A DNA stretch of 64,000 nucleotides from Streptococcus ovis DSM 16829 (GTDB taxonomy: Bacteria > Bacillota > Bacilli > Lactobacillales > Streptococcaceae): assembly GCF_000380125.1 (NCBI RefSeq), contig NZ_KB904580.1, positions 96,301 through 160,300 of the forward strand, given 5' to 3'. Numbering within the stretch: the first letter of the stretch is position 1; each line of letters starts with the position of its first letter. Positions 1-64,000 of the stretch are shown piece after piece. The notes under the pieces were generated by a model. That model did not search any database. It was not told the DNA's origin and saw only the letters and a list, made by a program, of their open reading frames with translations. The translations under genes and the position numbers were made by a program.

Positions 1-108
1 TCGAATCGTCCTGGCGCTCACGTCAAATTCCTGCTGCAAATATTGCAATTGGACGGGATAATTTGAAATCAACAACTGGTTTAAAATACTGATATCTCTG
101 TCTTTCAT
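1..108 (-). CDS. HTH transcriptional regulator, N-terminal fragment
   Basis: Only the first 36 codons are in the window; the gene runs off the left edge. The peptide starts MKDRDISILNQLLIS and continues with VQLQYLQQEFDVSARTIR, which reads as a winged-helix DNA-binding domain (helix, turn, recognition helix ending SARTIR). This form is usual at the N-terminus of BglG/MtlR-type PRD regulators and DeoR-like proteins. A TATAAT box lies at 133-138 on this strand, and a purine-rich ribosome site (GGGAAAGGAAG) sits directly before the ATG. The effector domain is missing, so the sugar or system it controls cannot be named. Confidence 0.6.
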   Translation of the reverse strand, partial: MKDRDISILNQLLISNYPVQLQYLQQEFDVSARTIR

Positions 109-217
109 CTTCCTTTCCCTCTTTCTATTTTTATTATACTTTCTTCTCATAGGCATTGGTAGTAGAGATTGTTTCCATCTATTATGGCAAAAAAGCAAGC
201 GCTTCCTTTTGGGATAA

Positions 218-248
218 AAATAAAAAAAGTTGATAATTTCAACTTTTT
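218..248 (-). terminator. Rho-independent terminator of asnA
   Basis: The stem AAAAAGTTGA / TCAACTTTTT starts right after the asnA TAG and is followed by a T-rich run on the minus strand. The A-rich flank on the other side means it could also work in the plus direction. Confidence 0.8.
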
Positions 249-1241
249 CTACAAAATATTCTCAAATTCGTTGCGGACCTCTTTTGGCCAGACGGAGGTC
301 TGAACTTCTCCGATATGGCGTTTACGTAAAAGGAACATAGCCATCCGTGATTGACCAATCCCACCACCGATAGAGAGTGGAAATTCTCCTTTGAGAAGAG
401 CTTGGTGCCAATCGTATGCCAAACGTGACTCGTCACCGGTCAGTGCAACTTGGCGAAGAAGGGCTTCTTCATCTACACGGATCCCCATTGAAGACAATTC
501 AAAGGCGGTGCCTAGTTGCTCATTCCACACTAAGATATCTCCGTTTAGGCCTTTATAGTCTCCTTCAGATGGTGTTGTCCAGTCATCATAGTCTGGTGCA
601 CGGCCATCATGCGGTTTGCCATCAGACAATTCTCCACCAATTCCAATCAGAAAGACTGCACCATATTCCTTAGCAACTGCATTTTCCCGTTCTTTTGGTG
701 TCAAATCAGGATACTGTGTGACCAAATCCTCTGTATGGATAAAGGTAATTTTTTTAGGTAGGATAGCTTCTATATCATAGCGCGCTTCAACCGCTAATTC
801 TGTCAAGCGAATGACTTTGTAGATAGTTTCCACGATTTCTTTGAGATAGTCTAGATTACGACGACCTTCTGGAATGACTTTTTCCCAGTCCCACTGGTCG
901 ACATACACTGAGTGTGTCGCATCCAAGCTATCTTCATCGGGACGGAGAGCCTTCATATTGACCACTAGCCCTTCTCCCTCATTGAAACCAAAGCGTGCAA
1001 GGGTTTGGCGTTTCCATTTGGCAAGGGAATGCACCACCTCAAAGGTCGCTTCAGGTATTTTTAGCACATTGACTTGTACCGCATTTTCAACACCAGAGAG
1101 GTTATCTTGTGTACCATCTCCCACTCGGCTCAAAATCGGTCCTTGTACCTCTACAATATCCAATTTATCAATTAGATAACGGGTAAAGGTATTTTTTACA
1201 AACGATATTTCTTCTTGTTGGTGAATAAAACTTTTTTTCAT
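249..1241 (-). CDS. asnA: Aspartate--ammonia ligase
   Basis: Makes asparagine from aspartate, ammonia and ATP in the cytoplasm, forming AMP. At 330 residues it has the usual AsnA length and spans the whole family: an N-terminal [16 protein letters not shown] helix, a central class-II-synthetase-like core with [13 protein letters not shown] (about residues 111-123), and the C-terminal glycine loop [10 protein letters not shown] that contributes to the ATP site. It is a single-gene unit with its own promoter (TATAAT 1319-1324, TTTACT 1341-1346) and terminator. No T-box or long leader is visible, so control is more likely transcriptional. The assignment is secure. Confidence 0.96.
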
Positions 1242-1261
1242 ACGATTCTACTGACTCATCC

Positions 1262-1346
1262 AGTACTCTAACTAGCACTAGGGTACTCTTTATCCTTTCA
1301 CAATGCATTCTATTTTCCATTATACCCTTTTTTTCTTATAAGTAAA
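1262..1346 (-). promoter_or_regulatory. asnA promoter and leader hairpin
   Basis: On the minus strand there is a -35 TTTACT (1341-1346), a 16-bp spacer and a perfect -10 TATAAT (1319-1324). Between the expected start site and the ATG is a 9-bp stem (1262-1270 with 1279-1287, one G-T pair). It is not followed by a T run, so it is not a terminator. It could be a regulator site or an mRNA-stability hairpin. Confidence 0.6.
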
Positions 1347-1391
1347 GAAGAGATGAAATGTTCTGACAACGAAAGCCCTCCCCTTTCAATG

Positions 1392-1413
1392 AAAAAAGGA
1401 GGTTCTCCTCCTT
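1392..1413 (-). terminator. Rho-independent terminator
   Basis: Stem AAGGAGG (1396-1402), loop TTCT, CCTCCTT (1407-1413), then six T residues on the minus strand. It ends the transcript of the 1419-2654 gene. Confidence 0.85.
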
Positions 1414-1418
1414 CTTCC

Positions 1419-2654
1419 TCATTCTTCTACTTCGGTTGTAGCAATTCCTTGTCCATAGGAACCACTAGTGGTAGATATAAAATAATTTTCGCCATCCGTT
1501 AATTTTCCTGATGAATACGTTATATTGATAAAAGCAACAGGTGCTGGTATAGCTTCAATTTCATTCCCAGCTGCTTCTACAATTGTGACAGTATCACCTG
1601 CATTTCCAGTTAGAGCTACTTCTACAACAGGCTGTTCTACTTTAGAGAAAGTACCGGTTCCAAAAGTCAATACTGTCCCTCCTGTCAGCTTGGCTTCTCC
1701 TGTATAATTGAGGGCAGAACCATACGCACCAACCGTTGCAAAGCTATGATTCCCTCCTGAAATGTCCAGGTCCCCATTTACCAATACCGCATTAATTCCT
1801 GCAGAAACTGTTGTTGTACCATCACTAATAGTCAACATAGCATCGCCAGATTTATCGACTCCTTCTGCCTCTTTCCGCGCTGCAATCCCTGCAGATAGGG
1901 CAGTGAGATTCGCCGTTCCACCATTGATAGCTATCTTTTGAGCGACGTAAGCTTCATAGGCCTGCTCAACTGTAATAGTCCCATTGTTAATGGTCAGCTG
2001 ATTCCCTGCATAAAGCCCTGTAGCTCCTTCTGATTCCCCTGCCACAATGGTCAATTCTCCACCGTTGATGGTTAGATTCCCATGTTTACTATTTTTTTCA
2101 TTTTTTGTATACAGAGCAGAACCAGCAGACTGTATAGAGAGATGACCCGCTTCCACTACCAAATCCTCTGTGGTGAAAATACCGTACTGCTCAACGTCTT
2201 TAATTTCTAAAGTACCATCCCCCATTACAGTGACATTAGTTGCAGTCAAACCTGCCGTTCCACCTGATAAAACGTTGGTAGATTCCTTATCCAAATGGAC
2301 AATATTGGTTCCTAATGATTCAAACTCTAGAGAAGCAAAAGAAGCATTATTCAAATGAACAGTGACATCCTCTGTCACTTCCTTGGCCACAGTGACTATC
2401 ACCTGACTAGCAGAACCAGTAATGACATATTCTCCACCTTCAGTGATTGTCGCAGTCTGTCCTTTTATCTGGACACTATCCAGACTAGCCGTGATTTCTC
2501 CATCAGCCAATGCAATTTGTGCTAATGGAGCATTCTTTACTTCTTGTTGGTGACTGATGGCTGTGAAATCCCCTTGCAAGTAACCTACAACTCCTGTTGA
2601 TACCACTCCTAAAAGGAGAGTCGTTCCTGCTATTAGATACAATCGTCTATTCAT
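1419..2654 (-). CDS. Secreted carbohydrate-binding-domain (Cthe_2159-like) protein
   Basis: 411 residues. An N-terminal hydrophobic segment (RRLYLIAGTTLLLGVVSTGVVGYL) acts as a signal anchor or signal peptide. The rest is built of short beta repeats rich in Asn-Gly turns (LTINGGELTI, LTINNGTITV, IAINGGTANL, DLDISGGNHS), the pattern of a right-handed parallel beta-helix. This fits the Cthe_2159/DUF4353 family, reported to bind cellulose- or pectin-like polymers. There is no LPXTG motif or lipobox, so the N-terminal helix may tether it. It is a single gene with a clear terminator. The family match is by recognition; the ligand is unknown. Confidence 0.75.
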   Translation of the reverse strand: MNRRLYLIAGTTLLLGVVSTGVVGYLQGDFTAISHQQEVKNAPLAQIALADGEITASLDSVQIKGQTATITEGGEYVITGSASQVIVTVAKEVTEDVTVHLNNASFASLEFESLGTNIVHLDKESTNVLSGGTAGLTATNVTVMGDGTLEIKDVEQYGIFTTEDLVVEAGHLSIQSAGSALYTKNEKNSKHGNLTINGGELTIVAGESEGATGLYAGNQLTINNGTITVEQAYEAYVAQKIAINGGTANLTALSAGIAARKEAEGVDKSGDAMLTISDGTTTVSAGINAVLVNGDLDISGGNHSFATVGAYGSALNYTGEAKLTGGTVLTFGTGTFSKVEQPVVEVALTGNAGDTVTIVEAAGNEIEAIPAPVAFINITYSSGKLTDGENYFISTTSGSYGQGIATTEVEE

Positions 2655-2730
2655 ATTCTCTGCCCTGCTTCTCTTTCTTTCTTCCAGTATATCATAGATT
2701 CGTATAAATCAAGCAAATATGTACCAAAAA

Positions 2731-2748
2731 AGACTGCCAAAGCAGTCT
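2731..2748 (-). terminator. Rho-independent terminator
   Basis: AGACTGC / GCAGTCT with a four-base loop, followed by TTTTTT on the minus strand, two bases after the rhodanese stop codon. Confidence 0.85.
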
Positions 2749-2750
2749 CT

Positions 2751-3134
2751 CTAGTTCACTTTTACCTTTCCATTCCAGTCATTTAAACCATAACTGAGAA
2801 TGTAAATTTCTTGATAGCCTTGTTTTTTCAAATAAAGGGCAGCGGGAGTCACTCGTTGCCCACGGTCATTTTCGTAGAGCAAAACAGGTTTGTCTTTCCG
2901 AATGGCAGAAATGCTTTGCTTAAGCTGCTCGTAAGGAATATTACGTGCCCCCATGATGTGCTTCCGACGGTATTCGCTCGGATCACGTAAATCAATTAAT
3001 TGCCCTTCACGAATCTTTTGTGCAAATTCCTCGTTTTCTAAAATAGTAGCTGCACGCTTTAATCTCCAGTAATTAAAACCTGCCCACGCTGCCATCACAG
3101 CAACTGTCAATAAAACCAAATATAAGGTTGTCAT
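2751..3134 (-). CDS. Membrane-anchored rhodanese-like protein lacking the catalytic Cys
   Basis: 127 residues: one N-terminal membrane helix (about residues 3-22) and a rhodanese domain with the usual LIDLRDPSEYRRKHI entry (CDC25-like fold, about residues 45-63). The active-site loop, where active rhodaneses have a Cys, here reads LYENDRGQR with no cysteine. The protein is therefore unlikely to transfer sulfur and may act as a binding or regulatory domain. Its ATG overlaps the stop of yqgQ by four bases (ATGA), so the two are translationally coupled. This pair is common in streptococci. Confidence 0.85.
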   Translation of the reverse strand: MTTLYLVLLTVAVMAAWAGFNYWRLKRAATILENEEFAQKIREGQLIDLRDPSEYRRKHIMGARNIPYEQLKQSISAIRKDKPVLLYENDRGQRVTPAALYLKKQGYQEIYILSYGLNDWNGKVKVN

Positions 3135-3352
3135 TCTATTTGTCCTCTTTTCCTCTGGTACTCTTCCTCTAGTCGGTGCTCTCGCCTCAAGACAAGTTCC
3201 GCCTCTAGGTATTCGGATCGTTCTAAAATCCCTGCCTGATAAATTTGACTCAGCTCAAGCTTCATCATTTCAATATCATACAAGCGATTGCCCATATAAA
3301 TGATAATCCCATACCGTTTAAGTAGCTGTTGCACATCATAGAGTGTTTTCAT
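3131..3352 (-). CDS. yqgQ: YqgQ family (DUF910) small protein
   Basis: 73 residues beginning MKTLYDVQQLLKRYG, a compact three-helix protein of the YqgQ/DUF910 family. I place the start at 3352, not at an upstream ATG at 3490, because the family begins at MKTLYDV and the extension runs into dpr. No strong Shine-Dalgarno is visible before this ATG (TTTTCCTT). It overlaps the rhodanese gene by four bases. Function is unknown; in Bacillus the family sits next to glucokinase. Confidence 0.82.
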   Translation of the reverse strand: MKTLYDVQQLLKRYGIIIYMGNRLYDIEMMKLELSQIYQAGILERSEYLEAELVLRREHRLEEEYQRKRGQIE

Positions 3353-3447
3353 AAGGAAAATTGTAGCAGATTTGCCAAGAATTTTCAAGGCTTGCAAGGA
3401 AAAGATTTGCCACAAAAAGGCACACTCTCGCGTGCCTTCTATTCTTA

Positions 3448-3903
3448 TTATAACTCGGGAGCTTGACCCAATTCTGCTTGCAACATCCAAATATGTTTTT
3501 CAAGACTTCCTTTGGCATCCGCAAAGAGACCATTTGTGACATCGTCATTTGCCTCATCTGTGACATCCAATCCTTCTTGGAAAAGACCTGTCAAATAGCG
3601 GAATACTTCAATTACACGCCCCAATTGTTCTTCCAATGTCAAACTGTAATCACCTGACACCTCTGTCAATTTGCTATTGTCGCTAAATTCTTTCAAGGTT
3701 GAAAATGGTGCGCCTCCTAAAGTAATCAAGCGTTCGCTCAATTCATCTAGGTAACCATCCAATTCTTCCATGTAATCATCCATCTTCGGATGCCAAACAA
3801 GGAAACCTCGACCACGCATGTACCAATGAACCTGATGTAGGATAGAATGCGCTACAGAAAGATCTGCCACTGCTTGATTGAGAACTGTTATTGTTGTTGC
3901 CAT
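3448..3903 (-). CDS. dpr: Dps-like peroxide resistance ferritin Dpr
   Basis: 151 residues. Dpr forms a dodecameric cage that oxidises and stores iron, which keeps Fe2+ from reacting with peroxide. The inter-subunit ferroxidase residues are present: [12 protein letters not shown] (His at about 22 and 26) and, further on, [21 protein letters not shown] (conserved Asp and Glu). I choose the ATG at 3903 because AGGT precedes it at normal spacing and homologues begin MxTTI; an ATG at 3966 lies upstream of the promoter's -10 region. A perfect PerR box covers the promoter, in agreement with known PerR control of dpr in S. suis. Confidence 0.95.
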
Positions 3904-3920
3904 GATAACTACCTGCTTTC

Positions 3921-3966
3921 TTTTCTTATTTATAATCATTATAAATAAGAAAATCGATTTTTGCAA
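3921..3966 (-). promoter_or_regulatory. dpr promoter with PerR box in a 33-bp perfect palindrome
   Basis: The 15-mer TTATAATCATTATAA (3930-3944) matches the PerR consensus TTATAATNATTATAA exactly. The symmetry continues outward to 3921-3953, giving 16-bp arms around C3937. On the minus strand the -35 TTGCAA (3961-3966) and -10 TATAAT (3938-3943) are 17 bp apart, so the -10 lies inside the operator and bound PerR would block polymerase. Confidence 0.9.
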
Positions 3967-4010
3967 GAAATCTGTCTCATATTAGAAAAGTTGCACGATT
4001 CCCTTATTCT

Positions 4011-4035
4011 AAAAAAGGCTGGACTCTGTCCAACC
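4011..4035 (-). terminator. Rho-independent terminator
   Basis: GGCTGGAC (4017-4024) pairs with GTCCAACC (4028-4035) around a three-base loop, followed by TTTTTT on the minus strand. It ends the sulfhydrylase transcript. Confidence 0.8.
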
Positions 4036-4045
4036 TCCAAACGTT

Positions 4046-5335
4046 TTAAATCGTGTCAAGAGCTTGCTCCAAATCCGCAATCAAATCATCCGCATTTTCC
4101 AGACCAACGGAAATACGAATTTGACTAGGAGTGATTCCCGCAGCTCGCAAGGCTGTTTCGTCCATCTGACCATGGGTAGTTGTCGCTGGATGTACCACAA
4201 GGGATTTAGCATCTGCCACATTGGCCAAATCAGAAAAGATTTCTAATTTATCCATGACTGCACGCGCCGCATCAGAGCCACCTTTTACATGGAAAGTAAA
4301 GATAGAGCTGGCACCTTTTGGCAAATAGCGCTGCGCTAAGTCATAGTAGGGACTGGATGGGAGGCTAGCATAATTAACCTGTTCCACCTTTGGATGTTGT
4401 TCCAAGAATATCGCAATTTTCAGCGCATTTTCGACGTGTCGTTCTACCCGAAGGGATAGAGTTTCCAAACCTTGCAAAAGTAAGAAGGCATTGAAAGGAG
4501 AAATGCAGGCACCCGTATCACGCAACAACTGCGTCCGCAAAGCTGTAATGAAGGCCGCCTTGCCCACATCACGCGTGTAACTAAGATTATGGTAGCTAGC
4601 GTCTTCTTCGACAAACTGCGGAAATTTTCCTGAGGCTTCCCAGTCAAAGTTGCCTGAGTCCACGACAACACCGCCGATAGACGTTCCGTGACCGCCGATA
4701 AACTTGGTCGCAGAATGGATAGAAATGTCCACACCATGTGAGAAGACATTCAGTAAATACGGTGTCCCAAAAGTATTGTCTACTACCAATGGAATATTGT
4801 GATGGTGAGCGATTTCTGCTAATTTTTCCAAATCAGCTACATTTCCCAAGGGATTTCCAATCGTCTCTGCAAAGAGGAACTTAGTATTGTCCTGAATAGC
4901 CGCTTCTATCGCTGCAAAATCTTCTACATCGACAAAGGTCGTGTTCACACCATAACGTGGTAGGGTCAAGTGAAAAAGATTATGTGTGCCACCGTAGACT
5001 GTTGTCGCTGACACAATATGATCACCTGCATGAGCTAAAGCTAAGGCTGTGTAAGTAATAGCCGCCATACCAGAGGCTGTCGCAAGGGCTCCAACACCAC
5101 CTTCAAGAGCTGCCATTCTTTCTTCAAAAACAGCTGTCGTTGGGTTGGTGATACGTGTATAGATATTTCCCGGTGTCTTAAGGGCAAATAGGTCTTCAGC
5201 TTCTTGCGCATTATCAAAGACATAGGAAGTGGTCTGATAGAGAGGGACTGCACGGGATTTCGTAGTTGGATCTACAGATTGTCCAGCATGAAGTTGGAGG
5301 GTTTCAAAACTCAATTTGCGTTTTTCAGTCATCAT
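4046..5335 (-). CDS. O-acetylhomoserine sulfhydrylase / cysteine synthase-like (Cys/Met PLP enzyme)
   Basis: 429 residues, the full length of the MetY-type O-acetylhomoserine aminocarboxypropyltransferases, which join sulfide or a thiol to O-acetylhomoserine. Visible landmarks are the substrate/cofactor region NIYTRITNPT (about 57-66), the pyridoxal-phosphate stacking Tyr in TTVYGGTHNL, the PLP-binding Asp in VVDNTFGTPYL, and the Schiff-base Lys211 in SIHSATKFIGGHG. The two adjacent ATGs share one Shine-Dalgarno (AGAGGTG). A 9-bp inverted repeat lies directly upstream. It is a single gene with a terminator; the exact sulfur donor cannot be read from sequence. Confidence 0.88.
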   Translation of the reverse strand: MMTEKRKLSFETLQLHAGQSVDPTTKSRAVPLYQTTSYVFDNAQEAEDLFALKTPGNIYTRITNPTTAVFEERMAALEGGVGALATASGMAAITYTALALAHAGDHIVSATTVYGGTHNLFHLTLPRYGVNTTFVDVEDFAAIEAAIQDNTKFLFAETIGNPLGNVADLEKLAEIAHHHNIPLVVDNTFGTPYLLNVFSHGVDISIHSATKFIGGHGTSIGGVVVDSGNFDWEASGKFPQFVEEDASYHNLSYTRDVGKAAFITALRTQLLRDTGACISPFNAFLLLQGLETLSLRVERHVENALKIAIFLEQHPKVEQVNYASLPSSPYYDLAQRYLPKGASSIFTFHVKGGSDAARAVMDKLEIFSDLANVADAKSLVVHPATTTHGQMDETALRAAGITPSQIRISVGLENADDLIADLEQALDTI

Positions 5336-5343
5336 GGCACCTC

Positions 5344-5369
5344 TAAAATAAAATTTATTGTTTATTTTA
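5344..5369. repeat. Inverted repeat upstream of the sulfhydrylase gene
   Basis: TAAAATAAA (5344-5352) and TTTATTTTA (5361-5369), perfect arms with an 8-bp gap, sit 9 bases before the start codon. Possible operator for a sulfur-amino-acid regulator, or a leader hairpin that would hide the ribosome site. Confidence 0.5.
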
Positions 5370-5410
5370 CTCTATTTTCTCCTACTTGACTAATACTTAT
5401 TCCAAAAGAA

Positions 5411-5435
5411 ATGTTATAGCTACTAGCTATAACAT
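5411..5435 (-). terminator. Terminator overlapping the mtnN 3' end
   Basis: Near-perfect 12-bp arms around C5423 (ATGTTATAGCTA / TAGCTATAACAT) followed by TTTCTTTT on the minus strand. The mtnN stop codon lies inside the hairpin. Confidence 0.75.
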
Positions 5436-6125
5436 TGGAGATTCTTCTAACAAGGTTAACAAGGTCTGAGCTGAGCGCTTACCTGCTTCTAGGATAAATT
5501 CATCAAATGTAATGTTGGCATCTCCCTGTGCTGTGTCACTCATTGCACGGATTACTAAAAACGGTTTTCCAATGGCCTGAGCTGCTTGGGCAATCGCTGC
5601 TCCTTCCATTTCTACAGCGAGCACTTCTGGAAACTGAGTCTTGATAACTGTGACCTTATCTTGTCCAGCAATAAAACTATCTCCAGTTGCAATTAAGCCA
5701 ACATGAGTGTGAATCCCTTGGAGTTCCAACACACCCTGCAAGCGTCTCAGTAGTCCTTTATCTGCTTCATAATACAGCGGTTGTCCAGCCATCTGACCAT
5801 AGTCATACCCAAAGGCTGTCACATCCACATCATGGTAACAAAGCTTGTCTGCAAGAACCACATCCCCTACCGCTAAACCATCTGCAACCGCACCAGCAGA
5901 ACCTGTATTAATAATCGTATCTACCGCAAAACGGTCTGCCAATACTGCAACGGACAAGGCGCTCATCACCTTACCAATCCCTGATTGGACGAGCACAACT
6001 TCAGTCTGTCCGATACGTCCTGTAAAGTAGGTCCGTCCAAGAACAAGAACTTCCTCTCCATCTTGTAAGGCCTGAACCAAGGCTTTCAACTCTTCTTCCA
6101 TGGCCGCAATAATTCCAAATTTCAT
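5427..6125 (-). CDS. mtnN: 5'-methylthioadenosine / S-adenosylhomocysteine nucleosidase
   Basis: 232 residues. Cleaves the glycosidic bond of methylthioadenosine and S-adenosylhomocysteine, recycling adenine and feeding S-ribosylhomocysteine to LuxS. Landmarks: start MKFGIIAAMEEEL with the catalytic Glu12 region, SGIGKV, the nucleobase-phosphorylase fold loop NTGSAGAV, the ribose-binding VEMEGAAIAQ (Met-Glu pair) and the catalytic Asp in AMSDTAQGDA. Last gene of the nudF-macP-mtnN operon, 10 bp after macP, an order also found in pneumococcus. Confidence 0.95.
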   Translation of the reverse strand: MKFGIIAAMEEELKALVQALQDGEEVLVLGRTYFTGRIGQTEVVLVQSGIGKVMSALSVAVLADRFAVDTIINTGSAGAVADGLAVGDVVLADKLCYHDVDVTAFGYDYGQMAGQPLYYEADKGLLRRLQGVLELQGIHTHVGLIATGDSFIAGQDKVTVIKTQFPEVLAVEMEGAAIAQAAQAIGKPFLVIRAMSDTAQGDANITFDEFILEAGKRSAQTLLTLLEESPML

Positions 6126-6135
6126 CCCATCTCCT

Positions 6136-6489
6136 TTATAAATAAAACACAGCTATTAAAAACAGAATCAATAATAGTATAATCCAAAACAAAATCTTAT
6201 TGAGCTTTGCACTAAAAGCTTCTCGCTTCACCGTTTCAATTCGTCGACTTTTCACAATCGAATGTTCTACTGGAATCCGAATCGTTTGCCCTTCTTGATA
6301 GCCTTCGTACTCCTCATCCCAGTCATCCATCCATTCTTCATCATCAACAGAAGCCCAATCGACACTATTTTCTTCAAAATCATCGGGTACCTCTACAGGT
6401 ATATAGTAGCCAAACTCTTCCTGCTCCATCTTCTTTTCCCGTCGCCGAGCCCGTTCAATTATTTCATCTGTCAATAAGGGTTTCCCCAT
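6136..6489 (-). CDS. macP: Cell-wall synthase cofactor MacP-like membrane protein
   Basis: 117 residues. MacP is a single-pass membrane protein that activates the bifunctional penicillin-binding protein PBP2a. The family-specific start MGKPLLTDEIIERA, an acidic cytoplasmic middle (DEEWMDDWDEEYEG), a basic stretch (SRRIETVKRE) and one C-terminal helix (ILFWIILLLILFLIAVFYL) are all present. The position between a Nudix hydrolase and mtnN is the same as in pneumococcus. In pneumococcus the kinase StkP phosphorylates Thr32; here there is no Thr in that region (only Thr7, Thr69 and Thr86), so control may differ. Identity rests on the N-terminus and synteny. Confidence 0.78.
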   Translation of the reverse strand: MGKPLLTDEIIERARRREKKMEQEEFGYYIPVEVPDDFEENSVDWASVDDEEWMDDWDEEYEGYQEGQTIRIPVEHSIVKSRRIETVKREAFSAKLNKILFWIILLLILFLIAVFYL

Positions 6490-6499
6490 TTCCCATCTC

Positions 6500-7048
6500 C
6501 TACTTTCTCATTAATTGATAGTGTTGAATCGCCATGATCGTCTTGGCATCACAGATATCACCACTGGCAATCAAGTCCAGCGCTTCTTCTACTGTCACTT
6601 CATACAATTCAATCACTTCATCTGCATCTTGAGGACGTGGATTTTCAACCTTTATCAAATCGTCCGCTAAATAAAGACGAAGGCGTTCATTACAAAAACC
6701 AATAGCTGAATAAAAATCATACAAGAGAGTTAACTCAGGACTTGTATAGCCTGTTTCTTCCTCCAATTCTCTCAGGGCCGCCTCTTCTTCGCTACCAGCT
6801 TCTCCAACTTCTAATTTCCCTGCTGGGATTTCATAACTAATCTTTTCGATGGCTTTACGGTACTGTTTGACCAATATCAGCTTATCTTCAGGAGTGATCG
6901 CCAATACGCAGACTGCTCCCTTATGGAAAATCAGTTCTCGTTTTGATTGTCCTAATCCATTTGGCAATTCAACATCATCCACCACGACATCAAAGATTTT
7001 TCCTTTAAAAATCTCTTCACGCTTGATGGTTTTTTCTTCAAAGTCCAT
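6500..7048 (-). CDS. Nudix hydrolase, ADP-ribose pyrophosphatase type
   Basis: 182 residues. Likely hydrolyses ADP-ribose to AMP and ribose 5-phosphate. The Nudix box spans residues 77-101 (GKLEVGE...RELEEETGY) and keeps the metal-binding REXXEE, with two more residues between the Glu and RE than the strict consensus, a form known in related ADP-ribose hydrolases. An upstream QYRKAIE...YEIPAGK segment is typical of the ADPRase subfamily. First gene of the operon with macP (10-bp gap) and mtnN. Confidence 0.88.
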   Translation of the reverse strand: MDFEEKTIKREEIFKGKIFDVVVDDVELPNGLGQSKRELIFHKGAVCVLAITPEDKLILVKQYRKAIEKISYEIPAGKLEVGEAGSEEEAALRELEEETGYTSPELTLLYDFYSAIGFCNERLRLYLADDLIKVENPRPQDADEVIELYEVTVEEALDLIASGDICDAKTIMAIQHYQLMRK

Positions 7049-7119
7049 ATTGTACTACACCTTCATTTTTTCTTTATTTTACTATAAAAATGCTAGAAAT
7101 GCGAATGGAAATTGACCGT

Positions 7120-7152
7120 AAAAAAGAAGATACTGTAGTTGTAGCATCTTCT
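7120..7152 (-). terminator. Rho-independent terminator of the ABC/LytTR operon
   Basis: AGAAGAT (7125-7131) pairs with ATCTTCT (7146-7152), with partial pairing in the inner region, followed by a T run on the minus strand. It lies just downstream of the permease stop codon. Confidence 0.7.
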
Positions 7153-7161
7153 AATTCCTTC

Positions 7162-7950
7162 CTAAGCGCTCAGATCTTTTTTCTGATAGATTGTTAAACT
7201 TGCCAAGAGACTGAGAACCGTCACACCAAGAGAAATGATGAAATAAATTGGTTCTACTGTTTCCTGACTGAAGACATCAGCGCCATTTGCAAAATAGTAG
7301 GGCGTCAAGTAATTGAGAAACTCAATATCTGGAATGACTCGCGCCATCATATCCATTGCATACAAGATAAGCGTGAGCCCCAGAGCCAATCCTGTCTGTT
7401 TCTTGGTGTTTACAGCAGACACCAAGAAGGTCAGGCTAGTAATCTCCACCTGCATGAGAATGGCTAAGGCATGGTATTGAAAAAAGGATTGATAAGAAAA
7501 GTCCAAGTCAATCTGCCAAATCCCCAGTAACTCTAGTCCGATAATCAGAGCATTGAATAGCAAAAGAGTTACCAATAAACTAGCGTACTTTTGAAGAACA
7601 ATTGAACTTCTTCTTATTGGTAAGGTATAAAGAAATTCACTAGTATGCCCTTCCTCTTCTTTGGAAAGACTAGCTGATCCTAGCATAGCTACAAACATTC
7701 CTGCCCCCAGACCAAACATCATCACAATCTCTGTCGCAAAATAACCATCCAGAGTAGCGAGACTGACCTTATCCAATCCTAGAGCCTTGGTCATTTCACC
7801 CATGTTGGTATATAATTGCGCCATATTCTGCAGTTGATGTTCGACATTTTTATACAGTAAGATACAACCATAACAGATGAGACCAATCGTTAGCGACCAG
7901 ATAAGGAGACTTTTGAAATTTTGTTTTAATTCCTGTTTCAGTACAGTCAT
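7162..7950 (-). CDS. ABC transporter permease (ABC-2 type)
   Basis: 262 residues with six predicted membrane helices (for example SLLIWSLTIGLICYGCILLY, VTLLLFNALIIGLELLGI, FIISLGVTVLSLLASLTIY). Between helices is a stretch with EEGHTSEFLYTLPIRRSSIV, a pattern seen in ABC-2 permeases that sit with an AAA-type exporter ATPase. Its ATG overlaps the ATPase stop by four bases. Together with the ATPase, DUF3021 and LytTR genes it forms one operon, likely an exporter linked to an antimicrobial or self-protection response. The substrate is unknown. Confidence 0.82.
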   Translation of the reverse strand: MTVLKQELKQNFKSLLIWSLTIGLICYGCILLYKNVEHQLQNMAQLYTNMGEMTKALGLDKVSLATLDGYFATEIVMMFGLGAGMFVAMLGSASLSKEEEGHTSEFLYTLPIRRSSIVLQKYASLLVTLLLFNALIIGLELLGIWQIDLDFSYQSFFQYHALAILMQVEITSLTFLVSAVNTKKQTGLALGLTLILYAMDMMARVIPDIEFLNYLTPYYFANGADVFSQETVEPIYFIISLGVTVLSLLASLTIYQKKDLSA

Positions 7951-8780
7951 TTCTCTACCTCCTGATAGTAGTCCATGAACAACTCTTCCAAAGAGGGTTC
8001 TTCTACTAAAAAATCATCGGGAGCAAGCTCCGAAAGACGAGTAAGAAGTTCTGCACTCCTACCTGAAAAGGAGAAGTTCTCCGTCACTCCTGCCTTCCAA
8101 AATGTCACTTGCTTGGTTTGGCTACGGGTCAAGTTCGCGACAGTGTCCATCTTGATAATTTTTCCGTCCTTGATAATAGCAGCGCGATGACAATAATTCT
8201 TAATCTCTGACAGAACGTGGGAAGAAAGGAAGCAAGTCGCACCATTTGCACAGGCTTCCTTGATGATTTCAAAGAAGCGTTCCTGCATAAGAGGGTCTAA
8301 GCCTGATGTCGGTTCATCCAAAACAATCAACTCTGGCTGATGTTGCAGGGCACAAACAATGCTAACTTTTTTGCGATTTCCCAGAGACAAATCCTTGATT
8401 TTCTTTTCAACCGGCACTTCCAGAATAGAGCAAAGGCGCTGTGCTTCTTCTGAACAGTCTTTCTTGCGCGAGGCAGCTGCAAAAGCAATGACATTCTTGA
8501 CCTTCATATCAGGATAAAACATGGCTTCTGATGGCATATAACCAGTATGCGCCAAGGCCTCTGTCAAATGAAGATAGCGACCACCAAAAAGGGTTATTTC
8601 TCCTCCAGTCAACTGAATAAGCCCCAATAGACAGCGAATCGTGGTGGATTTTCCAGCCCCATTTGAACCCAGAAAGCCAAAGATTTCCCCCTTTTCAACC
8701 GTCAGAGACACATCTTCAACACCCATGTGCCTACCATAGTATTTCTTTAGATTTTTAATAACAACTACTTCTTCCACCAT
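7947..8780 (-). CDS. ABC transporter ATP-binding protein
   Basis: 277 residues. Walker A GSNGAGKST (about 38-46), Q-loop region near GYMPSEAMFYPDM, signature LSLGNRKKVS, Walker B LIVLDEP and the switch His in SSHVLSE are all intact, so it should hydrolyse ATP. The C-terminal part (KQVTFWKAG onward) is the extension found in exporter ATPases paired with ABC-2 permeases. The start codon overlaps the previous stop by one base (TGATG), so it is translationally coupled to the DUF3021 gene. Confidence 0.93.
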   Translation of the reverse strand: MVEEVVVIKNLKKYYGRHMGVEDVSLTVEKGEIFGFLGSNGAGKSTTIRCLLGLIQLTGGEITLFGGRYLHLTEALAHTGYMPSEAMFYPDMKVKNVIAFAAASRKKDCSEEAQRLCSILEVPVEKKIKDLSLGNRKKVSIVCALQHQPELIVLDEPTSGLDPLMQERFFEIIKEACANGATCFLSSHVLSEIKNYCHRAAIIKDGKIIKMDTVANLTRSQTKQVTFWKAGVTENFSFSGRSAELLTRLSELAPDDFLVEEPSLEELFMDYYQEVEK

Positions 8781-9220
8781 CAGCGTTTCTCCTTGTAATG
8801 TTCTAAGAGTTGATTCAAATGCTTACTATCGATTTTGCGCTTGATTTTATTAAGGAGATAGATACAATAATAACAGTATAATTGCCAAACTCCAAAACCT
8901 ACCCAAACTCCGATTCGTCCATCAAACCAGTTCAGGAAATGAACTGCCAGCAGATATAAACCTGTGCAGAGAAGCGCCGATAGCCACCAAGTCCCAGACA
9001 GTCTTTCTGCCTCATCAAAATTCTTTAAGGCATATACCTGTAAGTTACAGATAAGGTAGCTCAAAAGGGCAATTTCTGCAATCTGCAAAAGACTGATAGA
9101 AAAAGTCTGCTGCCAGATTAAGTAACAAGCACAGTAAAAAAGATGACAAAGGCTATAAATCCCAGCCTTATACTCAATACTAATTTCTCGGCTCAGAAAT
9201 TTTTCCCATTTATTCTTCAT
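8780..9220 (-). CDS. DUF3021-like four-helix membrane protein
   Basis: 146 residues with about four membrane helices, including SLCHLFYCACYLIW, LLSYLICNLQVYAL and LLCTGLYLLAVHFLNWF. Membrane proteins of this size that directly follow a LytTR regulator usually belong to DUF3021, and NFDEAERL resembles that family. It overlaps the LytTR gene by 11 bp and the ATPase gene by one base. It may act as a membrane sensor or anti-regulator of the LytTR protein, as proposed for LytTR regulatory pairs in streptococci; this is inference. Confidence 0.7.
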   Translation of the reverse strand: MKNKWEKFLSREISIEYKAGIYSLCHLFYCACYLIWQQTFSISLLQIAEIALLSYLICNLQVYALKNFDEAERLSGTWWLSALLCTGLYLLAVHFLNWFDGRIGVWVGFGVWQLYCYYCIYLLNKIKRKIDSKHLNQLLEHYKEKR

Positions 9221-9662
9221 CGTGCACCCCCTCTTGTAAAATGCGTCTTAATTCGCTAGCATACTTACGGGAAATAACAATCCTTTCCCCATTGTCCAAC
9301 TTGGCTTCTATTCGCCCAAAAGACTGGCTCTTAAAAGTCTCAATGCGATAGATATTTAATACCATAGATTTGGCACAACGAAAGAAACCACGATGGGCAT
9401 AAATAGTGACCAATTCCTTAAGAGATTGCCCTAGTTGATAGACTGCCTTTTCTGTATAGGCAAAACTTTGGCCGTCAATGCTTTCAAAGTAGAGCACCTC
9501 ATCCAATAAAATATAGCGACTCCCACTAGCATCGCTGACCAAGATTTTTTCCTGTTCACTTGTTATTAAATCACAAACAGTCTGAATCGTCGCCGTCATC
9601 TGATGATAACGGATAATGACCTCTTCATCTCCTGCTGAAATTTGTTCTAATCGTAATCTCAC
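9210..9662 (-). CDS. LytTR-domain DNA-binding regulator
   Basis: 150 residues from a GTG at 9662, chosen because GGAGG sits seven bases upstream and longer versions would begin within the promoter. The C-terminal half (about 55-150) is a LytTR DNA-binding domain (ILLDEVLYFESIDGQSFAY, FFRCAKSMVLN, RIVISRKYASELRRIL). There is no receiver domain, as in the LytTR regulatory systems in which the regulator is paired with a membrane inhibitor. Heads the operon with DUF3021 and an ABC exporter, so it probably controls that exporter and itself. Confidence 0.86.
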   Translation of the reverse strand: MRLRLEQISAGDEEVIIRYHQMTATIQTVCDLITSEQEKILVSDASGSRYILLDEVLYFESIDGQSFAYTEKAVYQLGQSLKELVTIYAHRGFFRCAKSMVLNIYRIETFKSQSFGRIEAKLDNGERIVISRKYASELRRILQEGVHDEE

Positions 9663-9683
9663 TAGAAGCCTCCTTTTAGGACT

Positions 9684-9692
9684 ATTATAGCA
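9684..9692 (-). promoter_or_regulatory. Extended -10 promoter of the LytTR operon
   Basis: TGC-TATAAT on the minus strand (TATAAT at 9684-9689). The ribosome site AAGGAGGC (9668-9675) begins almost at the predicted start site, so the 5' leader is only about 15 nt. No clear -35 is visible. Confidence 0.65.
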
Positions 9693-9753
9693 AAATTCAC
9701 TCACCAGAAAATGAAAAGGGGCACAAGATGCAAAAATCTTTCCTAACATGCAA

Positions 9754-9786
9754 AAAACCTGATTAGATAAACTCTAATCAGGTTTT
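9754..9786. terminator. Bidirectional terminator between glmU and the LytTR operon
   Basis: A perfect 14-bp stem AAAACCTGATTAGA / TCTAATCAGGTTTT with a 5-nt loop. T runs occur on both strands; it lies just downstream of the glmU stop and ends that transcript. Confidence 0.88.
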
Positions 9787-9790
9787 ATTG

Positions 9791-11182
<1,392 letters not shown>

Positions 11183-11202
11183 TCAATTCTGTATAAAAAT
11201 TA

Positions 11203-11516
11203 GAGAGTGGGACAGAAATCGGTAATTCGTAAGTATTCGATTTCGTCGTCCCACCTCCGCACAGCTCAAACAGTCAGGGAAGTGACTGTTTGAGGTTGGG
11301 AATTTGGGAAAGACATTTCCCTCATTCGGCAGGGCTTTAAAAGGTGATGAAATCAGCGTATTAGAGCCCACTAGCAGTGGTTCATTGGCGCTAAAGCGCC
11401 TAATGAACTGTGCAGGGGCAACTCTAAAACTGGCAAAACCAGTGAGAGTTACTCCCAACCACTACGTTTTGTTTAGTTGGTTATAATAAAAAATGCAGAA
11501 ACTAGGACTTCTGCCC
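11203..11516. repeat. Structured intergenic element (multi-hairpin, imperfect terminal inverted repeats)
   Basis: The 384-bp gap between glmU and the next gene has no credible CDS but is packed with inverted repeats. GTGGGAC pairs with GTCCCAC and AAATCG with CGATTT (11207-11253). CTCAAACAGTCA (11265-11276) pairs with TGACTGTTTGAG (11283-11294). GGTTGGGA (11294-11301) pairs with TCCCAACC (11453-11460) as an outer stem. GTTCATT-GGCGCT pairs with AGCGCC-T-AATGAAC (11381-11408). ACTGG pairs with CCAGT near 11430-11442, and GCAGAA with TTCTGC near 11495-11513. The ends resemble each other in inverse orientation (TGGGACAGAAATC and TGGGGCAGAAGTC). It looks like a miniature repeat or a structured RNA. 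Confidence 0.65.
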
Positions 11517-11557
11517 CAGCCCCTTGCATTATACCATAAAATAGTGGAACTGTTAAG

Positions 11558-11887
11558 CTAAATACCAATCCCTACACTATAAAGGTGGAGATTGCGTTGT
11601 ACCTGATCCATGTGAAAAGTATCGTAGGCTCGCCAAGCTTTCTTAGCTGGTTCAGTCAGCTCTGCCGCCCCTAGCCCAACCGACATGGAAAAGCTCTTAT
11701 GAAAACGCTCGAGAGCAATCAGGACCGTATTGTCTGCTGTTTTGCTTTTACGGACAGTAGCTAGTACCTCGTCCAATCGTTCTCGCATGCGGCGGTCATC
11801 GTAAGAGTTTGGTGACGTTGTTGCAAACTGGTTTTGTAGGTCTTCCAAGAGGCGCAAAGCGTCTTGGAGCACTTGTGTATCTACCAT
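11558..11887 (-). CDS. Conserved small helical protein of unknown function
   Basis: 109 residues from the ATG at 11887, preferred over an ATG at 11905 because AGAGGTG precedes it at good spacing. Almost all alpha-helical by composition (LQDALRLLEDLQNQF; MRERLDEVLATVRKS; ALERFHKSFSMSVGLG), with no membrane segment or signal. I do not recognise the family; the size and helix content resemble small bacteriocin-immunity-type proteins, but no specific motif supports that. It has its own strong promoter with an embedded inverted repeat, so it is probably a regulated single gene. Confidence 0.7.
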   Translation of the reverse strand: MVDTQVLQDALRLLEDLQNQFATTSPNSYDDRRMRERLDEVLATVRKSKTADNTVLIALERFHKSFSMSVGLGAAELTEPAKKAWRAYDTFHMDQVQRNLHLYSVGIGI

Positions 11888-11916
11888 GATAAACACCTCT
11901 TTCATTAATTGATGGC

Positions 11917-11948
11917 TTTATCATACGCCTTTGTGATAAAAAGGTCAA
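11917..11948 (-). promoter_or_regulatory. Promoter with embedded operator-like inverted repeat
   Basis: On the minus strand: -35 TTGACC (11943-11948), 17-bp spacer, -10 TATGAT (11920-11925). The inverted repeat TTTATCA (11917-11923) / TGATAAA (11934-11940), arms 7 bp and gap 10 bp, covers the -10 and part of the spacer, as a repressor site would. Confidence 0.65.
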
Positions 11949-11968
11949 GTAAAAGGAGGTAAGAAAGA

Positions 11969-12934
11969 CTAACGGTTCTTACTCGTTGCCATCTCCAAGA
12001 CCTGCATGACTGCTCGGCTGTGATTCAGTTGCTTCTGTGCGCTAGCAAAATCTTGTTTGGAAATCATTCTCTCAAATGCAACAAATTCATCATACATACG
12101 ATGTTTTGGTTGGTTCTGATTGACCACTTGGGTGTCCTGTCCATTTAGCGTTAGGCTAACTTCTGGCATGGCATTGGTGGGACCAAGTACCGCAAGAGAG
12201 CCTTTATCACCTTGAATGGTCGAGCGAATTTCTGCACTGCAATCCTTGGCACCGATACAGACAGCCTTAAAATCCTCGTAATCCATGACCAACATACCTG
12301 AAGTATCGACATCACGCTCGATATTGGCAAGGTATTGGACAGACTGAGGGGCTCCAAAAAGACCGACAACTAAGTGAATATTATAGATATTCAAATCACG
12401 CAGAGCCCCGCCACCCATCTCTGGGTTAAAGGCAGGCGCAATTTCTCCACGTTTGAAAGCATCATAACGAGAACTATATTGTGAATAATTGCAGCTGACA
12501 ATCTTGACATCGCCAACTTGTGCTAAATGTTCTTTTAAAAATTGGAAATTACCCAAGTATTGATTGGTAATGGCTTCTAACAGGAATAATGTTTTCTGCT
12601 CTGCTATTGTGACCAAATCCTCCAACTCAGAAGCAAGTAGGGTAAATGGTTTTTCACAAATGACGTGTTTTCCAGCTAATAGGGCCTTACGGGCATAGTC
12701 ATAGTGGGTATGGTTTGGAGTACCAACATAGATAGTGTCCACAGCAGGATTGGCCAAAATCTCCTCGTAGTTGCTGGTTGCCTGCGCCATGCCGTATTCT
12801 TGCGCCAAGTCTTTTGCCACCGCAATCGAACGCGGTGTAGACATGACGGCCACCAGCTCAATCCCGTCGATTTCCTGCAAAACAGGCAAAACCTCCTTGA
12901 CAATCATCCCTGTTCCTAATAGTGCTAATTTCAT
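11969..12934 (-). CDS. Gfo/Idh/MocA family NAD(P)-dependent oxidoreductase
   Basis: 321 residues. N-terminal Rossmann domain with LALLGTGMIVKEVLP, then the family signature YVGTPNHTHYDYARKALLAGKHVICEKPFT (shown here in short form: VGTPNHTHYD and ICEKPFT), whose Lys is catalytic in most members. The C-terminal alpha/beta domain has GGGALRDLNIYNIH. Members oxidise or reduce sugars, inositols or related polyols; the substrate cannot be told from sequence. It overlaps the end of the upstream membrane-protein gene by four bases. Confidence 0.87.
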   Translation of the reverse strand: MKLALLGTGMIVKEVLPVLQEIDGIELVAVMSTPRSIAVAKDLAQEYGMAQATSNYEEILANPAVDTIYVGTPNHTHYDYARKALLAGKHVICEKPFTLLASELEDLVTIAEQKTLFLLEAITNQYLGNFQFLKEHLAQVGDVKIVSCNYSQYSSRYDAFKRGEIAPAFNPEMGGGALRDLNIYNIHLVVGLFGAPQSVQYLANIERDVDTSGMLVMDYEDFKAVCIGAKDCSAEIRSTIQGDKGSLAVLGPTNAMPEVSLTLNGQDTQVVNQNQPKHRMYDEFVAFERMISKQDFASAQKQLNHSRAVMQVLEMATSKNR

Positions 12935-14202
12935 CCTGTTTCCTCCTCTATTTTTTGTTTTCCAACGATAAATTTTGTAATGACATTCGTTTGTGGTCTT
13001 TGGTATTCTCTTTCAAAAAAGTCCTGATAAATTCCTGGCGTCAAAATACCATGATTGGCAACATTGTCTGTTCCAATGACTTCTAAAATCGTATCTGCCA
13101 AGAGTACACAGTTGGTAGTCATGACAAAATAAGTTTTAAATTTAGAATGTGAAAACTTAAAGCTTTCCACACCATAGTGCTGATGAAGTTGCCCCAAATA
13201 GCTGGCTTTTTGTTCCTCACTCTTCAATACAAATGGAACTGTTGCCTCCATCACTTCTTGCAGACGTTTCTCCACAGCAGTCTTTTGCTCTTCTGTTAAT
13301 ACCATGCCATAACCAACTACCACACGCCAGTCATCCGCTTCCAAGGAAGTGAGGTAATCTTGACTGGACAATCGAAAGAGTACCCCATCTCCAATCATCC
13401 CAAAAAGTGTGCTCTTATCTACATCATATTGCCCATAGGCGTAGGTGACACCTTTGTAGGAAATATCCACATGCCCCATCATTTCAAAACCCTGTCTTGC
13501 AGTATGAATCCAAATTTCAATATCTGGTTGGCGCCCTTTTGTGTCCATGTTCTCTAATAAAATCGGTTGGCTACGTTCTGGGCTAAACAGGCGATTCAAA
13601 AACCGAATAGCACTAACTGGAATCAATGCAGATAAGAAAATCGGGAGCCCAAATCGCTTGCGATGCCCTGTCTCATCTAGCATTTTACGATTGCTTCCAA
13701 TAGCTTCACGAATCATGGAAACTCCCCTAATGAGAAGGGAGATTCCAATGAAACGATAAACGCTATCTAGAGACTGGTTCAGTTGGAACAAGGTGATTAG
13801 ACCTAAAATCAGATGTACAATACCATCTCCCAAAGTCAGAAGAGAGGGCTGACTTTGATTACGCACGCCTAAAAAATAGTCTATTAACAAACATACCCCT
13901 ATTGCAAAAAATTCCAGTGTGACCACAAAGGCTAACAGGCTCGTGGGCAGGAGAGCATTGTTTACAAAAAATAATGATAAGAGAACATTTAAAAAGATTT
14001 GAACTCCTGATGCTTTCTTGGATTCAATCGGTTTAAACCATCTCATCATAAGTTGATAGCTAGTCCGTAACAGAAAAACAAAAGCTACACTTGCAAAGAG
14101 AAAGAGGGCAAAACGTGTCCCAAGAAAGAAAAATAGGGAACCAGCGATGACTAGCACAACACCAAATACCAAACTATCCCATTTTTGTTTTTCTAGTTTC
14201 AT
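12931..14202 (-). CDS. HdeD-like membrane protein with C-terminal papain-like (NC motif) domain
   Basis: 423 residues. Residues 10-170 hold about six membrane helices in the pattern of HdeD/DUF308 proteins. A linker with a further short hydrophobic stretch (185-200) leads to a cytoplasmic or extracellular domain (about 225-415). That domain has IWIHTARQGFEMMGHVDISY (His233, His244) and, much later, TTNCVLLAD with Cys365. His first and an Asn-Cys motif last is the order in permuted NlpC/P60 (LRAT/DUF4105-like) hydrolases. The membrane part is clear; the hydrolase reading is inference. Translationally coupled to the oxidoreductase gene downstream (ATGA). Confidence 0.65.
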   Translation of the reverse strand: MKLEKQKWDSLVFGVVLVIAGSLFFFLGTRFALFLFASVAFVFLLRTSYQLMMRWFKPIESKKASGVQIFLNVLLSLFFVNNALLPTSLLAFVVTLEFFAIGVCLLIDYFLGVRNQSQPSLLTLGDGIVHLILGLITLFQLNQSLDSVYRFIGISLLIRGVSMIREAIGSNRKMLDETGHRKRFGLPIFLSALIPVSAIRFLNRLFSPERSQPILLENMDTKGRQPDIEIWIHTARQGFEMMGHVDISYKGVTYAYGQYDVDKSTLFGMIGDGVLFRLSSQDYLTSLEADDWRVVVGYGMVLTEEQKTAVEKRLQEVMEATVPFVLKSEEQKASYLGQLHQHYGVESFKFSHSKFKTYFVMTTNCVLLADTILEVIGTDNVANHGILTPGIYQDFFEREYQRPQTNVITKFIVGKQKIEEETG

Positions 14203-14206
14203 CTAT

Positions 14207-14659
14207 TCACTTTTTCCCTACAAGTGGATACACCACTTCAAATTCTTCTAAAACGACCTTTGATATTTCGGTAAATGAAATGCCAATAGCTCCGAGCCAT
14301 TCTGTGAATAATTCTTTATGAACCTGACGCCAATAGGCAAGACTTCTATCGCCTTCACCCTCTTTATAGGCATGTTCTGCGGGCACCTCATCAAAAGGAA
14401 GCACCGTAATTTTTGTCGTCTGAATGACACAGACCGCCTCCCCCTGACAGTCCAAAATAACACTTAAATGTCCGACTTCCCCAATAGGCTCATTTTCGTA
14501 AAGGTGTTCATCATAGCTAGAGGCTGTCGCCGTCTTGGTACCTTCCAGCACCAACTGTGCTAAGCGATCGGGTTCTGCTCCAAAGGCCCAAGCATCGATG
14601 TCATCACCGATGTTGGGGTTGATTTGCTTGTATTTATTCCATAATTCTTGTGGGGTCAT
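14207..14659 (-). CDS. ASCH domain protein
   Basis: 150 residues from the ATG at 14659, which has AAGGAG at good spacing; the longer frame starts inside the upstream gene. The sequence WAFGAEPDRLAQLVLEGTKTATASSYDEHLYENEPIGEVGH (in parts) matches the streptococcal/enterococcal ASCH family: GTKTATAS is the conserved loop over the RNA- or nucleoside-binding cleft of the PUA-like fold. Some ASCH proteins are RNases or amidohydrolases for modified nucleosides. Function here is unknown. Confidence 0.82.
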   Translation of the reverse strand: MTPQELWNKYKQINPNIGDDIDAWAFGAEPDRLAQLVLEGTKTATASSYDEHLYENEPIGEVGHLSVILDCQGEAVCVIQTTKITVLPFDEVPAEHAYKEGEGDRSLAYWRQVHKELFTEWLGAIGISFTEISKVVLEEFEVVYPLVGKK

Positions 14660-14679
14660 GCATTCTCCTTTTCCTTCCT

Positions 14680-15549
14680 CTATACTGACCACTCTTGGTC
14701 GTTTTCCATGATGAAAGGCTTGGTTGAGCCCGTCTCATCCACATCGTATTTCTTCATTAGGTAGTCATAGACTGCCTGTTTCTTATCAAATTTTACCACT
14801 TGATATGGTTCTTCAAAGGATATTTTTTCGATGAATAGATAGCCCTTCTCAGCAGGTAACAAAACACCCACATGACCGATAAAGAGTTTAGTCGCTGCCT
14901 CTTCTAACTGATCATGAAACCAAACCGACACCATACTCGCTTTTCCAGTCGCAAAGGTAACGCCCTGTGCTTGCCAGTATTCTTGCACCTTCTTGGCATG
15001 AACAGCGGTATCGGAGACATTTTCCGTTGCGACAGCACCAAATAGTGTTTTAAAGATTTCTTGTTCTGCTTCTGTCCGTTGATAAATAGCTGGCGCGTCT
15101 GCCAAGGCTTCCTTGTCAATGAACAAAAGGCTATCATCAACAGGCGCCGTTCCTGCAACCCTAATAGCCGACTGCAAGAGTTGGAAGGTGGTCAAGCGGC
15201 AATTGTAACCCGGAAAATAAGGAAATTCCTCTACCCACTTGTCACTAATCGCCCCGACATCGTAGGTTGGAACAAGGGTATCCGACTGACCATATCCTGA
15301 CTGCACCAAGCTATCTGTCGGGATATGATCATTATAGAACTGGACTTGTTCCATAAATTGTGTCACATCCTCCTCAGCTAGCGACGCTGTTAATTGTTGC
15401 TCCACCTCTTTCTGACTAGCGGTGTCCAACAGATTAGAGTAGTTTAAGACAGGCTCTGACGATGACGGTTTACTCTGTTTTGAAGAAGTCCCACATCCTA
15501 CCAGTGCTAATATCACTAGAAAACAAATACTTACGTAAATTTTCTTCAT
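14680..15549 (-). CDS. DUF4300 family lipoprotein
   Basis: 289 residues. Signal peptide with lipobox LALVGC (Cys19), so it should be lipid-anchored outside the membrane. The mature part begins with a Ser/Lys linker and then a domain with NYSNLLD, the conserved PGYNCRLTTFQLL (Cys about 117) and GHVGVLLP (His about 226). The family is DUF4300; the Asn-Cys ... His layout is reminiscent of NlpC/P60-type enzymes but that is only a suggestion. The next gene (ASCH) starts 21 bp after the stop. Confidence 0.8.
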   Translation of the reverse strand: MKKIYVSICFLVILALVGCGTSSKQSKPSSSEPVLNYSNLLDTASQKEVEQQLTASLAEEDVTQFMEQVQFYNDHIPTDSLVQSGYGQSDTLVPTYDVGAISDKWVEEFPYFPGYNCRLTTFQLLQSAIRVAGTAPVDDSLLFIDKEALADAPAIYQRTEAEQEIFKTLFGAVATENVSDTAVHAKKVQEYWQAQGVTFATGKASMVSVWFHDQLEEAATKLFIGHVGVLLPAEKGYLFIEKISFEEPYQVVKFDKKQAVYDYLMKKYDVDETGSTKPFIMENDQEWSV

Positions 15550-15592
15550 AGATAAGTCCTCTCAACTTCTTTCCCTGCTTTTTTATGCTACA

Positions 15593-15835
15593 TTACGCAC
15601 CAGATGCGATTCCTAATAACAACTTAACTGCCTTTCGCTTTTTGGACTGGCACTTGAACCCTTCTTCGCTATCCATAATCAGAACCGTATACCCAACCCA
15701 GAGACGTAGGTAGATAGATTGAACTTTAATTGGTCCAACAATCCCCTGCAATTCGTATTCCGTACCATCTTCCTGTTCAAATTCTGTACGCACCAACCAA
15801 CGATTGCCAAAGCCAAATTCAATCAATTTTTTCAT
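15593..15835 (-). CDS. DUF3977 family small protein
   Basis: 80 residues, MKKLIEFGFGNRWLVRTEFEQ... with GIVGPIKVQSIYLRLWVGYTVLI, the conserved pattern of DUF3977. Soluble, beta-rich, no signal. It begins directly after the SDR stop codon (TAG-ATG) with GGAG about 10 bases upstream, so it is the last gene of the DUF2829-SDR-DUF3977 operon. Function unknown. Confidence 0.8.
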   Translation of the reverse strand: MKKLIEFGFGNRWLVRTEFEQEDGTEYELQGIVGPIKVQSIYLRLWVGYTVLIMDSEEGFKCQSKKRKAVKLLLGIASGA

Positions 15836-16534
15836 CTACTTCAAACTCCAACCGCCATCAATCTTGACAATTTCGCCCTGCATGGAAGTCATCTTACCAC
15901 TTGCAAGAAAGAGGGTCAGCTCTGCGATTTCTTCTGGTTGCGTCCAGCGTTTGATGGGCGTTTGATCTGCCACCCATTCGGCCAACCCATCTGGCTCAAA
16001 GTCACTGGCAGTCATGCTAGTCTTGACCGCGCCTGGTGCAATCCCAAAAACTTGAATTCCTTTGTCTGCATAATCCAGCGCCAACTGGCGGGTAAAACCA
16101 GCTAAGGCGTGCTTACTAGCTGTATAGGCAACCCCTCCACCACCAGCTAAAAAGCTGGCAATGGAACACATATTGATAATGATGCCTGACTTTCTTTCAA
16201 CCATCTGTGCTAGATAGTGACGGGTCAACTTGACCGTCGCAAAGAAATTTGTCTGAAAGACTTGGTCAAACTCCTCCTCTGAAACGTCAAGCAAGGGTTT
16301 GTAATCGTCTAATATTCCTGCGGTATTGCACAAGATATCCACTGCTGGTACAACATCGGTCAGCGCAGCGATATCTTTTGTCAAATCGAATTGGACAAAC
16401 TGAAAATCACCCGACAAGTCAGGCTTTGCCGACTTGTCTACACCGTAAACAGCGTAGCCATTTTCCAAAAAGACACGCGCCTGAGCTAGACCAATACCAG
16501 AGGAGACGCCTGTAATGAGGACTGTTTTAGCCAT
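15836..16534 (-). CDS. Short-chain dehydrogenase/reductase
   Basis: 232 residues starting MAKTVLITGVSSGIG. The NAD(P) loop TGVSSGIG (8-15), NTAGIL (NNAG-equivalent), and the catalytic set Ser (NMCSIASF), Tyr-x-x-x-Lys (YTASK) are present, so the enzyme should be active. Closest in form to 3-oxoacyl-ACP reductase-type SDRs, but the gene is far from any fatty-acid cluster and the substrate is unknown. A start 18 bases upstream is possible; I prefer this one because family members begin here. It overlaps the DUF2829 gene by 8 bp. Confidence 0.88.
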   Translation of the reverse strand: MAKTVLITGVSSGIGLAQARVFLENGYAVYGVDKSAKPDLSGDFQFVQFDLTKDIAALTDVVPAVDILCNTAGILDDYKPLLDVSEEEFDQVFQTNFFATVKLTRHYLAQMVERKSGIIINMCSIASFLAGGGGVAYTASKHALAGFTRQLALDYADKGIQVFGIAPGAVKTSMTASDFEPDGLAEWVADQTPIKRWTQPEEIAELTLFLASGKMTSMQGEIVKIDGGWSLK

Positions 16535-16763
16535 GGACTTCCACCCAGTCATCGGCTAACACATCACAAGGCGTCGGGCTCCACATGGAAAAGCCTTCTC
16601 CGTCTCCTGAAACGTTGATGAGGAAATAAGGGGTTGCCTCTAGTTTTTCACCATGGACTTCAATCGTATCAAAGAGCTGGACGTAGTTTTCTGCACCACC
16701 CCAGCCTGTGCGAACATATTTTTTCTTAGCCTTTAAGCCTGGTAAAATCTCTTCAAAAGTCAT
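16527..16763 (-). CDS. DUF2829 (Tad2-like) small protein
   Basis: 78 residues: MTFEEILPGLKAKKKYVRTGW, then PYFLINV and the family hallmark MWSPTPCDVLADDWVEV. This is the DUF2829 fold; phage members (Tad2) bind and sequester cyclic ADP-ribose signals and so block Thoeris defence. Here the gene is chromosomal, in an operon with an SDR and a DUF3977 gene and with no phage genes nearby, so the role may be different. Good ribosome site (AAGGAGAAG) and an extended -10 promoter upstream. Confidence 0.78.
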   Translation of the reverse strand: MTFEEILPGLKAKKKYVRTGWGGAENYVQLFDTIEVHGEKLEATPYFLINVSGDGEGFSMWSPTPCDVLADDWVEVHG

Positions 16764-16792
16764 GTTTCTTCTCCTTTTTCACTTGTTTTCTT

Positions 16793-16879
16793 ATTATACC
16801 ATGAATGGGTTAAAAACCCTATCGGCGAATGGTTCATTCTCAGTGAACAGTTGAACTTTCATAGTATTCACGCTATAAT
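16793..16879. promoter_or_regulatory. Divergent promoters between DUF2829 operon and Mbeg1-like gene
   Basis: Minus strand: TGG-TATAAT (TATAAT 16793-16798). Plus strand: -35 TTGAAC (16851-16856), 17-bp spacer, -10 TATAAT (16874-16879). Between them lie two inverted repeats, GGGTT-AAA-AACCC (16807-16819) and GTTCA-N7-TGAAC (16832-16848), either of which could be a shared operator. Confidence 0.7.
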
Positions 16880-16912
16880 AAAATACAAGTTTATCTTAGA
16901 AAGAAGAATCTT

Positions 16913-18178
16913 ATGCCTAATCTTATTGACTATATAGAGGCTAGCCAGTACGATAGTTTTTATGACAAGGAAGTAAACACCCTAGACGTTTTAGCTTTAA
17001 CGGAAGTTACCTATCTTCCCTTTGATGGCATGGTAGCTGCTGATTTTTCACCCGATAAGAATATTTCTTTACATCACTTGGCAGTCCTATTTGACCAACA
17101 TTTTCAAAAAAAATATCCTTCTTTAGGTATGGTCAATAGAAATCGCTTGACCTTGCTCAGCCACCTCTCCACCTATAAACGCTATAAGCACATCAAGGCC
17201 TTTGCCTTTATCAATGACTACAATCTAGATAGTCAAAAACAATTTGCGGCTATCACCTATCAAGTCCGTCCAAAAGAATTCGTGGTTGTTTTCCGTGGAA
17301 CAGACGATACGCTGATTGGGTGGAAAGAAGACTTCCATATGACCTATATGGCAGAAATCCCTGCCCAAAGGACGGCTACCGAATACCTTACTGCCCTTCT
17401 TTCAAATCTGGACGGGCGAGTTACCATCGCTGGCCATTCCAAGGGAGGCAACTTAGCCATTTATGCAGCCAGTCAGATTGCCCCTCATTTGCAAGAACGC
17501 ATCCAGCAAATCTTCAGTTTTGACGCACCAGGAGTGCATGCTTCTGTCCTCGAATCATCAGGCTTTAAGGCGGTCGAGGGGAAAATCAAGCACTTTATTC
17601 CACAAGGATCTATCGTGGGGATGATGTTGGAGCCTCCTAAAAATGCTCTCATTGTCAAAAGTAAGGCCAATGGTCTTATGCAACATATCAGTTTTTCTTG
17701 GGAAATCGAACAGAATCAGTTTAAATTCGTTCCTGCTGTCACAAAAGATAGTCTACAGGTCGACCAGACCCTAAAAACATGGACAGCTAGCCTAAGCGAC
17801 GAAGAATTAAGAGAGTTTTTTGACCTTTTCTTTGGCATCTTTATACAAGCAGGAATTCTTCGATTTGGAGATATAACCACTGATACTCTTAGTAAAATTC
17901 AAAAAGTCATCCAAAATAGCCAGCAACTTACACCAAAACAGCAGACTATGATGGAGCATAGTGTCCGTCTGTTAATTGATACACGGGTACAAATCTGGAA
18001 AGAAGGATTGCCTGAGTTACCATCCTTACCAGACTTACAACTTTCTAGAAAAATAGACAGTCTCTCTGAGTTGCAATTACAAGAAAAACTCCATCATTTA
18101 CCCAAACTGAAAAAAGTCAATTTATCCGTTCCCATCCGAAATCTCTTACCTGATAAAACTGAAAAAGACAAGTCCTAG
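16913..18178 (+). CDS. Mbeg1-like (DUF2974) alpha/beta hydrolase
   Basis: 421 residues. Starts MPNLIDYIEASQYDSFYDKEVN, typical of the streptococcal Mbeg1-like family. It holds the lipase-type nucleophile elbow GHSKGG (Ser about 176) after a strand, with FRGTDDT (oxyanion region) before it and FDAPGVH after it as the acid site. The C-terminal 120 residues are helical. Cytoplasmic (no signal). Likely a lipase/esterase of unknown substrate. Its last three codons and stop (Asp-Lys-Ser-TAG) lie inside a palindrome that is copied again at 19254. Confidence 0.85.
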   Translation: MPNLIDYIEASQYDSFYDKEVNTLDVLALTEVTYLPFDGMVAADFSPDKNISLHHLAVLFDQHFQKKYPSLGMVNRNRLTLLSHLSTYKRYKHIKAFAFINDYNLDSQKQFAAITYQVRPKEFVVVFRGTDDTLIGWKEDFHMTYMAEIPAQRTATEYLTALLSNLDGRVTIAGHSKGGNLAIYAASQIAPHLQERIQQIFSFDAPGVHASVLESSGFKAVEGKIKHFIPQGSIVGMMLEPPKNALIVKSKANGLMQHISFSWEIEQNQFKFVPAVTKDSLQVDQTLKTWTASLSDEELREFFDLFFGIFIQAGILRFGDITTDTLSKIQKVIQNSQQLTPKQQTMMEHSVRLLIDTRVQIWKEGLPELPSLPDLQLSRKIDSLSELQLQEKLHHLPKLKKVNLSVPIRNLLPDKTEKDKS

Positions 18179-18188
18179 GACTTGTCTT
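18165..18188. terminator. Palindromic terminator, copy 1
   Basis: Perfect 20-bp palindrome at 18167-18186 (arms GACAAGTCCT / AGGACTTGTC), extended to 24 bp by flanking pairs. It contains the Mbeg1-like stop codon. The same 20-mer is at 19254-19273. Confidence 0.85.
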
Positions 18189-18195
18189 CAATCTA

Positions 18196-18225
18196 AGAGT
18201 CTGGGACTTTTGTCTCAGACTCTTT
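18196..18225 (+). terminator. Second terminator hairpin after the Mbeg1-like gene
   Basis: AGAGTCTGGGAC (18196-18207), TTTT loop, GTCTCAGACTCT (18212-18223): a 12-bp stem with one wobble pair followed by TTTCTT. Confidence 0.75.
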
Positions 18226-18273
18226 CTTAAAGAATAATGACCTATCATAGTAAGTTAAAACTTTTAACGGTTG

Positions 18274-18450
18274 TTAGAAAGCATAAAATACTAAAACAAA
18301 AATAGAAAGTAAAGAAATAAATATAGCTGTTAAAATTGCAATTTTTTTTATGATTGGCTTTACTTTAGGATTCATTCCTATAACTAAAATTATAATATCT
18401 GAAAGAATTATAAAAGAAAGAGTAAGAGAGATTACTGTTTTTTCAATCAT
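18274..18450 (-). CDS. Small two-helix membrane protein, possible immunity protein
   Basis: 58 residues: MIEKTVISLTLSFIILSDII, a short basic loop (NPKVKPIIKK), then a second helix AILTAIFISLLSIFVLVFYAF. I use the ATG at 18450 because it overlaps the stop of the secreted-protein gene as ATGA (18447-18450), which couples the two. No family is recognised. Small basic two-helix membrane proteins coupled to a secreted toxin-like gene are often immunity proteins; that role is inferred from context only. Confidence 0.7.
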   Translation of the reverse strand: MIEKTVISLTLSFIILSDIIILVIGMNPKVKPIIKKIAILTAIFISLLSIFVLVFYAF

Positions 18451-19067
18451 TGTGAAGTAATCCAATGAGGAGTTGCATTGGTTAAAGTACCTATACAACC
18501 AATAATAATCCCTCTTCCAGCTGCATTGTTATAAGATACTAGTCCTGAGCCGATAGCAAATATTCCAGCAATGATGCCAGCTACTGCACTAGCGGGAACC
18601 AAATTTGCTAGTGCGGCAACTCCAGCAGCCGAAGTAGCAGCTCCAGCCCCCATATTTAAAGCAGCTGCCAATTTATTTGAGCGAGTATTATCTAAATATA
18701 TATCTACACCTTTCCATGTATAGACAATCTTGTTAACGCCTCTGAACGCTCTAAATGAATATTTCGGACTGATTCTGACAGAATTATCAGTAAATTCAAC
18801 GTTATACAAATTGGTATCAGTAGTATTTAAAACTTCTTGTTTATACTTCTCTGACAATTTTATTGTTTGATTCTCTTCATCGAGCAATAAATAACCCTCT
18901 TCTACAAGGGTTTTAAAAGGAGATTCAATATTCAGATATGGTGTATCGCTTTCACTTGAAATGTTACTGCTATTCTCTGTTGCAAAAACAGTTGTGATAG
19001 GAACTACACTATTTCCAAATATGAGCAAGCAAGAACTGAATAAGGCAATTTTTTTAATAATTTTCAT
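18447..19067 (-). CDS. Secreted bacteriocin-like protein with Gly/Ala-rich hydrophobic C-terminus
   Basis: 206 residues from the ATG at 19067 (AAAGGAG upstream). A clear signal peptide, MKIIKKIALFSSCLLIFG... with cleavage likely after VFA (residue 29). Residues 30-105 are polar. The C-terminal part begins WKGVDIYLDN (about 118-127) and then a long Gly/Ala/Val stretch, GAGAATSAAGVAALAN (140-155), AVAGIIAGIFAIGSG (161-175), ending NNAAGRGIIIGCIG. This layout resembles large secreted bacteriocins of the geobacillin-26 type and other pore-forming peptides. It forms a coupled pair with a small membrane protein inside a direct-repeat-bounded insert. Confidence 0.65.
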   Translation of the reverse strand: MKIIKKIALFSSCLLIFGNSVVPITTVFATENSSNISSESDTPYLNIESPFKTLVEEGYLLLDEENQTIKLSEKYKQEVLNTTDTNLYNVEFTDNSVRISPKYSFRAFRGVNKIVYTWKGVDIYLDNTRSNKLAAALNMGAGAATSAAGVAALANLVPASAVAGIIAGIFAIGSGLVSYNNAAGRGIIIGCIGTLTNATPHWITSQ

Positions 19068-19139
19068 ATTCGACTCCTTTTCAAAAAAATAGTATTTTAC
19101 CTGCAAAACTTCTAGATAGGTCATGTTACACTTTATTAT

Positions 19140-19177
19140 ATTATACCAAAAAAACAATCTGTTTTTTTTAGTATAAT
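19140..19177. promoter_or_regulatory. Promoter palindrome upstream of the bacteriocin-like gene
   Basis: TGG-TATAAT on the minus strand (TATAAT 19140-19145) would drive the bacteriocin-like gene. It forms one arm of a near-perfect palindrome (19140-19156 with 19160-19177, one mismatch and one extra T) whose other arm carries TATAAT on the plus strand. Possible operator or two opposed promoters. Confidence 0.55.
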
Positions 19178-19250
19178 TAGGTTATTGACAAAATCTTTTT
19201 TACTTATCTGACACACTCGAATTAGCCATTCCGCAAATAGTTCTGCAACC

Positions 19251-19276
19251 ACAGACAAGTCCTAGGACTTGTCTGT
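19251..19276. terminator. Palindromic terminator, copy 2
   Basis: The same 20-bp palindrome as at 18167, here extended to 26 bp by its flanks. It contains the stop codon of the minus-strand DUF1803 gene, which also ends Asp-Lys-Ser-TAG. Confidence 0.85.
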
Positions 19277-19924
19277 CTTTGTAAATACTAAGGTTTCTTT
19301 ATCTAGCTGCATGGTCAATCGATAACTATGCTCTTCTACTTGCTCGATGAAACCAAGCTCTTGCAAGGCTAGTACAAAAATATCCGTTCTTCTTTGTAAA
19401 ACTTTTTCTTTTCGAGCAAATTTTAAGAGAAAGCTCGTCATGTATTTAAGAGCGTAATCTGGATTGACATCTCCCAAAATGGCATACAATTTTTCCTGCT
19501 CTTTGGACAAAGGCTCCTGCGTTCGCATCTTATAAAAATAGGATTCAAGCGTGTTTTTCTCCCTTAGAAAATCAACTCTTTCTTCAATGATCACCGCATT
19601 GGTTTGATTTGTTGTTTGACAAACAAAAGCGACAGATGTCAAGTCCTCAAAGACTGAAGATTCTGTCTCTACAAAAACCTCTTGTCCAAGCTCCAATCCT
19701 TCTGTAGAATCCAATAACTTGAAACCATTGCGGTAACGCCGATTCTCTCGGATAATATAGCCTGCATTGATGTAGCTTTCCAGTTGTCGGTCCACATTTT
19801 TTTCGTCTGAAAATACCTGTTTGATGTGACGAAGGGTCACTTCCTCGTGCTGGTCTAGATAATTGATTAGATTGTTAAAAAATGCCTGTTTAGTCAACTT
19901 ATTTGGATGAATAATGATAATCAT
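19262..19924 (-). CDS. DUF1803-like protein
   Basis: 220 residues, MIIIIHPNKLTKQAFFNNLINYLD..., a helix-turn-helix-like N-terminal half (LRHIKQVFSDEKNVDRQLESYINAGYIIRENRRYR, here given in short: a winged-helix-like region at about 28-68) and a helical C-terminal half. It resembles the streptococcal DUF1803 family. No ribosome site precedes the ATG; TATAAT ends only 6 bases upstream, so the mRNA is probably leaderless. Function unknown; a DNA-binding role is possible. The gene is convergent to the Mbeg1-like gene across the insert. Confidence 0.72.
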   Translation of the reverse strand: MIIIIHPNKLTKQAFFNNLINYLDQHEEVTLRHIKQVFSDEKNVDRQLESYINAGYIIRENRRYRNGFKLLDSTEGLELGQEVFVETESSVFEDLTSVAFVCQTTNQTNAVIIEERVDFLREKNTLESYFYKMRTQEPLSKEQEKLYAILGDVNPDYALKYMTSFLLKFARKEKVLQRRTDIFVLALQELGFIEQVEEHSYRLTMQLDKETLVFTKTDKS

Positions 19925-19930
19925 AGATTT

Positions 19931-19967
19931 ATTATACCAAAAAAGAGGATTATGAGACCTCTTTTTT
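19931..19967 (-). promoter_or_regulatory. Extended -10 promoter next to the rhodanese-lipoprotein terminator
   Basis: TGG-TATAAT (TATAAT 19931-19936) gives a predicted start on the A of the DUF1803 ATG at 19924. Directly upstream is a perfect terminator stem, AAAAAAGAGG (19939-19948) / CCTCTTTTTT (19958-19967), which ends the upstream rhodanese gene. The two elements abut. Confidence 0.7.
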
Positions 19968-19970
19968 AGC

Positions 19971-20417
19971 TTATTCTAAAACACCGCCGATAGCCTCTAC
20001 ATGCTCAATGCCACCCATGTCAAAAACCTGTGTATAACCAGCATCTCGTAAAATTTTAACGGCTTGAGCAGACCGAATGCCCTTTAGGCAGTGAACATAG
20101 ATTTTGGTATCTTTAGGTAGATCTGGGAGTTTTCCTGCCTGCAGATCTGCAAGGGGTAAATTTTCCGTAATTCCAAAATTTTCTGTCTCGTATTCTTCCT
20201 CAGATCGCACATCGTAAAACTTTGCCCCGGCTTCTACGTCAGCCTTGACCATGTCAAAAGAAATATGATTGGCCTTGGCATCAGGTCCAGCCTGGTCCCA
20301 GTTGATATCTGCTGCTTGGACAACTTCCTGCTGACTGGAACTGGTTGTTTTTTCCATTGGTTGACAGGCGGTTAACATTCCGACAGCAAGTAAACCCATT
20401 ACGAAAAATTTTTTCAT
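19971..20417 (-). CDS. Rhodanese-domain lipoprotein
   Basis: 148 residues. Signal peptide and lipobox MLTAC (Cys18). The rhodanese domain (about 50-148) has FYDVRSEEEY and an intact active-site loop VHCLKGIRS with the catalytic Cys at about 109. It should therefore be a surface-tethered sulfurtransferase or thiol-handling protein, unlike the Cys-less protein at 2751-3134. Single gene with its own terminator. Confidence 0.9.
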   Translation of the reverse strand: MKKFFVMGLLAVGMLTACQPMEKTTSSSQQEVVQAADINWDQAGPDAKANHISFDMVKADVEAGAKFYDVRSEEEYETENFGITENLPLADLQAGKLPDLPKDTKIYVHCLKGIRSAQAVKILRDAGYTQVFDMGGIEHVEAIGGVLE

Positions 20418-20510
20418 AGATACTTCCTTAGTTTTATTTTTCTCTATTATACACAGAGATAGAAGAGTGAAGCAAATTTCAAGTCTGACACATCCTTTAT
20501 TGCATTAAAA

Positions 20511-20532
20511 AAGCGAATGTTTCCATCCGCTT
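20511..20532 (-). terminator. Rho-independent terminator of ppaC
   Basis: AAGCGAATG (20511-20519) pairs with CATCCGCTT (20524-20532) with one wobble pair, followed by TTTTTT on the minus strand. Confidence 0.82.
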
Positions 20533-20537
20533 AATCT

Positions 20538-21473
20538 TTACGCTCTAAAACTTTCTGTTAATTGTGGTACCACTTGTTTCTTACGAGAAACAGCACCAGC
20601 AAGGAAGGCATGGTTATTTTCTAATTTGAAGTTGAAAGCCGCTTCCACCTTGTCCATATTGCGACCAACTGCCAAAATTTCAGAATTTGAGTTGACAATA
20701 TCTGTAATCATCAAGACAAAGTCTGAATAGCCGTTTGCTTCGGATGATGCAAGCATAGCTGCTTCAATTTCTGCTTGGCGCTCTAAGACTTCTGCAATAT
20801 CAACTGTATTGACTTGCGCCACGCGCACTTCGTTTCCATTCAATGGGAATGTTTTGGCATCAATATCAATCAATTCTTCAGCTGACTTGCTCGCTAGGTT
20901 TGTCCCTGCTTTCAAAAGTGCCAAACCGTATTCTTCCAAGTTTACACCAGCAAGTTCTGCCAATTCAGTAGCAACTTGTGGATCTGTTACATGTGTTGTT
21001 GGTGATTTCAAGAGAAGGGTATCTGAAATCAAACCTGAAAGCAACAGACCTGCCACTTCTTTCGGAAGTGTCACACCAGCTTCTTTTGCCTGACGGTACA
21101 CGATAGAAGAAGCTGAACCAACTGGTTCTAAACGCATATAGAGTGGATTAGCTGTTTCAAAGTTCGCCACACGGTGGTGGTCTACTACGCTCACCACTTC
21201 TACATCACGGATGTCTGAAATCGATTGTTGGAATTCGTTGTGGTCTGTCAAAATAACTTTTTCCACACCTTCTGCCTTAGCCGATGTCACCACACGAGGT
21301 GCTTCGACACCAAAATAGTTCAACGCAAAGGCTGTTTCTTCATTTGGAGTTCCAAGCGCTACTGCTTCTGCATCGCGTCCCCAAGCTGTCCGCTCCAAGT
21401 AAGCCCAACCATATGATGACGCAATCGCATCTGTATCAGGATTTTGGTGACCAAAAACTAATAATTTAGACAT
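20538..21473 (-). CDS. ppaC: Manganese-dependent inorganic pyrophosphatase
   Basis: 311 residues, family II pyrophosphatase of the DHH superfamily. Splits pyrophosphate to phosphate in the cytoplasm and so pulls biosynthetic reactions forward. Metal motifs: GHQNPDTDA (8-16), [15 protein letters not shown] (DHH, about 97-99). C-terminal DHHA2 domain with the substrate-binding [10 protein letters not shown]. Full length. A TACAAT -10 (with TGG before it) and AGAGG ribosome site lie upstream; it is a single gene. Confidence 0.96.
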
Positions 21474-21545
21474 GTTTCTACCTCTTTATCTTGTTTGTCT
21501 TATTGTACCATATTTTACATTTCTTGTGAATGGAAGAGAATGAGA

Positions 21546-21576
21546 AAAACGTGGAGCCATTCAGATTCCACGTTTT
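21546..21576. terminator. Terminator of the NatAB-type operon
   Basis: AAAACGTGGA (21546-21555) pairs perfectly with TCCACGTTTT (21567-21576). Followed by TTTTTCTC on the minus strand, 50 bp after the permease stop. Confidence 0.78.
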
Positions 21577-21624
21577 ATCAAGATCAATTTTCATACAACT
21601 AGCTGGGATACAATAAACAACACT

Positions 21625-22830
21625 CTACTTATTCCCAAATCCTCGTTTTAGACTCTTGAAGAAGCCCAGGTCATCTGTTTGCAAAATTAAACCTGCATAG
21701 GATTTACCAATATAATGAATCAAGAGGAGGGTCGTAATGGCCAAAACGATGAGAGAAATCGTACTTTCTAACACAGATGCGTGCCCATTGATCACACGAA
21801 TTGGCATGAAGAATGACGAAATAAACGGCAGGTAAGAACCAATCTTAAGAAGTAGATTGTCCACTCCGTGTTGCCCAAGTGCCATAGCCCCAACGAACCC
21901 TGCAATCACGAGGTACATGACAGGGGAGACGGCTTTGTTGGCATCTTCTGCCCGCACAACGAGCGATCCACACAGTGCTGCAAAGACCACGTAAATCAAA
22001 ACACCCAAGGTCGCAAAACCAACTAAGGTCCAATCCAGATTTTGAAGAACAGCATCCAATAATGGCTTGATGCCTTTCAGCATATCAGAATTTTCAAAGC
22101 TCTTATAGGCAGCAATTCCACCGATAACATACAAACCAATGTGCGTCATAATCACGCCAAAAATTCCTAAAATACGACCATGAAAATAGTTACTTGCAGG
22201 CACGCTAGAGAAGATGACCTCCATAATCTTTGTCCCTTTCTCATTGGCAATTTCCTGCGCTGTCGAAGAGGAGTAAAGGATGATAATGAAGTACATCACC
22301 ATAATGAGAGCATAGAAGGATAACATCTTTCCTAGATTTTCAGATTCCTTCCCGGTCTCTACTTTTTCTGAGATTTTCGGTTGAAGGGACAATGTGGCCA
22401 ATTGCTCATTGGTTAGGCCAGCAGCTTGTATATTTAAGCGACTTTGAATGACAGACAGGTTCTGTACAATTTGCGCCTTTTCAGTTTCTCCCAGAGGACT
22501 GTCACTATGAAAGACAGCCTCAACCTGCTGATTCTTGACCTGTATAGTCAGATAAGACACGATTTCCCCATCTTCCAATGCTTTTTGAGCATCTGATTCC
22601 GTTTGATAGTCAAACGTTGCATCTGTCAAAGAAGAGACATCTTCCTTCTGAATAGGTTCCTCAAAAAGAACAGCCATTTGAAAACGATCCGCAGCTGCAT
22701 TTCCTGAAATCAGTCCAATGCCTACTGAGAAAGCAAGGAAAAAGAAGGGACCAAGCACCATGATGAGAAAGGCGACCGACTTTACCTGACGTAGATAGGT
22801 TTCTTTAGCAACTAATAAGACTTGTTTCAT
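21625..22830 (-). CDS. ABC transporter permease, NatB type
   Basis: 401 residues. One N-terminal helix (SVAFLIMVLGPFFFLAFSVGIGL), a large extracellular loop of about 150 residues, then five C-terminal helices. ABC-2 fold of the NatB/YhaP group, with the conserved stretch SSTAQEIANEKGTKIMEVIFSS between helices. It overlaps the ATPase gene by four bases. Related pairs export sodium or, more often in Firmicutes, antimicrobial or lipid substrates; the substrate is not evident. Confidence 0.85.
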   Translation of the reverse strand: MKQVLLVAKETYLRQVKSVAFLIMVLGPFFFLAFSVGIGLISGNAAADRFQMAVLFEEPIQKEDVSSLTDATFDYQTESDAQKALEDGEIVSYLTIQVKNQQVEAVFHSDSPLGETEKAQIVQNLSVIQSRLNIQAAGLTNEQLATLSLQPKISEKVETGKESENLGKMLSFYALIMVMYFIIILYSSSTAQEIANEKGTKIMEVIFSSVPASNYFHGRILGIFGVIMTHIGLYVIGGIAAYKSFENSDMLKGIKPLLDAVLQNLDWTLVGFATLGVLIYVVFAALCGSLVVRAEDANKAVSPVMYLVIAGFVGAMALGQHGVDNLLLKIGSYLPFISSFFMPIRVINGHASVLESTISLIVLAITTLLLIHYIGKSYAGLILQTDDLGFFKSLKRGFGNK

Positions 22831-23720
22831 CCTTCAACCCCCGCTTTCATTTTGAAGATTTCATCAATAGTCGGCGTCTGCTGGTCAAAGACAGGGATAT
22901 ATTTACCTTCTGTAATGAGTTCAAATAGCTCTTCGCCTGCAGTTTCATCCTCTAAAATCAGACGCCAGTTTCCCTGGTTCGTCATATGGAAGGACCGTAC
23001 ATGAGGTAAGCTTTCTACTCGCTCTCGTGGTGTCTCTCCAGAGATAAACAACCTTGTCCGTCCATAACTTTGACGGATGTCGTTGATTGGACCATCTAGG
23101 ACAATTTCCCCTTCATGAATCATGATGAGACGGTCACAAAGTTCCTCCACATTGGTCATGACGTGATCTGAAAAGATAATGGTCGCACCCCGCTCTTTTT
23201 CTTCCAAAATAATTCGTTTTAGAATAGCTGTATTCACAGGGTCTAAGCCAGAAAATGGTTCATCAAGAATAATCAAGTCAGGCTCATGAATCAAGGTAAT
23301 AATCAGTTGAACTTTTTGCTGATTTCCTTTTGAGAGGCTCTTTATTTTATCTGTCAGTTTACCTTTGACCTCTAACCGTTCCATCCATACAGGTAATTTT
23401 TCTGCAACTTCCTTAGTTGACATTCCCTTTAACCCCGCAAGGTAGCGGACCTGCTCCATAATCGTCAACTTCGGCATCAGACTACGTTCTTCTGGTAAAT
23501 AGCCCACTGCTGCATAAGTGGCGCTGGTAAACGGTTTGTCGTTAAATACAATTTCCCCTTCATAGCCAACAAATTTTAAGAGTGAGTGAAAAAAAGTTGT
23601 CTTACCTGCACCATTTTTCCCGACAAATCCACAGATTGTCCCTGATGGAATATCGAAAGATAAGTCATGTAACACTTCTTTTTCACCATAACTTTTTGAT
23701 ACATGTGATACTGTTAGCAT
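22827..23720 (-). CDS. ABC transporter ATP-binding protein, NatA type
   Basis: 297 residues from the ATG at 23720, which has GGAGG at ideal spacing; the upstream ATGs lack one. Walker A GKNGAGKTT, signature LSKGNQQKV, Walker B LIILDEP and switch His FSDHVM are intact. The C-terminal extension (about 225-297) is typical for this exporter group. Forms a two-gene operon with the permease. The promoter overlaps a 16-bp palindrome that fits a cre site, so catabolite repression is likely. Confidence 0.92.
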   Translation of the reverse strand: MLTVSHVSKSYGEKEVLHDLSFDIPSGTICGFVGKNGAGKTTFFHSLLKFVGYEGEIVFNDKPFTSATYAAVGYLPEERSLMPKLTIMEQVRYLAGLKGMSTKEVAEKLPVWMERLEVKGKLTDKIKSLSKGNQQKVQLIITLIHEPDLIILDEPFSGLDPVNTAILKRIILEEKERGATIIFSDHVMTNVEELCDRLIMIHEGEIVLDGPINDIRQSYGRTRLFISGETPRERVESLPHVRSFHMTNQGNWRLILEDETAGEELFELITEGKYIPVFDQQTPTIDEIFKMKAGVEG

Positions 23721-23745
23721 AGGATACCTCCTTTTTAGTGCTTTT

Positions 23746-23774
23746 ATCATATCATTTTTTGCAAGCGATTGCAA
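23746..23774 (-). promoter_or_regulatory. natAB promoter with cre-like palindrome
   Basis: On the minus strand -35 TTGCAA (23769-23774), 17-bp spacer, -10 TATGAT (23746-23751). The perfect palindrome TTGCAAGCGATTGCAA (23759-23774) covers the -35 and contains TGCAAGCGATTGCA, a full match to the CcpA cre consensus. Confidence 0.75.
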
Positions 23775-23827
23775 TATTTTTCTAAAATTTTCAGATGCCT
23801 TTACAAATCAAAAGAATTTCTACTATC

Positions 23828-23887
23828 TTGCCAAAGACTCTGAAATGGAGTATGATAGAAAGTAATGATGACGCTGGCAGTTGCCAG
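23828..23887 (+). promoter_or_regulatory. Promoter and leader hairpin of the M3 peptidase gene
   Basis: -35 TTGCCA (23828-23833), 17-bp spacer, -10 TATGAT (23851-23856). A small perfect hairpin CTGGCA-GT-TGCCAG (23874-23887) lies just upstream of the AAGGAG ribosome site. Confidence 0.7.
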
Positions 23888-23904
23888 TTTAGAAGGAGTT
23901 TTTT

Positions 23905-25602
23905 ATGAAATTCGCAGACTATACTTACACCCGTCCAGATTATGAGGCCATTAAGAAAGAAATGACCGCTCTCACAGAAGAGCTTTCAGCAGCAACTTCA
24001 GCCGAAGAGACGGTAAAAATTGTTCAAGACATTACCCGTATCAACAATTTAATTGATACACAAGCTAACCTTTGGAGTATCCGTCATTCCGTTGACATGA
24101 ATGATGAATTCTACAATGAAGAGACGAAATTCTGGAATGAATACAGTCCTCTCTTTAGTGAATTGGCAACCAACTATTACCGCGTTGTTGTGGCAAGTCC
24201 ATACCGTGAAGCTCTTTCTGACATCTTGCCGGATACCTTCTTCATGTTGGCTGAAAATCAGCTAGAAACCTTCTCTTCTGAAGCCATTCCCCTCTTCCAA
24301 AAGGAAAATGATTTGGTAGATCAATACAATGCTTTGATTTCTTCTGCCAAGATTGAGTTCCAAGGACAAACCCTGAATCTGTCACAAATGCCACCGCATT
24401 CTCAATCTACGGACCGTACGACTCGTATCGCAGCTCACAATGCCATCAATGGATTCTTTGAGGCCAACGAAGCTGAGTTTGACCGTATCTATGATGAATT
24501 GGTCAACGTTCGCAGTGAAATTGCCAAGACACTTGGGTTCAAGGATTATGTGGAATACGGCTACAAGATGATGAATCGCTTTGACTACAACCGCGATATG
24601 GTCAAAGTCTACCGTGAAGAAATCCTCAAGCATGTTGTCCCAGCCGTTCAGAAACTCCGTGATCGCCAAGCCAAACGCTTGCAGATTGAAGATTTGAAAT
24701 ACTATGATATCAACCTCAACTTCCTAGATGGCAATGCCAAACCGCAAGGAAATCCTGACTTTATCGTGTCACAGGCCAAAGAAATGTACCACGAACTCTC
24801 TCCAGAAACTGGCGAATTCTTTGACTTTATGGTGGAGCATGATCTTCTCGACCTCGTTGCCAAAGAAGGAAAAGATTCTGGTGGTTACTGTACTTACATT
24901 CCAGATTACAAGAGTCCCTTTATCTTCTCAAACTTTAATGGAACTAGTGCTGACGTGGATGTTTTGACCCACGAAGCAGGACACGCCTTCCAAGTCTACC
25001 GTTCACGCTGGATCCAGCCATCAGAAGTCATCTGGCCAACCAATGAATCTTGTGAAATCCATTCTATGTCAATGGAATTCATTACCTGGCCATGGATGGA
25101 CCGCTTCTTTAACGAACAAGTTGACAAATATAAATTTAGTCATTTATCTGATGCACTTCTCTTCTTACCATATGGAGTCCTTGTAGACCACTTCCAACAC
25201 GAAGTCTATGAACATCCAGAAATGACACCTGCAGAGCGTAAAGCCACTTGGAAGCGACTAGCAGACCTCTACTTGCCAGACCGTGACTATTCTGATTCTG
25301 ACTTCTTGAGCCATGGCGGCTTCTGGTTCCGTCAAGGACACATCTTCGCAAGTCCGTTCTACTACATTGACTATACTTTAGCACAAGTCTGTGCCCTTCA
25401 ATTCTGGAAACGGACGCAGGTTGACCATGATGAAAACGCTTGGGCAGACTATCTCCGTATCTGCGACCTCGGCGGTTCTAAGTCCTTCTTACAAATCGTT
25501 GATGCTGCCAACTTGCAGTCTCCATTCAAAGAAGGTGCCCTAGAAGCTACAATTTCTGCTGCTACTGACTACCTAGACAGCATTGATGACACTAACTTAT
25601 AA
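23905..25602 (+). CDS. M3 family oligoendopeptidase
   Basis: 565 residues. Zinc metallopeptidase of the thimet/PepF superfamily that cuts short peptides in the cytoplasm. The zinc motif HEAGH is at residues 356-360, with the third ligand Glu in NESCEIHSMSMEF about 25 residues later. Also present is the conserved substrate-binding HGGFWFRQGHIF near residue 472. The length and the GTSADVDVLTHEAGH context place it in the streptococcal M3 oligoendopeptidase group distinct from classical PepF. Single gene with promoter and terminator. Confidence 0.93.
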   Translation: MKFADYTYTRPDYEAIKKEMTALTEELSAATSAEETVKIVQDITRINNLIDTQANLWSIRHSVDMNDEFYNEETKFWNEYSPLFSELATNYYRVVVASPYREALSDILPDTFFMLAENQLETFSSEAIPLFQKENDLVDQYNALISSAKIEFQGQTLNLSQMPPHSQSTDRTTRIAAHNAINGFFEANEAEFDRIYDELVNVRSEIAKTLGFKDYVEYGYKMMNRFDYNRDMVKVYREEILKHVVPAVQKLRDRQAKRLQIEDLKYYDINLNFLDGNAKPQGNPDFIVSQAKEMYHELSPETGEFFDFMVEHDLLDLVAKEGKDSGGYCTYIPDYKSPFIFSNFNGTSADVDVLTHEAGHAFQVYRSRWIQPSEVIWPTNESCEIHSMSMEFITWPWMDRFFNEQVDKYKFSHLSDALLFLPYGVLVDHFQHEVYEHPEMTPAERKATWKRLADLYLPDRDYSDSDFLSHGGFWFRQGHIFASPFYYIDYTLAQVCALQFWKRTQVDHDENAWADYLRICDLGGSKSFLQIVDAANLQSPFKEGALEATISAATDYLDSIDDTNL

Positions 25603-25605
25603 AAG

Positions 25606-25644
25606 AAAAAGTGATGACTCTCTTATGAGAATCATCACTTTTTT
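25606..25644 (+). terminator. Rho-independent terminator
   Basis: AAAAAGTGATGA (25606-25617) pairs with TCATCACTTTTT (25632-25643), with a further TCT/GAGA inner stem and a closing T run. Could serve the plus-strand peptidase; no genes converge closely on it. Confidence 0.88.
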
Positions 25645-25669
25645 GTATTCACTTATATGAAAATTCTGC

Positions 25670-26461
25670 CTACCCTCGAATCCGATCTAAATATTCTTGA
25701 TAGGTTTCCGTTTCCATCAATCGTTTCGCATTTTCAACACGCGCCTTCGTTGGCGGCTTGGTTCCTTCTAGTGGATACGGGCGGCCAAGTTCACGCCATT
25801 TGAATTCACCCAAGTTATGATATGGTAGGACTTCAAAGCGCTCTACGTTTTTCAGTGTTTTGACATATTTTCCTAGTTCAATCAAATCGTCATCTCTATC
25901 TGTCAACCCAGGTACCAAGACATGACGAATCCAAACAGGTTTGCCAATTTCAGACAAATATTGAGCGCAGGCCAGAATATTTTTATTGCTGTGACCTGTT
26001 ACAATCTTGTGCTGATCAACATTGATTTCTTTAATATCCAAAAGAACCAAGTCTGTCACAGCCATCAGTTTATTGTATTTCTCCAAGTATCGAGGAGTAT
26101 TGCGGAAGGTCAACGCACAGGTATCCAAGGTCGTATGAATTCCTTTTTCTTTTGCCAGTGTAAAGAGGGCAATCAAAAAGTCAATCTGGATGGTCGCTTC
26201 CCCGCCAGATACGGTAATTCCACCTTCTTTACCCCAGAACATTTTGTAACGCATGGCCTCATTGAGGACATCCTCTGCTGTCCGTGTCGTCGCATTAGGA
26301 TTGACCAAATCCCATGTATCAGGATTATGACAATACTGACAGCGCATGTGACAACCCTGCATAAAGACGACAAAGCGAATCCCAGGACCATCCACTGCAC
26401 CGAAACTTTCTGTTGAATGCACCAAACCGGTGACTTTTCTGTAATCTACTTCTTCTTGCAT
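25670..26461 (-). CDS. pflA: Pyruvate formate-lyase-activating enzyme
   Basis: 263 residues. Radical-SAM enzyme that installs the glycyl radical on pyruvate formate-lyase under anaerobic conditions, enabling mixed-acid fermentation. The 4Fe-4S cysteines are in GCHMRCQYCHN (Cys37, Cys41, Cys45 region, CX3CX2C). Also seen are the SAM-binding GGEAT and the PFL-AE-specific TFGAVDGPGIR-type start (here STESFGAVDGPGIRF). pflB is not in the window, as is usual in streptococci. Confidence 0.95.
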   Translation of the reverse strand: MQEEVDYRKVTGLVHSTESFGAVDGPGIRFVVFMQGCHMRCQYCHNPDTWDLVNPNATTRTAEDVLNEAMRYKMFWGKEGGITVSGGEATIQIDFLIALFTLAKEKGIHTTLDTCALTFRNTPRYLEKYNKLMAVTDLVLLDIKEINVDQHKIVTGHSNKNILACAQYLSEIGKPVWIRHVLVPGLTDRDDDLIELGKYVKTLKNVERFEVLPYHNLGEFKWRELGRPYPLEGTKPPTKARVENAKRLMETETYQEYLDRIRG

Positions 26462-26535
26462 GTCTTTCTTTCTATTTCTCCTATATCCCTATTATAGCAC
26501 GATTACAAAGAAAGGGCATGTTGAAAAATTGAAAA

Positions 26536-28251
26536 TTACAGTTCTTTGACTTGCTTAGGCAAAAAGAGGCTCACCTGCGTGAAGTAGTCTTTTTCAGAGG
26601 CGATTTCCATGTGGTAGTCCTTGCCAAATTGCAGAGCTAAACGCTGATCGACATTTTTAAGACCGATTCCTCCTTGACGTACGGATTTAGTCGTCTCCGT
26701 TGCCTGATCCTGACTCTCCATCCCTTTACCGTTATCGCGAATGTCAATGCGTAAGTGCTGCGCTGTTTCACTAACAGTAACTTCAATCAGCCCATCACGC
26801 TCGACTTCCTTAATACCATGGTAAATGGCATTTTCGACAATCGGCTGTAAAATTAACTTGGGTACTTGATAGTCTGCATAGGCTGGCAATTCATGGAGTT
26901 CATAGTTGAGCTTATTGCCATAGCGCTGCTCTTGAATAAAGAGATACTGACGAACATGTTCCATCTCATCCTTAAGACAAATTTGCTCATTTCCATTATT
27001 GAGGGCAATGCGGAAATATGTTGCCAATGCCTTGGTAATGTCCACCACGCGCTTACGATCATTGAACTCCGTCATCCAAACAATTGTATCTAGGGTATTG
27101 TAGAGGAAATGAGGGTTGATTTGACTGGCCAGTGCCACCAGCTCATACTCCCGAATATCCTGCTCTTGTTGCTTGACAGAAGCCATGAGAGCGTCAATTT
27201 GATCCAGCATTTTATTGAAATAGCGCGATAAATCTAACAATTCAGCCGTTCCCACTTCCTTGGCACGCAGGTGCGACTGCCCCTGCCCAACTGCCAAAAT
27301 GACTTGCTGCAAGTCACGAATCGGTTTTAACCAGATACGAATGACCAAAGCTGAACCCAGACCAGAAATCAAGAGGGCAACCAAGCCTGCTCCCAAGAAA
27401 GAGTACAGGATTTGACGCCGAACCATGTGGAGTTCATCAAGGGATGACACACCAACCAAGGTCCATTGGCTATCTGGAATTTCGATCTGATAGACGAATT
27501 CTTTTTTCGAAGGGGTATAGCCATTTTCCACAGCCAAGTAAGGCTTCATCGCGTCCATCTCTTCTTCAGAAGAATAAACTGCTTTTTTAGGATGATAGAC
27601 AAACTCCTTCTGAGGATTGACAATGAAAGCAAAGCCTTCTTTGCCTAATTTAAGCTGATCCAGATAGTTTTCTAAACTACTATAATCAATGTCCAGTCGT
27701 AGAACTCCCTTATTGTTGCCCTTACTATCTACAATCTCTTGCGTAACAGAAATGACCCACTGTTCTCCCTTTTGAGTCAAAGACTCCTTACGAGCAGGTG
27801 TTAATACAGGCATGGCTTTCTGGTCAATGGCTGCTTGATACCAGGATTCTGCCATCATATCACCAGAAGTTTTCATAACAAGCTGATTGTCTGTAGAAAC
27901 TATCTGACCTTCTTTGGTCACCAAGACAGCGGATACCAGATCAGCATCTCCTGTAATCAAACTATTCATCACAAAGAGCAAGTCCTCTTTGTGATCTTCA
28001 TCAGGATGAGCAATATACTCTCTTAACAAGCGATTTCCTGCCAAACTATTGGTCGTCTGCTTTAGCTTGTTCAGATAAGAAGTAATGAAAGAGCCACTTT
28101 GCTGCAAACTATCGCGCGTTTTCTGCTCGCTCAAATGCCCAATTTCAGTAGAACTCGTCTGATAATAGAAGGTTCCGACCACTCCAAGTAGAGCCATCAT
28201 CACTAAAAAACTATAGAGAAATAACTGCACTGCCAAGGAATGTTTTCTCAT
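26536..28251 (-). CDS. YesM-type sensor histidine kinase (TCS09-like)
   Basis: 571 residues. Helix at about 10-32, a large extracellular Cache-like sensor region (33-285), a second helix (about 288-312), a HAMP domain (GSALVIRIWLKPIRDLQQVI), then His_kinase with the phospho-acceptor His381 in INPHFLYNTLD. The ATPase domain has LQPIVENAIYHGI and GGIGLKNVDQRL (G boxes). It overlaps its response regulator gene by four bases. The order msrAB - regulator - kinase matches the TCS09 region of pneumococcus. Signal and targets unknown. Confidence 0.9.
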   Translation of the reverse strand: MRKHSLAVQLFLYSFLVMMALLGVVGTFYYQTSSTEIGHLSEQKTRDSLQQSGSFITSYLNKLKQTTNSLAGNRLLREYIAHPDEDHKEDLLFVMNSLITGDADLVSAVLVTKEGQIVSTDNQLVMKTSGDMMAESWYQAAIDQKAMPVLTPARKESLTQKGEQWVISVTQEIVDSKGNNKGVLRLDIDYSSLENYLDQLKLGKEGFAFIVNPQKEFVYHPKKAVYSSEEEMDAMKPYLAVENGYTPSKKEFVYQIEIPDSQWTLVGVSSLDELHMVRRQILYSFLGAGLVALLISGLGSALVIRIWLKPIRDLQQVILAVGQGQSHLRAKEVGTAELLDLSRYFNKMLDQIDALMASVKQQEQDIREYELVALASQINPHFLYNTLDTIVWMTEFNDRKRVVDITKALATYFRIALNNGNEQICLKDEMEHVRQYLFIQEQRYGNKLNYELHELPAYADYQVPKLILQPIVENAIYHGIKEVERDGLIEVTVSETAQHLRIDIRDNGKGMESQDQATETTKSVRQGGIGLKNVDQRLALQFGKDYHMEIASEKDYFTQVSLFLPKQVKEL

Positions 28252-28991
28252 TCACCTTCCCCTTTCCGAAATTGTCTCGGTGTCACACCGACCGTCTGCT
28301 TAAAACGTTGAGAGAAATAATTGATATCCCAAAAACCAACTCTTTCAGCAATTTCATAAATTTTTAAATCCGTTGTCAGCAATAAAAATTTCGCCTGTCG
28401 CATCCGTTCTTGATTGAGATAATCTTGAAAGCTCATTCCCACATCTTTCTTAATAAGAACGCTGAGATAATTGGGGCTAAAGCCTAGCTCATCCGCTAGA
28501 TGTTTGAGCGAAAAATCGCTGTCTCCTAGATGGTTGCGAATCTTTTTCTGCAAGTCTGAATACTCTTCTTGCATGATATACTCTTCCAGCTTTTCTTTTT
28601 TCACATCTTGGACTAGCTTGTCTTGGATTTTTGATAAAATCCCTTCCACATCTGTCTTGCTGAATGGCTTGAGTAGATAGTCATCTGCGCCCAGCTTGAG
28701 TGCAGAAAGAGCGTAGTCAAACTCATCATAGCCTGTCAAAAAAACAAGATGACAGGCTGGATGGTGGTCTTTAATCAGTTGTGCTAACTGAATCCCGTTC
28801 ATCTTAGGCATATTGATGTCTGTCAAGACAATATCAAATGGTTGATCTTGGAAAAGTTCCCAAGCTTTACGACCATCTTCTGCTTCAACGACACGGTCAA
28901 TTTGAAATTTTTTAAAATCAACTAAAGAACAAATACCTTGTCGAACAAGGTATTCGTCTTCTACTATCAAAATGGAATAAATGGCCGTCAC
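28248..28991 (-). CDS. YesN-type AraC-family response regulator
   Basis: 247 residues. Receiver domain 5-125 with the phosphorylated Asp58 in IVLTDINMPKMNG, Glu11/Asp12 (VEDE) and Lys in YLLKPFS. C-terminal AraC DNA-binding domain (150-245) with two helix-turn-helix units, LKHLADELGFSPNYLS and IYEIAERVGFWDINYFSQRF. Promoter TGC-TATAAT directly upstream (29015-29020). Co-expressed with the sensor kinase; stands directly downstream of msrAB. Confidence 0.93.
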   Translation of the reverse strand: MTAIYSILIVEDEYLVRQGICSLVDFKKFQIDRVVEAEDGRKAWELFQDQPFDIVLTDINMPKMNGIQLAQLIKDHHPACHLVFLTGYDEFDYALSALKLGADDYLLKPFSKTDVEGILSKIQDKLVQDVKKEKLEEYIMQEEYSDLQKKIRNHLGDSDFSLKHLADELGFSPNYLSVLIKKDVGMSFQDYLNQERMRQAKFLLLTTDLKIYEIAERVGFWDINYFSQRFKQTVGVTPRQFRKGEGE

Positions 28992-29014
28992 CTTCTTTTG
29001 TTCTCTTTATCTTT

Positions 29015-29042
29015 ATTATAGCAGAAAGCCTAAACGTAGGCT
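29015..29042 (-). promoter_or_regulatory. Two-component system promoter with msrAB 3' hairpin
   Basis: The msrAB stop lies in a 6-bp stem AGCCTA (29027-29032) / TAGGCT (29037-29042). Immediately downstream on the minus strand is TGC-TATAAT (TATAAT 29015-29020), so the regulator-kinase pair can be transcribed separately from the repair operon. Confidence 0.6.
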
Positions 29043-30148
29043 AGAAGATACCCATATCCTTTGGCTTCCATTTCTGCTTTCGGAATGAATTTAATGGATA
29101 AGCTATTGATACAGTAGCGAAGACCACCTTGATCTTCTGGCCCATCTGTAAAGACATGCCCTAGGTGTGAATCCCCAGCGCGACTTCGCACTTCCGTCCG
29201 TTTCATATTGTAACTTGTATCTTCCTTATAACGAGCGACATCTGGGCTAATAGGTCGAGAGAAACTTGGCCAACCACAGCCTGATTCAAACTTATCCTTA
29301 GAAGAAAAGAGGGGTTCTCCTGTCACAACATCCACATAAATACCATCTTCAAACTGATCCCAATAACGATTGGAGAAGGCTTTCTCTGTATCATTGTTTT
29401 GGGTGACATCGTACTCTTCCTTGGTTAATTTTTTCTTAATTTCTTCATCACTTGGCTTTTTATATTTACTTTCATCGATGACAGGATAAGCCGCTGCATT
29501 GACATTGATATGACAGTAGCCATTTGGATTTTTCTTGAGGTAATCTTGATGATAGTCTTCTGCTAAGACATAGTGATCAAGTGGTACATTCTCAACCACG
29601 ATAGGCTTGTCAAATTTCTGACTTAGTTCTTCCAAGGCTTGTTTGATGGTGGCTTCATCCTCTTTATCGGTGTAGTAGATACCTGTTCGATACTGGCTTC
29701 CTATATCATTGCCTTGCTTATTCTTGCTTGTTGGGTCAATGATACGGAAGTAATGTAGGAGCAAGTCACGCAAACTGACTTCACTCTTATCATACTGAAT
29801 GTGAACAGTCTCTGCATGCCCTGTTTGCCCAATTAACTTGTAGTTGGTGGTATCGCTCTTTCCATTCGCATAGCCAACCGTTACATCTACCACACCATCT
29901 ACCCGTTCAAAGTAGGCTTCCACTCCCCAAAAACAGCCACCTGCCAAGTAAATTTCTTTTAGATTTTTGGGATCAACCTTAGATTTGTCTTTCAATTTAC
30001 GTTCTGTACTTATTTGTTTCACTTCAGGGACTGAATTCAGTTGCTCACGAGTTAGTTTTGACTCGATTTTGAGGAAGATAACCCCTGACAAAATCAGGAT
30101 TCCTAAAAAGATGACTGCTACTAAAAATGATTTCATTTGAGGTTGCAT
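29030..30148 (-). CDS. msrAB: Membrane-anchored methionine sulfoxide reductase MsrA-MsrB fusion
   Basis: 372 residues. One N-terminal helix (about 7-27) anchors it outside. MsrA domain 65-205 with catalytic Cys72 in GGCFWGVE reduces Met-S-oxide. MsrB domain 240-365 has GCGWPSF, HLGHVF and catalytic Cys346 in RYCINSLS, reducing Met-R-oxide. No zinc CxxC pairs, as is common in streptococci. This is the surface MsrAB2 type, which receives electrons from a thioredoxin-fold lipoprotein and CcdA; both are encoded directly upstream, so the operon repairs oxidised surface proteins. Confidence 0.94.
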
Positions 30149-30169
30149 AGGCTGACCTCCATTTCTTTA

Positions 30170-30778
30170 TTATTTAATTGTTTCAAATGTGTTGAGAATA
30201 TCTGCTTTCTCCATATGACCAGGCATCACCTTCGTGATAATACCGTCACTACCAATGAACGCTGAGGTCGGGTATACACGAACACCATATTCTTCAATCA
30301 GTTTTCCACTTGGATCTAAGAGGACTGGCAAGTTCTTGTGCCCAAGTTCTTTGTACCATTTCTTAAAATCTTCTTCTGATTGTTCTCCTTTTTTATTAGG
30401 AGAAACAACTGAGAGAATGACAGTGTCTGCCGGTGCATCCTTGGCTAAGCCATCGACTTCTTCTAATCCAGCTAAACAGATAGGACACCAGGACGCCCAG
30501 AATTTTAAATAGACCTTTTTGCCTTTAAAGTCTGATAAATTGTAGGTTTTCCCATCTACACCCATCAAACTAAAATCGGATGCTTTTTTACCATCATTCA
30601 TCTGTTTAGCATCTGACATCTGATCATCTTTCATCTCTTTCTTATGAGAGAGTTTGTCTGTCTCTTTTACCATCTTAGTCGACTCCGTAGCCTTTCCGTT
30701 TGTCTTGACCTGTGTGGAACAGGCTACAAGCAGACTCGTGCAAGCTAAAGCGATTGTCAGTAGTTGGAGTTTTTTCAT
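30170..30778 (-). CDS. Thioredoxin-family (TlpA-like, Etrx) lipoprotein
   Basis: 202 residues. Lipobox LVAC (Cys20). A hydrophilic linker (21-65) rich in Lys, Asp and Met includes MKDDQMSDAK, close to the repeats of the neighbouring lipoprotein. The TlpA/AhpC-TSA domain (66-202) has the redox motif WCPIC (Cys98, Cys101) and the cis-Pro YPTSAF. In pneumococcus the counterpart (Etrx2) passes electrons from CcdA2 to MsrAB2. The gene is 21 bp upstream of msrAB. Confidence 0.93.
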   Translation of the reverse strand: MKKLQLLTIALACTSLLVACSTQVKTNGKATESTKMVKETDKLSHKKEMKDDQMSDAKQMNDGKKASDFSLMGVDGKTYNLSDFKGKKVYLKFWASWCPICLAGLEEVDGLAKDAPADTVILSVVSPNKKGEQSEEDFKKWYKELGHKNLPVLLDPSGKLIEEYGVRVYPTSAFIGSDGIITKVMPGHMEKADILNTFETIK

Positions 30779-30790
30779 AAACGTCCTCCC

Positions 30791-31120
30791 TTAATTCTTT
30801 TCTCCATCTGACATCTTGTCGTCTTCCATCTTGTCGTCTTCCATCTTGTCGTCTTCCATCTTGTCATCGGACATTTTATCGTCTGACATCTTATCATCTT
30901 TCATGTTGTCATCGGACATTTTGTCGCCTTCCATCTTGTCGTCTTTCATGTTATCATCTGACATGTTGTCATCTTTCATTTTGTCGTCGGACATCTTGTC
31001 CTTTTTCTCCATCATAGAGGACTCGTCTGTCTTTTTATTATCAGATTTAGGCTGGGTTGAGCAAGCTGCTAAGAAAGCACCGCAAGCAAGTAAGATAGCG
31101 ACTGTTTGTAATTTTTTCAT
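30791..31120 (-). CDS. Met-rich pentapeptide-repeat lipoprotein
   Basis: 109 residues. Signal peptide and lipobox LAAC (Cys20), then after a short polar linker 13 tandem pentapeptides of the form M-[SKE]-[DG]-D-[KN] from residue 43 to 107. The mature part has 15 methionines, 13 of them at an exact five-residue spacing, in a highly charged, disordered chain. It lies between ccdA and the thioredoxin lipoprotein (12 bp and 28 bp gaps) in the surface methionine-repair operon. No homologous function is known to me; a sacrificial oxidant trap, Msr substrate or metal binder is plausible. Confidence 0.85.
   Translation of the reverse strand: MKKLQTVAILLACGAFLAACSTQPKSDNKKTDESSMMEKKDKMSDDKMKDDNMSDDNMKDDKMEGDKMSDDNMKDDKMSDDKMSDDKMEDDKMEDDKMEDDKMSDGEKN
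30800..30994 (-). repeat. 15-bp tandem repeat array coding for the Met pentapeptides
   Basis: Thirteen 15-bp units in frame. Neighbouring units such as the three consecutive MEDDK copies are nearly identical at DNA level, so copy number should vary between strains by slippage without frameshift. Confidence 0.85.
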
Positions 31121-31148
31121 GATATATGTACTCCTTTATGTAAAATAG

Positions 31149-31868
31149 TTAGTTAAAAATTGTTTCAAAAAATGCAGTGATAGCATCGACCTTTCCCAAA
31201 ACGAGGGTAATTCCCATTAGGATAATCAAGGCACCACCAATTTTTTTCATGGTTAGCATATGAGGCTTTAGTTTATTAAACTGTTTGACAAGGGCAGAGC
31301 TTGACAAAGTGATGAGTAGAAATGGCAAAGACAAACCCAGTGTATAAACCAGAAGCAAGAGCCCCCCTTGTACCGAACTGCCCCCGCCTGAAGCAGCCAA
31401 TCCTAGAACAGAGCCTAGCACAGGGCCAACACAAGGGGTCCAGCCAAAACTAAAGGTTAAGCCCAATAAAAACGCTGACAAGAAACCATTTTTAGTTTGG
31501 AAATTAAAACGAAGCTGTTTCTGTTTTTGCAGGCTAGCAATGTTAATCCATTCCATCTGGTGGAGCCCAAGAACAATAATGATCAGCCCCATGACCACTC
31601 TGAAATTTGGGCTGTTAAACAAACTTCCCAGACTGGCTGCACCAAAACCCAGTAACAGAAAAACAGAAGACAAACCAGCCATAAAGGCTACGGTCTTGAG
31701 CAAGCTGTACCAGTTAATAGAAAAACCAAAGAGGGAAACTGTTCGCTCCTTACTCTCATCCAGCAAAATCCCCAGATAGACGGGCAAAAGCGGAAAGATG
31801 CAGGGAGAAAAGAAAGATAAGATCCCAGCCGCAAAAACTGAAAACGTGAAAATAAGTGAGGTTCCCAT
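31149..31868 (-). CDS. ccdA: CcdA-type thiol-disulfide electron transporter
   Basis: 239 residues with six membrane helices. The two redox cysteines are in FFSPCIFPLLPVY (Cys23) and GWTPCVGPVLG. CcdA carries electrons from cytoplasmic thioredoxin across the membrane to surface thioredoxins. It is the first gene of the operon with the Met-rich lipoprotein, thioredoxin lipoprotein and msrAB, and should supply the reducing power for the whole pathway. Confidence 0.93.
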   Translation of the reverse strand: MGTSLIFTFSVFAAGILSFFSPCIFPLLPVYLGILLDESKERTVSLFGFSINWYSLLKTVAFMAGLSSVFLLLGFGAASLGSLFNSPNFRVVMGLIIIVLGLHQMEWINIASLQKQKQLRFNFQTKNGFLSAFLLGLTFSFGWTPCVGPVLGSVLGLAASGGGSSVQGGLLLLVYTLGLSLPFLLITLSSSALVKQFNKLKPHMLTMKKIGGALIILMGITLVLGKVDAITAFFETIFN

Positions 31869-31992
31869 TCGTAACTCCTTTCTAACTTATTTCGCTTGAC
31901 ATATTCAGTATAAGCTACTCACTCGAAAAAAAATATAGACAATCCCCTTCAAAAACTAGAATTTGGTATGCTATTTTTCTATAGGATATATA

Positions 31993-32018
31993 AAAAACTA
32001 AGGGAAATCCCTTAGTTT
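31993..32018 (-). terminator. Rho-independent terminator
   Basis: AAACTAAGGG / CCCTTAGTTT with a 4-nt loop and a T run on the minus strand, just after the CNNM gene stop. Confidence 0.83.
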
Positions 32019-32028
32019 ACCATGTATC

Positions 32029-33363
32029 TTATTCTGAGGTGGCTTCCTCTTCAATGGGAAGCACCATGATTTTAAGTTTCGTTACACGACCGTTTTTGAC
32101 CTTATCATTGACCATCGATAGATGGAAGCCATTGCTATCAACTTCGTAGGTTTCTTTTTCTTCTTGACTTGGTATCGTTCCAACTCCCGTCAAGTAGAAT
32201 CCTGCAATGGTATCGACATCATCACTTTCCAACTCTGTATCAAAATACTCATTGAAGTCATTGAGGGTCATATTTCCTTGGACAATGTAGGTCTGTTCTG
32301 CAATTTCACGGACAAAAATCTCTGTCTTATCCGTCTCGTCATCAATCTCACCGACAATTTCTTCCAGTAAGTCTTCCAAGGTTACCAAACCGGCAACGCC
32401 ACCATACTCATCCAAGAGAATGGCCATCTGCCTCTGGGTATTGCGCAAGGTGGTTAAAAGATCGTCAATGAAAATCGTTTCTGGAACAAAGAGCGGTTCC
32501 TGCATAATCCGACGAATATTGATATGTTCAAAGCCATGCTCATAAGCAGCCGATAACACCGACTTGGTATGGATAAGGCCGATAATGTTATCCTTATCAC
32601 CCTCATAGACAGGAATTCGAGAGAAGTTCTGCTTGAGGATGCTGGCGATAATCTCGGAAACGTCCTCTTCAATATCAACCATGAAGGCATCCGTACGTGG
32701 TACCATGACCTCACGCGCCACCATTTCATCCAGTGAGAAAACCCCTTGAAGCATACCAATCTCACCTGCATCTAGTGTTTCTTCGCTCTTGGTCAAAATA
32801 TACTCAATTTCATCCCTCGTCATCTGTTCATCCGCATCATCAAATTGCATCGGTGTGATACGACTCAACAGGTTCGTCGAAGCAGATAAGAGCCAGACAA
32901 AAGGACTGACAATACGCCCCAGACCAATAATAATCGGAGCTGACACTACTGCCAAATTTTCCTTCATATTCATAGCGATACGCTTAGGGTACAGTTCTCC
33001 CAAAACGATAGAAATATAAGTCAAAAAAGCCAATGCCAACCAATAACCAATGGTCTTAGCTGTTGCATCATTGCCCATCCATGTGGCCAAGACAGCCCCC
33101 AAATCACTGGCTAAACTAGCCCCTGACAGGATACTAATAAAAGTGATTCCTACTTGGATGGTTGATAGGAAATGATTAGGATTTTCCAAAACCTTGGCCA
33201 AACGGATAAAGCGTTTATCCCCTTCTTCTGCTTTTTGTTCTACACGTGAACGGTTCAGCGATACTAGAGCCATCTCAGAAGCTGAGAAAAAGGCATTGAG
33301 CAAAGTTAGAATAAGTAAGACAATAATTTTGATGTAAATGGTCTGACTACCGGGGTCTTCCAT
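32029..33363 (-). CDS. CNNM/CorC family (DUF21-CBS) membrane protein
   Basis: 444 residues. DUF21 transmembrane domain (about 8-195, four helices; SEMALVSLNRSRVEQKAEEGD is the conserved loop), tandem CBS domains (about 205-335; DEYGGVAGLVTLEDLLEEIVGEI at the end) and a C-terminal CorC_HlyC domain (350-435). Such proteins are often called hemolysins but are now linked to magnesium and other cation transport. No haemolytic role is implied. Single gene with terminator. Confidence 0.92.
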   Translation of the reverse strand: MEDPGSQTIYIKIIVLLILTLLNAFFSASEMALVSLNRSRVEQKAEEGDKRFIRLAKVLENPNHFLSTIQVGITFISILSGASLASDLGAVLATWMGNDATAKTIGYWLALAFLTYISIVLGELYPKRIAMNMKENLAVVSAPIIIGLGRIVSPFVWLLSASTNLLSRITPMQFDDADEQMTRDEIEYILTKSEETLDAGEIGMLQGVFSLDEMVAREVMVPRTDAFMVDIEEDVSEIIASILKQNFSRIPVYEGDKDNIIGLIHTKSVLSAAYEHGFEHINIRRIMQEPLFVPETIFIDDLLTTLRNTQRQMAILLDEYGGVAGLVTLEDLLEEIVGEIDDETDKTEIFVREIAEQTYIVQGNMTLNDFNEYFDTELESDDVDTIAGFYLTGVGTIPSQEEKETYEVDSNGFHLSMVNDKVKNGRVTKLKIMVLPIEEEATSE

Positions 33364-33460
33364 GACAATCTCCTGTTCATTTTTAAAATAAGTATTCCTA
33401 TTATAGCATATTTTCCAAATTACGGAAATAGTCGGCTTATTTCGTTCAATTCTCCAAACT

Positions 33461-33491
33461 AAAAGTTCCTAGAATATTTCTAAGAACTTTT
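33461..33491 (-). terminator. Rho-independent terminator of psuKG
   Basis: AAAAGTTCCTAGAA pairs with TTCTAAGAACTTTT (one mismatch), with T-rich flank on the minus strand, 8 bp after the psuG stop. Confidence 0.75.
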
Positions 33492-33498
33492 TTGTTGT

Positions 33499-34419
33499 TT
33501 ACAATTTTTGATAGCTACTAGCAATTTGTGCGCCAACTTTGGCATTGTTATACACCAATTGAATGTTAGCTGCCAAGCTCTTACCTTCTGTCAATTCAAC
33601 GATTTTACCAAGCAAGAATGGGGTAATGTCTTTTCCGACGATACCATTTTCTTCAGCTTCTGCAACAGCTTTTTCGATAATTTCATTGATGTATGCCTCA
33701 TCCAATTCGTGTTCTTTTGGAATCGGATTTACTACTAACAAACCGCCTGACAAGCCGAGATTTTCACTTGTTTTGGTAATAGCTGCGATGGTATCAACAG
33801 AATCTGTCGAGCTATTTAATTTGTAAGGGCTAGTACTTGTATAGAAAGCTGGCAAGACATCTGTCTTGTACCCAATGACTGGTACACCTTTTGTTTCCAA
33901 GTATTCCAAGGTCCGTGGCAAGTCCAAAATGGATTTCGCACCTGCACAGATAACGGTCACAGCAGTTTGTGACAATTCATCCAAGTCGGCGGATACGTCC
34001 ATTGTGTCCTCAAAACCACGGTGAACGCCACCAATACCACCTGTGACAAAGAATTTAATCCCAGCAAAAGCAGCACCAATCATGGTTGTTGCAACAGTCG
34101 TTGCTCCAATTCGTTTGGTCGCAATGATTTCTGCCAAATCACGACGAGAAACTTTTGCTACATTTTTTTCAGTTGCTAAACGTTCCAAATCCGCCTCTGA
34201 CAAACCAATTTTATACTTTCCATCCATGATAGCAATGGTTGCTGGTACTGCACCATTGTCACGGATGATTTGTTCAACGGTTTTTGCCATTTCAACGTTT
34301 TGTGGGTAAGGCATTCCGTGTGAAATAATAGTAGATTCAAGCGCTACAATCGGTTTTCCAGCTGCTTTCGCTTCCGCAACTTCTTGTGAAAATTCTAAAT
34401 ACTGATCAAGATTTAACAT
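33499..34419 (-). CDS. psuG: Pseudouridine-5'-phosphate glycosidase
   Basis: 306 residues. Breaks the C-C glycosidic bond of pseudouridine 5'-phosphate to uracil and ribose 5-phosphate. Typical segments are [16 protein letters not shown], the catalytic/metal region [30 protein letters not shown] and [10 protein letters not shown] start at the ATG 34417-34419; the codon before it is TTG. The gene overlaps the kinase gene psuK by 14 bp. With PsuK it salvages pseudouridine from RNA turnover. Confidence 0.95.
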
Positions 34420-35521
34420 CAAATAATTCCTTTCTTTCTTGTAAAAATGTGTGGCGAGAAAGTGATTTTCTCACCGTATCTTGTGACAAAATAGTATGAT
34501 AGGCATTGGTCAATCCAAATTCTAGACATTCCTGCGTTGAAAACTGATTCAACCAACCAAAGAGGACACCTGCTGAAAGAGAGTCTCCTGCACCAGTCGC
34601 ATCTACCAAATGCGGCACCCGCTTCGGCTCTATTTCTATGGACTGACCGTCCTGATTCGCATAATACATGGACTTGGCTCCACGAGTCATCAAGACCTGC
34701 TTTACACCACGAGCCAGCCACATTTGGGCGAGTGTCTGAAACTCCTCTTCTGTCTGAACAGTTGTATCAAAGAAATACTCACTCTCATCCTGATTGACAA
34801 TGAGCCATTCCACGCCTTCTAACTGACGCGGCAAATGATTCATCTTAGGAGCAGATACCGGTATGATAAAGAGAGGGATTTGCTTCTCACGCGCCAATTC
34901 AATCAGATAGGCCAAACTCTCCTGCGGCAGATTCAAATCTACTATTAAAACCTGGGCCCTAGTAAGCAACGTTTCATACTGTTCCAACCAAGAAACCGTC
35001 ATCGTATCACAAATGGCCATGTTGGCTAAAGCAATATTCATTTCACCATCTTGGTCAATGACAGCTGTGTAGGAACTCGTTGCCTCAGTAGCATCAACTT
35101 CCACCTGTCTCAGGTTGATATAGGATTGAGAAGAAGATTTGATCATTTCCCAATCTTGATCATCCCCTGCTCGAGACAACATGAGGACATTTTCACCCAG
35201 ACGACCCAAATTTTCAGCAATATTGCGTCCCACACCACCAATCGAAACCGAGCTAGTTACAGGATTTGAGGTCTTTTGAATCAAGGTTTGTGTCGCATAA
35301 AATTTGCGGTCCACATTCATTCCACCAATACAAATTACAGGGGCTTCGTCGTTGATAATATAAGCTCTACCCAATAAATAGTTTCTTCGAATCAAGTCCG
35401 AAATACTATTGGCCAAGGCTGATCGCGACATCCCAAGCTCATCCGCAATGTCCTGTTGAGAATGGAATGGGTGCTTACGAATCACTTCTAAAATGGCTAG
35501 TTCTTTTTCTGTAAGAGCCAT
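34406..35521 (-). CDS. psuK: Pseudouridine kinase (PfkB family) with N-terminal HTH
   Basis: 371 residues. Residues 1-60 are a winged-helix domain ([32 protein letters not shown], of which [15 protein letters not shown] is the HTH). Residues 62-365 form a ribokinase-type PfkB kinase with GGMNVDRKF at the start, [15 protein letters not shown], and the catalytic [12 protein letters not shown] (Asp as base). Phosphorylates pseudouridine for PsuG. The fused HTH suggests that the kinase also regulates its own operon. ATG followed by psuG in overlap. Confidence 0.92.
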
Positions 35522-35819
35522 CTCTCACCTCCTCTTTTTGTGACAAAGTTCTAAAAAGTGATTTTTGTTTACAAATGCATTCTACAACTTTTTTCTACAC
35601 TTTACAAGCAAAAACTGTAAAAATTATGATTTTTTGAATGCGCATACAATCAGCGCGTACAAGTGATGAACTCTCTTTTCTCTTATTCCATTTGTCTATT
35701 CGTCTAAAATAGTATCTGTTTTACAAATAAGTCATTGAGAGCTAATATTTATCATCTGCTTGACTTTCTATCAGAAATCGTATACACTTAATGTATACAA
35801 CAAAAATGGAGTATAGAGC
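35522..35819. other. Intergenic region between psuKG and the toxin-antitoxin pair
   Basis: 298 bp, AT-rich and without a credible ORF. The right end holds the toxin-antitoxin promoter and operator; the left end should carry the psuK promoter. A short GC-rich palindrome-like patch (GCGCATACAATCAGCGCG, 35640-35657) lies in the middle. No structured RNA is apparent. Confidence 0.5.
35760..35798 (+). promoter_or_regulatory. Toxin-antitoxin promoter with autoregulatory palindrome
   Basis: -35 TTGACT (35760-35765), 17-bp spacer and -10-like TACACT (35783-35788). The palindrome GTATACA-CTTAA-TGTATAC (35780-35798) overlaps the -10, as expected for repression by an AbrB-type antitoxin. GGAG (35808-35811) is the ribosome site. 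Confidence 0.72.
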
Positions 35820-36032
35820 ATGGTAACAGTAAAAGCTAGAAAAGTTGGTAATTCGATGACAGTCACAATTCCCAAACACCTCTCCATTCAGGAAGGAACA
35901 GAATTCTCCGTGTACAAAGGGGTAGATGGCGTGATTGTACTTGCACCTAAACTCACCAATCCCTTTGATGGAAAAACAGATTTGACGATGACTGACGACT
36001 TTGAAGGAGTAAAACTCTTAGAGAATGAATAA
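35820..36032 (+). CDS. AbrB/PemI-type antitoxin
   Basis: 70 residues. Residues 1-45 are a swapped-hairpin AbrB/MazE DNA-binding fold (KARKVGNSMTVTIPKHLSI, EFSVYKGVDGVIVLAP). The C-terminal 25 residues are acidic (DLTMTDDFEGVKLLENE) and should wrap the toxin. The stop overlaps the toxin start by 8 bp, so the pair is translated together. It likely binds the palindrome over its own promoter. Confidence 0.88.
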   Translation: MVTVKARKVGNSMTVTIPKHLSIQEGTEFSVYKGVDGVIVLAPKLTNPFDGKTDLTMTDDFEGVKLLENE

Positions 36033-36384
36033 TGCATACATCCCCCAAAAACAAGATTTGGTATGGATTGACTTTTATCCTTCAGCAGGAAAGGAAATTC
36101 AGAAACGCCGACCAGCTCTAGTAGTATCTAGTTACAATTATGCTAAACAAACAGGATTTGTTTCCGTTTGCCCCATCACTCATGGGCAAGAAAAACTGCG
36201 AAGGCAGAATTTATTGATTGATATCAACCATCCACACATTGATGGAGCAGTCAACCCCTTTCAGCTCCATACCTTTGACTATCGGGCTAGAAAAATCCAA
36301 AAAATTGGACAGCTAGATACTTGGGCCTTTCAAAAGGTCGTCCAATTATACCAGTATATTTTCGAAGATGAAGAAAACCGCTAG
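36025..36384 (+). CDS. PemK/MazF-type toxin (mRNA endoribonuclease)
   Basis: 119 residues. MazF/PemK fold: start region QKQDLVWIDFYPSAGKEIQKRRPALVVSS (motif GxExxxxRPxxVxS; here GKEIQKRRPALVVSS), then VCPITHG with the conserved Thr, and ...NPFQLHTFDYRARKIQKIG. These regions hold the catalytic Arg and Thr of MazF-type RNases. Partner of the AbrB-type antitoxin with which it overlaps. Target sequence unknown. Confidence 0.9.
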   Translation: MNNAYIPQKQDLVWIDFYPSAGKEIQKRRPALVVSSYNYAKQTGFVSVCPITHGQEKLRRQNLLIDINHPHIDGAVNPFQLHTFDYRARKIQKIGQLDTWAFQKVVQLYQYIFEDEENR

Positions 36385-36401
36385 AAAATCCTAGTGGTTT
36401 T
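36374..36401. terminator. Bidirectional terminator between toxin and mnmM
   Basis: AAAACCGCTAG (36374-36384) pairs with CTAGTGGTTTT (36391-36401), one wobble pair. It contains the stop codons of both convergent genes. Confidence 0.8.
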
Positions 36402-36954
36402 TGTTTGTTATTTTCTCAATCATCACCAAAAACGGTGGGGTATTGATTTGGTTCAGTGGCTGATAGAGCATCGCCGTAAATGCTGTCTGGTCTAGTGTCT
36501 GCACATAATCTAGCACCGCATCTTTTTCCATATCGCCACCTTCATGACCGTAATAAATCATGATCGCCACGCGCCCACCGACTTCCAGTTGCGCTAGGAT
36601 TTTTTCGATGGCTATCAAGGTTGTATCTGGCTTGGTAATAACAGATTTATCCGCACTTGGTAGGTAACCGAGATTAAAAATGGCTGCACGAATCGGCTCT
36701 GAGACGTAACTATCTACCACTTCGTGCCCAGCTAAAATCAATTCTGCATTATCTAGGCCTAGTTGAGCCAAACGTTCACTGGTTTTCTGCACCGCTTGTT
36801 CCTGAATATCAAAAGCATAGACTTTCTTAGCTAAACCAGCAAGAAATGCTGTGTCATTGCCATTTCCCATGGTCGCATCTACCGCAATGCTATCTTTATC
36901 TAGCACCTCTGCTAAAAAATCATGCGAGAGGTGAATGGGGAGTTTTATCATCAT
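36391..36954 (-). CDS. mnmM: tRNA wobble-uridine methyltransferase MnmM (YtqB family)
   Basis: 187 residues. SAM-dependent methyltransferase of the YtqB (rRNA_methylase-like) family, recently shown in Gram-positives to methylate nm5(s2)U34 to mnm5(s2)U34 in tRNA. The SAM-binding motif DATMGNGNDTAFLA (26-39), AFDIQEQAV, FNLGYLPSADK (family hallmark) and MIYYGHEGG are present. The partner radical-SAM gene mnmL lies 1.6 kb away on the same strand. Start at MMIKL with AAGGA upstream. Confidence 0.88.
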   Translation of the reverse strand: MMIKLPIHLSHDFLAEVLDKDSIAVDATMGNGNDTAFLAGLAKKVYAFDIQEQAVQKTSERLAQLGLDNAELILAGHEVVDSYVSEPIRAAIFNLGYLPSADKSVITKPDTTLIAIEKILAQLEVGGRVAIMIYYGHEGGDMEKDAVLDYVQTLDQTAFTAMLYQPLNQINTPPFLVMIEKITNKNH

Positions 36955-36976
36955 TGGTTTCCTTAACTATTCTGTA

Positions 36977-37678
36977 TTAAAAATTGTCCCTTAAATGTCT
37001 CAGTCTTGTAAACTCGGCGACGTCTGCTGCCATGAGGAGGCGATTGACTTGTTTTTCGACCCCTATAGTGGATGGCAAACTTGGGATACCTTTGCCCACT
37101 TTGAGCTTCATTTGCTCATAGTAATCTTCAGTAAACTCGTCTGAATTTTGTGATAGGCTAAATCGTAAATTCGTCAAAGTGTACTCATGACCAGCATAGA
37201 CTTTCACCTCATCTGCTAAATTTCTGAAGAAGGTCATGGATTGATACTGGGCATTATAACCCCCTGTAAAAACTCTTCCACACCCTGCTGAGAAAAGCGC
37301 ATCGCCACACAGAAGATGCTCTTTATCAACAAGGTAAGAAATGTGTTCCTCCGAATGACCAGCCGTTAAAAAGACATCAATTTGTGCCCCATAGAGCGCA
37401 ATACTGTCACCATCTGCTAAAACCGTATCTACCAAATGGCTAACTTCTTTGGGGCCGTAGGTTTTAACATCAGGGTAGTTGGCCACAATCTCGCCAATAC
37501 CATCCACATGGTCCGAATGCACATGCGTGATTAAAATAGCACCCGCTGTCAGCTGGTTTTGCTCCAAATAATCTAAAACAGGCTGAGCCTCTCCTGGATC
37601 AACAATAATAGCTTCGTCACCTTGTGACCATACCCAAATGTAATTATCCACTAATGCGGGGATTGCGGGGATGTTCAT
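36977..37678 (-). CDS. MBL-fold metallohydrolase, glyoxalase II type
   Basis: 233 residues. Metallo-beta-lactamase fold with the dinuclear metal motif THVHSDHVDG (His52, His54, Asp56, His57), then HSEEH, a further Asp in LLCGDALF and a C-terminal His in AGHEYT. The C-terminal helix bundle is that of hydroxyacylglutathione hydrolases. It may hydrolyse lactoylglutathione-like thioesters in methylglyoxal detoxification; streptococci with gshAB could use it. Directly downstream of the kinase-like gene (11-bp gap) and upstream of mnmM. Confidence 0.85.
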   Translation of the reverse strand: MNIPAIPALVDNYIWVWSQGDEAIIVDPGEAQPVLDYLEQNQLTAGAILITHVHSDHVDGIGEIVANYPDVKTYGPKEVSHLVDTVLADGDSIALYGAQIDVFLTAGHSEEHISYLVDKEHLLCGDALFSAGCGRVFTGGYNAQYQSMTFFRNLADEVKVYAGHEYTLTNLRFSLSQNSDEFTEDYYEQMKLKVGKGIPSLPSTIGVEKQVNRLLMAADVAEFTRLRHLRDNF

Positions 37679-37689
37679 GTTATTTCTCC

Positions 37690-38475
37690 TTATCCAAACA
37701 CTTCAAAATAGGCAATCGCCTCTAGTAGTTCTAAATTGATATTTCCCCGACCGTAAGAATCTAAAAAATAGTCCCGATAGCGATTGGTTTGTAAATTATA
37801 AGCTAGTGACCACACGGTCCAAAAAAGGTCAATATGTTTGTCACCCAAACCAGCACTATCCCAATCAATCATTGCCTGAAACTGCCAATCGTTTAAGATG
37901 ATATTAGGCAAGCAAAAGTCTCCGTGAATCAGCGTATCCGTTTCTAAACAGGGAGAGTACTCTAGAACCTTTTTATATGCACTGCTCCTATCGGTTTTCT
38001 TTTGATGTGAAAACAAATAGTGAGAATCAAAATTTCCTACTTGATAACCAGCTTCTACAGCTTTCAAATACTCTCTTGTCCGATTTCCAACCAAATTCTC
38101 ATCAACTGTCAATGCATGCAATTGGCTCATGCATTCTGCTAATGTCTGACAAAGTTTCTTAGGATTAGCTAAGTACTGGGCAGAACTCGCGTCCTCTCCC
38201 TCTACCTTAGCCGTCAGCAACCAATCTTGATCATCGGACACATAATCAATAACTTCTTGAGCAAGTCCCTGTGATGCGAAGTAGCGTGTTAGAGCCACTT
38301 CTTTCTCTAAACTTCCCTTAGTAGCCTTTTTCAAGAAATATCTTTGGTCCTTGTCAATAAAATAAACACAGGCAGCTGGTGAACTGCTGCTATCGTATAT
38401 GATGCTATTTTTCGTAAATTTATCGAAAGCTTTTGGAAATTGTAAATCGTCTAATGGTAGCAATTCTTTTTTCAT
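37690..38475 (-). CDS. APH(3')-like small-molecule kinase
   Basis: 261 residues, the fold of aminoglycoside 3'-phosphotransferases and choline/homoserine kinases. Nucleotide part with YFLKKATKGSLEKEVA (Lys-Glu pair), hinge LLTAKVEGEDAS, catalytic LIHGDFCLPNIIL (Asp) and metal-binding AMIDWDSAGLGD. It is embedded among housekeeping genes on the chromosome, so it is probably a metabolic kinase or intrinsic gene; sequence similarity alone does not show drug resistance. Substrate unknown. Confidence 0.78.
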   Translation of the reverse strand: MKKELLPLDDLQFPKAFDKFTKNSIIYDSSSSPAACVYFIDKDQRYFLKKATKGSLEKEVALTRYFASQGLAQEVIDYVSDDQDWLLTAKVEGEDASSAQYLANPKKLCQTLAECMSQLHALTVDENLVGNRTREYLKAVEAGYQVGNFDSHYLFSHQKKTDRSSAYKKVLEYSPCLETDTLIHGDFCLPNIILNDWQFQAMIDWDSAGLGDKHIDLFWTVWSLAYNLQTNRYRDYFLDSYGRGNINLELLEAIAYFEVFG

Positions 38476-38543
38476 CTATTTGACCTGCATCAGTTTCTAA
38501 TATGGTTACAAGGTAAAACCGCTATCGCAGTTTTTTTTATTTT

Positions 38544-39479
38544 CTACCTCAAAATGTCCACTGGACATTTTGAGCCCTGCACGCTCCCTCTTCTCTCCAT
38601 TTCTTTGTCAATGGCGTTGAGGACTTCCCATTTGTTGAGGCTCCACATGGGGCCAATCAGCATATCGCGTGGGGCATCGCCTGTAATCCGGTGAATGACC
38701 ATGTGCTTAGGAATGATTTCCAATTGGTCGCAGATGATGTTGACATATTCTTCCTGACTGAGTAGCTGCAAGCGTCCTTCGTGGTAATCCCGTTGCATAC
38801 GGGTATTGGTCATGAGGTGCAAAAGATGGAGTTTGATGCCATGAATATCGTTATCTGTTACACAGCGACGCACATTTTCCACCATCATCTCATGGGTTTC
38901 CCCTGGAAGTCCGTTAATCAAGTGAGAGACGATTTCAATTTTTGGCGCTTGCTCACGAATCCGTTTGACCGTCTCCACATAAAGCTCGTAGCTATGCGCT
39001 CGGTTAATCAACTCTGATGTCGCTTCATAGGTCGTCTGTAAACCCAACTCCACCGTCACATGCATGCGCTCGGACAATTCAGCCAGATAAGCAATGGTTT
39101 CATCAGGCAAACAGTCTGGTCGAGTACCGATATTAACTCCAACGACACCTGGCTCATTGATGGCCTGCTCATAACGCTCACGGATAACATCCACGTGCGC
39201 ATGCGTATTAGTATAATTTTGGAAATACACCAGATATTTCTTCACATCTGGCCACTTACGATGCATAAAGTCAATCTCATGGTAAAATTGCTCACGAATG
39301 GGTGCATCAGGGGCGACAATGGCATCGCCAGATCCCGATACCGTACAAAACGTACAGCCACCATGAGCAACCGTTCCATCACGATTAGGACAGTCAAATC
39401 CTGCATCAATGGGCAATTTAAAAATCTTTTCACCAAATAATTCTCGATAATAATCATTGACAGTTCTATAACGTTTCAT
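38544..39479 (-). CDS. mnmL: Radical SAM protein MnmL (YtqA/TIGR01212)
   Basis: 311 residues. Elp3-like radical-SAM protein; Fe-S ligands in CPNRDGTVAHGGCTFC (Cys30, Cys42, Cys45; CX11CX2C), characteristic of TIGR01212. YtqA of Bacillus was recently linked to conversion of cmnm5(s2)U34 to the nm5 form, the step before MnmM; the symbol rests on that work. The last residues (SKCPVDILR) are encoded by a 21-bp palindromic repeat that has run into the reading frame. Same strand as mnmM, three genes upstream in the same direction. Confidence 0.85.
   Translation of the reverse strand: MKRYRTVNDYYRELFGEKIFKLPIDAGFDCPNRDGTVAHGGCTFCTVSGSGDAIVAPDAPIREQFYHEIDFMHRKWPDVKKYLVYFQNYTNTHAHVDVIRERYEQAINEPGVVGVNIGTRPDCLPDETIAYLAELSERMHVTVELGLQTTYEATSELINRAHSYELYVETVKRIREQAPKIEIVSHLINGLPGETHEMMVENVRRCVTDNDIHGIKLHLLHLMTNTRMQRDYHEGRLQLLSQEEYVNIICDQLEIIPKHMVIHRITGDAPRDMLIGPMWSLNKWEVLNAIDKEMERRGSVQGSKCPVDILR
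38551..38571. repeat. Short palindromic repeat (TGTCCA-C-TGGACA core)
   Basis: Perfect 10-bp arms AAAATGTCCA / TGGACATTTT around one base. Lies inside the 3' end of mnmL. The core GTCCA-n-TGGAC is shared with the hairpin at 43602-43624 after nadE, so both belong to one repeat family. A weak extra hairpin follows at 38515-38534. Confidence 0.65.
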
Positions 39480-39559
39480 GACTATTATTATAGCACATTT
39501 CTACACTATCAGATTTGAAAAATAAAGTAGTCGCTCCTATTTCAACAACTGCTTTTCCT

Positions 39560-40393
39560 TTATTTCACAACTGGAATCCAAAGCTCCATTTCATAGTCTG
39601 GGCTGTGCATATTTCCTTCGAAATACACCTCAAAATCCGGCGCACCTGAATGTCGGTAACCTATTTCAGGGAAAAAGACTTCTAGCGCATATTTCCAAGC
39701 CTGATGAATGGAAGATGGAATCGCTCCTCTCACTGGAACGATGGCATACTCTGCTTCTGCAATATCGATAATGCTGAGACCAAGTTCCCGCGCCTTTTCT
39801 TTATCCGTCACATGGTATCCTGCCATGTAGTTGATTCTTTCGTCTGCTGTGACATCCGAGCAAATCCCAAAAGATTGTCCATTGCCCAAGCTTTCTAATG
39901 TCTCAAAAGAATGCGTACCGTACAAGTCATCCCAGACGGCTGGGCACTGGCTATTGTCAATCTGTTCTCGTAAGACACCTGCTACTGAAAAAGCGACTTT
40001 CTTTTCAATCCGAATATCCATGGTTTTTCCTCCTGTAATCTTCAAGGATAATTGAACTTTTGGAAAGACCTTGAAAGACTTCCCATTTCTAACTTCTGAG
40101 GGTGTCGTTCCATGAAATTTCTTGAAAGCTGCACTGAAAGCATCAGCAGAATCATAGCCATATTTGAGAGCAATGTCAATGATTTTATCGGGTGATTGGC
40201 GTAGGTCATTCACCGCTTCAGACAGTCTCCGATTACGTAAATACTCCGTTAAAGTCATATCCGCTAGGATAGAAAATAGCCTACTAAACATTGGGTAAGA
40301 ATATCCTGACAACTGCTGAACTTGTTTCATATCCACTTCCACGTCCAACACGCTTTCCAGATAAGCCATGGTTTGGTTAAATTGATGCATCAT
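39560..40393 (-). CDS. AraC-family regulator with GyrI-like effector domain
   Basis: 277 residues. AraC DNA-binding domain at 5-105 (VQQLSGYSYPMFSRLFS; IIDIALKYGYDSADAFSAAFKKFHGTTPSE), then a GyrI-like/SHS2 ligand-binding domain (115-275) that ends GAPDFEVYFEGN...MELWIPV. Rob/SoxS-like architecture: such proteins bind small hydrophobic compounds and activate nearby genes. Divergent from the prepilin peptidase gene. An extended -10 (TGA-TATAAT) lies upstream. Confidence 0.88.
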   Translation of the reverse strand: MMHQFNQTMAYLESVLDVEVDMKQVQQLSGYSYPMFSRLFSILADMTLTEYLRNRRLSEAVNDLRQSPDKIIDIALKYGYDSADAFSAAFKKFHGTTPSEVRNGKSFKVFPKVQLSLKITGGKTMDIRIEKKVAFSVAGVLREQIDNSQCPAVWDDLYGTHSFETLESLGNGQSFGICSDVTADERINYMAGYHVTDKEKARELGLSIIDIAEAEYAIVPVRGAIPSSIHQAWKYALEVFFPEIGYRHSGAPDFEVYFEGNMHSPDYEMELWIPVVK

Positions 40394-40525
40394 ATTTCTT
40401 CACCTCTCATATAGAGTTTAACAATTTCTTTTCCCGATTGCCCTAGAATTTTCGTACAAAGATTAAGGGGATTTTCTTCATTATATCAATTTTTTATCCG
40501 CTTCTTCCATTTTCCAACTTCCTTT

Positions 40526-40533
40526 TGCGAATA
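40526..40533 (+). promoter_or_regulatory. Competence cin-box (ComX promoter)
   Basis: TGCGAATA, one change from the streptococcal cin-box TACGAATA read by the alternative sigma factor ComX, with a T-rich tract upstream (around 40486-40526). It lies only 7 bp before the ATG of the prepilin peptidase, a known late-competence gene. Confidence 0.75.
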
Positions 40534-40540
40534 AATAGGT

Positions 40541-41203
40541 ATGAAGACAATTTTACTATTTTTATTAGGGGCTTCGATTGGTTCATTCCTTGGCCTCGTC
40601 ATTGACCGTTTCCCTGAGGAGTCTATCCTCTTTCCTGCCAGCCACTGCAATCATTGTAAGAAGCACCTCAAGGCCTGGGATTTAATTCCGATTATTTCTC
40701 AACTTTCTACAAAGTCCAAGTGTCGCTACTGCCACAAAAAAATCCCTTATTGGTATGCCGTCTTTGAGTTCATCACAGGCTTACTAATTCTTTTAACAGG
40801 CTATCAAATCATTTCTATCCTTGAATGCCTCCTGCTTTTGACGGGCTTGGTACTAGCTGTCTATGACATCAAACATCAGGAATATCCCTTGATGATTTGG
40901 CTGGCTTTTACTATCATCACGCTTTGCTGTACTGGAATGAATTTCACCTTTATCTTTTGCATTTTACTAGCTATCGTATCTGAAATATACCCACTTAAAA
41001 TTGGGGCAGGAGACTTCCTCTATCTTGCGCTTTTTGCTCTTTGTTTTTCGCTGATAGATTTATTATGGATTATCCAGATTAGTTCTTTTCTAGGAATTAT
41101 CTTTATTTTTCTTCGGAAACAGCAGCAAGCCCCCATCCCCTTCATCCCTTTCTTACTTTTAGGTTTTATTTTCTACTTACCCTTTTCTCACACATTATTT
41201 TAA
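40541..41203 (+). CDS. Prepilin peptidase (A24 family), competence
   Basis: 220 residues. Aspartic membrane protease that cuts and methylates type-IV-pilin-like precursors for the DNA-uptake pilus. N-terminal cytoplasmic domain with zinc cysteines Cys36, Cys39, Cys61, Cys64 (HCNHCKK; KCRYCHKK), then seven or so helices. Catalytic aspartates in VYDIKHQ (Asp109) and KIGAGDFLY (Asp158). No Shine-Dalgarno is evident and the ATG is close to the cin-box, so the transcript may be leaderless or nearly so. Usually called comC, cilC or pilD. Confidence 0.93.
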   Translation: MKTILLFLLGASIGSFLGLVIDRFPEESILFPASHCNHCKKHLKAWDLIPIISQLSTKSKCRYCHKKIPYWYAVFEFITGLLILLTGYQIISILECLLLLTGLVLAVYDIKHQEYPLMIWLAFTIITLCCTGMNFTFIFCILLAIVSEIYPLKIGAGDFLYLALFALCFSLIDLLWIIQISSFLGIIFIFLRKQQQAPIPFIPFLLLGFIFYLPFSHTLF

Positions 41204-41247
41204 TCACCTTGCAGGACGACATCATCAAATACCAAGAAGCATGTGTC

Positions 41248-41278
41248 AAAGTTTGTGATTCTATACTACAAACTTTTT
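41248..41278 (+). terminator. Terminator or operator upstream of pncB
   Basis: Perfect arms AAAGTTTGT (41248-41256) and ACAAACTTT (41268-41276) with an 11-bp loop and a T run. It ends the prepilin peptidase transcript, or is an operator for pncB-nadE. Confidence 0.6.
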
Positions 41279-41288
41279 GGGTTAAATA

Positions 41289-41297
41289 TGCTATAAT
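41289..41297 (+). promoter_or_regulatory. pncB-nadE promoter (extended -10)
   Basis: TGC-TATAAT (TATAAT 41292-41297). AAGGAG ribosome site follows at about 41309-41315 with the ATG at 41322. Confidence 0.7.
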
Positions 41298-41321
41298 AGG
41301 GTCAATAAAAAGGAGAACATT

Positions 41322-42779
41322 ATGTACCCAGATGATAGTTTAACCCTACACACAGACCTTTACCAAATCAATATGATGCAGGTCTACTTTGAACAAGGCA
41401 TCCATAATAAAAAAGCCGTCTTTGAAGTTTATTTTAGAAAACTGCCATTTAGCAATGGCTACGCTGTCTTTGCAGGTTTGGAACGACTTGTCAGCTACCT
41501 TCAAAATCTAAGCTTTTCTGAATCAGATTTGGCTTATCTAAGAGAACTTGGCTACAAGGAAACATTTTTAGATTACTTGAAAAATCTTAAAATGGAATTG
41601 ACCGTTCGCTCTGCTAAAGAAGGAGATTTAGTTTTCGCTAATGAGCCCATCGTACAAATTGAAGGCCCCCTCGGTCAATGCCAATTGGTGGAAACTGCTC
41701 TGCTAAATATCGTGAATTTCCAGACCTTGATTGCGACCAAGGCTTCCCGAATTCGCGCAGTCATTGAAGATGAACCTCTGCTCGAATTTGGTACCCGCCG
41801 TGCTCAGGAATTAGATGCTGCGCTATGGGGGACTCGCGCCGCTGTTGTCGGTGGTGCCAATGCCACTTCTAATGTTCGTGCAGGAAAATTATTCAATATC
41901 CCTGTTTCGGGTACACATGCACACGCTCTTGTTCAAGCTTATGGTAACGACTATGATGCCTTTAAAGCCTACGCTAGCACCCATAAAGACTGTGTCTTCC
42001 TTGTGGATACTTATGATACTCTTCGTATTGGTGTACCAACAGCCATCAAAGTTGCCAAGGAATTGGGAGACAAGATTAACTTCCTTGGTGTCCGTCTAGA
42101 TTCTGGCGACTTGGCTTATCTCTCTAAGAAAGTCCGCCAACAACTCGATGATGCTGGCTTCCCAAATGCCAAGATTTACGCCTCCAATGACCTAGACGAA
42201 CATACTATCCTTAACTTGAAAATGCAGAGAGCAAAAATTGATGTCTGGGGCGTTGGGACGAAACTCATTACTGCCTATGATCAACCTGCATTAGGTGCAG
42301 TCTACAAAATTGTCTCCATCGAAGACGAAAATGGCCAGATGCAGGATACAATCAAACTGTCAAACAATGCTGAAAAAGTATCCACTCCAGGTAAGAAACA
42401 GGTGTGGCGCATTACGAGTCGTGAAAAAGGCAAATCAGAAGGGGACTACATCACCTTTACTGATGTCAACGTCAATGATATGGACGAAATCTTCATGTTC
42501 CATCCTACTTATACTTACATCAATAAAACAGTCAATAATTTTGATGCTGTTCCACTCTTAGTAGATATTTTTCAAGAAGGAAAATTGGTCTATACCTTAC
42601 CTACTTTAAAGGAAATTCAAAACTATGCTCGCAAAGAATTAGACAAACTCTGGGATGAGTACAAACGTATTCTCAACCCACAGGATTACCCAGTCGATTT
42701 GGCAAAAGATGTTTGGGATAATAAGATGGAACTAATTGACCGTATCCGCAAAGAAGCCTACGAAAAAGGGGTGAAGTAA
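41322..42779 (+). CDS. pncB: Nicotinate phosphoribosyltransferase
   Basis: 485 residues. Converts nicotinate and PRPP to nicotinate mononucleotide using ATP, the first step of the Preiss-Handler NAD salvage route. Start [32 protein letters not shown] in parts ([18 protein letters not shown]), core EFGTRRAQ (with the region around the catalytic His) and [14 protein letters not shown]-terminal PRPP region [16 protein letters not shown]. It overlaps nadE by one base, so both steps are made together. Confidence 0.95.
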
Positions 42780-43603
42780 TGAGTTTACAAGAAGAAATTA
42801 TCGCCTTTGAAGGTGTCAAACCAGGCATCAATGCCAAGGAAGAAATCCGTACTTCTATCGACTTTCTGAAGGCCTATATGCTCAAGCATCCCTTCCTTAA
42901 AACTTACGTCTTAGGTATCTCAGGAGGGCAAGATTCAACCCTAGCAGGCCGTCTTGCACAACTGGCTATGGAAGAACTCCGCTCAGAAACTGGCAATGCT
43001 GACTATCAATTTATCGCTGTTCGCCTTCCTTATGGCGTGCAAGCTGATGAAGCCGATGCCCAGCTTGCCCTTGACTTTATTCGTGCAGATGTCGAGTTGA
43101 CAGTCAACATCAAGGACGCGGTTGATGGGCAGGTTGCTGAGTTAGAAAAGGGCGGTGTTCCCATTTCTGACTTCAATAAGGGAAACATCAAAGCTCGCCA
43201 GCGCATGATTACCCAGTATGCCATTGCAGGACAATACGCTGGGGCAGTTATCGGAACAGATCATGCTGCTGAAAATATTACTGGTTTCTTCACTAAGTTT
43301 GGAGATGGTGGCGCAGATATTCTACCACTCTTCCGCCTCAATAAGCGTCAAGGAAAACGGCTCCTTGCAGAGTTGGGAGCGGACAAGCGATTGTATGAAA
43401 AAATCCCGATTGCAGACTTGGAAGAAGATCGTCCGGGGTTGGCTGATGAAGTGGCGCTTGGCGTGACCTATGCAGACATCGATGACTATCTCGAAGGAAA
43501 AACAGTATCACCAGAAGCCCAAGCCAAGATTGAAAGCTGGTGGCACAAAGGCCAACACAAACGTCACCTCCCCATCACCGTTTTTGATGACTTTTGGAAG
43601 TAA
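42779..43603 (+). CDS. nadE: NAD synthetase, ammonia-dependent
   Basis: 274 residues. Amidates nicotinate adenine dinucleotide to NAD with ammonia and ATP. The PP-loop SGGQDSTLA (about 48-56) binds ATP; also seen are the substrate-binding [12 protein letters not shown] and [22 protein letters not shown] (in parts). No glutaminase domain, so it depends on free ammonia. Its TAA lies at the start of a palindromic terminator. Confidence 0.96.
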
Positions 43604-43830
43604 AACAGTCCAGTGGACTGTTTTAGCCCGACCCTTAAAACGTGAAAGCGAGGTAGGTCTGGAGGACCTTTTTATACCTAAAGGTATTCACCATTGTAAC
43701 TCACTTCGTTTCGGACAGTGGCGTAGCTTGCGCTCAAGAAACAAGAAAAGCGTGATAAGTCCCGTGGACTGTGTTAGCCTGAGTCTTGAAATATGAAAGC
43801 GAGTCTGGTTTAGGAATCTTTTTAAATTGA
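43602..43830. repeat. Terminator and degenerate duplicated intergenic repeat
   Basis: A perfect stem AAAACAGTCCA / TGGACTGTTTT (43602-43624) ends nadE. The next 55 bp (TGGACTGTTTTAGCCCGA... TGAAAGCGAG...) recur in weaker form about 150 bp downstream (GTGGACTGTGTTAGCCTGA ... TGAAAGCGAG), around 43758-43815. The gap of 246 bp before the acetyltransferase gene holds no convincing ORF. Confidence 0.6.
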
Positions 43831-43849
43831 GAAAACAAGGAGAATAGCT

Positions 43850-44419
43850 ATGAATCTATTCGGTACACCCGTCTTGGAAAGTCAACACCTACTACTACGC
43901 CCCTATGTGCTAGAAGATGCACAACATATGTTTGAAAACTGGGCTTCTCGCTCTGAAAATATCACCTACGTTACTTGGTATGCCCATGAAAACATCGATT
44001 TTACTCGCCAACTCCTGACAGAATGGGTAGCAAGCTATGACAAACCTGATTTTCTCCACTGGGTGATTGCCCTCAAAGAACAGCCAGACTTTGTCATTGG
44101 GGATATTAGTGTGATTGCCATGAATCAATCTGCTCAGTCCTGTGAACTGGGCTATATCCTCAGTCAAGATTACTGGGGACAAGGATTGATGACGGAAGCG
44201 CTAAAAACTGTGATCGCTTTTCTCTTTGAGCAAGTACATTGCAATCGCATCACAGCCATCCATGCGACAGAAAATCCTGCCTCTGGTCGCGTCATGGAGA
44301 AAGCCGGTATGAAATGCGAAGGAACCTTTCGCCAAGCAGTCAACCTGAAAGGCAGGCTGGTAGATGTTTCAGAGTATGCTATTTTAAAAGAAGAGTTTAC
44401 AAAAAAACAAAAGGACTGA
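43850..44419 (+). CDS. GNAT N-acetyltransferase (RimJ/RimL-like)
   Basis: 189 residues. GNAT fold of the ribosomal-protein acetyltransferase type: LESQHLLLRPYVLEDAQHMFENWA at the start (LLLRPYVLED), strand GDISVIAMNQSAQSCELGYIL, the acetyl-CoA loop YWGQGLMTEAL and NPASGRVMEKAGM. AAGGAGA ribosome site. Substrate unknown. Ends in a bidirectional terminator shared with the vanZ-like gene. Confidence 0.9.
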   Translation: MNLFGTPVLESQHLLLRPYVLEDAQHMFENWASRSENITYVTWYAHENIDFTRQLLTEWVASYDKPDFLHWVIALKEQPDFVIGDISVIAMNQSAQSCELGYILSQDYWGQGLMTEALKTVIAFLFEQVHCNRITAIHATENPASGRVMEKAGMKCEGTFRQAVNLKGRLVDVSEYAILKEEFTKKQKD

Positions 44420-44433
44420 AAATCAGTCCTTTT
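44409..44433. terminator. Bidirectional terminator
   Basis: AAAAGGACTG / CAGTCCTTTT with a 5-nt loop and T runs on both strands, between the convergent acetyltransferase and vanZ-like genes. Confidence 0.82.
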
Positions 44434-44944
44434 CTTGTATCCATTTTTTGAGGAAGTGATAACTTCCATAGGCTAATAGGCCACCCAATGTATTGGTCCA
44501 GAGGTCGTCAATTTCAAAGACTCGTTCAGCATTGATGAGCCAGTCTAATAAGAGTTGGGTACACTCTATACAAAAACTCATGCAGAAGCTATAAAGGAGA
44601 ACCTTCTTAACGCTCCGCCATTTTTCAAAAAGACAAAGAAGCGCCAAAACGAGAGGATAAAGCAGAAAAATATTGGTGGCATTTTGCAGGAGTACCCAGA
44701 AAAAGTCCACGAGGTTGTCCAGCTTATCTGCATTGACAAAACTGTTGAAAGGGATGAAGAGAAAAAAGAAACGGTCTACCTGAATAATGCCAGGTGTCTG
44801 AAATTCTTTGGGACTGGCATACCAACTCTGAGGCAGAAAACACATGAAACAAATGGCTAGAGCATAGGCCCCAGCCATTATTTTGACTAGTTTACGTCCC
44901 AGTACGGTTAGTTCCCCGTCTGTCTCAACAAATCGTCTCATCAT
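44423..44944 (-). CDS. VanZ-like membrane protein
   Basis: 173 residues, five predicted helices, with the VanZ-family segment [20 protein letters not shown] and, near the end, [36 protein letters not shown] (in parts), the conserved E-x-x-Q ... DD-x-x-N-T-x-G. VanZ proteins in general act on envelope lipid carriers or antibiotic tolerance; here it overlaps rlmN by four bases. Substrate unknown. Confidence 0.86.
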
Positions 44945-46062
44945 GCTTGCAAGTCCTGAATGCCTGCCTTGGCCTTGGCTGCTGCAATACGTGCACGTGC
45001 TTTCGCACGGTCATCTTTCAAGGTCTTAGAACGTAGTTGACCACAGGCTGCGTCAATATCTGTTCCATGCTCCTGACGAACGACACAGTTAACCCCATTT
45101 TTCTTGAGACGGTCATAAAAGGCAGCCACGCGCTCTGGTGTCGAACGACTGTACTGATCATGCTCTGAAACAGGATTGTAAGGAATCAGATTGATGTAGG
45201 ATAATTTACGGATTTTCTTGGTCAAATCAGCCAATTCCTGTGCCTGTTCCACTCCATCATTGACTTCATTGAGCATAATGTACTCAAAGGTCACACGACG
45301 GTTGGTCACAGCGATATAGTCCTCAATGGCTTCAAAAAGCGTTTCAATCGGAATACGGCGGTTAATCCGCATCATCCGCGAACGAATGTCATTATTTGGA
45401 GCATGGAGTGACACTGCTAGGTTGACTTGTACTCCCTCACGCGCAAATTCCCGAATTTTTGGCGCTAAACCTGATGTCGAAACCGTGATATGACGGGCCC
45501 CGATAGCTAGTCCCTTGTCATCATTGACCACACGGAGGAAAGTCATGACATTCTCATAGTTATCAAGTGGCTCCCCAATCCCCATAACAACAATATGGCT
45601 GACGCGCTCGCCTTGATTGCGCTCGTCAAAGTATTTCTGAACTAGCATAATTTGCGCCACAATCTCACCACTGGTCAAGTCACGTTGTTTTGGAATCAAG
45701 CCTGAAGCACAGAAAGAACAGCCAATATTGCAGCCCACTTGAGTCGTTACACAGACTGATAAACCATAATGCTGACGCATCAAAACCGTCTCAATCAGCA
45801 TGCCATCAGGTAATTCGAAAAGATATTTCACTGTCCCATCTGCTGATTCTTGGACAATGCGTTGTTGCAAAGGGTTCACAACAAATGTTGCTGCCAACTT
45901 CTCCATCAAAGACTTTGGTAAGTTGGTCATCTCTTCAAATGTCTGAACTCGTTTTTGGTAGAGCCATTCCCAAATTTGTGTCGCTCTAAATTTTTTCTCC
46001 CCATTTTCCAATGCCCAATCTGTTAATTGTTGACGACTGAGTCCATAAATTGATGGTTTCAT
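44941..46062 (-). CDS. rlmN: 23S rRNA / tRNA (adenine-C2) methyltransferase
   Basis: 373 residues. Radical-SAM enzyme that methylates C2 of A2503 in 23S rRNA and A37 of some tRNAs. Iron-sulfur site CNIGCSFC (CX3CX2C) in the region near residue 117, GxGEP in [12 protein letters not shown], and the C-terminal catalytic Cys in [12 protein letters not shown]-terminal helical domain included. Full length. Upstream yutD is 4 bp away, so the two are in one operon. Confidence 0.96.
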
Positions 46063-46066
46063 AGGT

Positions 46067-46654
46067 TTATCTCTCTTTCTGACGAATCACGAACCCACGT
46101 TTTGCTTCTTGAATTTCACGCGTGGTTTTCTTTTTATCTTGTCGTTTTTGGCGTTCTTGCTTCTGCTGCTTCTGATTCGAAGGTGCAGCCTTATGTGATT
46201 TTCCTTGCTTGGTGTTATTGGTACGCTCTTGTTGCTGTGGTTTACGATTATTTCGAGAGCGATTGCGACGACGGCGTGGCTTTTCTTCTGGTTCGGCAGG
46301 CATTTCCTGCGGGTTTTCATTGCCCAACACAAAGTAAGCACAGCCAAAATTGCAATATTCCAACAGATAATCGTCCAAGCGTCCGATTTTCAAGTGAGAA
46401 GCAACGGGTTTATCATCCTTATAAAAACCCTTTAATCGTAATTGCTCATTGCCCCAATCACCGACAATATAATCAAATTTGAGCATCAATTGTGAAAAAC
46501 GCTGTCCAAAAACAGTTTGGTCAAATGCTTCCTTATGATTCACTAGCAAGTCCAATTCAATGCCTTCAGAAACAACCTTGTCACCGACACGAGCAAAAGC
46601 AGGTCCAGGAAATTTATTGTAATTGTATAATTCTGGAGAAACTTCTTTCTTCAT
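46067..46654 (-). CDS. yutD: YutD-family protein with basic C-terminal tail
   Basis: 195 residues. The YutD domain (1-105) has [19 protein letters not shown] and [19 protein letters not shown]. The next 90 residues are an unusually basic, low-complexity tail ([34 protein letters not shown]), which suggests RNA or polyanion binding. Part of the rlmN operon. Function unknown. Confidence 0.86.
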
Positions 46655-46760
46655 TTTTCTTCCATTTCTAATCTATTCTAACCCTATCATTATACCCTAT
46701 TCTCTTGTTTTTTTCTATGACAGAAATGATTCTAATAAAATTCTGACAGTTTGGGGATAC

Positions 46761-46784
46761 AAAAAAGCGATCACTCGCCTTTTG
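46761..46784 (-). terminator. Terminator of the rsmD-coaD-sepM operon
   Basis: Minus strand AAAAGGCGA-GTGA-TCGCTTTTTT; the sepM stop lies in the hairpin. Confidence 0.65.
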
Positions 46785-47820
46785 TTTTTTCAAGATAAGC
46801 AATCGCCTCTTTGACATTTTTCACTGGGACTACTTCGATATCCAGTCCCTCTTCTTTGACAGTTTGGACTGCTTCGTCATAGTTGCTCAATGCATCTGGT
46901 TTCACTTTCAAGATTTCTTTATCTACAGGATTGTTTGGTGCAAAAAAGACAGTAGCGCCAGCCTGTGCAGCTGAAAGGACCTTTTTATCAATTCCACCGA
47001 TATCACCGACAGAGCCATCCTGCTCAATTGTACCTGTTCCTGCAATCATGCGTCCATCTCGCAAATCCGGATCTGCCAACTGCGTATAAATCGCTAAAGT
47101 AAACATCAAACCTGCACTTGGACCACCAATATTATCTGTATAAAATTCAATTGGTACCTTACTATTGACTTCCGTATGATCAACCAATCCGATGCCGATA
47201 CCATTTTTACCATTTTCTAATTTAATGATTTTTCCATCTGCAGTATGTGATTTGTCATTGCTTTCATAACCCACTGTCACGTCACTACCCAGTTTCAATC
47301 CACTGATATACTTAATTAATTCAGCCGAACTCTTAAAGGTCTTTCCATTGATGCTTGTCACAGTATCAGCAATATTCAAAATTCCCTTGAAGGTCGAATC
47401 ATCTGCCACATTGAGTACATAGACCCCAAAGAAATCCATGTTGACTTCTTTCCCCGCCAAATTCAAGGCCTGATATTTCGCTATATTCTGCGAAGTTTCC
47501 ATGTAAAATTGACTGATACGAAAATAGTCTGCATTTGAGGAACCACCTGTCATCTCTTGCTCTGTATAAATATCAGCGTGCTTATTAAAATACGCCATTA
47601 ATAATTGAAGGGCCGTCCCCTTCAAAACACGGACATAGGTAAAATTATAAGAACCTGGCTCCTTATCTTCTTTTCCATCTACTTTCAGCACTTGTCGAAC
47701 ATCCGATGCGCCTCCTGGGCTTTCAATATAATAGGGTAAGGGCACCAAAACTGAAGCCCATAGAACAATCGTCGCCATAATGAGGGAAACGATTAAGGTC
47801 ACTTTTTTACTAGTTTTCAC
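46771..47820 (-). CDS. sepM: Lon-like PDZ serine protease SepM
   Basis: 349 residues. One N-terminal helix (8-27), a PDZ domain (about 125-200) and a Lon-type proteolytic domain with the catalytic Ser in GGPSAGLMF and Lys in [10 protein letters not shown] (Ser-Lys dyad). In S. mutans SepM trims the competence peptide CSP outside the cell. It overlaps coaD by 11 bp, the usual streptococcal order. Here it may process a pheromone or other exported peptide. Confidence 0.92.
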
Positions 47821-48292
47821 GTTTTTCTAACTCCTTTAACACTGCTTCTGGTACATAGTGATGAATTGCTTGCTGAAAATGGAGCAATTCCCGAATCTGA
47901 CTAGAAGAAACAAATTTCAATGCTGGTTTAGCCAGCAAGTAAACTGTTTCAATAGTTGGAGCCAGTGCATGATTGTAAAAATCAAAACTAGCCTCGTATT
48001 CCAAATCCGTCGCATTGCGCAAGCCACGGACCAAATGGGTGACCCCTAATCTGCTTGCCACATCTACAACCAACTCATTTGTCGAAACAATAACAGTCAC
48101 ATTTTGATAAGACACCAAAGCTTCCTCTAGAATGTTTTTTCGTTCTTCTAAGGTAAACAGACCAGTCTTATGTGGATTGTAAAACAAGCCAACATAAAGA
48201 TGATCAAATAACCCACTCGCCCGCTCTATCAAATCCATGTGCCCATTTGTCACTGGATCAAAAGATCCTGTAAATAAACCGATTTTAGTCAT
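47810..48292 (-). CDS. coaD: Phosphopantetheine adenylyltransferase
   Basis: 160 residues from the ATG at 48292 (GGAG upstream); the ATGs at 48304 and 48298 lack a good site. Adenylates 4'-phosphopantetheine in CoA synthesis. T/HxGH nucleotide motif in [13 protein letters not shown] (His about 18), and ISSSQIRE-like SSSQIRELL at the end. Full length. Confidence 0.95.
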
Positions 48293-48569
48293 CGTCATCT
48301 CCATTCAGATAAAAATACACAAAGCTAACTGTCGGAGCTAAGACCAGTAGTATCGAAATCCAGTCCCCTGTTCGCAAAAAATGAATCAGAAAAGGCAAGC
48401 AATAGAAACAAGCCATCCAGAGATAGAGTTTTTCATACCGCTGACCAATTGACTTCCCCGCTTCTTTCAAGGCGACCATCGCCTGCGTTAGACGAATGGC
48501 TAAGACCACTACTAGACCAACCAAGGCGACAAAAATGGCAGGATAAAACATTTCTAATTTATCGAACAT
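48285..48569 (-). CDS. Small three-helix membrane protein
   Basis: 94 residues with three hydrophobic helices ([53 protein letters not shown]) and an acidic tail GDDDD. I do not recognise a family. It sits between rsmD and coaD with overlaps of 11 and 8 bp, so it is made with them; similar short membrane genes occur here in other streptococci. Confidence 0.7.
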
Positions 48570-49098
48570 AAACTGTTACCTTACTAATCCCATATACTTT
48601 TTGTTTCCAAATCCCCAGTTCAGCAATTTCTTCGGGCAACTCTACTGCCTTATCCGTTTCACAGACTACCATAACAACCTCTGACAAAAGCTTTCTCTCA
48701 CAGAGTTGCGTGATGGTTGACACGATTTCTTCCTTGGCATACGGGGGATCAAGAAAGACTAAATCAAAAGAGCCTGTCAGCACTTGCAATGCTTGACTTG
48801 CCTCCATTTTCAAAAGCTGAAACTTTTCACTTTCCTTGGTCATAGCGATATTGGCTTGGACAATAGCTTGCGCGCGACGATCACGTTCAACCAAAACAGC
48901 TGAAGTCATCCCACGTGATACTGCTTCGATAGCTAAACCGCCACTCCCTGCAAACAAGTCCAGCACGCGTCCCCCTTCAAAATAGGGACCAATCATATTA
49001 AACATGGCACCGCGCACCTTATCAGAAGTAGGACGTGTTGTCTTTCCTTCTAAAGTCTTAAGCGGACGCCCGCCAAAATTTCCAGAAACAATTCTCAT
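48559..49098 (-). CDS. rsmD: 16S rRNA (guanine966-N2)-methyltransferase
   Basis: 179 residues from the ATG at 49098, where the family starts (MRIVSGNFGGRPL). SAM-binding DLFAGSGGLAIEA and the catalytic N-methylation motif FLDPPY are intact. Methylates G966 of 16S rRNA. There is no ribosome site; TATAAT ends 7 bases before the ATG, so the mRNA should start one base before it. First gene of the operon with coaD and sepM. Confidence 0.95.
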   Translation of the reverse strand: MRIVSGNFGGRPLKTLEGKTTRPTSDKVRGAMFNMIGPYFEGGRVLDLFAGSGGLAIEAVSRGMTSAVLVERDRRAQAIVQANIAMTKESEKFQLLKMEASQALQVLTGSFDLVFLDPPYAKEEIVSTITQLCERKLLSEVVMVVCETDKAVELPEEIAELGIWKQKVYGISKVTVYVR

Positions 49099-49105
49099 AG
49101 TGAAT

Positions 49106-49114
49106 ATTATAGCA
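49106..49114 (-). promoter_or_regulatory. rsmD promoter (extended -10, leaderless)
   Basis: TGC-TATAAT (TATAAT 49106-49111). The predicted start site is position 49099, one base upstream of the ATG. Confidence 0.65.
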
Positions 49115-49171
49115 AAAATACGGAAAAAATGGAAAATCAAACAATAGCTACTCATCGTTGTGACCAAGAAA

Positions 49172-49197
49172 AGAGCCTAGGTTTGATCCTAGACTCT
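49172..49197 (-). terminator. Terminator of the pullulanase gene
   Basis: AGAGCCTAGG (49172-49181) pairs with CCTAGACTCT (49188-49197), one mismatch, followed by TTTTC on the minus strand, 60 bp after the pullulanase stop. Confidence 0.7.
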
Positions 49198-49257
49198 AAA
49201 TTGGAGAGAGAGATCCATTTTGGAAGGATTACAGTTCAAAATTCCCATGATCCTCTG

Positions 49258-52200
49258 TTATTTTTCGCTATACCAAGCGATGCCTTCTTTTCTCCAACCG
49301 CGTTTGCCGAGTGTATTGTACTCGTTCATATCCTTGGTATAGTGATGTTTCTTAATCCCTGGATGGTAGAGACGATACACTTTCACTTCACCATGAGAAC
49401 GATAAGCAACTCCCTCTTTTCTCCAGCCACGTGTGCCTAATACCTTATACTCATTAGCATCTTTTGTATAGAGATGAACACGAAGACCTGGATGGTAGAG
49501 ACGATAAACTGGTACTCCTTCGTTCGTCGTTGTTTTCCAAGCTTCTCCTTCAAATCTCCAACCACGTTTTTTCAACGTATCACGCTCATTAGTATCAGTA
49601 GTGTAGAGATGGACTTTGAGACTTTCATGATAAAGACGGTAAACAGGTTTAACCGTATCTTTCTGTTTCGGAACAGATGGTTTAGTAGTTATCTTAGTCG
49701 TCGTTGTTGGCTTCGTCGTTGATTTGGTTGTCGACTTAGATACTGTGGTTGTTTTAGGGATTAATGGCGTTTTAGGTACCGTTGTTGCTTTAGTTGTTGT
49801 ACTTGGCTTCGTTGCCACCTTAGTCGTTGTGGACGCCTTAGTCGTTGTTAACGCCTTGGTCGTTGTTGGGACCTTAGTTGTCGTTGAAACCTTGGTCGTT
49901 GTTGGGACCTTAGTCGTTGTTAACGCCTTAGTTGTTGTTGGGACCTTAGTCGTTGTTAACGCCTTAGTTGTTGTTGGGACCTTAGTCGTTGTTAACGCCT
50001 TAGTTGTTGTTGAAACCTTAGTCGTTGTGGACGCCTTAGTCGTTGTTGGGACCTTAGTTGTCGTTGAAACTTTGGTCGTCGTTGGGACCTTAGTTGTTGT
50101 TGGAGCTTTGGTTGTCGTTGGCGCCTTGGTCGTCGTTGGAACCTTAGTCGTTGTTGGAACTTTAGTTGTCGTTGGAACCTTAGTCGTTGTTGGGGCTTTG
50201 GTTGTCGTTGACGCCTTAGTCGTCGTTGGGACCTTAGTTGTTGTTGGAGCTTTGGTTGTTGTTGAAATCTTGGTCGTCGTTGGCGCTTTAGTTGTTGTTG
50301 GGACCTTAGTCATTGTTAACGCCTTGGTCGTCGTTGGAACCTTAGTCGTTGTGGACGCCTTAGTCGTTGTTGGGACCTTAGTTGTTGTTGGAACCTTAGT
50401 CGTTGTGGACGCCTTAGTCGTTGTGGGAACCTTAGTCGTTGTGGACGCCTTAGTCGTTGTGGACACCTTGGTCGTCGTTGGCGCTTTAGTTGTTGTTGGA
50501 CTAGAAGTTGTAGATTTAGAGGTTGTTGACTGAGTAGTTGTTGTCTTATCTGGTTTGATGTTTTCCTTCAATACCCATTTCACACCTGAATCGTTCTTTG
50601 GTACACCATGCTCGTCTAATTGAGGTTGCTCTGTTGTCTCAATCAGCTTGTCTTCATTATTTGTAGCATAGTAGACAATCTCTTTTTCTGCTTCCTGCAA
50701 TGAAGTTAAAACATTTTGGATATGACCTAAATCTTGCTCTCCTTTAGTAGCAATCTCTGATTGCCCATAAGTAAACATCTTCTCTGGATCATCTGATTTC
50801 ACTTTTACAATGCTTACTTTCTTATTAGAATCTCCTTCATAATCAATCGTTTCCTTCACAATTATTGGAGTTGCAGGAATATAGAGAACTGTTGCAGAGA
50901 GTGGATCCAAAGTAATTTTCTTCTCTCCATTCGTTTTACCAATTTTGCCGTAGAGACCTTGTGAATTGGTTGTGACAATAAAAACATTTGAAAAATCATT
51001 GATTTTACCAAATTTTTCATCTCGTCCATAATAATATTCTTGATCTCCTAATACGAGTTTAGGATCAGCAGAATTTGTATTATTATTAAAGACAACGAGA
51101 TATTTTGCGCCATTTGAACGTTGGAGTTCATAGGTCACAATACCTGACCCAGGTTGAGCATTTGTCACCGTCATCTGTTTTTTTAGTTGCTCGTAATCTG
51201 ATATATGGAAAACGGAATCAGATTGACGTAATGCAAAGAGGGACTTACTAAAATTCACTGCATCCACATTCGTTTGAGTCAAACTCCAATCAATCTGATT
51301 ATAGGTATCACCACTATTATAAGTATTATGTGACTCTTTTTTCGTCCGCAAGAACTCTTGCCCATGTTGTGAGAAGTTAATCCCTTGAGACAAGGCACTC
51401 ATAGCAGTTGCAAGTTCAACCCGCTTCAGGTGTTTCTGTGCATCATCAGTTGGATTATATTTCCAAAGTAAGTCATTTAACGTCATGCCGTCGTGTACTT
51501 CGACATAGTTCAATTGTTGGGCTGCATTTGCATATGGTTCAACCGATCGATCAAGTCCACCCAGCAATGCCTTTGAAATCGGTGTTGTATTGGAAATATT
51601 ATCATTTTTATCTGGACCATTAACAAATCCAGGTGCACCAGGATTATGATTATAGGCAGACCCTGACACGGCGTCACGCGCCTGATTATCAAAGAAGCCG
51701 TACTCTGGAAGTAATTTTGCATTGCCAATACTTGCCTTCACACCTTCTTCCACATTATTTGGTAGGTAATTCCCCATCGAATTCCAACCTTCACCATATG
51801 TTACAATATTTTTGTCTATTAAATCTAGGGCATTACGGACTTGTGTCAATGTTTTGGTATCTAAGTCACTCATGGCATCAAAGCGGAAACCATCCATACC
51901 ATACTCTTTGGCCCAGTAAACGACAGAGCTGACGATATACTGACGCATCATTTCAGAATTCGAACGAACAGCATTTCCAACACCGACATCATTGTTCATA
52001 GCTCCATCGCCATTGACGGCATAATAGTAGCCTGGAACAGTGTACTCAAATGGATTCTTCTGTGCATCATATAGGTGATTGTAAACAACGTCTAGATTGA
52101 CATTAATCCCTTCATCGTGGAGGGTACGCATCATCTCTTTCAGTTCTTGAATACGATTAGCTGGATCAGCTGGATTTGTTGAATATGACCCTTCTGGTAC

Positions 52201-53958
52201 ATTGTAATTTTTAGGGTCATAACCCCAGTTTTGCTGGTTCAGATGCTGCCCATCTGGTTCAAAATCCGAAATTTCAGTATTTCGAGGATCATGTTGATCC
52301 AACTCTGGAACTGTTTCAAAATCATTCAATGGCATCATCTGGATGTAATTAACTCCAAGATACTTGAGATAATCCAATCCCGTTTTTTGATTCGTTGCAG
52401 TATCTTTCGTATCTTTCTGTACAACACCAAGGAAATTCCCTTTTTTAGACTCCTCAATACCGGAGTTTTTCGCAATCGAAAAATCACGCACATTGGTTTC
52501 AAGAACACTCATTGCCGAAAGTGAGGAAACCCGCTTATTATTAGTTTTTGTAACCGGTGCTCCTATTTTTGAAGCATCCAATAAAACTGAACGATTGCCA
52601 TTTTGAACAGTGGCAACAGAGTATGGATCTTGGGTAGTGACTGTACGGTCCTCACCTACATAGAATGCAGCAATTTCTTTCGGAGTAAGTGCTCTTGTTA
52701 CTGTCCGTTGTTTGACATCTGCTTCTTGCGAAATTCCAGATAATAATTCTTTACCTTGCCCTTCACGAATAGCACTATTGATATAATGATAGGCTACAGG
52801 TTTCCATGTACCATCCTGTTGTTCTTTAGCCAGTGCAACTGTTTTTTGAATAAAGTAGGAGTTGGGTGCAGTGATGGTGTAATCATAGGCAATACCAGAT
52901 TCTATCAAATCACCCAAAGTAGTAGCGTCTACAGTCGCTGACCAAAGTCCGATGGTATTGCTTTGGTGGTCTTCTGGGTGTGCGTCTGTCCCTTTTTGCA
53001 TCTCAATTTGCGTTTTGACTTGAGCATCCTCTGCAGTGGACTGATAGATGTTTAAAGTAACTTTTGTAGCCGTTGGCGCCCAAAGGTTAAATTGAGCATT
53101 TCCATCTTTTAGTGTTGCACCGAGTTCCCCCTTTGCACCTACGACTTGAACATTTCCTTGCCGATCAACAATTTTATCTGTGTAACCAAATTTTTTATCA
53201 AATTCTGGTGTTTGAACATTAAGGAACTGTGAATACCAGCCATCTGCTTCACCATGATAAATATCTGTATCTGTCAGCTCATTGACTGGGGCGAGAAGTC
53301 CATCATCGCTATCTCCAAAAATTTTCTTAGCACCAACTAACCTATTCCATCCTGTTTGATTTTCTTGAAAATCTGTACCAGTCGCAATGATATAATGAAG
53401 TTGTTTTCTGCCAATTTCCGCTTGTACAGTTAGAATATACTCTAATTGACCATCTTTTGTTGTAGCACGTTGCATCTCTACCCAGCGACCATCTTTATCA
53501 TGCTGAGCATTATCTCCCCATACCCACGCATAAAATCTTCGTCCATCATTATTATTTGTAGGTTTATAATGAACCCGCACAACTGTTCGATTCTCATCAA
53601 TCTGAGGAGCGGATTCCGGTGTTGATATTGTTGTAGTAGTCGCTTTTGTTGTAGACGGAAGTTCTGTTGTCGTTGGGAGTTCTGTTGTTGTCGGAACTTC
53701 CTGTGGAGAGGTTGTATCCTGTGTGATAGGCTCAGCGGTAGTGGTATCCACTACGCCAACGTTTGCATCAGTGACCTGCGTATCTACCGTTGTTTGAGCA
53801 CGGACATTTCCCGTTTCTTCTGCCAAAACAGCACTGGCAGGTGTGATGATGCTAGACGCAACAGTGACAGATACAAGACCTATGCTTAACTTCTTCAATG
53901 CGTACTTATGTGGTTTCTCCATATGTGACGACCGTTTAGAGATGGAATGTTGTTTCAT
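49258..53958 (-). CDS. pulA: Cell-surface type I pullulanase with Thr-rich stalk and C-terminal YRLYHPG repeats
   Basis: 1566 residues. Debranches pullulan, starch or glycogen at alpha-1,6 links. Long signal peptide with a YSIRK-like ALKKLSIGLVSVTVA. CBM41 (about 125-230; VHYKPTNNNDGRRFYAWVWG in part), CBM48-like N domain, then GH13_14 with type-I motif NWGYDPKNYNVPE, VVYNHLYD, nucleophile near Asp693 (DGFRFDAM), acid/base near Glu721 (TYGEGWNS) and VEVHDGM near 822. Residues about 1139-1414 are TTTKxx repeats. Three repeats (YRLYHxx ... HLYTxDxNE, DUF5648-like) end the protein; no LPXTG is found. Promoter with cre. Confidence 0.93.
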   Translation of the reverse strand: MKQHSISKRSSHMEKPHKYALKKLSIGLVSVTVASSIITPASAVLAEETGNVRAQTTVDTQVTDANVGVVDTTTAEPITQDTTSPQEVPTTTELPTTTELPSTTKATTTTISTPESAPQIDENRTVVRVHYKPTNNNDGRRFYAWVWGDNAQHDKDGRWVEMQRATTKDGQLEYILTVQAEIGRKQLHYIIATGTDFQENQTGWNRLVGAKKIFGDSDDGLLAPVNELTDTDIYHGEADGWYSQFLNVQTPEFDKKFGYTDKIVDRQGNVQVVGAKGELGATLKDGNAQFNLWAPTATKVTLNIYQSTAEDAQVKTQIEMQKGTDAHPEDHQSNTIGLWSATVDATTLGDLIESGIAYDYTITAPNSYFIQKTVALAKEQQDGTWKPVAYHYINSAIREGQGKELLSGISQEADVKQRTVTRALTPKEIAAFYVGEDRTVTTQDPYSVATVQNGNRSVLLDASKIGAPVTKTNNKRVSSLSAMSVLETNVRDFSIAKNSGIEESKKGNFLGVVQKDTKDTATNQKTGLDYLKYLGVNYIQMMPLNDFETVPELDQHDPRNTEISDFEPDGQHLNQQNWGYDPKNYNVPEGSYSTNPADPANRIQELKEMMRTLHDEGINVNLDVVYNHLYDAQKNPFEYTVPGYYYAVNGDGAMNNDVGVGNAVRSNSEMMRQYIVSSVVYWAKEYGMDGFRFDAMSDLDTKTLTQVRNALDLIDKNIVTYGEGWNSMGNYLPNNVEEGVKASIGNAKLLPEYGFFDNQARDAVSGSAYNHNPGAPGFVNGPDKNDNISNTTPISKALLGGLDRSVEPYANAAQQLNYVEVHDGMTLNDLLWKYNPTDDAQKHLKRVELATAMSALSQGINFSQHGQEFLRTKKESHNTYNSGDTYNQIDWSLTQTNVDAVNFSKSLFALRQSDSVFHISDYEQLKKQMTVTNAQPGSGIVTYELQRSNGAKYLVVFNNNTNSADPKLVLGDQEYYYGRDEKFGKINDFSNVFIVTTNSQGLYGKIGKTNGEKKITLDPLSATVLYIPATPIIVKETIDYEGDSNKKVSIVKVKSDDPEKMFTYGQSEIATKGEQDLGHIQNVLTSLQEAEKEIVYYATNNEDKLIETTEQPQLDEHGVPKNDSGVKWVLKENIKPDKTTTTQSTTSKSTTSSPTTTKAPTTTKVSTTTKASTTTKVPTTTKASTTTKVPTTTKVPTTTKASTTTKVPTTTKALTMTKVPTTTKAPTTTKISTTTKAPTTTKVPTTTKASTTTKAPTTTKVPTTTKVPTTTKVPTTTKAPTTTKAPTTTKVPTTTKVSTTTKVPTTTKASTTTKVSTTTKALTTTKVPTTTKALTTTKVPTTTKALTTTKVPTTTKVSTTTKVPTTTKALTTTKASTTTKVATKPSTTTKATTVPKTPLIPKTTTVSKSTTKSTTKPTTTTKITTKPSVPKQKDTVKPVYRLYHESLKVHLYTTDTNERDTLKKRGWRFEGEAWKTTTNEGVPVYRLYHPGLRVHLYTKDANEYKVLGTRGWRKEGVAYRSHGEVKVYRLYHPGIKKHHYTKDMNEYNTLGKRGWRKEGIAWYSEK
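49715..50540 (-). repeat. 18-bp tandem repeats (TTTKxx stalk) in pulA
   Basis: In-frame 18-bp units coding for Thr-Thr-Thr-Lys plus two variable residues (Val-Pro, Ala-Pro, Ala-Ser, Val-Ser, Ala-Leu). They fill roughly 275 residues. Near-identical units make slippage likely, so stalk length should differ between isolates, and read-through ORFs on the plus strand here are artefacts. Confidence 0.9.
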
Positions 53959-53988
53959 CAGCTACTCCTTGATATTTATTTTAGTAAC

Positions 53989-54017
53989 ATTTTATCACAC
54001 TGCGCAAACGTTTTCAA
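53989..54017 (-). promoter_or_regulatory. pulA promoter with cre site
   Basis: Minus strand -35 TTGAAA (54012-54017), 17-bp spacer, -10 TAAAAT (53989-53994). CGCAAACGTTTTCA (54003-54016) is one mismatch from the cre consensus and overlaps the -35 and spacer, so CcpA should repress it. Confidence 0.75.
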
Positions 54018-54142
54018 TAAGTAATTGTTTTCGAACTCTTTCAGAAATATTTTAGCTCATTTCCATATTTTTTATTTCAATATTCTCAATTATATCTTTA
54101 TCTGAAAATATTACAAACGTATTACAAATGTTACGTTTTGTC

Positions 54143-54171
54143 TTGATTCTTGTAATATAATCTGCTATAAT
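54143..54171 (+). promoter_or_regulatory. Promoter of the 54202 lipoprotein gene
   Basis: -35 TTGATT (54143-54148), 17-bp spacer, -10 TATAAT (54166-54171). It is divergent from the pulA promoter. Confidence 0.72.
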
Positions 54172-54201
54172 ATAAGTGAATTGAAGAAAGGAAGTATCAA
54201 C

Positions 54202-54843
54202 ATGCATCTTATGTCAAAAAAACTCTCTACTGTCATCTGTCTAATGGCTTCCGTAACGCTACTTGCTGCCTGTGGTCCCAAGCAGGGTAAGCAGGGTAAG
54301 GCCAAAGATTCATCTCCTGCCACGGCAACAACTGTCGCAAAAACAACGCAACAAACTAGCCAAGATACCCCTTCAACAACCGTAAGTACAAACCAAACAC
54401 CTACTTCTCCTACTCAAGCAGTACCAGTGACCGTCGAACCTGTAACGACATCTGGTACATTTCCTCCAGAAGTCCTTGGTACATTTTCAGGAAACAGTTT
54501 GCAAGCAAAAGATGTTTCCATCACCTTTGCGTCAGACGGTACCGTCACAACAACCGCAAACTTCGCTTGGGACGGTGTAGATAATATCCAAAATAGTCAA
54601 GCTACGATTAGTTCTGTGACCCTTGTTGCTCCAAATACCTATCGCATTGACCACTTCGATGGAGATATCGAAGCCATCCTTCCAGGAATTACAGGACTTG
54701 GAGGAGTATACAACGGCATTATTCAACAGGGCTTCAAAATCGAAAACGGCACCTTTACCCCTGTTCATTTCATGGCCCCAACACAGGAGGAAATGGATTA
54801 CAACCGTGCACAAGACTTTGGAGTCACCCTTAACCGACAATAA
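54202..54843 (+). CDS. Lipoprotein with Thr-rich linker, unknown function
   Basis: 213 residues from ATG 54202 (AAAGGAAG upstream). Lipobox LLAAC (Cys near residue 25), then a Lys/Gly tract and a Thr/Ser-rich linker (about 35-90, TTVSTNQTPTSPT) similar in style to the pullulanase stalk, and a C-terminal globular domain (95-213) with LGTFSGNSLQAKDVSITF, WDGVDNIQ and YRIDHFDGDI. Family resembles small streptococcal surface lipoproteins (DUF6287-like), but this is uncertain. Position between pulA and malT hints at sugar binding. Confidence 0.72.
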   Translation: MHLMSKKLSTVICLMASVTLLAACGPKQGKQGKAKDSSPATATTVAKTTQQTSQDTPSTTVSTNQTPTSPTQAVPVTVEPVTTSGTFPPEVLGTFSGNSLQAKDVSITFASDGTVTTTANFAWDGVDNIQNSQATISSVTLVAPNTYRIDHFDGDIEAILPGITGLGGVYNGIIQQGFKIENGTFTPVHFMAPTQEEMDYNRAQDFGVTLNRQ

Positions 54844-54856
54844 CTTTTTATAAAGC

Positions 54857-54886
54857 AAAACTGCCCTGATAATTCAGAGCAGTTTT
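54857..54886. terminator. Bidirectional terminator, copy 1
   Basis: AAAACTGC (54857-54864) pairs with GCAGTTTT (54879-54886) with an inner CTGA/TCAG stem. It separates the convergent lipoprotein and malT genes. A near-identical copy is at 60332-60361. Confidence 0.8.
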
Positions 54887-54898
54887 GTTATGATTTGA

Positions 54899-57064
54899 TT
54901 ACAATTCAACCTGTGCGACAACAGTTCCTAAAGCAACGGTTCCCAATATTGGATGACTCACCGCTTTAATTTCAGCTGTGTTTGTAAATGCAACAACAAT
55001 CGTCGTTTCACGACCAGCTGCTCGAATGGATTCCATGTCTGCTACCAAGAGCAAGTCTCCCGCAACAACTCGTTGGCCTTCTATTACTTTTATAGAGAAT
55101 GGAGCACCATTTAGAGCTACTGTATCAAGCCCAACATGAACTAAGACTTCCAATCCTTCATCTGTTAATAAGCCTAGAGCATGCTTTGTTGGAAAAACAC
55201 TGGTTACAAGACCTGAAACTGGAGCATAAACATTGCCATTGATTGGTTCAACGGCATATCCGTCTCCCATCATTTTTTGTGAAAAGACTGGATCATTAAC
55301 ATCTGTAATCGCCATGGCTTGACCTTCTGCAACAGTTTGTACGTCAACAGAAATTCCTTTAAATGCGACATCAACTGACTCAATTTTGCCAACAACAGAT
55401 GATGTTGCAGGAATCACAACACCTGATTCTAATAAATCTTGAATATCTGATTTCAAGATGTCTGCTTTTGGTCCATAAACCGCTTGAACACCTGAATCTT
55501 TAAGAATCAAGCCCATTGCTCCTGCCTGTTTCCAAGCCAGTTCGTCTCCGACCTGCGCCATCTCCTTGACCGTCACTCGAAGACGTGTCATACAAGCATC
55601 TACATCAACAATGTTTTCACGACCACCGAGAAGGTTGATGATTTGCACTACTTGCGAATTGGCATCTGCAGTTCCTGCTGCATTCGTAGGAGTGTCAATC
55701 GTTTCAGTATCGTAGTTGCCGTTTCGACCGGCTGTTGCAAGATTGAATTTTTTAATCATGAAATCTGCGATAAAGTACATCACTACTGCAAAGAGAGCTG
55801 ACACCCAAATAAAGTTGATGACATCCATCCCTAGACCTGCTTTCAGTGCCATCGGTGTACGTGTCAAGAATTCAATATTCCCAAATGAGTGCATCCGAAG
55901 ATTTACAATATCTGCCATCGCAAAGGCTGCCCCTTGAACAAATGCATATACCACATACAATGGCAAGGCAGCAAACATGAACATGAATTCAATTGGTTCT
56001 GTTACACCTGTTAGAAATACAGCTAGAGCAGAGGATAAAAACATCCCTTTGTATTTCTTCATCTTGTCTTTGTCTACATTGCGGTACATCGCAAAGGTCA
56101 AGCCCATCAAGATACCTGTTGAACCAATCATTTGTCCCACTTTAAAACGAGCTGGGGTAATCTGAGCAAGAAGGTCATTGTACTGTGCCATATCGCCAGC
56201 CCCCTTCAAGTTAATCAAGTCTGTCACCCATGCGAGCCACAATGGGTCTTGACCGAATACCTGACTGCCAGCTTGCGCACCTGTTAAAATATCATAAGTT
56301 CCCCCAAGTGAAGTATAGTTCATTGGGATGGTCAACATATGATGGAGACCAAATGGTAATAGAAGTCGTTCTAATGTACCATAAACAAATGGTGCTAAGA
56401 TTGGTGCTGTATCTTGTGAAGTTGCAATCCATTTCCCAAAACCATTGATACCTGTTTGAATGACCGGCCAGAAGATAGCCAAAATTAACGCTACCAGCAC
56501 GGAACGAACAATTACAACAAATGGTACAAAGCGTTTCCCATTAAAGAAGGTCAACACATCTGGTAATTTACGATAGTTGTAATATTTATTATAGGCTGTT
56601 GCTCCAACAAAACCTGCAATAATTCCGATGAATACCCCCATATTCAAGGCTGGTTGTCCTAAAATATTAATAAAATAACCATTTACTGGAATCACTGTAC
56701 CGAAGACTGTACGGACAGTTGCCTCAGAATCTGCAAGCATATCTGTCGTCACACCAAAGAAATGACCTGTAATAAGATTCATCAAGATGAAAGCAAGACC
56801 TGCCGAGAAAGCGCCTCCTGCTCGTTCTTTTGCCCAGCTACCACCAATTGCAAGTGCAAATAGCAAGTGAAGATTGCCAATAATCCCCCAACCAATCTGC
56901 GCAATGATATTTCCAATTCGAATCAATAATTCTGAATCTGGATTCATCAAGGGAATCGAATTCCCGATACTGACCATCAAACCTGCTGCAGGCATGACAG
57001 CAATAACCACCATCAAACATTTCCCGAATTTTTGCCAAAATTCAAAACTCAATAATTTTTTCAT
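54899..57064 (-). CDS. malT: Maltose/glucose-family PTS permease, EIICBA
   Basis: 721 residues in the order IIC-IIB-IIA. IIC (1-430) has ten or so helices. IIB Cys491 in VDACMTRLRV and IIA His643 in VLVHVGLD are the phosphorylation sites. IICBA order is that of the glucose/maltose superfamily. Downstream of mapP and malQ on the same strand, so maltose is the likely substrate, giving maltose 6'-phosphate. The symbol rests on neighbours; a glucose-type permease is the alternative. Confidence 0.78.
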   Translation of the reverse strand: MKKLLSFEFWQKFGKCLMVVIAVMPAAGLMVSIGNSIPLMNPDSELLIRIGNIIAQIGWGIIGNLHLLFALAIGGSWAKERAGGAFSAGLAFILMNLITGHFFGVTTDMLADSEATVRTVFGTVIPVNGYFINILGQPALNMGVFIGIIAGFVGATAYNKYYNYRKLPDVLTFFNGKRFVPFVVIVRSVLVALILAIFWPVIQTGINGFGKWIATSQDTAPILAPFVYGTLERLLLPFGLHHMLTIPMNYTSLGGTYDILTGAQAGSQVFGQDPLWLAWVTDLINLKGAGDMAQYNDLLAQITPARFKVGQMIGSTGILMGLTFAMYRNVDKDKMKKYKGMFLSSALAVFLTGVTEPIEFMFMFAALPLYVVYAFVQGAAFAMADIVNLRMHSFGNIEFLTRTPMALKAGLGMDVINFIWVSALFAVVMYFIADFMIKKFNLATAGRNGNYDTETIDTPTNAAGTADANSQVVQIINLLGGRENIVDVDACMTRLRVTVKEMAQVGDELAWKQAGAMGLILKDSGVQAVYGPKADILKSDIQDLLESGVVIPATSSVVGKIESVDVAFKGISVDVQTVAEGQAMAITDVNDPVFSQKMMGDGYAVEPINGNVYAPVSGLVTSVFPTKHALGLLTDEGLEVLVHVGLDTVALNGAPFSIKVIEGQRVVAGDLLLVADMESIRAAGRETTIVVAFTNTAEIKAVSHPILGTVALGTVVAQVEL

Positions 57065-57103
57065 TGGTTCTCCTTTTTACAATGTTAATTTTTTATAACT
57101 TAT

Positions 57104-57898
57104 TTATGTGAGACTTAGCTCTACTTCGACGCCAAAATGGTCTGAAATAATTGGTTGATTTCTTCCGTTAAAAATCACTCGATTCGATAATACCCTCCTC
57201 TCTTCTGTTAAAAAGACATAATCCAACCGTTTTTCTTGGGTGTGTTGACTCCAACCGTCAATCGCTTTTTCAACTGTTATGCCACTATCTTTTGTGGCTG
57301 CCAATTCATAACTATCTCGAAGCCCTAAATCTTTGATGGCTTCATAGGTGGATACATCGGACAAGGCATCTGTATTGAAATCTCCCATTAGGACTTTAAG
57401 ATGATCCGTTGAGGTTCGATCAAGAATCGCTTGGATATTCTCCAATTGATTCTCTCCTTGAGAATCTGGAAGATTGATATGGCAAGAATACAACTCTACC
57501 AACTGGTCTTCATAGTAGACTGTCACGCCTAAAACCTTACGAGATAAGATGGAATCAATTGTTTTGTGCCTACTACAATAAAATTCATCTACTTCATAAA
57601 CAGGTAATTTTGTTAACATTGCCAGACCTTCATCATAAGTATCATATCCAATGTGTGAGTTGGTCCAAAAGTATGAATAGTCCTGAATTCCAAGATTTCT
57701 TAATCTTTCTAAAAGCACTAGCCCATAATTATCCTGTTTTAATTCTTTTCCAACCGAGGGAGCTTTTCGCTGTTGATTAACCTCTTGAAGTGCAATGACA
57801 TCATAGGCCCGCTCTGCAATCGTCCGAGCCAGTATATCCAATTTTTCAGACGGATTCTCTTCCATCCAAGCGTGGACATTTACCGTCAATAATTTCAT
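57104..57898 (-). CDS. mapP: Endonuclease/exonuclease/phosphatase-family protein, likely maltose 6'-phosphate phosphatase
   Basis: 264 residues. EEP fold: LLTVNVHAWMEENP, VIALQEVNQ (catalytic Glu), LYSCHINLP, VLMGDFNTDA (metal Asp, Asn) and ISDHFGVEVEL (catalytic Asp-His) are all present. In enterococci and lactobacilli MapP, of this fold, dephosphorylates maltose 6'-phosphate imported by MalT. The gene lies 40 bp upstream of malT and after malQ, so the same role is likely here. Without that context it would be an unspecified EEP phosphatase. Confidence 0.72.
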   Translation of the reverse strand: MKLLTVNVHAWMEENPSEKLDILARTIAERAYDVIALQEVNQQRKAPSVGKELKQDNYGLVLLERLRNLGIQDYSYFWTNSHIGYDTYDEGLAMLTKLPVYEVDEFYCSRHKTIDSILSRKVLGVTVYYEDQLVELYSCHINLPDSQGENQLENIQAILDRTSTDHLKVLMGDFNTDALSDVSTYEAIKDLGLRDSYELAATKDSGITVEKAIDGWSQHTQEKRLDYVFLTEERRVLSNRVIFNGRNQPIISDHFGVEVELSLT

Positions 57899-57918
57899 AT
57901 CTCCTCCATAAAATAGGG

Positions 57919-59430
57919 CTACTCTTCTAGGGCTTCATTGCTTCTTTGATAAAGCTTCGTCATCTTCCGTAGAAAGTCCTTTTTGTCCTGAGTCAACTCT
58001 TCTGTTCGCATCCGCCATTCCCAGTTACCACCAATGGTAGATGGTCTGTTCATACGGCTTTCCTTCCCTAAATTCAGTATGTCTTGCATGCTGGCAATTA
58101 CGGTATTGCTCACAGTAGCAAATAAGATCCGGAGCATGGCTTGATTCACAAGCTCATGTGGGTTGCGATGGCTATAGTCATCAACATATGCTTGTTGCTC
58201 TGTTGTCAATTGATCATACCATTCATTGACCACTTCATTATCGTGTGTACCAAGATAGGCAATCGAATGCGCAATACATCTGTGAGGGGCATCGATGCTC
58301 TTACCAGTGATATCACTCAGACCAAACTCTAAAATTTTCATCCCAGGATAGCCACAATCATTTAGCAATTGACGAGCTTTGTCATCTATATTACCCAAAT
58401 CTTCTGCAATAATTGGCAAGTCCCCCAAGCTCTCCTTAACCGTTTTAAACAGCTTATATCCTGGACCTGGTTGCCATGTTCCAATGCGAGCAACTGCGGC
58501 ATTCCCATCTACTTGCCAATAATCTGAGAATCCTTTAAAGTGATCAATTCGTAAAACATCATATAACTTCAAACTCTCACGAATGCGATAAATCCATCAA
58601 CTAAATCCTGTTTTTTCATGCTGGTTCCAATCATAAAGGGGATTCCCCCATAATTGGCCATCTGCACTAAAATTATCAGCCGGTACTCCCGCTACATAGA
58701 GTGGTTTCCTCTGCTCATCCAACTGAAATAATTGAGGCTGAGTCCATACTTCTACACTATCAGCTGATACATAGATGGGCATATCCCCTATAATCTTAAT
58801 GTGGCGGTCATTTGCATATTGTTTTAATGCCTTCCATTGACTGAAAAAGAAATACTGACAGGCTTTGAAATAGTCAATTTGCTCTGCCAAATCTTGTCGG
58901 TAACGAGCAAGTGCTACTTCGTCTCGAGAAATGACGGCTTGGTCAGGCCAATCCTGTAATGCCTTGTTGCCAAAATATTCCTTTATCGCCATAAACTCAG
59001 CATAAGCATCTAGCCAAGAGGAATTCGCCGTTTTAAAGGCTGAAAAAATGGACTGTGCAGTTGTATCCTTCAAAAAATTTTGAACTGCTAATTCTAAAAT
59101 AGGTCTACGAGCCTGAAACAACAACGCATAATCTACTTTCTCAGGATTTGTTCCAAAATCAACACGCTCATAATCACTTTTATCTAACCAGCCCTCCCTA
59201 GCCAATAAATCAAAATCAATCAAATGCGTATTTCCAGCAATAGCAGAAAAAGATTGATAGGGAGAATCCCCATAACTTGTGGTTGTTAACGGAAGAATCT
59301 GCCAATAACTTTGTTTTGTTTCTACTAAGAAATCCACGAAATCATAGGCAGATTGTCCAAAGGTCCCAATCCCAAATTTCCCTGCTAAAGAAGTAATGTG
59401 CATCAATACACCACTTGTTCTTTTGAACAT
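57919..59430 (-). pseudogene. malQ: 4-alpha-glucanotransferase, interrupted by in-frame TGA
   Basis: The full frame (503 codons) reads MalQ from MFKRTSGVLMHITSLAGKFGIG to the C-terminus, but codon 278 is TGA (58597-58599), giving NHEKTGFS-stop-WIYRIRESLKLYDVL. Homologues have a Trp there (GFSWW-IYR), so a single TGG to TGA change explains it; the frame is otherwise open. Nucleophile (LRIDHFKGF), acid/base (IIAEDLGN) and YLGTHDNEV all lie after the stop, so the N-terminal product cannot be active. A GTG or ATG start within the second part would give a fragment only. Sequencing error is possible. Confidence 0.9.
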
Positions 59431-59462
59431 AAACTAGTCCCTTTCCAATTGAATGCACTTTC

Positions 59463-59525
59463 ATTTTAACGGAACCGTTTTCATTTGTCAATAGGTTTTA
59501 CGTAATAATTTAAAGTTTTACGTAA
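59463..59525. promoter_or_regulatory. malQ promoter, cre site and tandem GntR operators
   Basis: Minus strand -35 TTGACA (59486-59491), 17-bp spacer, -10 TAAAAT (59463-59468). Cre-like CGGAACCGTTTTCA (59470-59483), one mismatch, fills the spacer. Two copies of GTTTTACGTAA (59495-59505 and 59515-59525) spaced exactly 20 bp, each with a TTACGTAA palindrome, lie between malQ and the GntR gene and are likely its operators. Confidence 0.75.
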
Positions 59526-59612
59526 ATGTCGTCAAAAAATAATATACCATGCCATGTCATTTTATGGTACACTAGAAATACAGAGGATTATCACTCAGGA
59601 AGATGGGAAAAG

Positions 59613-60320
59613 ATGAGCAAATACAAAAAAGTCTACACAGACATCAAAAATAAAATTGAACAAAATATCTGGGATGCCAATCAAGAACTCCCTACCGAAA
59701 ATGAATTAATGGAGCTCTATTCTTATTCAAAAGATACTATTCGAAAAGCTCTCTCTATGCTTGAATTAGATGGTTATATTCAAAAAAGACAGGGGAAAAA
59801 TTCAATTGTTTTGGACCACCACCTCGTGAAGAAACAATACGTGTCCGAAATCAGAACGGTTGATGAATTAAACAAAAATGCTCAGCATGATATCCATACA
59901 CAGTTGCTTGAACTCTATATTGTTCAAGGTGAAAAAGAGCTGATGGAGAACTTTGAGGTAGATGAGAAAGTGGATTTTTATCGAGTGGCGCGCGTCCGTA
60001 GTATTGACCAGAAGCGCTTAGAGTATGACATTTCCTACTTTGATCGTCGCATCGTCCCCTATCTTAATCAAGAAATTGCTGAACATTCGATTTACCGCTA
60101 TTTAGAAGAAGAATTGCAATTAAAAATCTCACACTCTAGACGCGAAATATCCTTTCGCTACGCTACTGAAAGCGAACGGCAACACATGGATTTGGAAGGA
60201 TATGATATGGTCGTTGTTGTCACGAGTACAACTTATCTATCCAACGGTCAACCCTTCCAATATGGTAGTATCAGCTACCGTCCAGATCAAGTGACATTCG
60301 TATCTATGGCCAAGCGGTAA
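59613..60320 (+). CDS. GntR-family (HutC/TreR-type) transcriptional regulator
   Basis: 235 residues from the ATG at 59613, where the family starts (MSKYKKVYTDIKNKIEQ). N-terminal winged-helix (1-72) with LPTENELMELYSYSKDTIRKAL, then a UTRA ligand-binding domain (85-235; VDFYRVARVR, YDISYFDRRIVPYLN, YGSISYRPDQV). TreR-like in form. Divergent from malQ-mapP-malT, with tandem operators in the gap, so it probably regulates that operon in response to a sugar phosphate. Ends in the second copy of the duplicated terminator. Confidence 0.9.
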   Translation: MSKYKKVYTDIKNKIEQNIWDANQELPTENELMELYSYSKDTIRKALSMLELDGYIQKRQGKNSIVLDHHLVKKQYVSEIRTVDELNKNAQHDIHTQLLELYIVQGEKELMENFEVDEKVDFYRVARVRSIDQKRLEYDISYFDRRIVPYLNQEIAEHSIYRYLEEELQLKISHSRREISFRYATESERQHMDLEGYDMVVVVTSTTYLSNGQPFQYGSISYRPDQVTFVSMAKR

Positions 60321-60331
60321 AAGAACAGAGG

Positions 60332-60361
60332 AAAACTGCCCTGATGATTCAGAGCAGTTTT
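60332..60361. terminator. Bidirectional terminator, copy 2
   Basis: AAAACTGC / GCAGTTTT as at 54857, differing at one loop base (TGAT versus TAAT). It ends the GntR gene and the convergent acetyltransferase gene. Confidence 0.8.
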
Positions 60362-60366
60362 TTTGA

Positions 60367-60792
60367 CTATAATTCTTTCAAAAAGCGTTTTTGGTCGGGA
60401 CGTTCCTGATAGCCTAGAGCCCGATAAAATTCATGAGCGCCTCTGCGGTTAATTCCTGAATTAACTCGAATACCCGCAACTCCTGCCTGTCTTGCGCTAT
60501 CTTCCAAGGCCACCATAAGTTCTCTCCCAATCCCCTGCCCCTGAACACAGCTTGCTACAGCCAAGCCCAGCACATTCCAGAGTGGTTTGAAATAGAGCGT
60601 TTCGTATAATTGAGCGTGGACATAACCCGCTACCTGCCCATCGACCTCAGCCACCAGAAGACAATGCTGAGAACTCTCTAGCAAACGAGCAATGTTTCTG
60701 GTTGTCGCCTCCCTGTCTAAATCATAGTCTAATTCTTCATTATTTAACTGGCAGATAGCCTCACTATCCTTTTCCACCATCGGTCGAATCAT
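60367..60792 (-). CDS. GNAT N-acetyltransferase
   Basis: 141 residues. GNAT fold: IRPMVEKDSEAICQLN start, VAEVDGQVAGYVHAQL strand, acetyl-CoA loop GQGIGRELM and HEFYRALGY. Single-domain, cytoplasmic. Substrate unknown. Its start overlaps the end of the YjbR-EVE gene by 29 bp, so the two are co-expressed. Confidence 0.88.
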   Translation of the reverse strand: MIRPMVEKDSEAICQLNNEELDYDLDREATTRNIARLLESSQHCLLVAEVDGQVAGYVHAQLYETLYFKPLWNVLGLAVASCVQGQGIGRELMVALEDSARQAGVAGIRVNSGINRRGAHEFYRALGYQERPDQKRFLKEL

Positions 60793-61837
60793 CTGATGCC
60801 ACCTCCTTTATGGCTGTAATTAATTCCTTGGTCATCCGACGAGGTCCTCGGATATTGGTCACACCGCATTCCTTGAGGCGGTCAATTGGAAATATCTCGT
60901 CTTCAAACTTCTCTACTAATTCCAACTTCATTCGCTTGGATTCAGCGGACTTTTCGAGACCGTCTTCTAGCACACGGCACAGATAACGAAGGGATCGAAT
61001 AGGCGCTGTCATGTATATGGCTAGAAAATCGCCCTTACGAATCGAAGCCTTTTGAGGCCAATCGACAATCGAATGTGCCGCAAATTCCGCATCAATATCA
61101 TAATAGTTTGGATTGGCAGGTAGTATCCAATAATTCGGCCCCTCACTTCTTGCCAACGCATTGGGATTTGCTAGTTTTCGACTATTCTCCAGCAAGTTCC
61201 AGACCTCATCATCTGACAAACTATCGTTTAAAACAAGGGAAATCCACGTTTTTTTCGACATATGGTAAGACGGATAAATCCCCTCCTTACCCAGCAAAGT
61301 TTCCATATCAGTAGGCGCCACTTTAAGATTGACCACCTCCACTGTCTGCTCTGCTATTTCTTGGGCAAAATCACCCAGCTTTTTCCACTGTAAAGGAAAG
61401 ATAAGAGCATACCACTTGCCACCGATACGATAAGAGCTGTAAGTTGGATATTTTTCAAAAGGATAATCCAAAGGGTCGCCCCACTCCTGTGCGATCCGAC
61501 GGGCTAAACGGTTCATCTGTTGGCTGATAAAGGGCTGGTTCTCAAAGCAAGCTTCTACAATCCGACTGAGTACAGCAAGATAGGCTGCTCGCACCTGGCC
61601 AACAAAGTTTCCCACCGCTGTCGTAACGTGTAAGGCTGTATACACTTCCCCCAAGTCCACATCGATGACACGCCCTGTCAACTGTCCCTTTTTATCCAGC
61701 AGTACTTCTACTTCAAAGTCTCCTGATAACATCAGCTCTCGGTAAACATAGCCCTGCTCTGTCTGGACAAAGCCAAATGGCAACAAATTCTCTAAAATGA
61801 CACGTTTTCTCTCAAACAATCCCTCTTCGATTCCCAT
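60764..61837 (-). CDS. YjbR/MmcQ domain protein with C-terminal EVE-like domain
   Basis: 357 residues in three parts: an N-terminal region (1-110) that may be a degenerate YjbR-like domain, a MmcQ/YjbR domain (116-225) with YRIGGKWYALIF and SYHMSKKTWISLVL, and a C-terminal PUA-like EVE domain (235-345) with NYWILPANPNYYDID, DWPQKASIRKGDFLAIYMTAP and CRVLEDG. YjbR domains are DNA-binding-like; EVE domains read modified bases. The fusion is uncommon. Clear GAGGAAGT ribosome site. Confidence 0.75.
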   Translation of the reverse strand: MGIEEGLFERKRVILENLLPFGFVQTEQGYVYRELMLSGDFEVEVLLDKKGQLTGRVIDVDLGEVYTALHVTTAVGNFVGQVRAAYLAVLSRIVEACFENQPFISQQMNRLARRIAQEWGDPLDYPFEKYPTYSSYRIGGKWYALIFPLQWKKLGDFAQEIAEQTVEVVNLKVAPTDMETLLGKEGIYPSYHMSKKTWISLVLNDSLSDDEVWNLLENSRKLANPNALARSEGPNYWILPANPNYYDIDAEFAAHSIVDWPQKASIRKGDFLAIYMTAPIRSLRYLCRVLEDGLEKSAESKRMKLELVEKFEDEIFPIDRLKECGVTNIRGPRRMTKELITAIKEVASDDSTDGGKG

Positions 61838-61927
61838 ACTTCCTCCTTATGTTGACTGTATTATATCAAATTTCGCTGGAAATACCTCATTTCTGACAGT
61901 GAGCAGGCTTCATGCTACAATAGTCTC

Positions 61928-62788
61928 ATGAAAATACTAGCTATCATGAGTGATCTCCACATTGATTTGAATGCTTTTGGCGAGTGGGAGATGAGCACTC
62001 TTATCCAAACCTTACATGAAAAAAAGGTGACCCACCTCCATCTGGCTGGGGATATTTCCAATCATCACAAGAGCATCTCAGAACCCTTTTTAGAAACCCT
62101 GCGCCAGCATTTCACTGTGACCTACAATCTTGGGAATCATGATATGCTGGATTTGACGGAAGAAGAGATTGAAACACAGGATTTCCAGCTCCATCAAATT
62201 GGCAATCGGCAACTCCTTGCCTTTCATGGTTGGTACGATTATTCCTTTGTCAATGAAGATGAGAAAACTATTCTCAAGCGCAAGCAACTCTGGTTTGATC
62301 GACGGATTGACCGTCCACTCCCTGACCCTGAAATTTGTCAAAACACCCTCAAGCGCCTCGAAGAAGTATTACAAAAGTTGGACACAACCCCCCTCATCCT
62401 TGCCATGCATTTTGTGCCCCACCAGCACTTCACCATGTGGCACGAGAAATTTGCCCCCTTCAACGCCTTTCTCGGCAGTCAAGCCTTCCACCAACTCTTT
62501 GTCAAATATGGCGTTCAAGATGTCGTCTTTGGCCACGCCCACCGTTCCTTTGGGACAGTCGAGCTAGATACGGTTCGCTACCACTCACGTCCACTTGGCT
62601 ACATTCGCGAATGGGATCTGACCATCAACTTCGTCCAAGACCACCCCGAACTCAACCCCACAGGCACCTGGAACCTCTCCAAACGCTACAACCTCGTCAA
62701 AACCAATCCCCACTATCAAGCATACAAAAAAGAGAAGTTCAAAACCGAACTCCTCAATTCTATGAGTCTGTTTGAATGTGACAAGTAA
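61928..62788 (+). CDS. Calcineurin-like metallophosphoesterase
   Basis: 286 residues. Metal-binding motifs of the family: MSDLHIDLN (D-x-H), HLAGDISNH (GD), NLGNHDML (GNHD), MHFVPHQ, and FGHAHRS (GHxH). Cytoplasmic, no signal. Substrate not predictable; similar proteins hydrolyse nucleotides or phosphodiesters. Single gene with a terminator at 62854. Confidence 0.9.
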   Translation: MKILAIMSDLHIDLNAFGEWEMSTLIQTLHEKKVTHLHLAGDISNHHKSISEPFLETLRQHFTVTYNLGNHDMLDLTEEEIETQDFQLHQIGNRQLLAFHGWYDYSFVNEDEKTILKRKQLWFDRRIDRPLPDPEICQNTLKRLEEVLQKLDTTPLILAMHFVPHQHFTMWHEKFAPFNAFLGSQAFHQLFVKYGVQDVVFGHAHRSFGTVELDTVRYHSRPLGYIREWDLTINFVQDHPELNPTGTWNLSKRYNLVKTNPHYQAYKKEKFKTELLNSMSLFECDK

Positions 62789-62853
62789 AAGAAATGTTAA
62801 TTATACCTATGGTTTTGCGATTCAATTTTCCCACCTTATTCACCCAATCCTAT

Positions 62854-62887
62854 AAGTAGGTAAGAATTTATTCTTTTACCTACTTTT
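62854..62887 (+). terminator. Rho-independent terminator
   Basis: AAGTAGGTAA (62854-62863) pairs with TTACCTACTT (62876-62885), followed by TTTT on the plus strand. About 65 bp after the phosphoesterase stop. Confidence 0.8.
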
Positions 62888-62897
62888 CTGTTGCAAA

Positions 62898-62919
62898 AAA
62901 CCAGCCTTTGGGCTGGTTT
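62898..62919 (-). terminator. Rho-independent terminator of yebC
   Basis: AAACCAGCC / GGCTGGTTT with a TTTG loop, followed by a T run on the minus strand. Confidence 0.85.
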
Positions 62920-62926
62920 CATCAAT

Positions 62927-63643
62927 TTAAAATCCTTCTACGTTGGTGTAGATTTTTTGAACATCTTCATCATCTTCTAGTGCATCGTAGAGTTTTTCAA
63001 AGATGGCAAGGTCATCCCCTTCCAAAACAACTTCTGATTGGGGAATCATTTCTAATTCCGTTACTTGGAAATCAGTTGTACCAGTCTCTTGAAGGGCTAA
63101 AATAGCCTTGTGCAAGTCAGTTGGCGCAGTATAAACAGTTACTGTGCCTTCTTCTGCTTCCACATCTTCTACATCAACATCTGCTTCTAAGAGTTGCTCA
63201 AAGACACTATCTGCATCCTCTCCAGCAAAGACAATCACTCCCTTATTGTCAAAGAGATAGGAAACCGAACCACTAGCGCCCATGTTCCCACCATTTTTAC
63301 CAAAGGCAGCACGGACATTGGCAGCAGTCCGATTCACATTTGATGTTAAGGTATCAACGATAAGCATGGAGCCACTTGGTCCAAACCCTTCGTAACGACC
63401 TTCCACGAAAGTCTCATCTGTGTTTCCTTTGGCTTTATCAATCGCCTTGTCAATGATGTGCTTTGGTACCTGTGCTTGCTTAGCACGGTCGATAACAAAT
63501 TTCAAAGCAGAGTTTGTCTCTGGATCTGGATCACCTTTCTTCGCAGCTGCATAAATCTCTACACCGAATTTGGCATACACTTTTGAGTTGGCACCGTCTT
63601 TAGCGGTTTTCTTGGCTACAATATTGGCCCATTTACGTCCCAT
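62927..63643 (-). CDS. yebC: YebC/PmpR family protein
   Basis: 238 residues from the ATG at 63643 (GAGGTGAT upstream); the longer frame begins before any ribosome site. Three-domain YebC fold: [27 protein letters not shown] (start region), [29 protein letters not shown]. Members act as transcriptional regulators or, in recent work, as translation factors that help at proline-rich or stalled sites (YebC type). The B. subtilis YeeN-like branch starts GRKWANIV as here. Single gene. Confidence 0.92.
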
Positions 63644-63703
63644 GGGGATCACCTCTTTTGTTTTCTTTTTTGAAAATAGCAGAGCTACTTTCCAGCATGG
63701 ATT

Positions 63704-63712
63704 ATTATACCA
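63704..63712 (-). promoter_or_regulatory. yebC promoter (extended -10)
   Basis: TGG-TATAAT on the minus strand (TATAAT 63704-63709), 60 bp upstream of the yebC ATG. Confidence 0.65.
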
Positions 63713-63756
63713 CAAAGTCCGTTTTTTGAGAAGACTAGCCTAATTCCATTATACAG

Positions 63757-63811
63757 TTGACTTATATAGTCAAACGATATATAATAAAACTATACATTTA
63801 AACGATATATA
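63757..63811 (+). promoter_or_regulatory. PadR gene promoter with operator-like repeats
   Basis: -35 TTGACT (63757-63762), 17-bp spacer, -10 TATAAT (63780-63785). The -35 is one arm of TTGACT-N5-AGTCAA (63757-63773). Direct repeats AAACGATATATA (63772-63783 and 63800-63811) lie 28 bp apart across the -10 and start region, possible sites for autoregulation. Confidence 0.7.
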
Positions 63812-63835
63812 TTTTAAAATATGGAGGTGATTTTT

Positions 63836-64000
63836 TTGAAACGTCATAAAGCCTTACCCCTGACCGAAACAACTTATTATATCCTGCTGACGCTTTTAAC
63901 GCCCGCTCATGGCTATGCCATCATGCAACAAGTAGAAGAACTAAGCGAGGGAGAAGTGCGGATCGCAGCAGGCACTATGTATGGTGCTATTGAGAATCTT
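63836..64000 (+). CDS. PadR family transcriptional regulator, N-terminal fragment
   Basis: 55 codons before the right edge, starting at TTG 63836 with a strong GGAGGTGAT. The frame reads KRHKALPLTETTYYILLTLL, then AHGYAIMQQVEELSEG and IAAGTMYGAIENL, the PadR winged-helix pattern. The gene continues outside the window. PadR repressors often control adjacent efflux or DUF2812 genes; the partner is not visible. Confidence 0.85.
   Translation, partial: MKRHKALPLTETTYYILLTLLTPAHGYAIMQQVEELSEGEVRIAAGTMYGAIENL

What the first reader, a model, noticed from the sequence alone, without database searches (positions are those of the whole stretch)
18165..19276. Insert bounded by a duplicated palindromic terminator
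The Mbeg1-like gene (plus) and the DUF1803 gene (minus) both end in Asp-Lys-Ser-TAG, and both ends are encoded by the same 20-bp palindrome (18167-18186 and 19254-19273). This is best explained if the two genes once converged on a single shared terminator, and about 1.07 kb was then inserted there, duplicating the palindrome. The insert is AT-rich, has its own terminator and carries a secreted protein plus a small membrane protein, but no transposase. A mobile or exchangeable cassette that targets terminators is a plausible reading.
Basis: partly seen in the sequence, partly recalled or inferred. Interest (0 to 1): 0.8.

Follow-up and report, generated by a model that had tools for sequence, protein, structure and literature searches.

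The report
Bacteriocin-like cassette inside duplicated terminator
A small pair of genes that looks like an antibacterial protein and its immunity protein seems to have been inserted between two tail-to-tail bacterial genes, leaving a copy of their shared palindromic stop signal on each side; related species carry other cargo in the same gap, so the spot looks like a reusable slot rather than a new kind of mobile element.

Summary
A 22-bp palindrome lies at 18166-18187 and 19253-19274, nowhere else in the held genome at up to 3 mismatches, and encodes the end of both convergent genes (Mbeg1-like, DUF1803). Joining the flanks gives genes overlapping by 4 nt. Among 13 same-contig pairs found (own genome included), 8 have -30 to 209 bp between stops, both sister lineages among them. 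So this is very likely an insertion. The cargo, a 206-aa secreted-type protein and a 58-aa two-helix membrane protein overlapping its stop, looks like a class III-type bacteriocin and immunity pair; activity is untested. Homologues occur in 7 of 284 Streptococcus genomes, some near plasmid replication genes. Other species hold a DUF2599/membrane pair, an ABC transporter or IS remnants in the gap: an exchangeable slot. "Targets terminators" is not supported: none of the 4 other filled same-contig gaps has a duplicated palindrome. Best reading: acquired cassette captured by recombination in a hotspot; how the palindrome doubled is unresolved. Odd detail: each copy is symmetric beyond the shared 22 bp. 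New member of a known kind.

The parts
16913..18178 (+). Mbeg1-like alpha/beta hydrolase gene (421 aa), left flank; ends DKS-TAG inside the left palindrome
   Evidence: PF11187 E 2.2e-83; ORF
18165..18188 (.). Left copy of the palindrome (24 bp perfect; 22 bp shared with the right copy); keeps the T-run for minus-strand transcripts
   Evidence: listed as terminator-like on the minus strand (4 sites found, 2.4 expected from shuffles); fold -16.9 kcal/mol with flanks
18188..19252 (.). Inserted 1,065 bp, 31.8% G+C
   Evidence: 8 of 13 same-contig pairs (own genome counted in the 13) have no room for gene cargo
18195..18224 (.). Hairpin brought by the insert (13-bp arms, 4-base loop); could end Mbeg1 transcripts
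   Evidence: fold -21 kcal/mol, z -5.45; 26-bp core single-copy in the genome at up to 3 mismatches; NOT listed as terminator-like by the scan
18274..18450 (-). Small membrane protein (58 aa, two TM-like helices), putative immunity protein; its ATG overlaps the stop codon of the secreted-protein gene
18447..19067 (-). Secreted-type protein (206 aa: hydrophobic N-terminus 7-25, invariant TWKG, YLD and NAAGRG motifs, hydrophobic segment 159-177), putative bacteriocin
   Evidence: sub-threshold Geo26A match 15.8 bits, cut-off 40
19251..19276 (.). Right copy of the palindrome (26 bp perfect); no T-run for DUF1803 transcripts
   Evidence: not listed as terminator-like
19262..19924 (-). DUF1803 gene (220 aa), right flank; ends DKS-TAG inside the right palindrome
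   Evidence: PF08820 E 2.2e-34

Best explanation
Ancestrally the Mbeg1-like and DUF1803 genes met tail to tail (stop codons overlapping in CTAG) on one palindromic, probably bidirectional terminator. A horizontally acquired two-gene cassette, a Sec-type secreted class III-like bacteriocin and its small membrane immunity protein, was inserted at that terminator, and the 22-bp palindrome is now on both sides. The gap is an exchangeable slot: related species carry another secreted/membrane pair, an ABC transporter or IS elements there. The cassette has no recombinase, so entry most likely depended on host recombination of transformed or plasmid-borne DNA, with long homology in a flanking gene and a short or illegitimate junction at the terminator. 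In action: the secreted protein would attack related bacteria, probably at the membrane, and the membrane protein would protect the producer; the split terminator leaves DUF1803 with a hairpin lacking its U-tract, so read-through from DUF1803 into the same-strand cassette is possible. Shown: duplication, variability of the slot, the gene pair and its patchy distribution. Strongly inferred: insertion. Inferred: bacteriocin activity, immunity, route of entry, read-through.
For: Joined flanks: palindrome of exactly 22 bp, both ORFs at full length (421 and 220 aa), stops overlapping by 4 nt. Linked relatives: gap -30 (G013), 4, 18, 33, 122, 132, 138 and 209 bp in 8 of 13 same-contig pairs. Tree of 15: G000 groups with G195 and G013 at support 1.000, both without cargo. 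Other cargo: G115 DUF2599 secreted-type protein (E 1e-12) plus 85-aa membrane protein; G228 the same membrane protein, stretch with the secreted gene missing; G165 ABC ATPase plus permease; G121 Y1 transposase fragment; G291 split at contig ends that carry the two ends of an IS630-type transposase; G107 split likewise, ends not identified. Replacement by recombination: G165 and sister G151 are 97-98% identical on either side but unalike over the gap and the last part of Mbeg1; G228 carries a 176-bp second copy of the DUF1803 3' end (86%) beside the cassette, as expected of one homologous and one illegitimate junction. Patchy, transferable cargo: 7 of 284 Streptococcus genomes, 9 of 395 in the order, 6 of these outside Streptococcus; near Rep_3 genes in G298 and G281; a distant relative matches 4 plasmids of Bacillus and Brevibacillus; 97% DNA identity over 714 bp between G018 and G490 of another family. 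Bacteriocin reading: in 7 of 7 alignment members a 47-59-aa ORF overlaps the stop of the secreted gene, with two TM-like helices in 6 and one in 1; in G136 a LytTR regulator and an ABC ATPase whose best model is lantibiotic protection (below its cut-off) lie within 5 kb.
Against: No strain of the same species could be compared, so the true empty site was not seen; the sisters are only about 60% identical in these proteins and have other terminator sequences. The duplicated palindrome is seen only here: G115, G165 and G121 show no exact direct repeat of 12 bp or more across the cargo. An exact 22-bp duplication is not an obvious footprint of homology-facilitated illegitimate recombination. No bacteriocin model reaches its cut-off: Geo26A scores 15.8 of 40 bits in 1 of 7 members, and three unrelated models have better, equally sub-threshold E-values. 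No PDB match, no plasmid or phage match for the G000 protein, no relative in viral contigs. The membrane proteins are poorly conserved (31 and 33% in the pairs aligned), so 'immunity' rests on position and topology. The insert hairpin is not listed as a terminator.
Confidence: 0.7

Rival explanations
1. Transposition in trans: a transposase with a symmetric target cut the palindrome at its edges and made a 22-bp target-site duplication; the cassette moved as cargo.
For: Exact 22-bp direct repeat flanking the insert; the repeat ends exactly where the joined-site palindrome ends.
Against: No transposase and no inverted repeats at the insert ends; insert single-copy in the genome, other hits being 21-32 bp at E near 0.1-0.6; relatives elsewhere share only the genes; palindrome found only at these two places.
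Confidence: 0.12
2. Campbell-type integration: a circular molecule (for example a small plasmid) carrying the cassette and one copy of the palindrome crossed over with the chromosomal palindrome, then lost the rest.
For: Gives exact direct repeats of the crossover site without a dedicated enzyme; relatives of the cassette lie near Rep_3 genes, one on a 4,190-base contig.
Against: 22 bp is short for homologous recombination (general knowledge); the insert holds no plasmid gene; no plasmid record matches the G000 protein; the palindrome was not found in the 196 other genomes, which included G018, G103, G136 and G155 but not G281 and G298.
Confidence: 0.15
3. The cassette is ancestral and other lineages lost it; the two identical terminators are convergent or maintained by gene conversion.
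For: Cassette relatives exist across the order.
Against: None of the 14 other linked genomes holds this family at all; both sisters are without cargo; a shared 22-bp end of two unrelated convergent genes needs one origin.
Confidence: 0.04

Closest known systems
Variable segments / recombination hotspots between conserved genes (Touzain 2010, PMC2884548, abstract and passages seen); homology-facilitated illegitimate recombination is described there for S. pneumoniae, A. baylii and P. stutzeri
   Same: Variable DNA between conserved flanks, different content in different genomes; a section heading gives some 10% of the small segments as flanked by direct repeats.
   Different: Seen here between species, not strains; exact duplication of a palindromic terminator is not in the passages seen (the word terminator does not occur in that text).
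Geo26 / alicyclobacillin 24 class III bacteriocins (PMC13176240, passages seen)
   Same: Sec signal peptide, similar size (206 against 238 and 245 aa), hydrophobic segment towards the C-terminus; the Ali24 gene is on a plasmid.
   Different: NF035925 match only 15.8 of 40 bits; the TWKG, NAAGRG and HW..SQ motifs of this family are covered by no model above cut-off in the scans made.
Dysgalacticin with immunity factor DysI (PMC8308785, passages seen)
   Same: Streptococcal Sec-exported 220-aa bacteriocin, plasmid-encoded, next to a gene for a membrane-associated immunity protein.
   Different: Sequences were not compared: the record was not held.
IS elements or group IIC introns that prefer palindromes or terminators (recalled; a search listing was seen but none of its papers was read for this)
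   Same: Insertion at a hairpin.
   Different: No transposase, intron or terminal repeats here.

Membership tests
Exchangeable slot / integration hotspot between conserved genes | Same conserved flanks, different cargo in different genomes, some empty | tested here: met
   13 same-contig pairs: 8 with -30 to 209 bp and 5 with cargo of four kinds (secreted/membrane pair of G000; DUF2599 pair and its remnant in G115/G228; ABC in G165; IS200 remnant in G121); 2 more split at contig ends, one with IS630 ends
Exchangeable slot / integration hotspot between conserved genes | Presence/absence among strains of one species | not testable with these tools
   one genome per species is held
Exchangeable slot / integration hotspot between conserved genes | More insertions than in comparable convergent gaps of the same genomes | not tested
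   no control gaps were collected
Insertion sequence or transposon | Own transposase | tested here: not met
   no ORF over 50 aa besides the two genes, neither a transposase
Insertion sequence or transposon | Terminal inverted repeats inside the duplication | tested here: not met
   no inverted pair at the insert ends
Insertion sequence or transposon | Target-site duplication | tested here: inconclusive
   22-bp duplication present, but it coincides with a palindrome and has other possible causes
Recombinase-site cassette (integron or pdif type, recalled) | Recognition site repeated beside other cassettes in the genome | tested here: not met
   only 2 copies at up to 3 mismatches
Geo26-family class III bacteriocin | Family model above curated cut-off | tested here: not met
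   15.8 bits, cut-off 40, 1 of 7 members
Class III-type bacteriocin (works like) | Secreted precursor with adjacent membrane immunity gene | tested here: inconclusive
   overlapping small ORF in 7 of 7 members, two TM-like helices in 6; signal peptide judged from hydropathy and by eye only; activity not testable
Homology-facilitated illegitimate recombination product | One homologous and one non-homologous junction | tested here: inconclusive
   pattern fits G228; not resolvable for G000 without a close empty relative

The most novel reading that the evidence does not exclude
Insertion by palindrome regeneration: the shared hairpin terminator was broken at its centre, the cassette was joined in, and each broken arm was copied back into a full palindrome from its own gene-side sequence, so each gene kept a hairpin. 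This predicts what is seen: identity between the copies over exactly the joined-site palindrome (22 bp), and each copy symmetric further out with its own flank (24 bp with A-T on the left, 26 bp with C-G and A-T on the right). Under a plain duplication the three extra symmetric pairs are chance, roughly 1 in 64 by hand count and noticed after the fact. Convergent terminators would then be self-healing landing sites for foreign DNA.
Probability: 0.1. Interest if true: 0.75.

Novelty: new member of a known kind. Interest (0 to 1): 0.42.

Why it matters
It gives a readable fossil of how a small antibacterial-looking gene pair is captured at a place where it disrupts neither neighbour. It points to a family of bacteriocin-like proteins with small membrane partners, without a model above cut-off in the libraries scanned, spread over several genera of the order, and to a slot (Mbeg1-like/DUF1803) in which further competition genes can be looked for. 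If the palindrome-regeneration reading held, it would be a new route by which hairpin terminators accept foreign DNA.

Tried and rejected
Rejected: transposon (no transposase, no terminal repeats); repeated recombinase site (2 copies only); phage cargo (no match in phage records; none of 142 pattern stretches in viral contigs encodes a relative); loss in relatives. The genome-contig scan returned 9 DUF1803 loci, of which only S. varani has the Mbeg1 gene within the stretch fetched.

Led nowhere: plasmid searches with the G000 protein and the L140 relative: no match; with the G298 protein: one weak match, E about 1. Structure prediction never ran, so there is no fold evidence. Literature: DUF1803 (8 papers listed, 0 occurrences of that term), terminator-duplicating islands (0 papers), hotspots with bacteriocins (3 listed: 1 listed; none read). 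That this slot is undescribed rests only on these searches. PMC3784515 and PMC10969869 were looked at in passages and not used.

Limits: match lists are cut after about 150 rows; the 15 linked genomes were picked by eye from listed coordinates, so linked pairs further down may be missed. No control gaps were compared. The tree is unrooted and from two proteins. The 1-in-64 figure is a hand count.

Full report
What was checked. The repeat is real: AGACAAGTCCTAGGACTTGTCT lies at 18166-18187 and 19253-19274, identical over 22 bp, with 1,065 bp between. The left copy is a perfect palindrome of 24 bp and the right one of 26 bp; no other perfect palindrome of 16 bp or more exists in the window. Shuffled windows give none at up to 3 mismatches. 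The exact 20-mer is found at two places in the own genome and in none of the 196 other Streptococcus genomes of that search; at up to 3 mismatches the own genome still has only these two. In 424 kb of the own genome it is the only such palindrome pair, apart from one A/T-only 14-mer.

Empty site. Joining the flanks gives a palindrome of exactly 22 bp, both reading frames at full length, and stop codons overlapping by 4 nt in CTAG. Relatives have that arrangement. From the match lists, which are cut after about 150 rows, I picked by eye 15 genomes in which the two genes are linked (13 on one contig, the window's genome included, and 2 split at contig ends). Eight of the 13 have -30 to 209 bp between stop codons; in G013 (S. 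varani, judged from contig length) the two genes overlap by 30 bp across one hairpin. In an unrooted tree of the 15 the window's genome groups with G195 and G013, support 1.000, both without cargo. Insertion is therefore much more likely than loss. No strain of the same species was available, and the sisters are only about 60% identical in these proteins, so the immediate ancestor was not seen.

Cargo. The 206-aa protein has a hydrophobic N-terminus like a signal peptide and a hydrophobic segment at 159-177; the 58-aa protein has two TM-like helices and starts in the stop codon of the first. The first has relatives in 7 of 284 Streptococcus genomes (own included) and 9 of 395 genomes of the order (own and two other Streptococcus included), with 50 invariant positions in a 7-member alignment. 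In 7 of these 7 a 47-59-aa ORF overlaps the stop of the secreted gene; two TM-like helices are scored in 6 and one in 1. In G298 and G281 the gene lies near Rep_3 replication genes. In G136 it lies between recO-like and plsX-like genes (names recalled) with a LytTR regulator and an ABC ATPase, best model lantibiotic protection but below its cut-off, within 5 kb. Between G018 and G490, of different families, the DNA is 97% identical over 714 bp. A more distant relative (L142) matches 4 plasmids of Bacillus and Brevibacillus. No Pfam or NCBIfam model reaches its cut-off in the scans made. The one bacteriocin match, Geo26A, is 15.8 bits against a cut-off of 40 in 1 of 7 members, and three unrelated models have better E-values, all sub-threshold. 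There is no PDB match. Bacteriocin plus immunity is my reading from architecture and context; it has not been shown.

The slot. Five of the 13 gaps are filled: G000; G115 with a DUF2599 secreted-type protein and an 85-aa membrane protein, the secreted protein unrelated in sequence to that of G000; G228 with the same membrane protein but without the stretch that holds the secreted gene; G165 with an ABC ATPase and permease; G121 with a Y1 transposase fragment. Of the two split genomes, G291 has the two ends of an IS630-type transposase at its contig ends; the ends in G107 were not identified. Close pairs show how content changes: G165 and G151 match at 97-98% on either side but not over the gap and the end of Mbeg1, so a block was replaced; G115 and G010 differ from just after the Mbeg1 stop to just inside DUF1803; G228 carries a 176-bp second copy of the DUF1803 3' end (86%) beside the cassette. 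These footprints fit transformation with recombination in the flanks, including homology-facilitated illegitimate recombination, which PMC2884548 (passages seen) describes for S. pneumoniae and two other competent species. Whether this gap is filled more often than other convergent gaps was not tested.

What does not fit a terminator-targeting element. The gaps of G115, G165 and G121 hold no exact direct repeat of 12 bp or more across the cargo, and the repeat in G228 is gene sequence; homology of the insert with relatives in six other genomes stops at the two genes; the palindrome is not repeated elsewhere. So the duplicated palindrome is a feature of this one event.

Effect on transcription (inferred). 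Only the left copy is listed as terminator-like, on the minus strand, with its T-run; the region as a whole has 4 such sites against 2.4 expected from shuffles. The right copy, at the end of DUF1803, folds well (-19.1 kcal/mol) but has no T-run. The hairpin at 18195-18224, brought by the insert (-21 kcal/mol), could serve Mbeg1, though the scan does not list it. Read-through from DUF1803 into the same-strand cassette is possible.

An unexplained detail. Each copy is symmetric beyond the shared 22 bp, and with its own flank: A-T on the left, C-G and A-T on the right. Under a plain duplication that is chance, about 1 in 64 by hand count and seen after the fact. It would follow naturally if each arm had been copied back into a full hairpin after a break at the centre. 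This is a lead, not a result.

Verdict. Insertion and duplication: strongly supported. Bacteriocin-like cassette in an exchangeable slot: likely. Terminator-targeting mobile element: not supported. Ordinary in kind, with one curious footprint and a protein family that no scanned model covers.

Noticed in passing
16527-16763 (-): 78-aa protein matching the Tad2-like (Thoeris anti-defence 2-like) domain, E 9.6e-20, next to a short-chain dehydrogenase gene in what looks like ordinary chromosome; also within about 2 kb of the Mbeg1 gene in S. varani.
   Followed up: no
49258-53958 (-): 1,566-aa protein, pullulanase-like by eye (CBM_48, DUF5648 and a YSIRK signal just below cut-off), with a long TTTK-type repeat region that also leaves an open 269-aa frame on the other strand.
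   Followed up: partly
L107:1689-1861 and 2415-2590: G228 carries a second, 86% identical copy of the DUF1803 3' end (176 bp aligned) beside an orphan 85-aa membrane gene whose secreted partner gene is missing.
   Followed up: partly
L047:2603-3336: A second secreted-looking protein (189 aa) plus a 55-aa small protein shortly after the cassette relative in G103; no NCBIfam family and only a sub-threshold Pfam match for the first.
   Followed up: no
L139:1274-2223 and L122:2706-3990: Cassettes of two genomes from different families are 94-97% identical in DNA; the G490 copy of the secreted gene is much shorter (85 aa), the membrane gene is present.
   Followed up: partly
L106:2069-2671: DUF2599 secreted-type protein with a downstream membrane protein in G115; 6 plasmid records match it, annotated DUF2599, in Enterococcus, Acidipropionibacterium, Tistrella and Corynebacterium. 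May be another bacteriocin-like family.
   Followed up: partly
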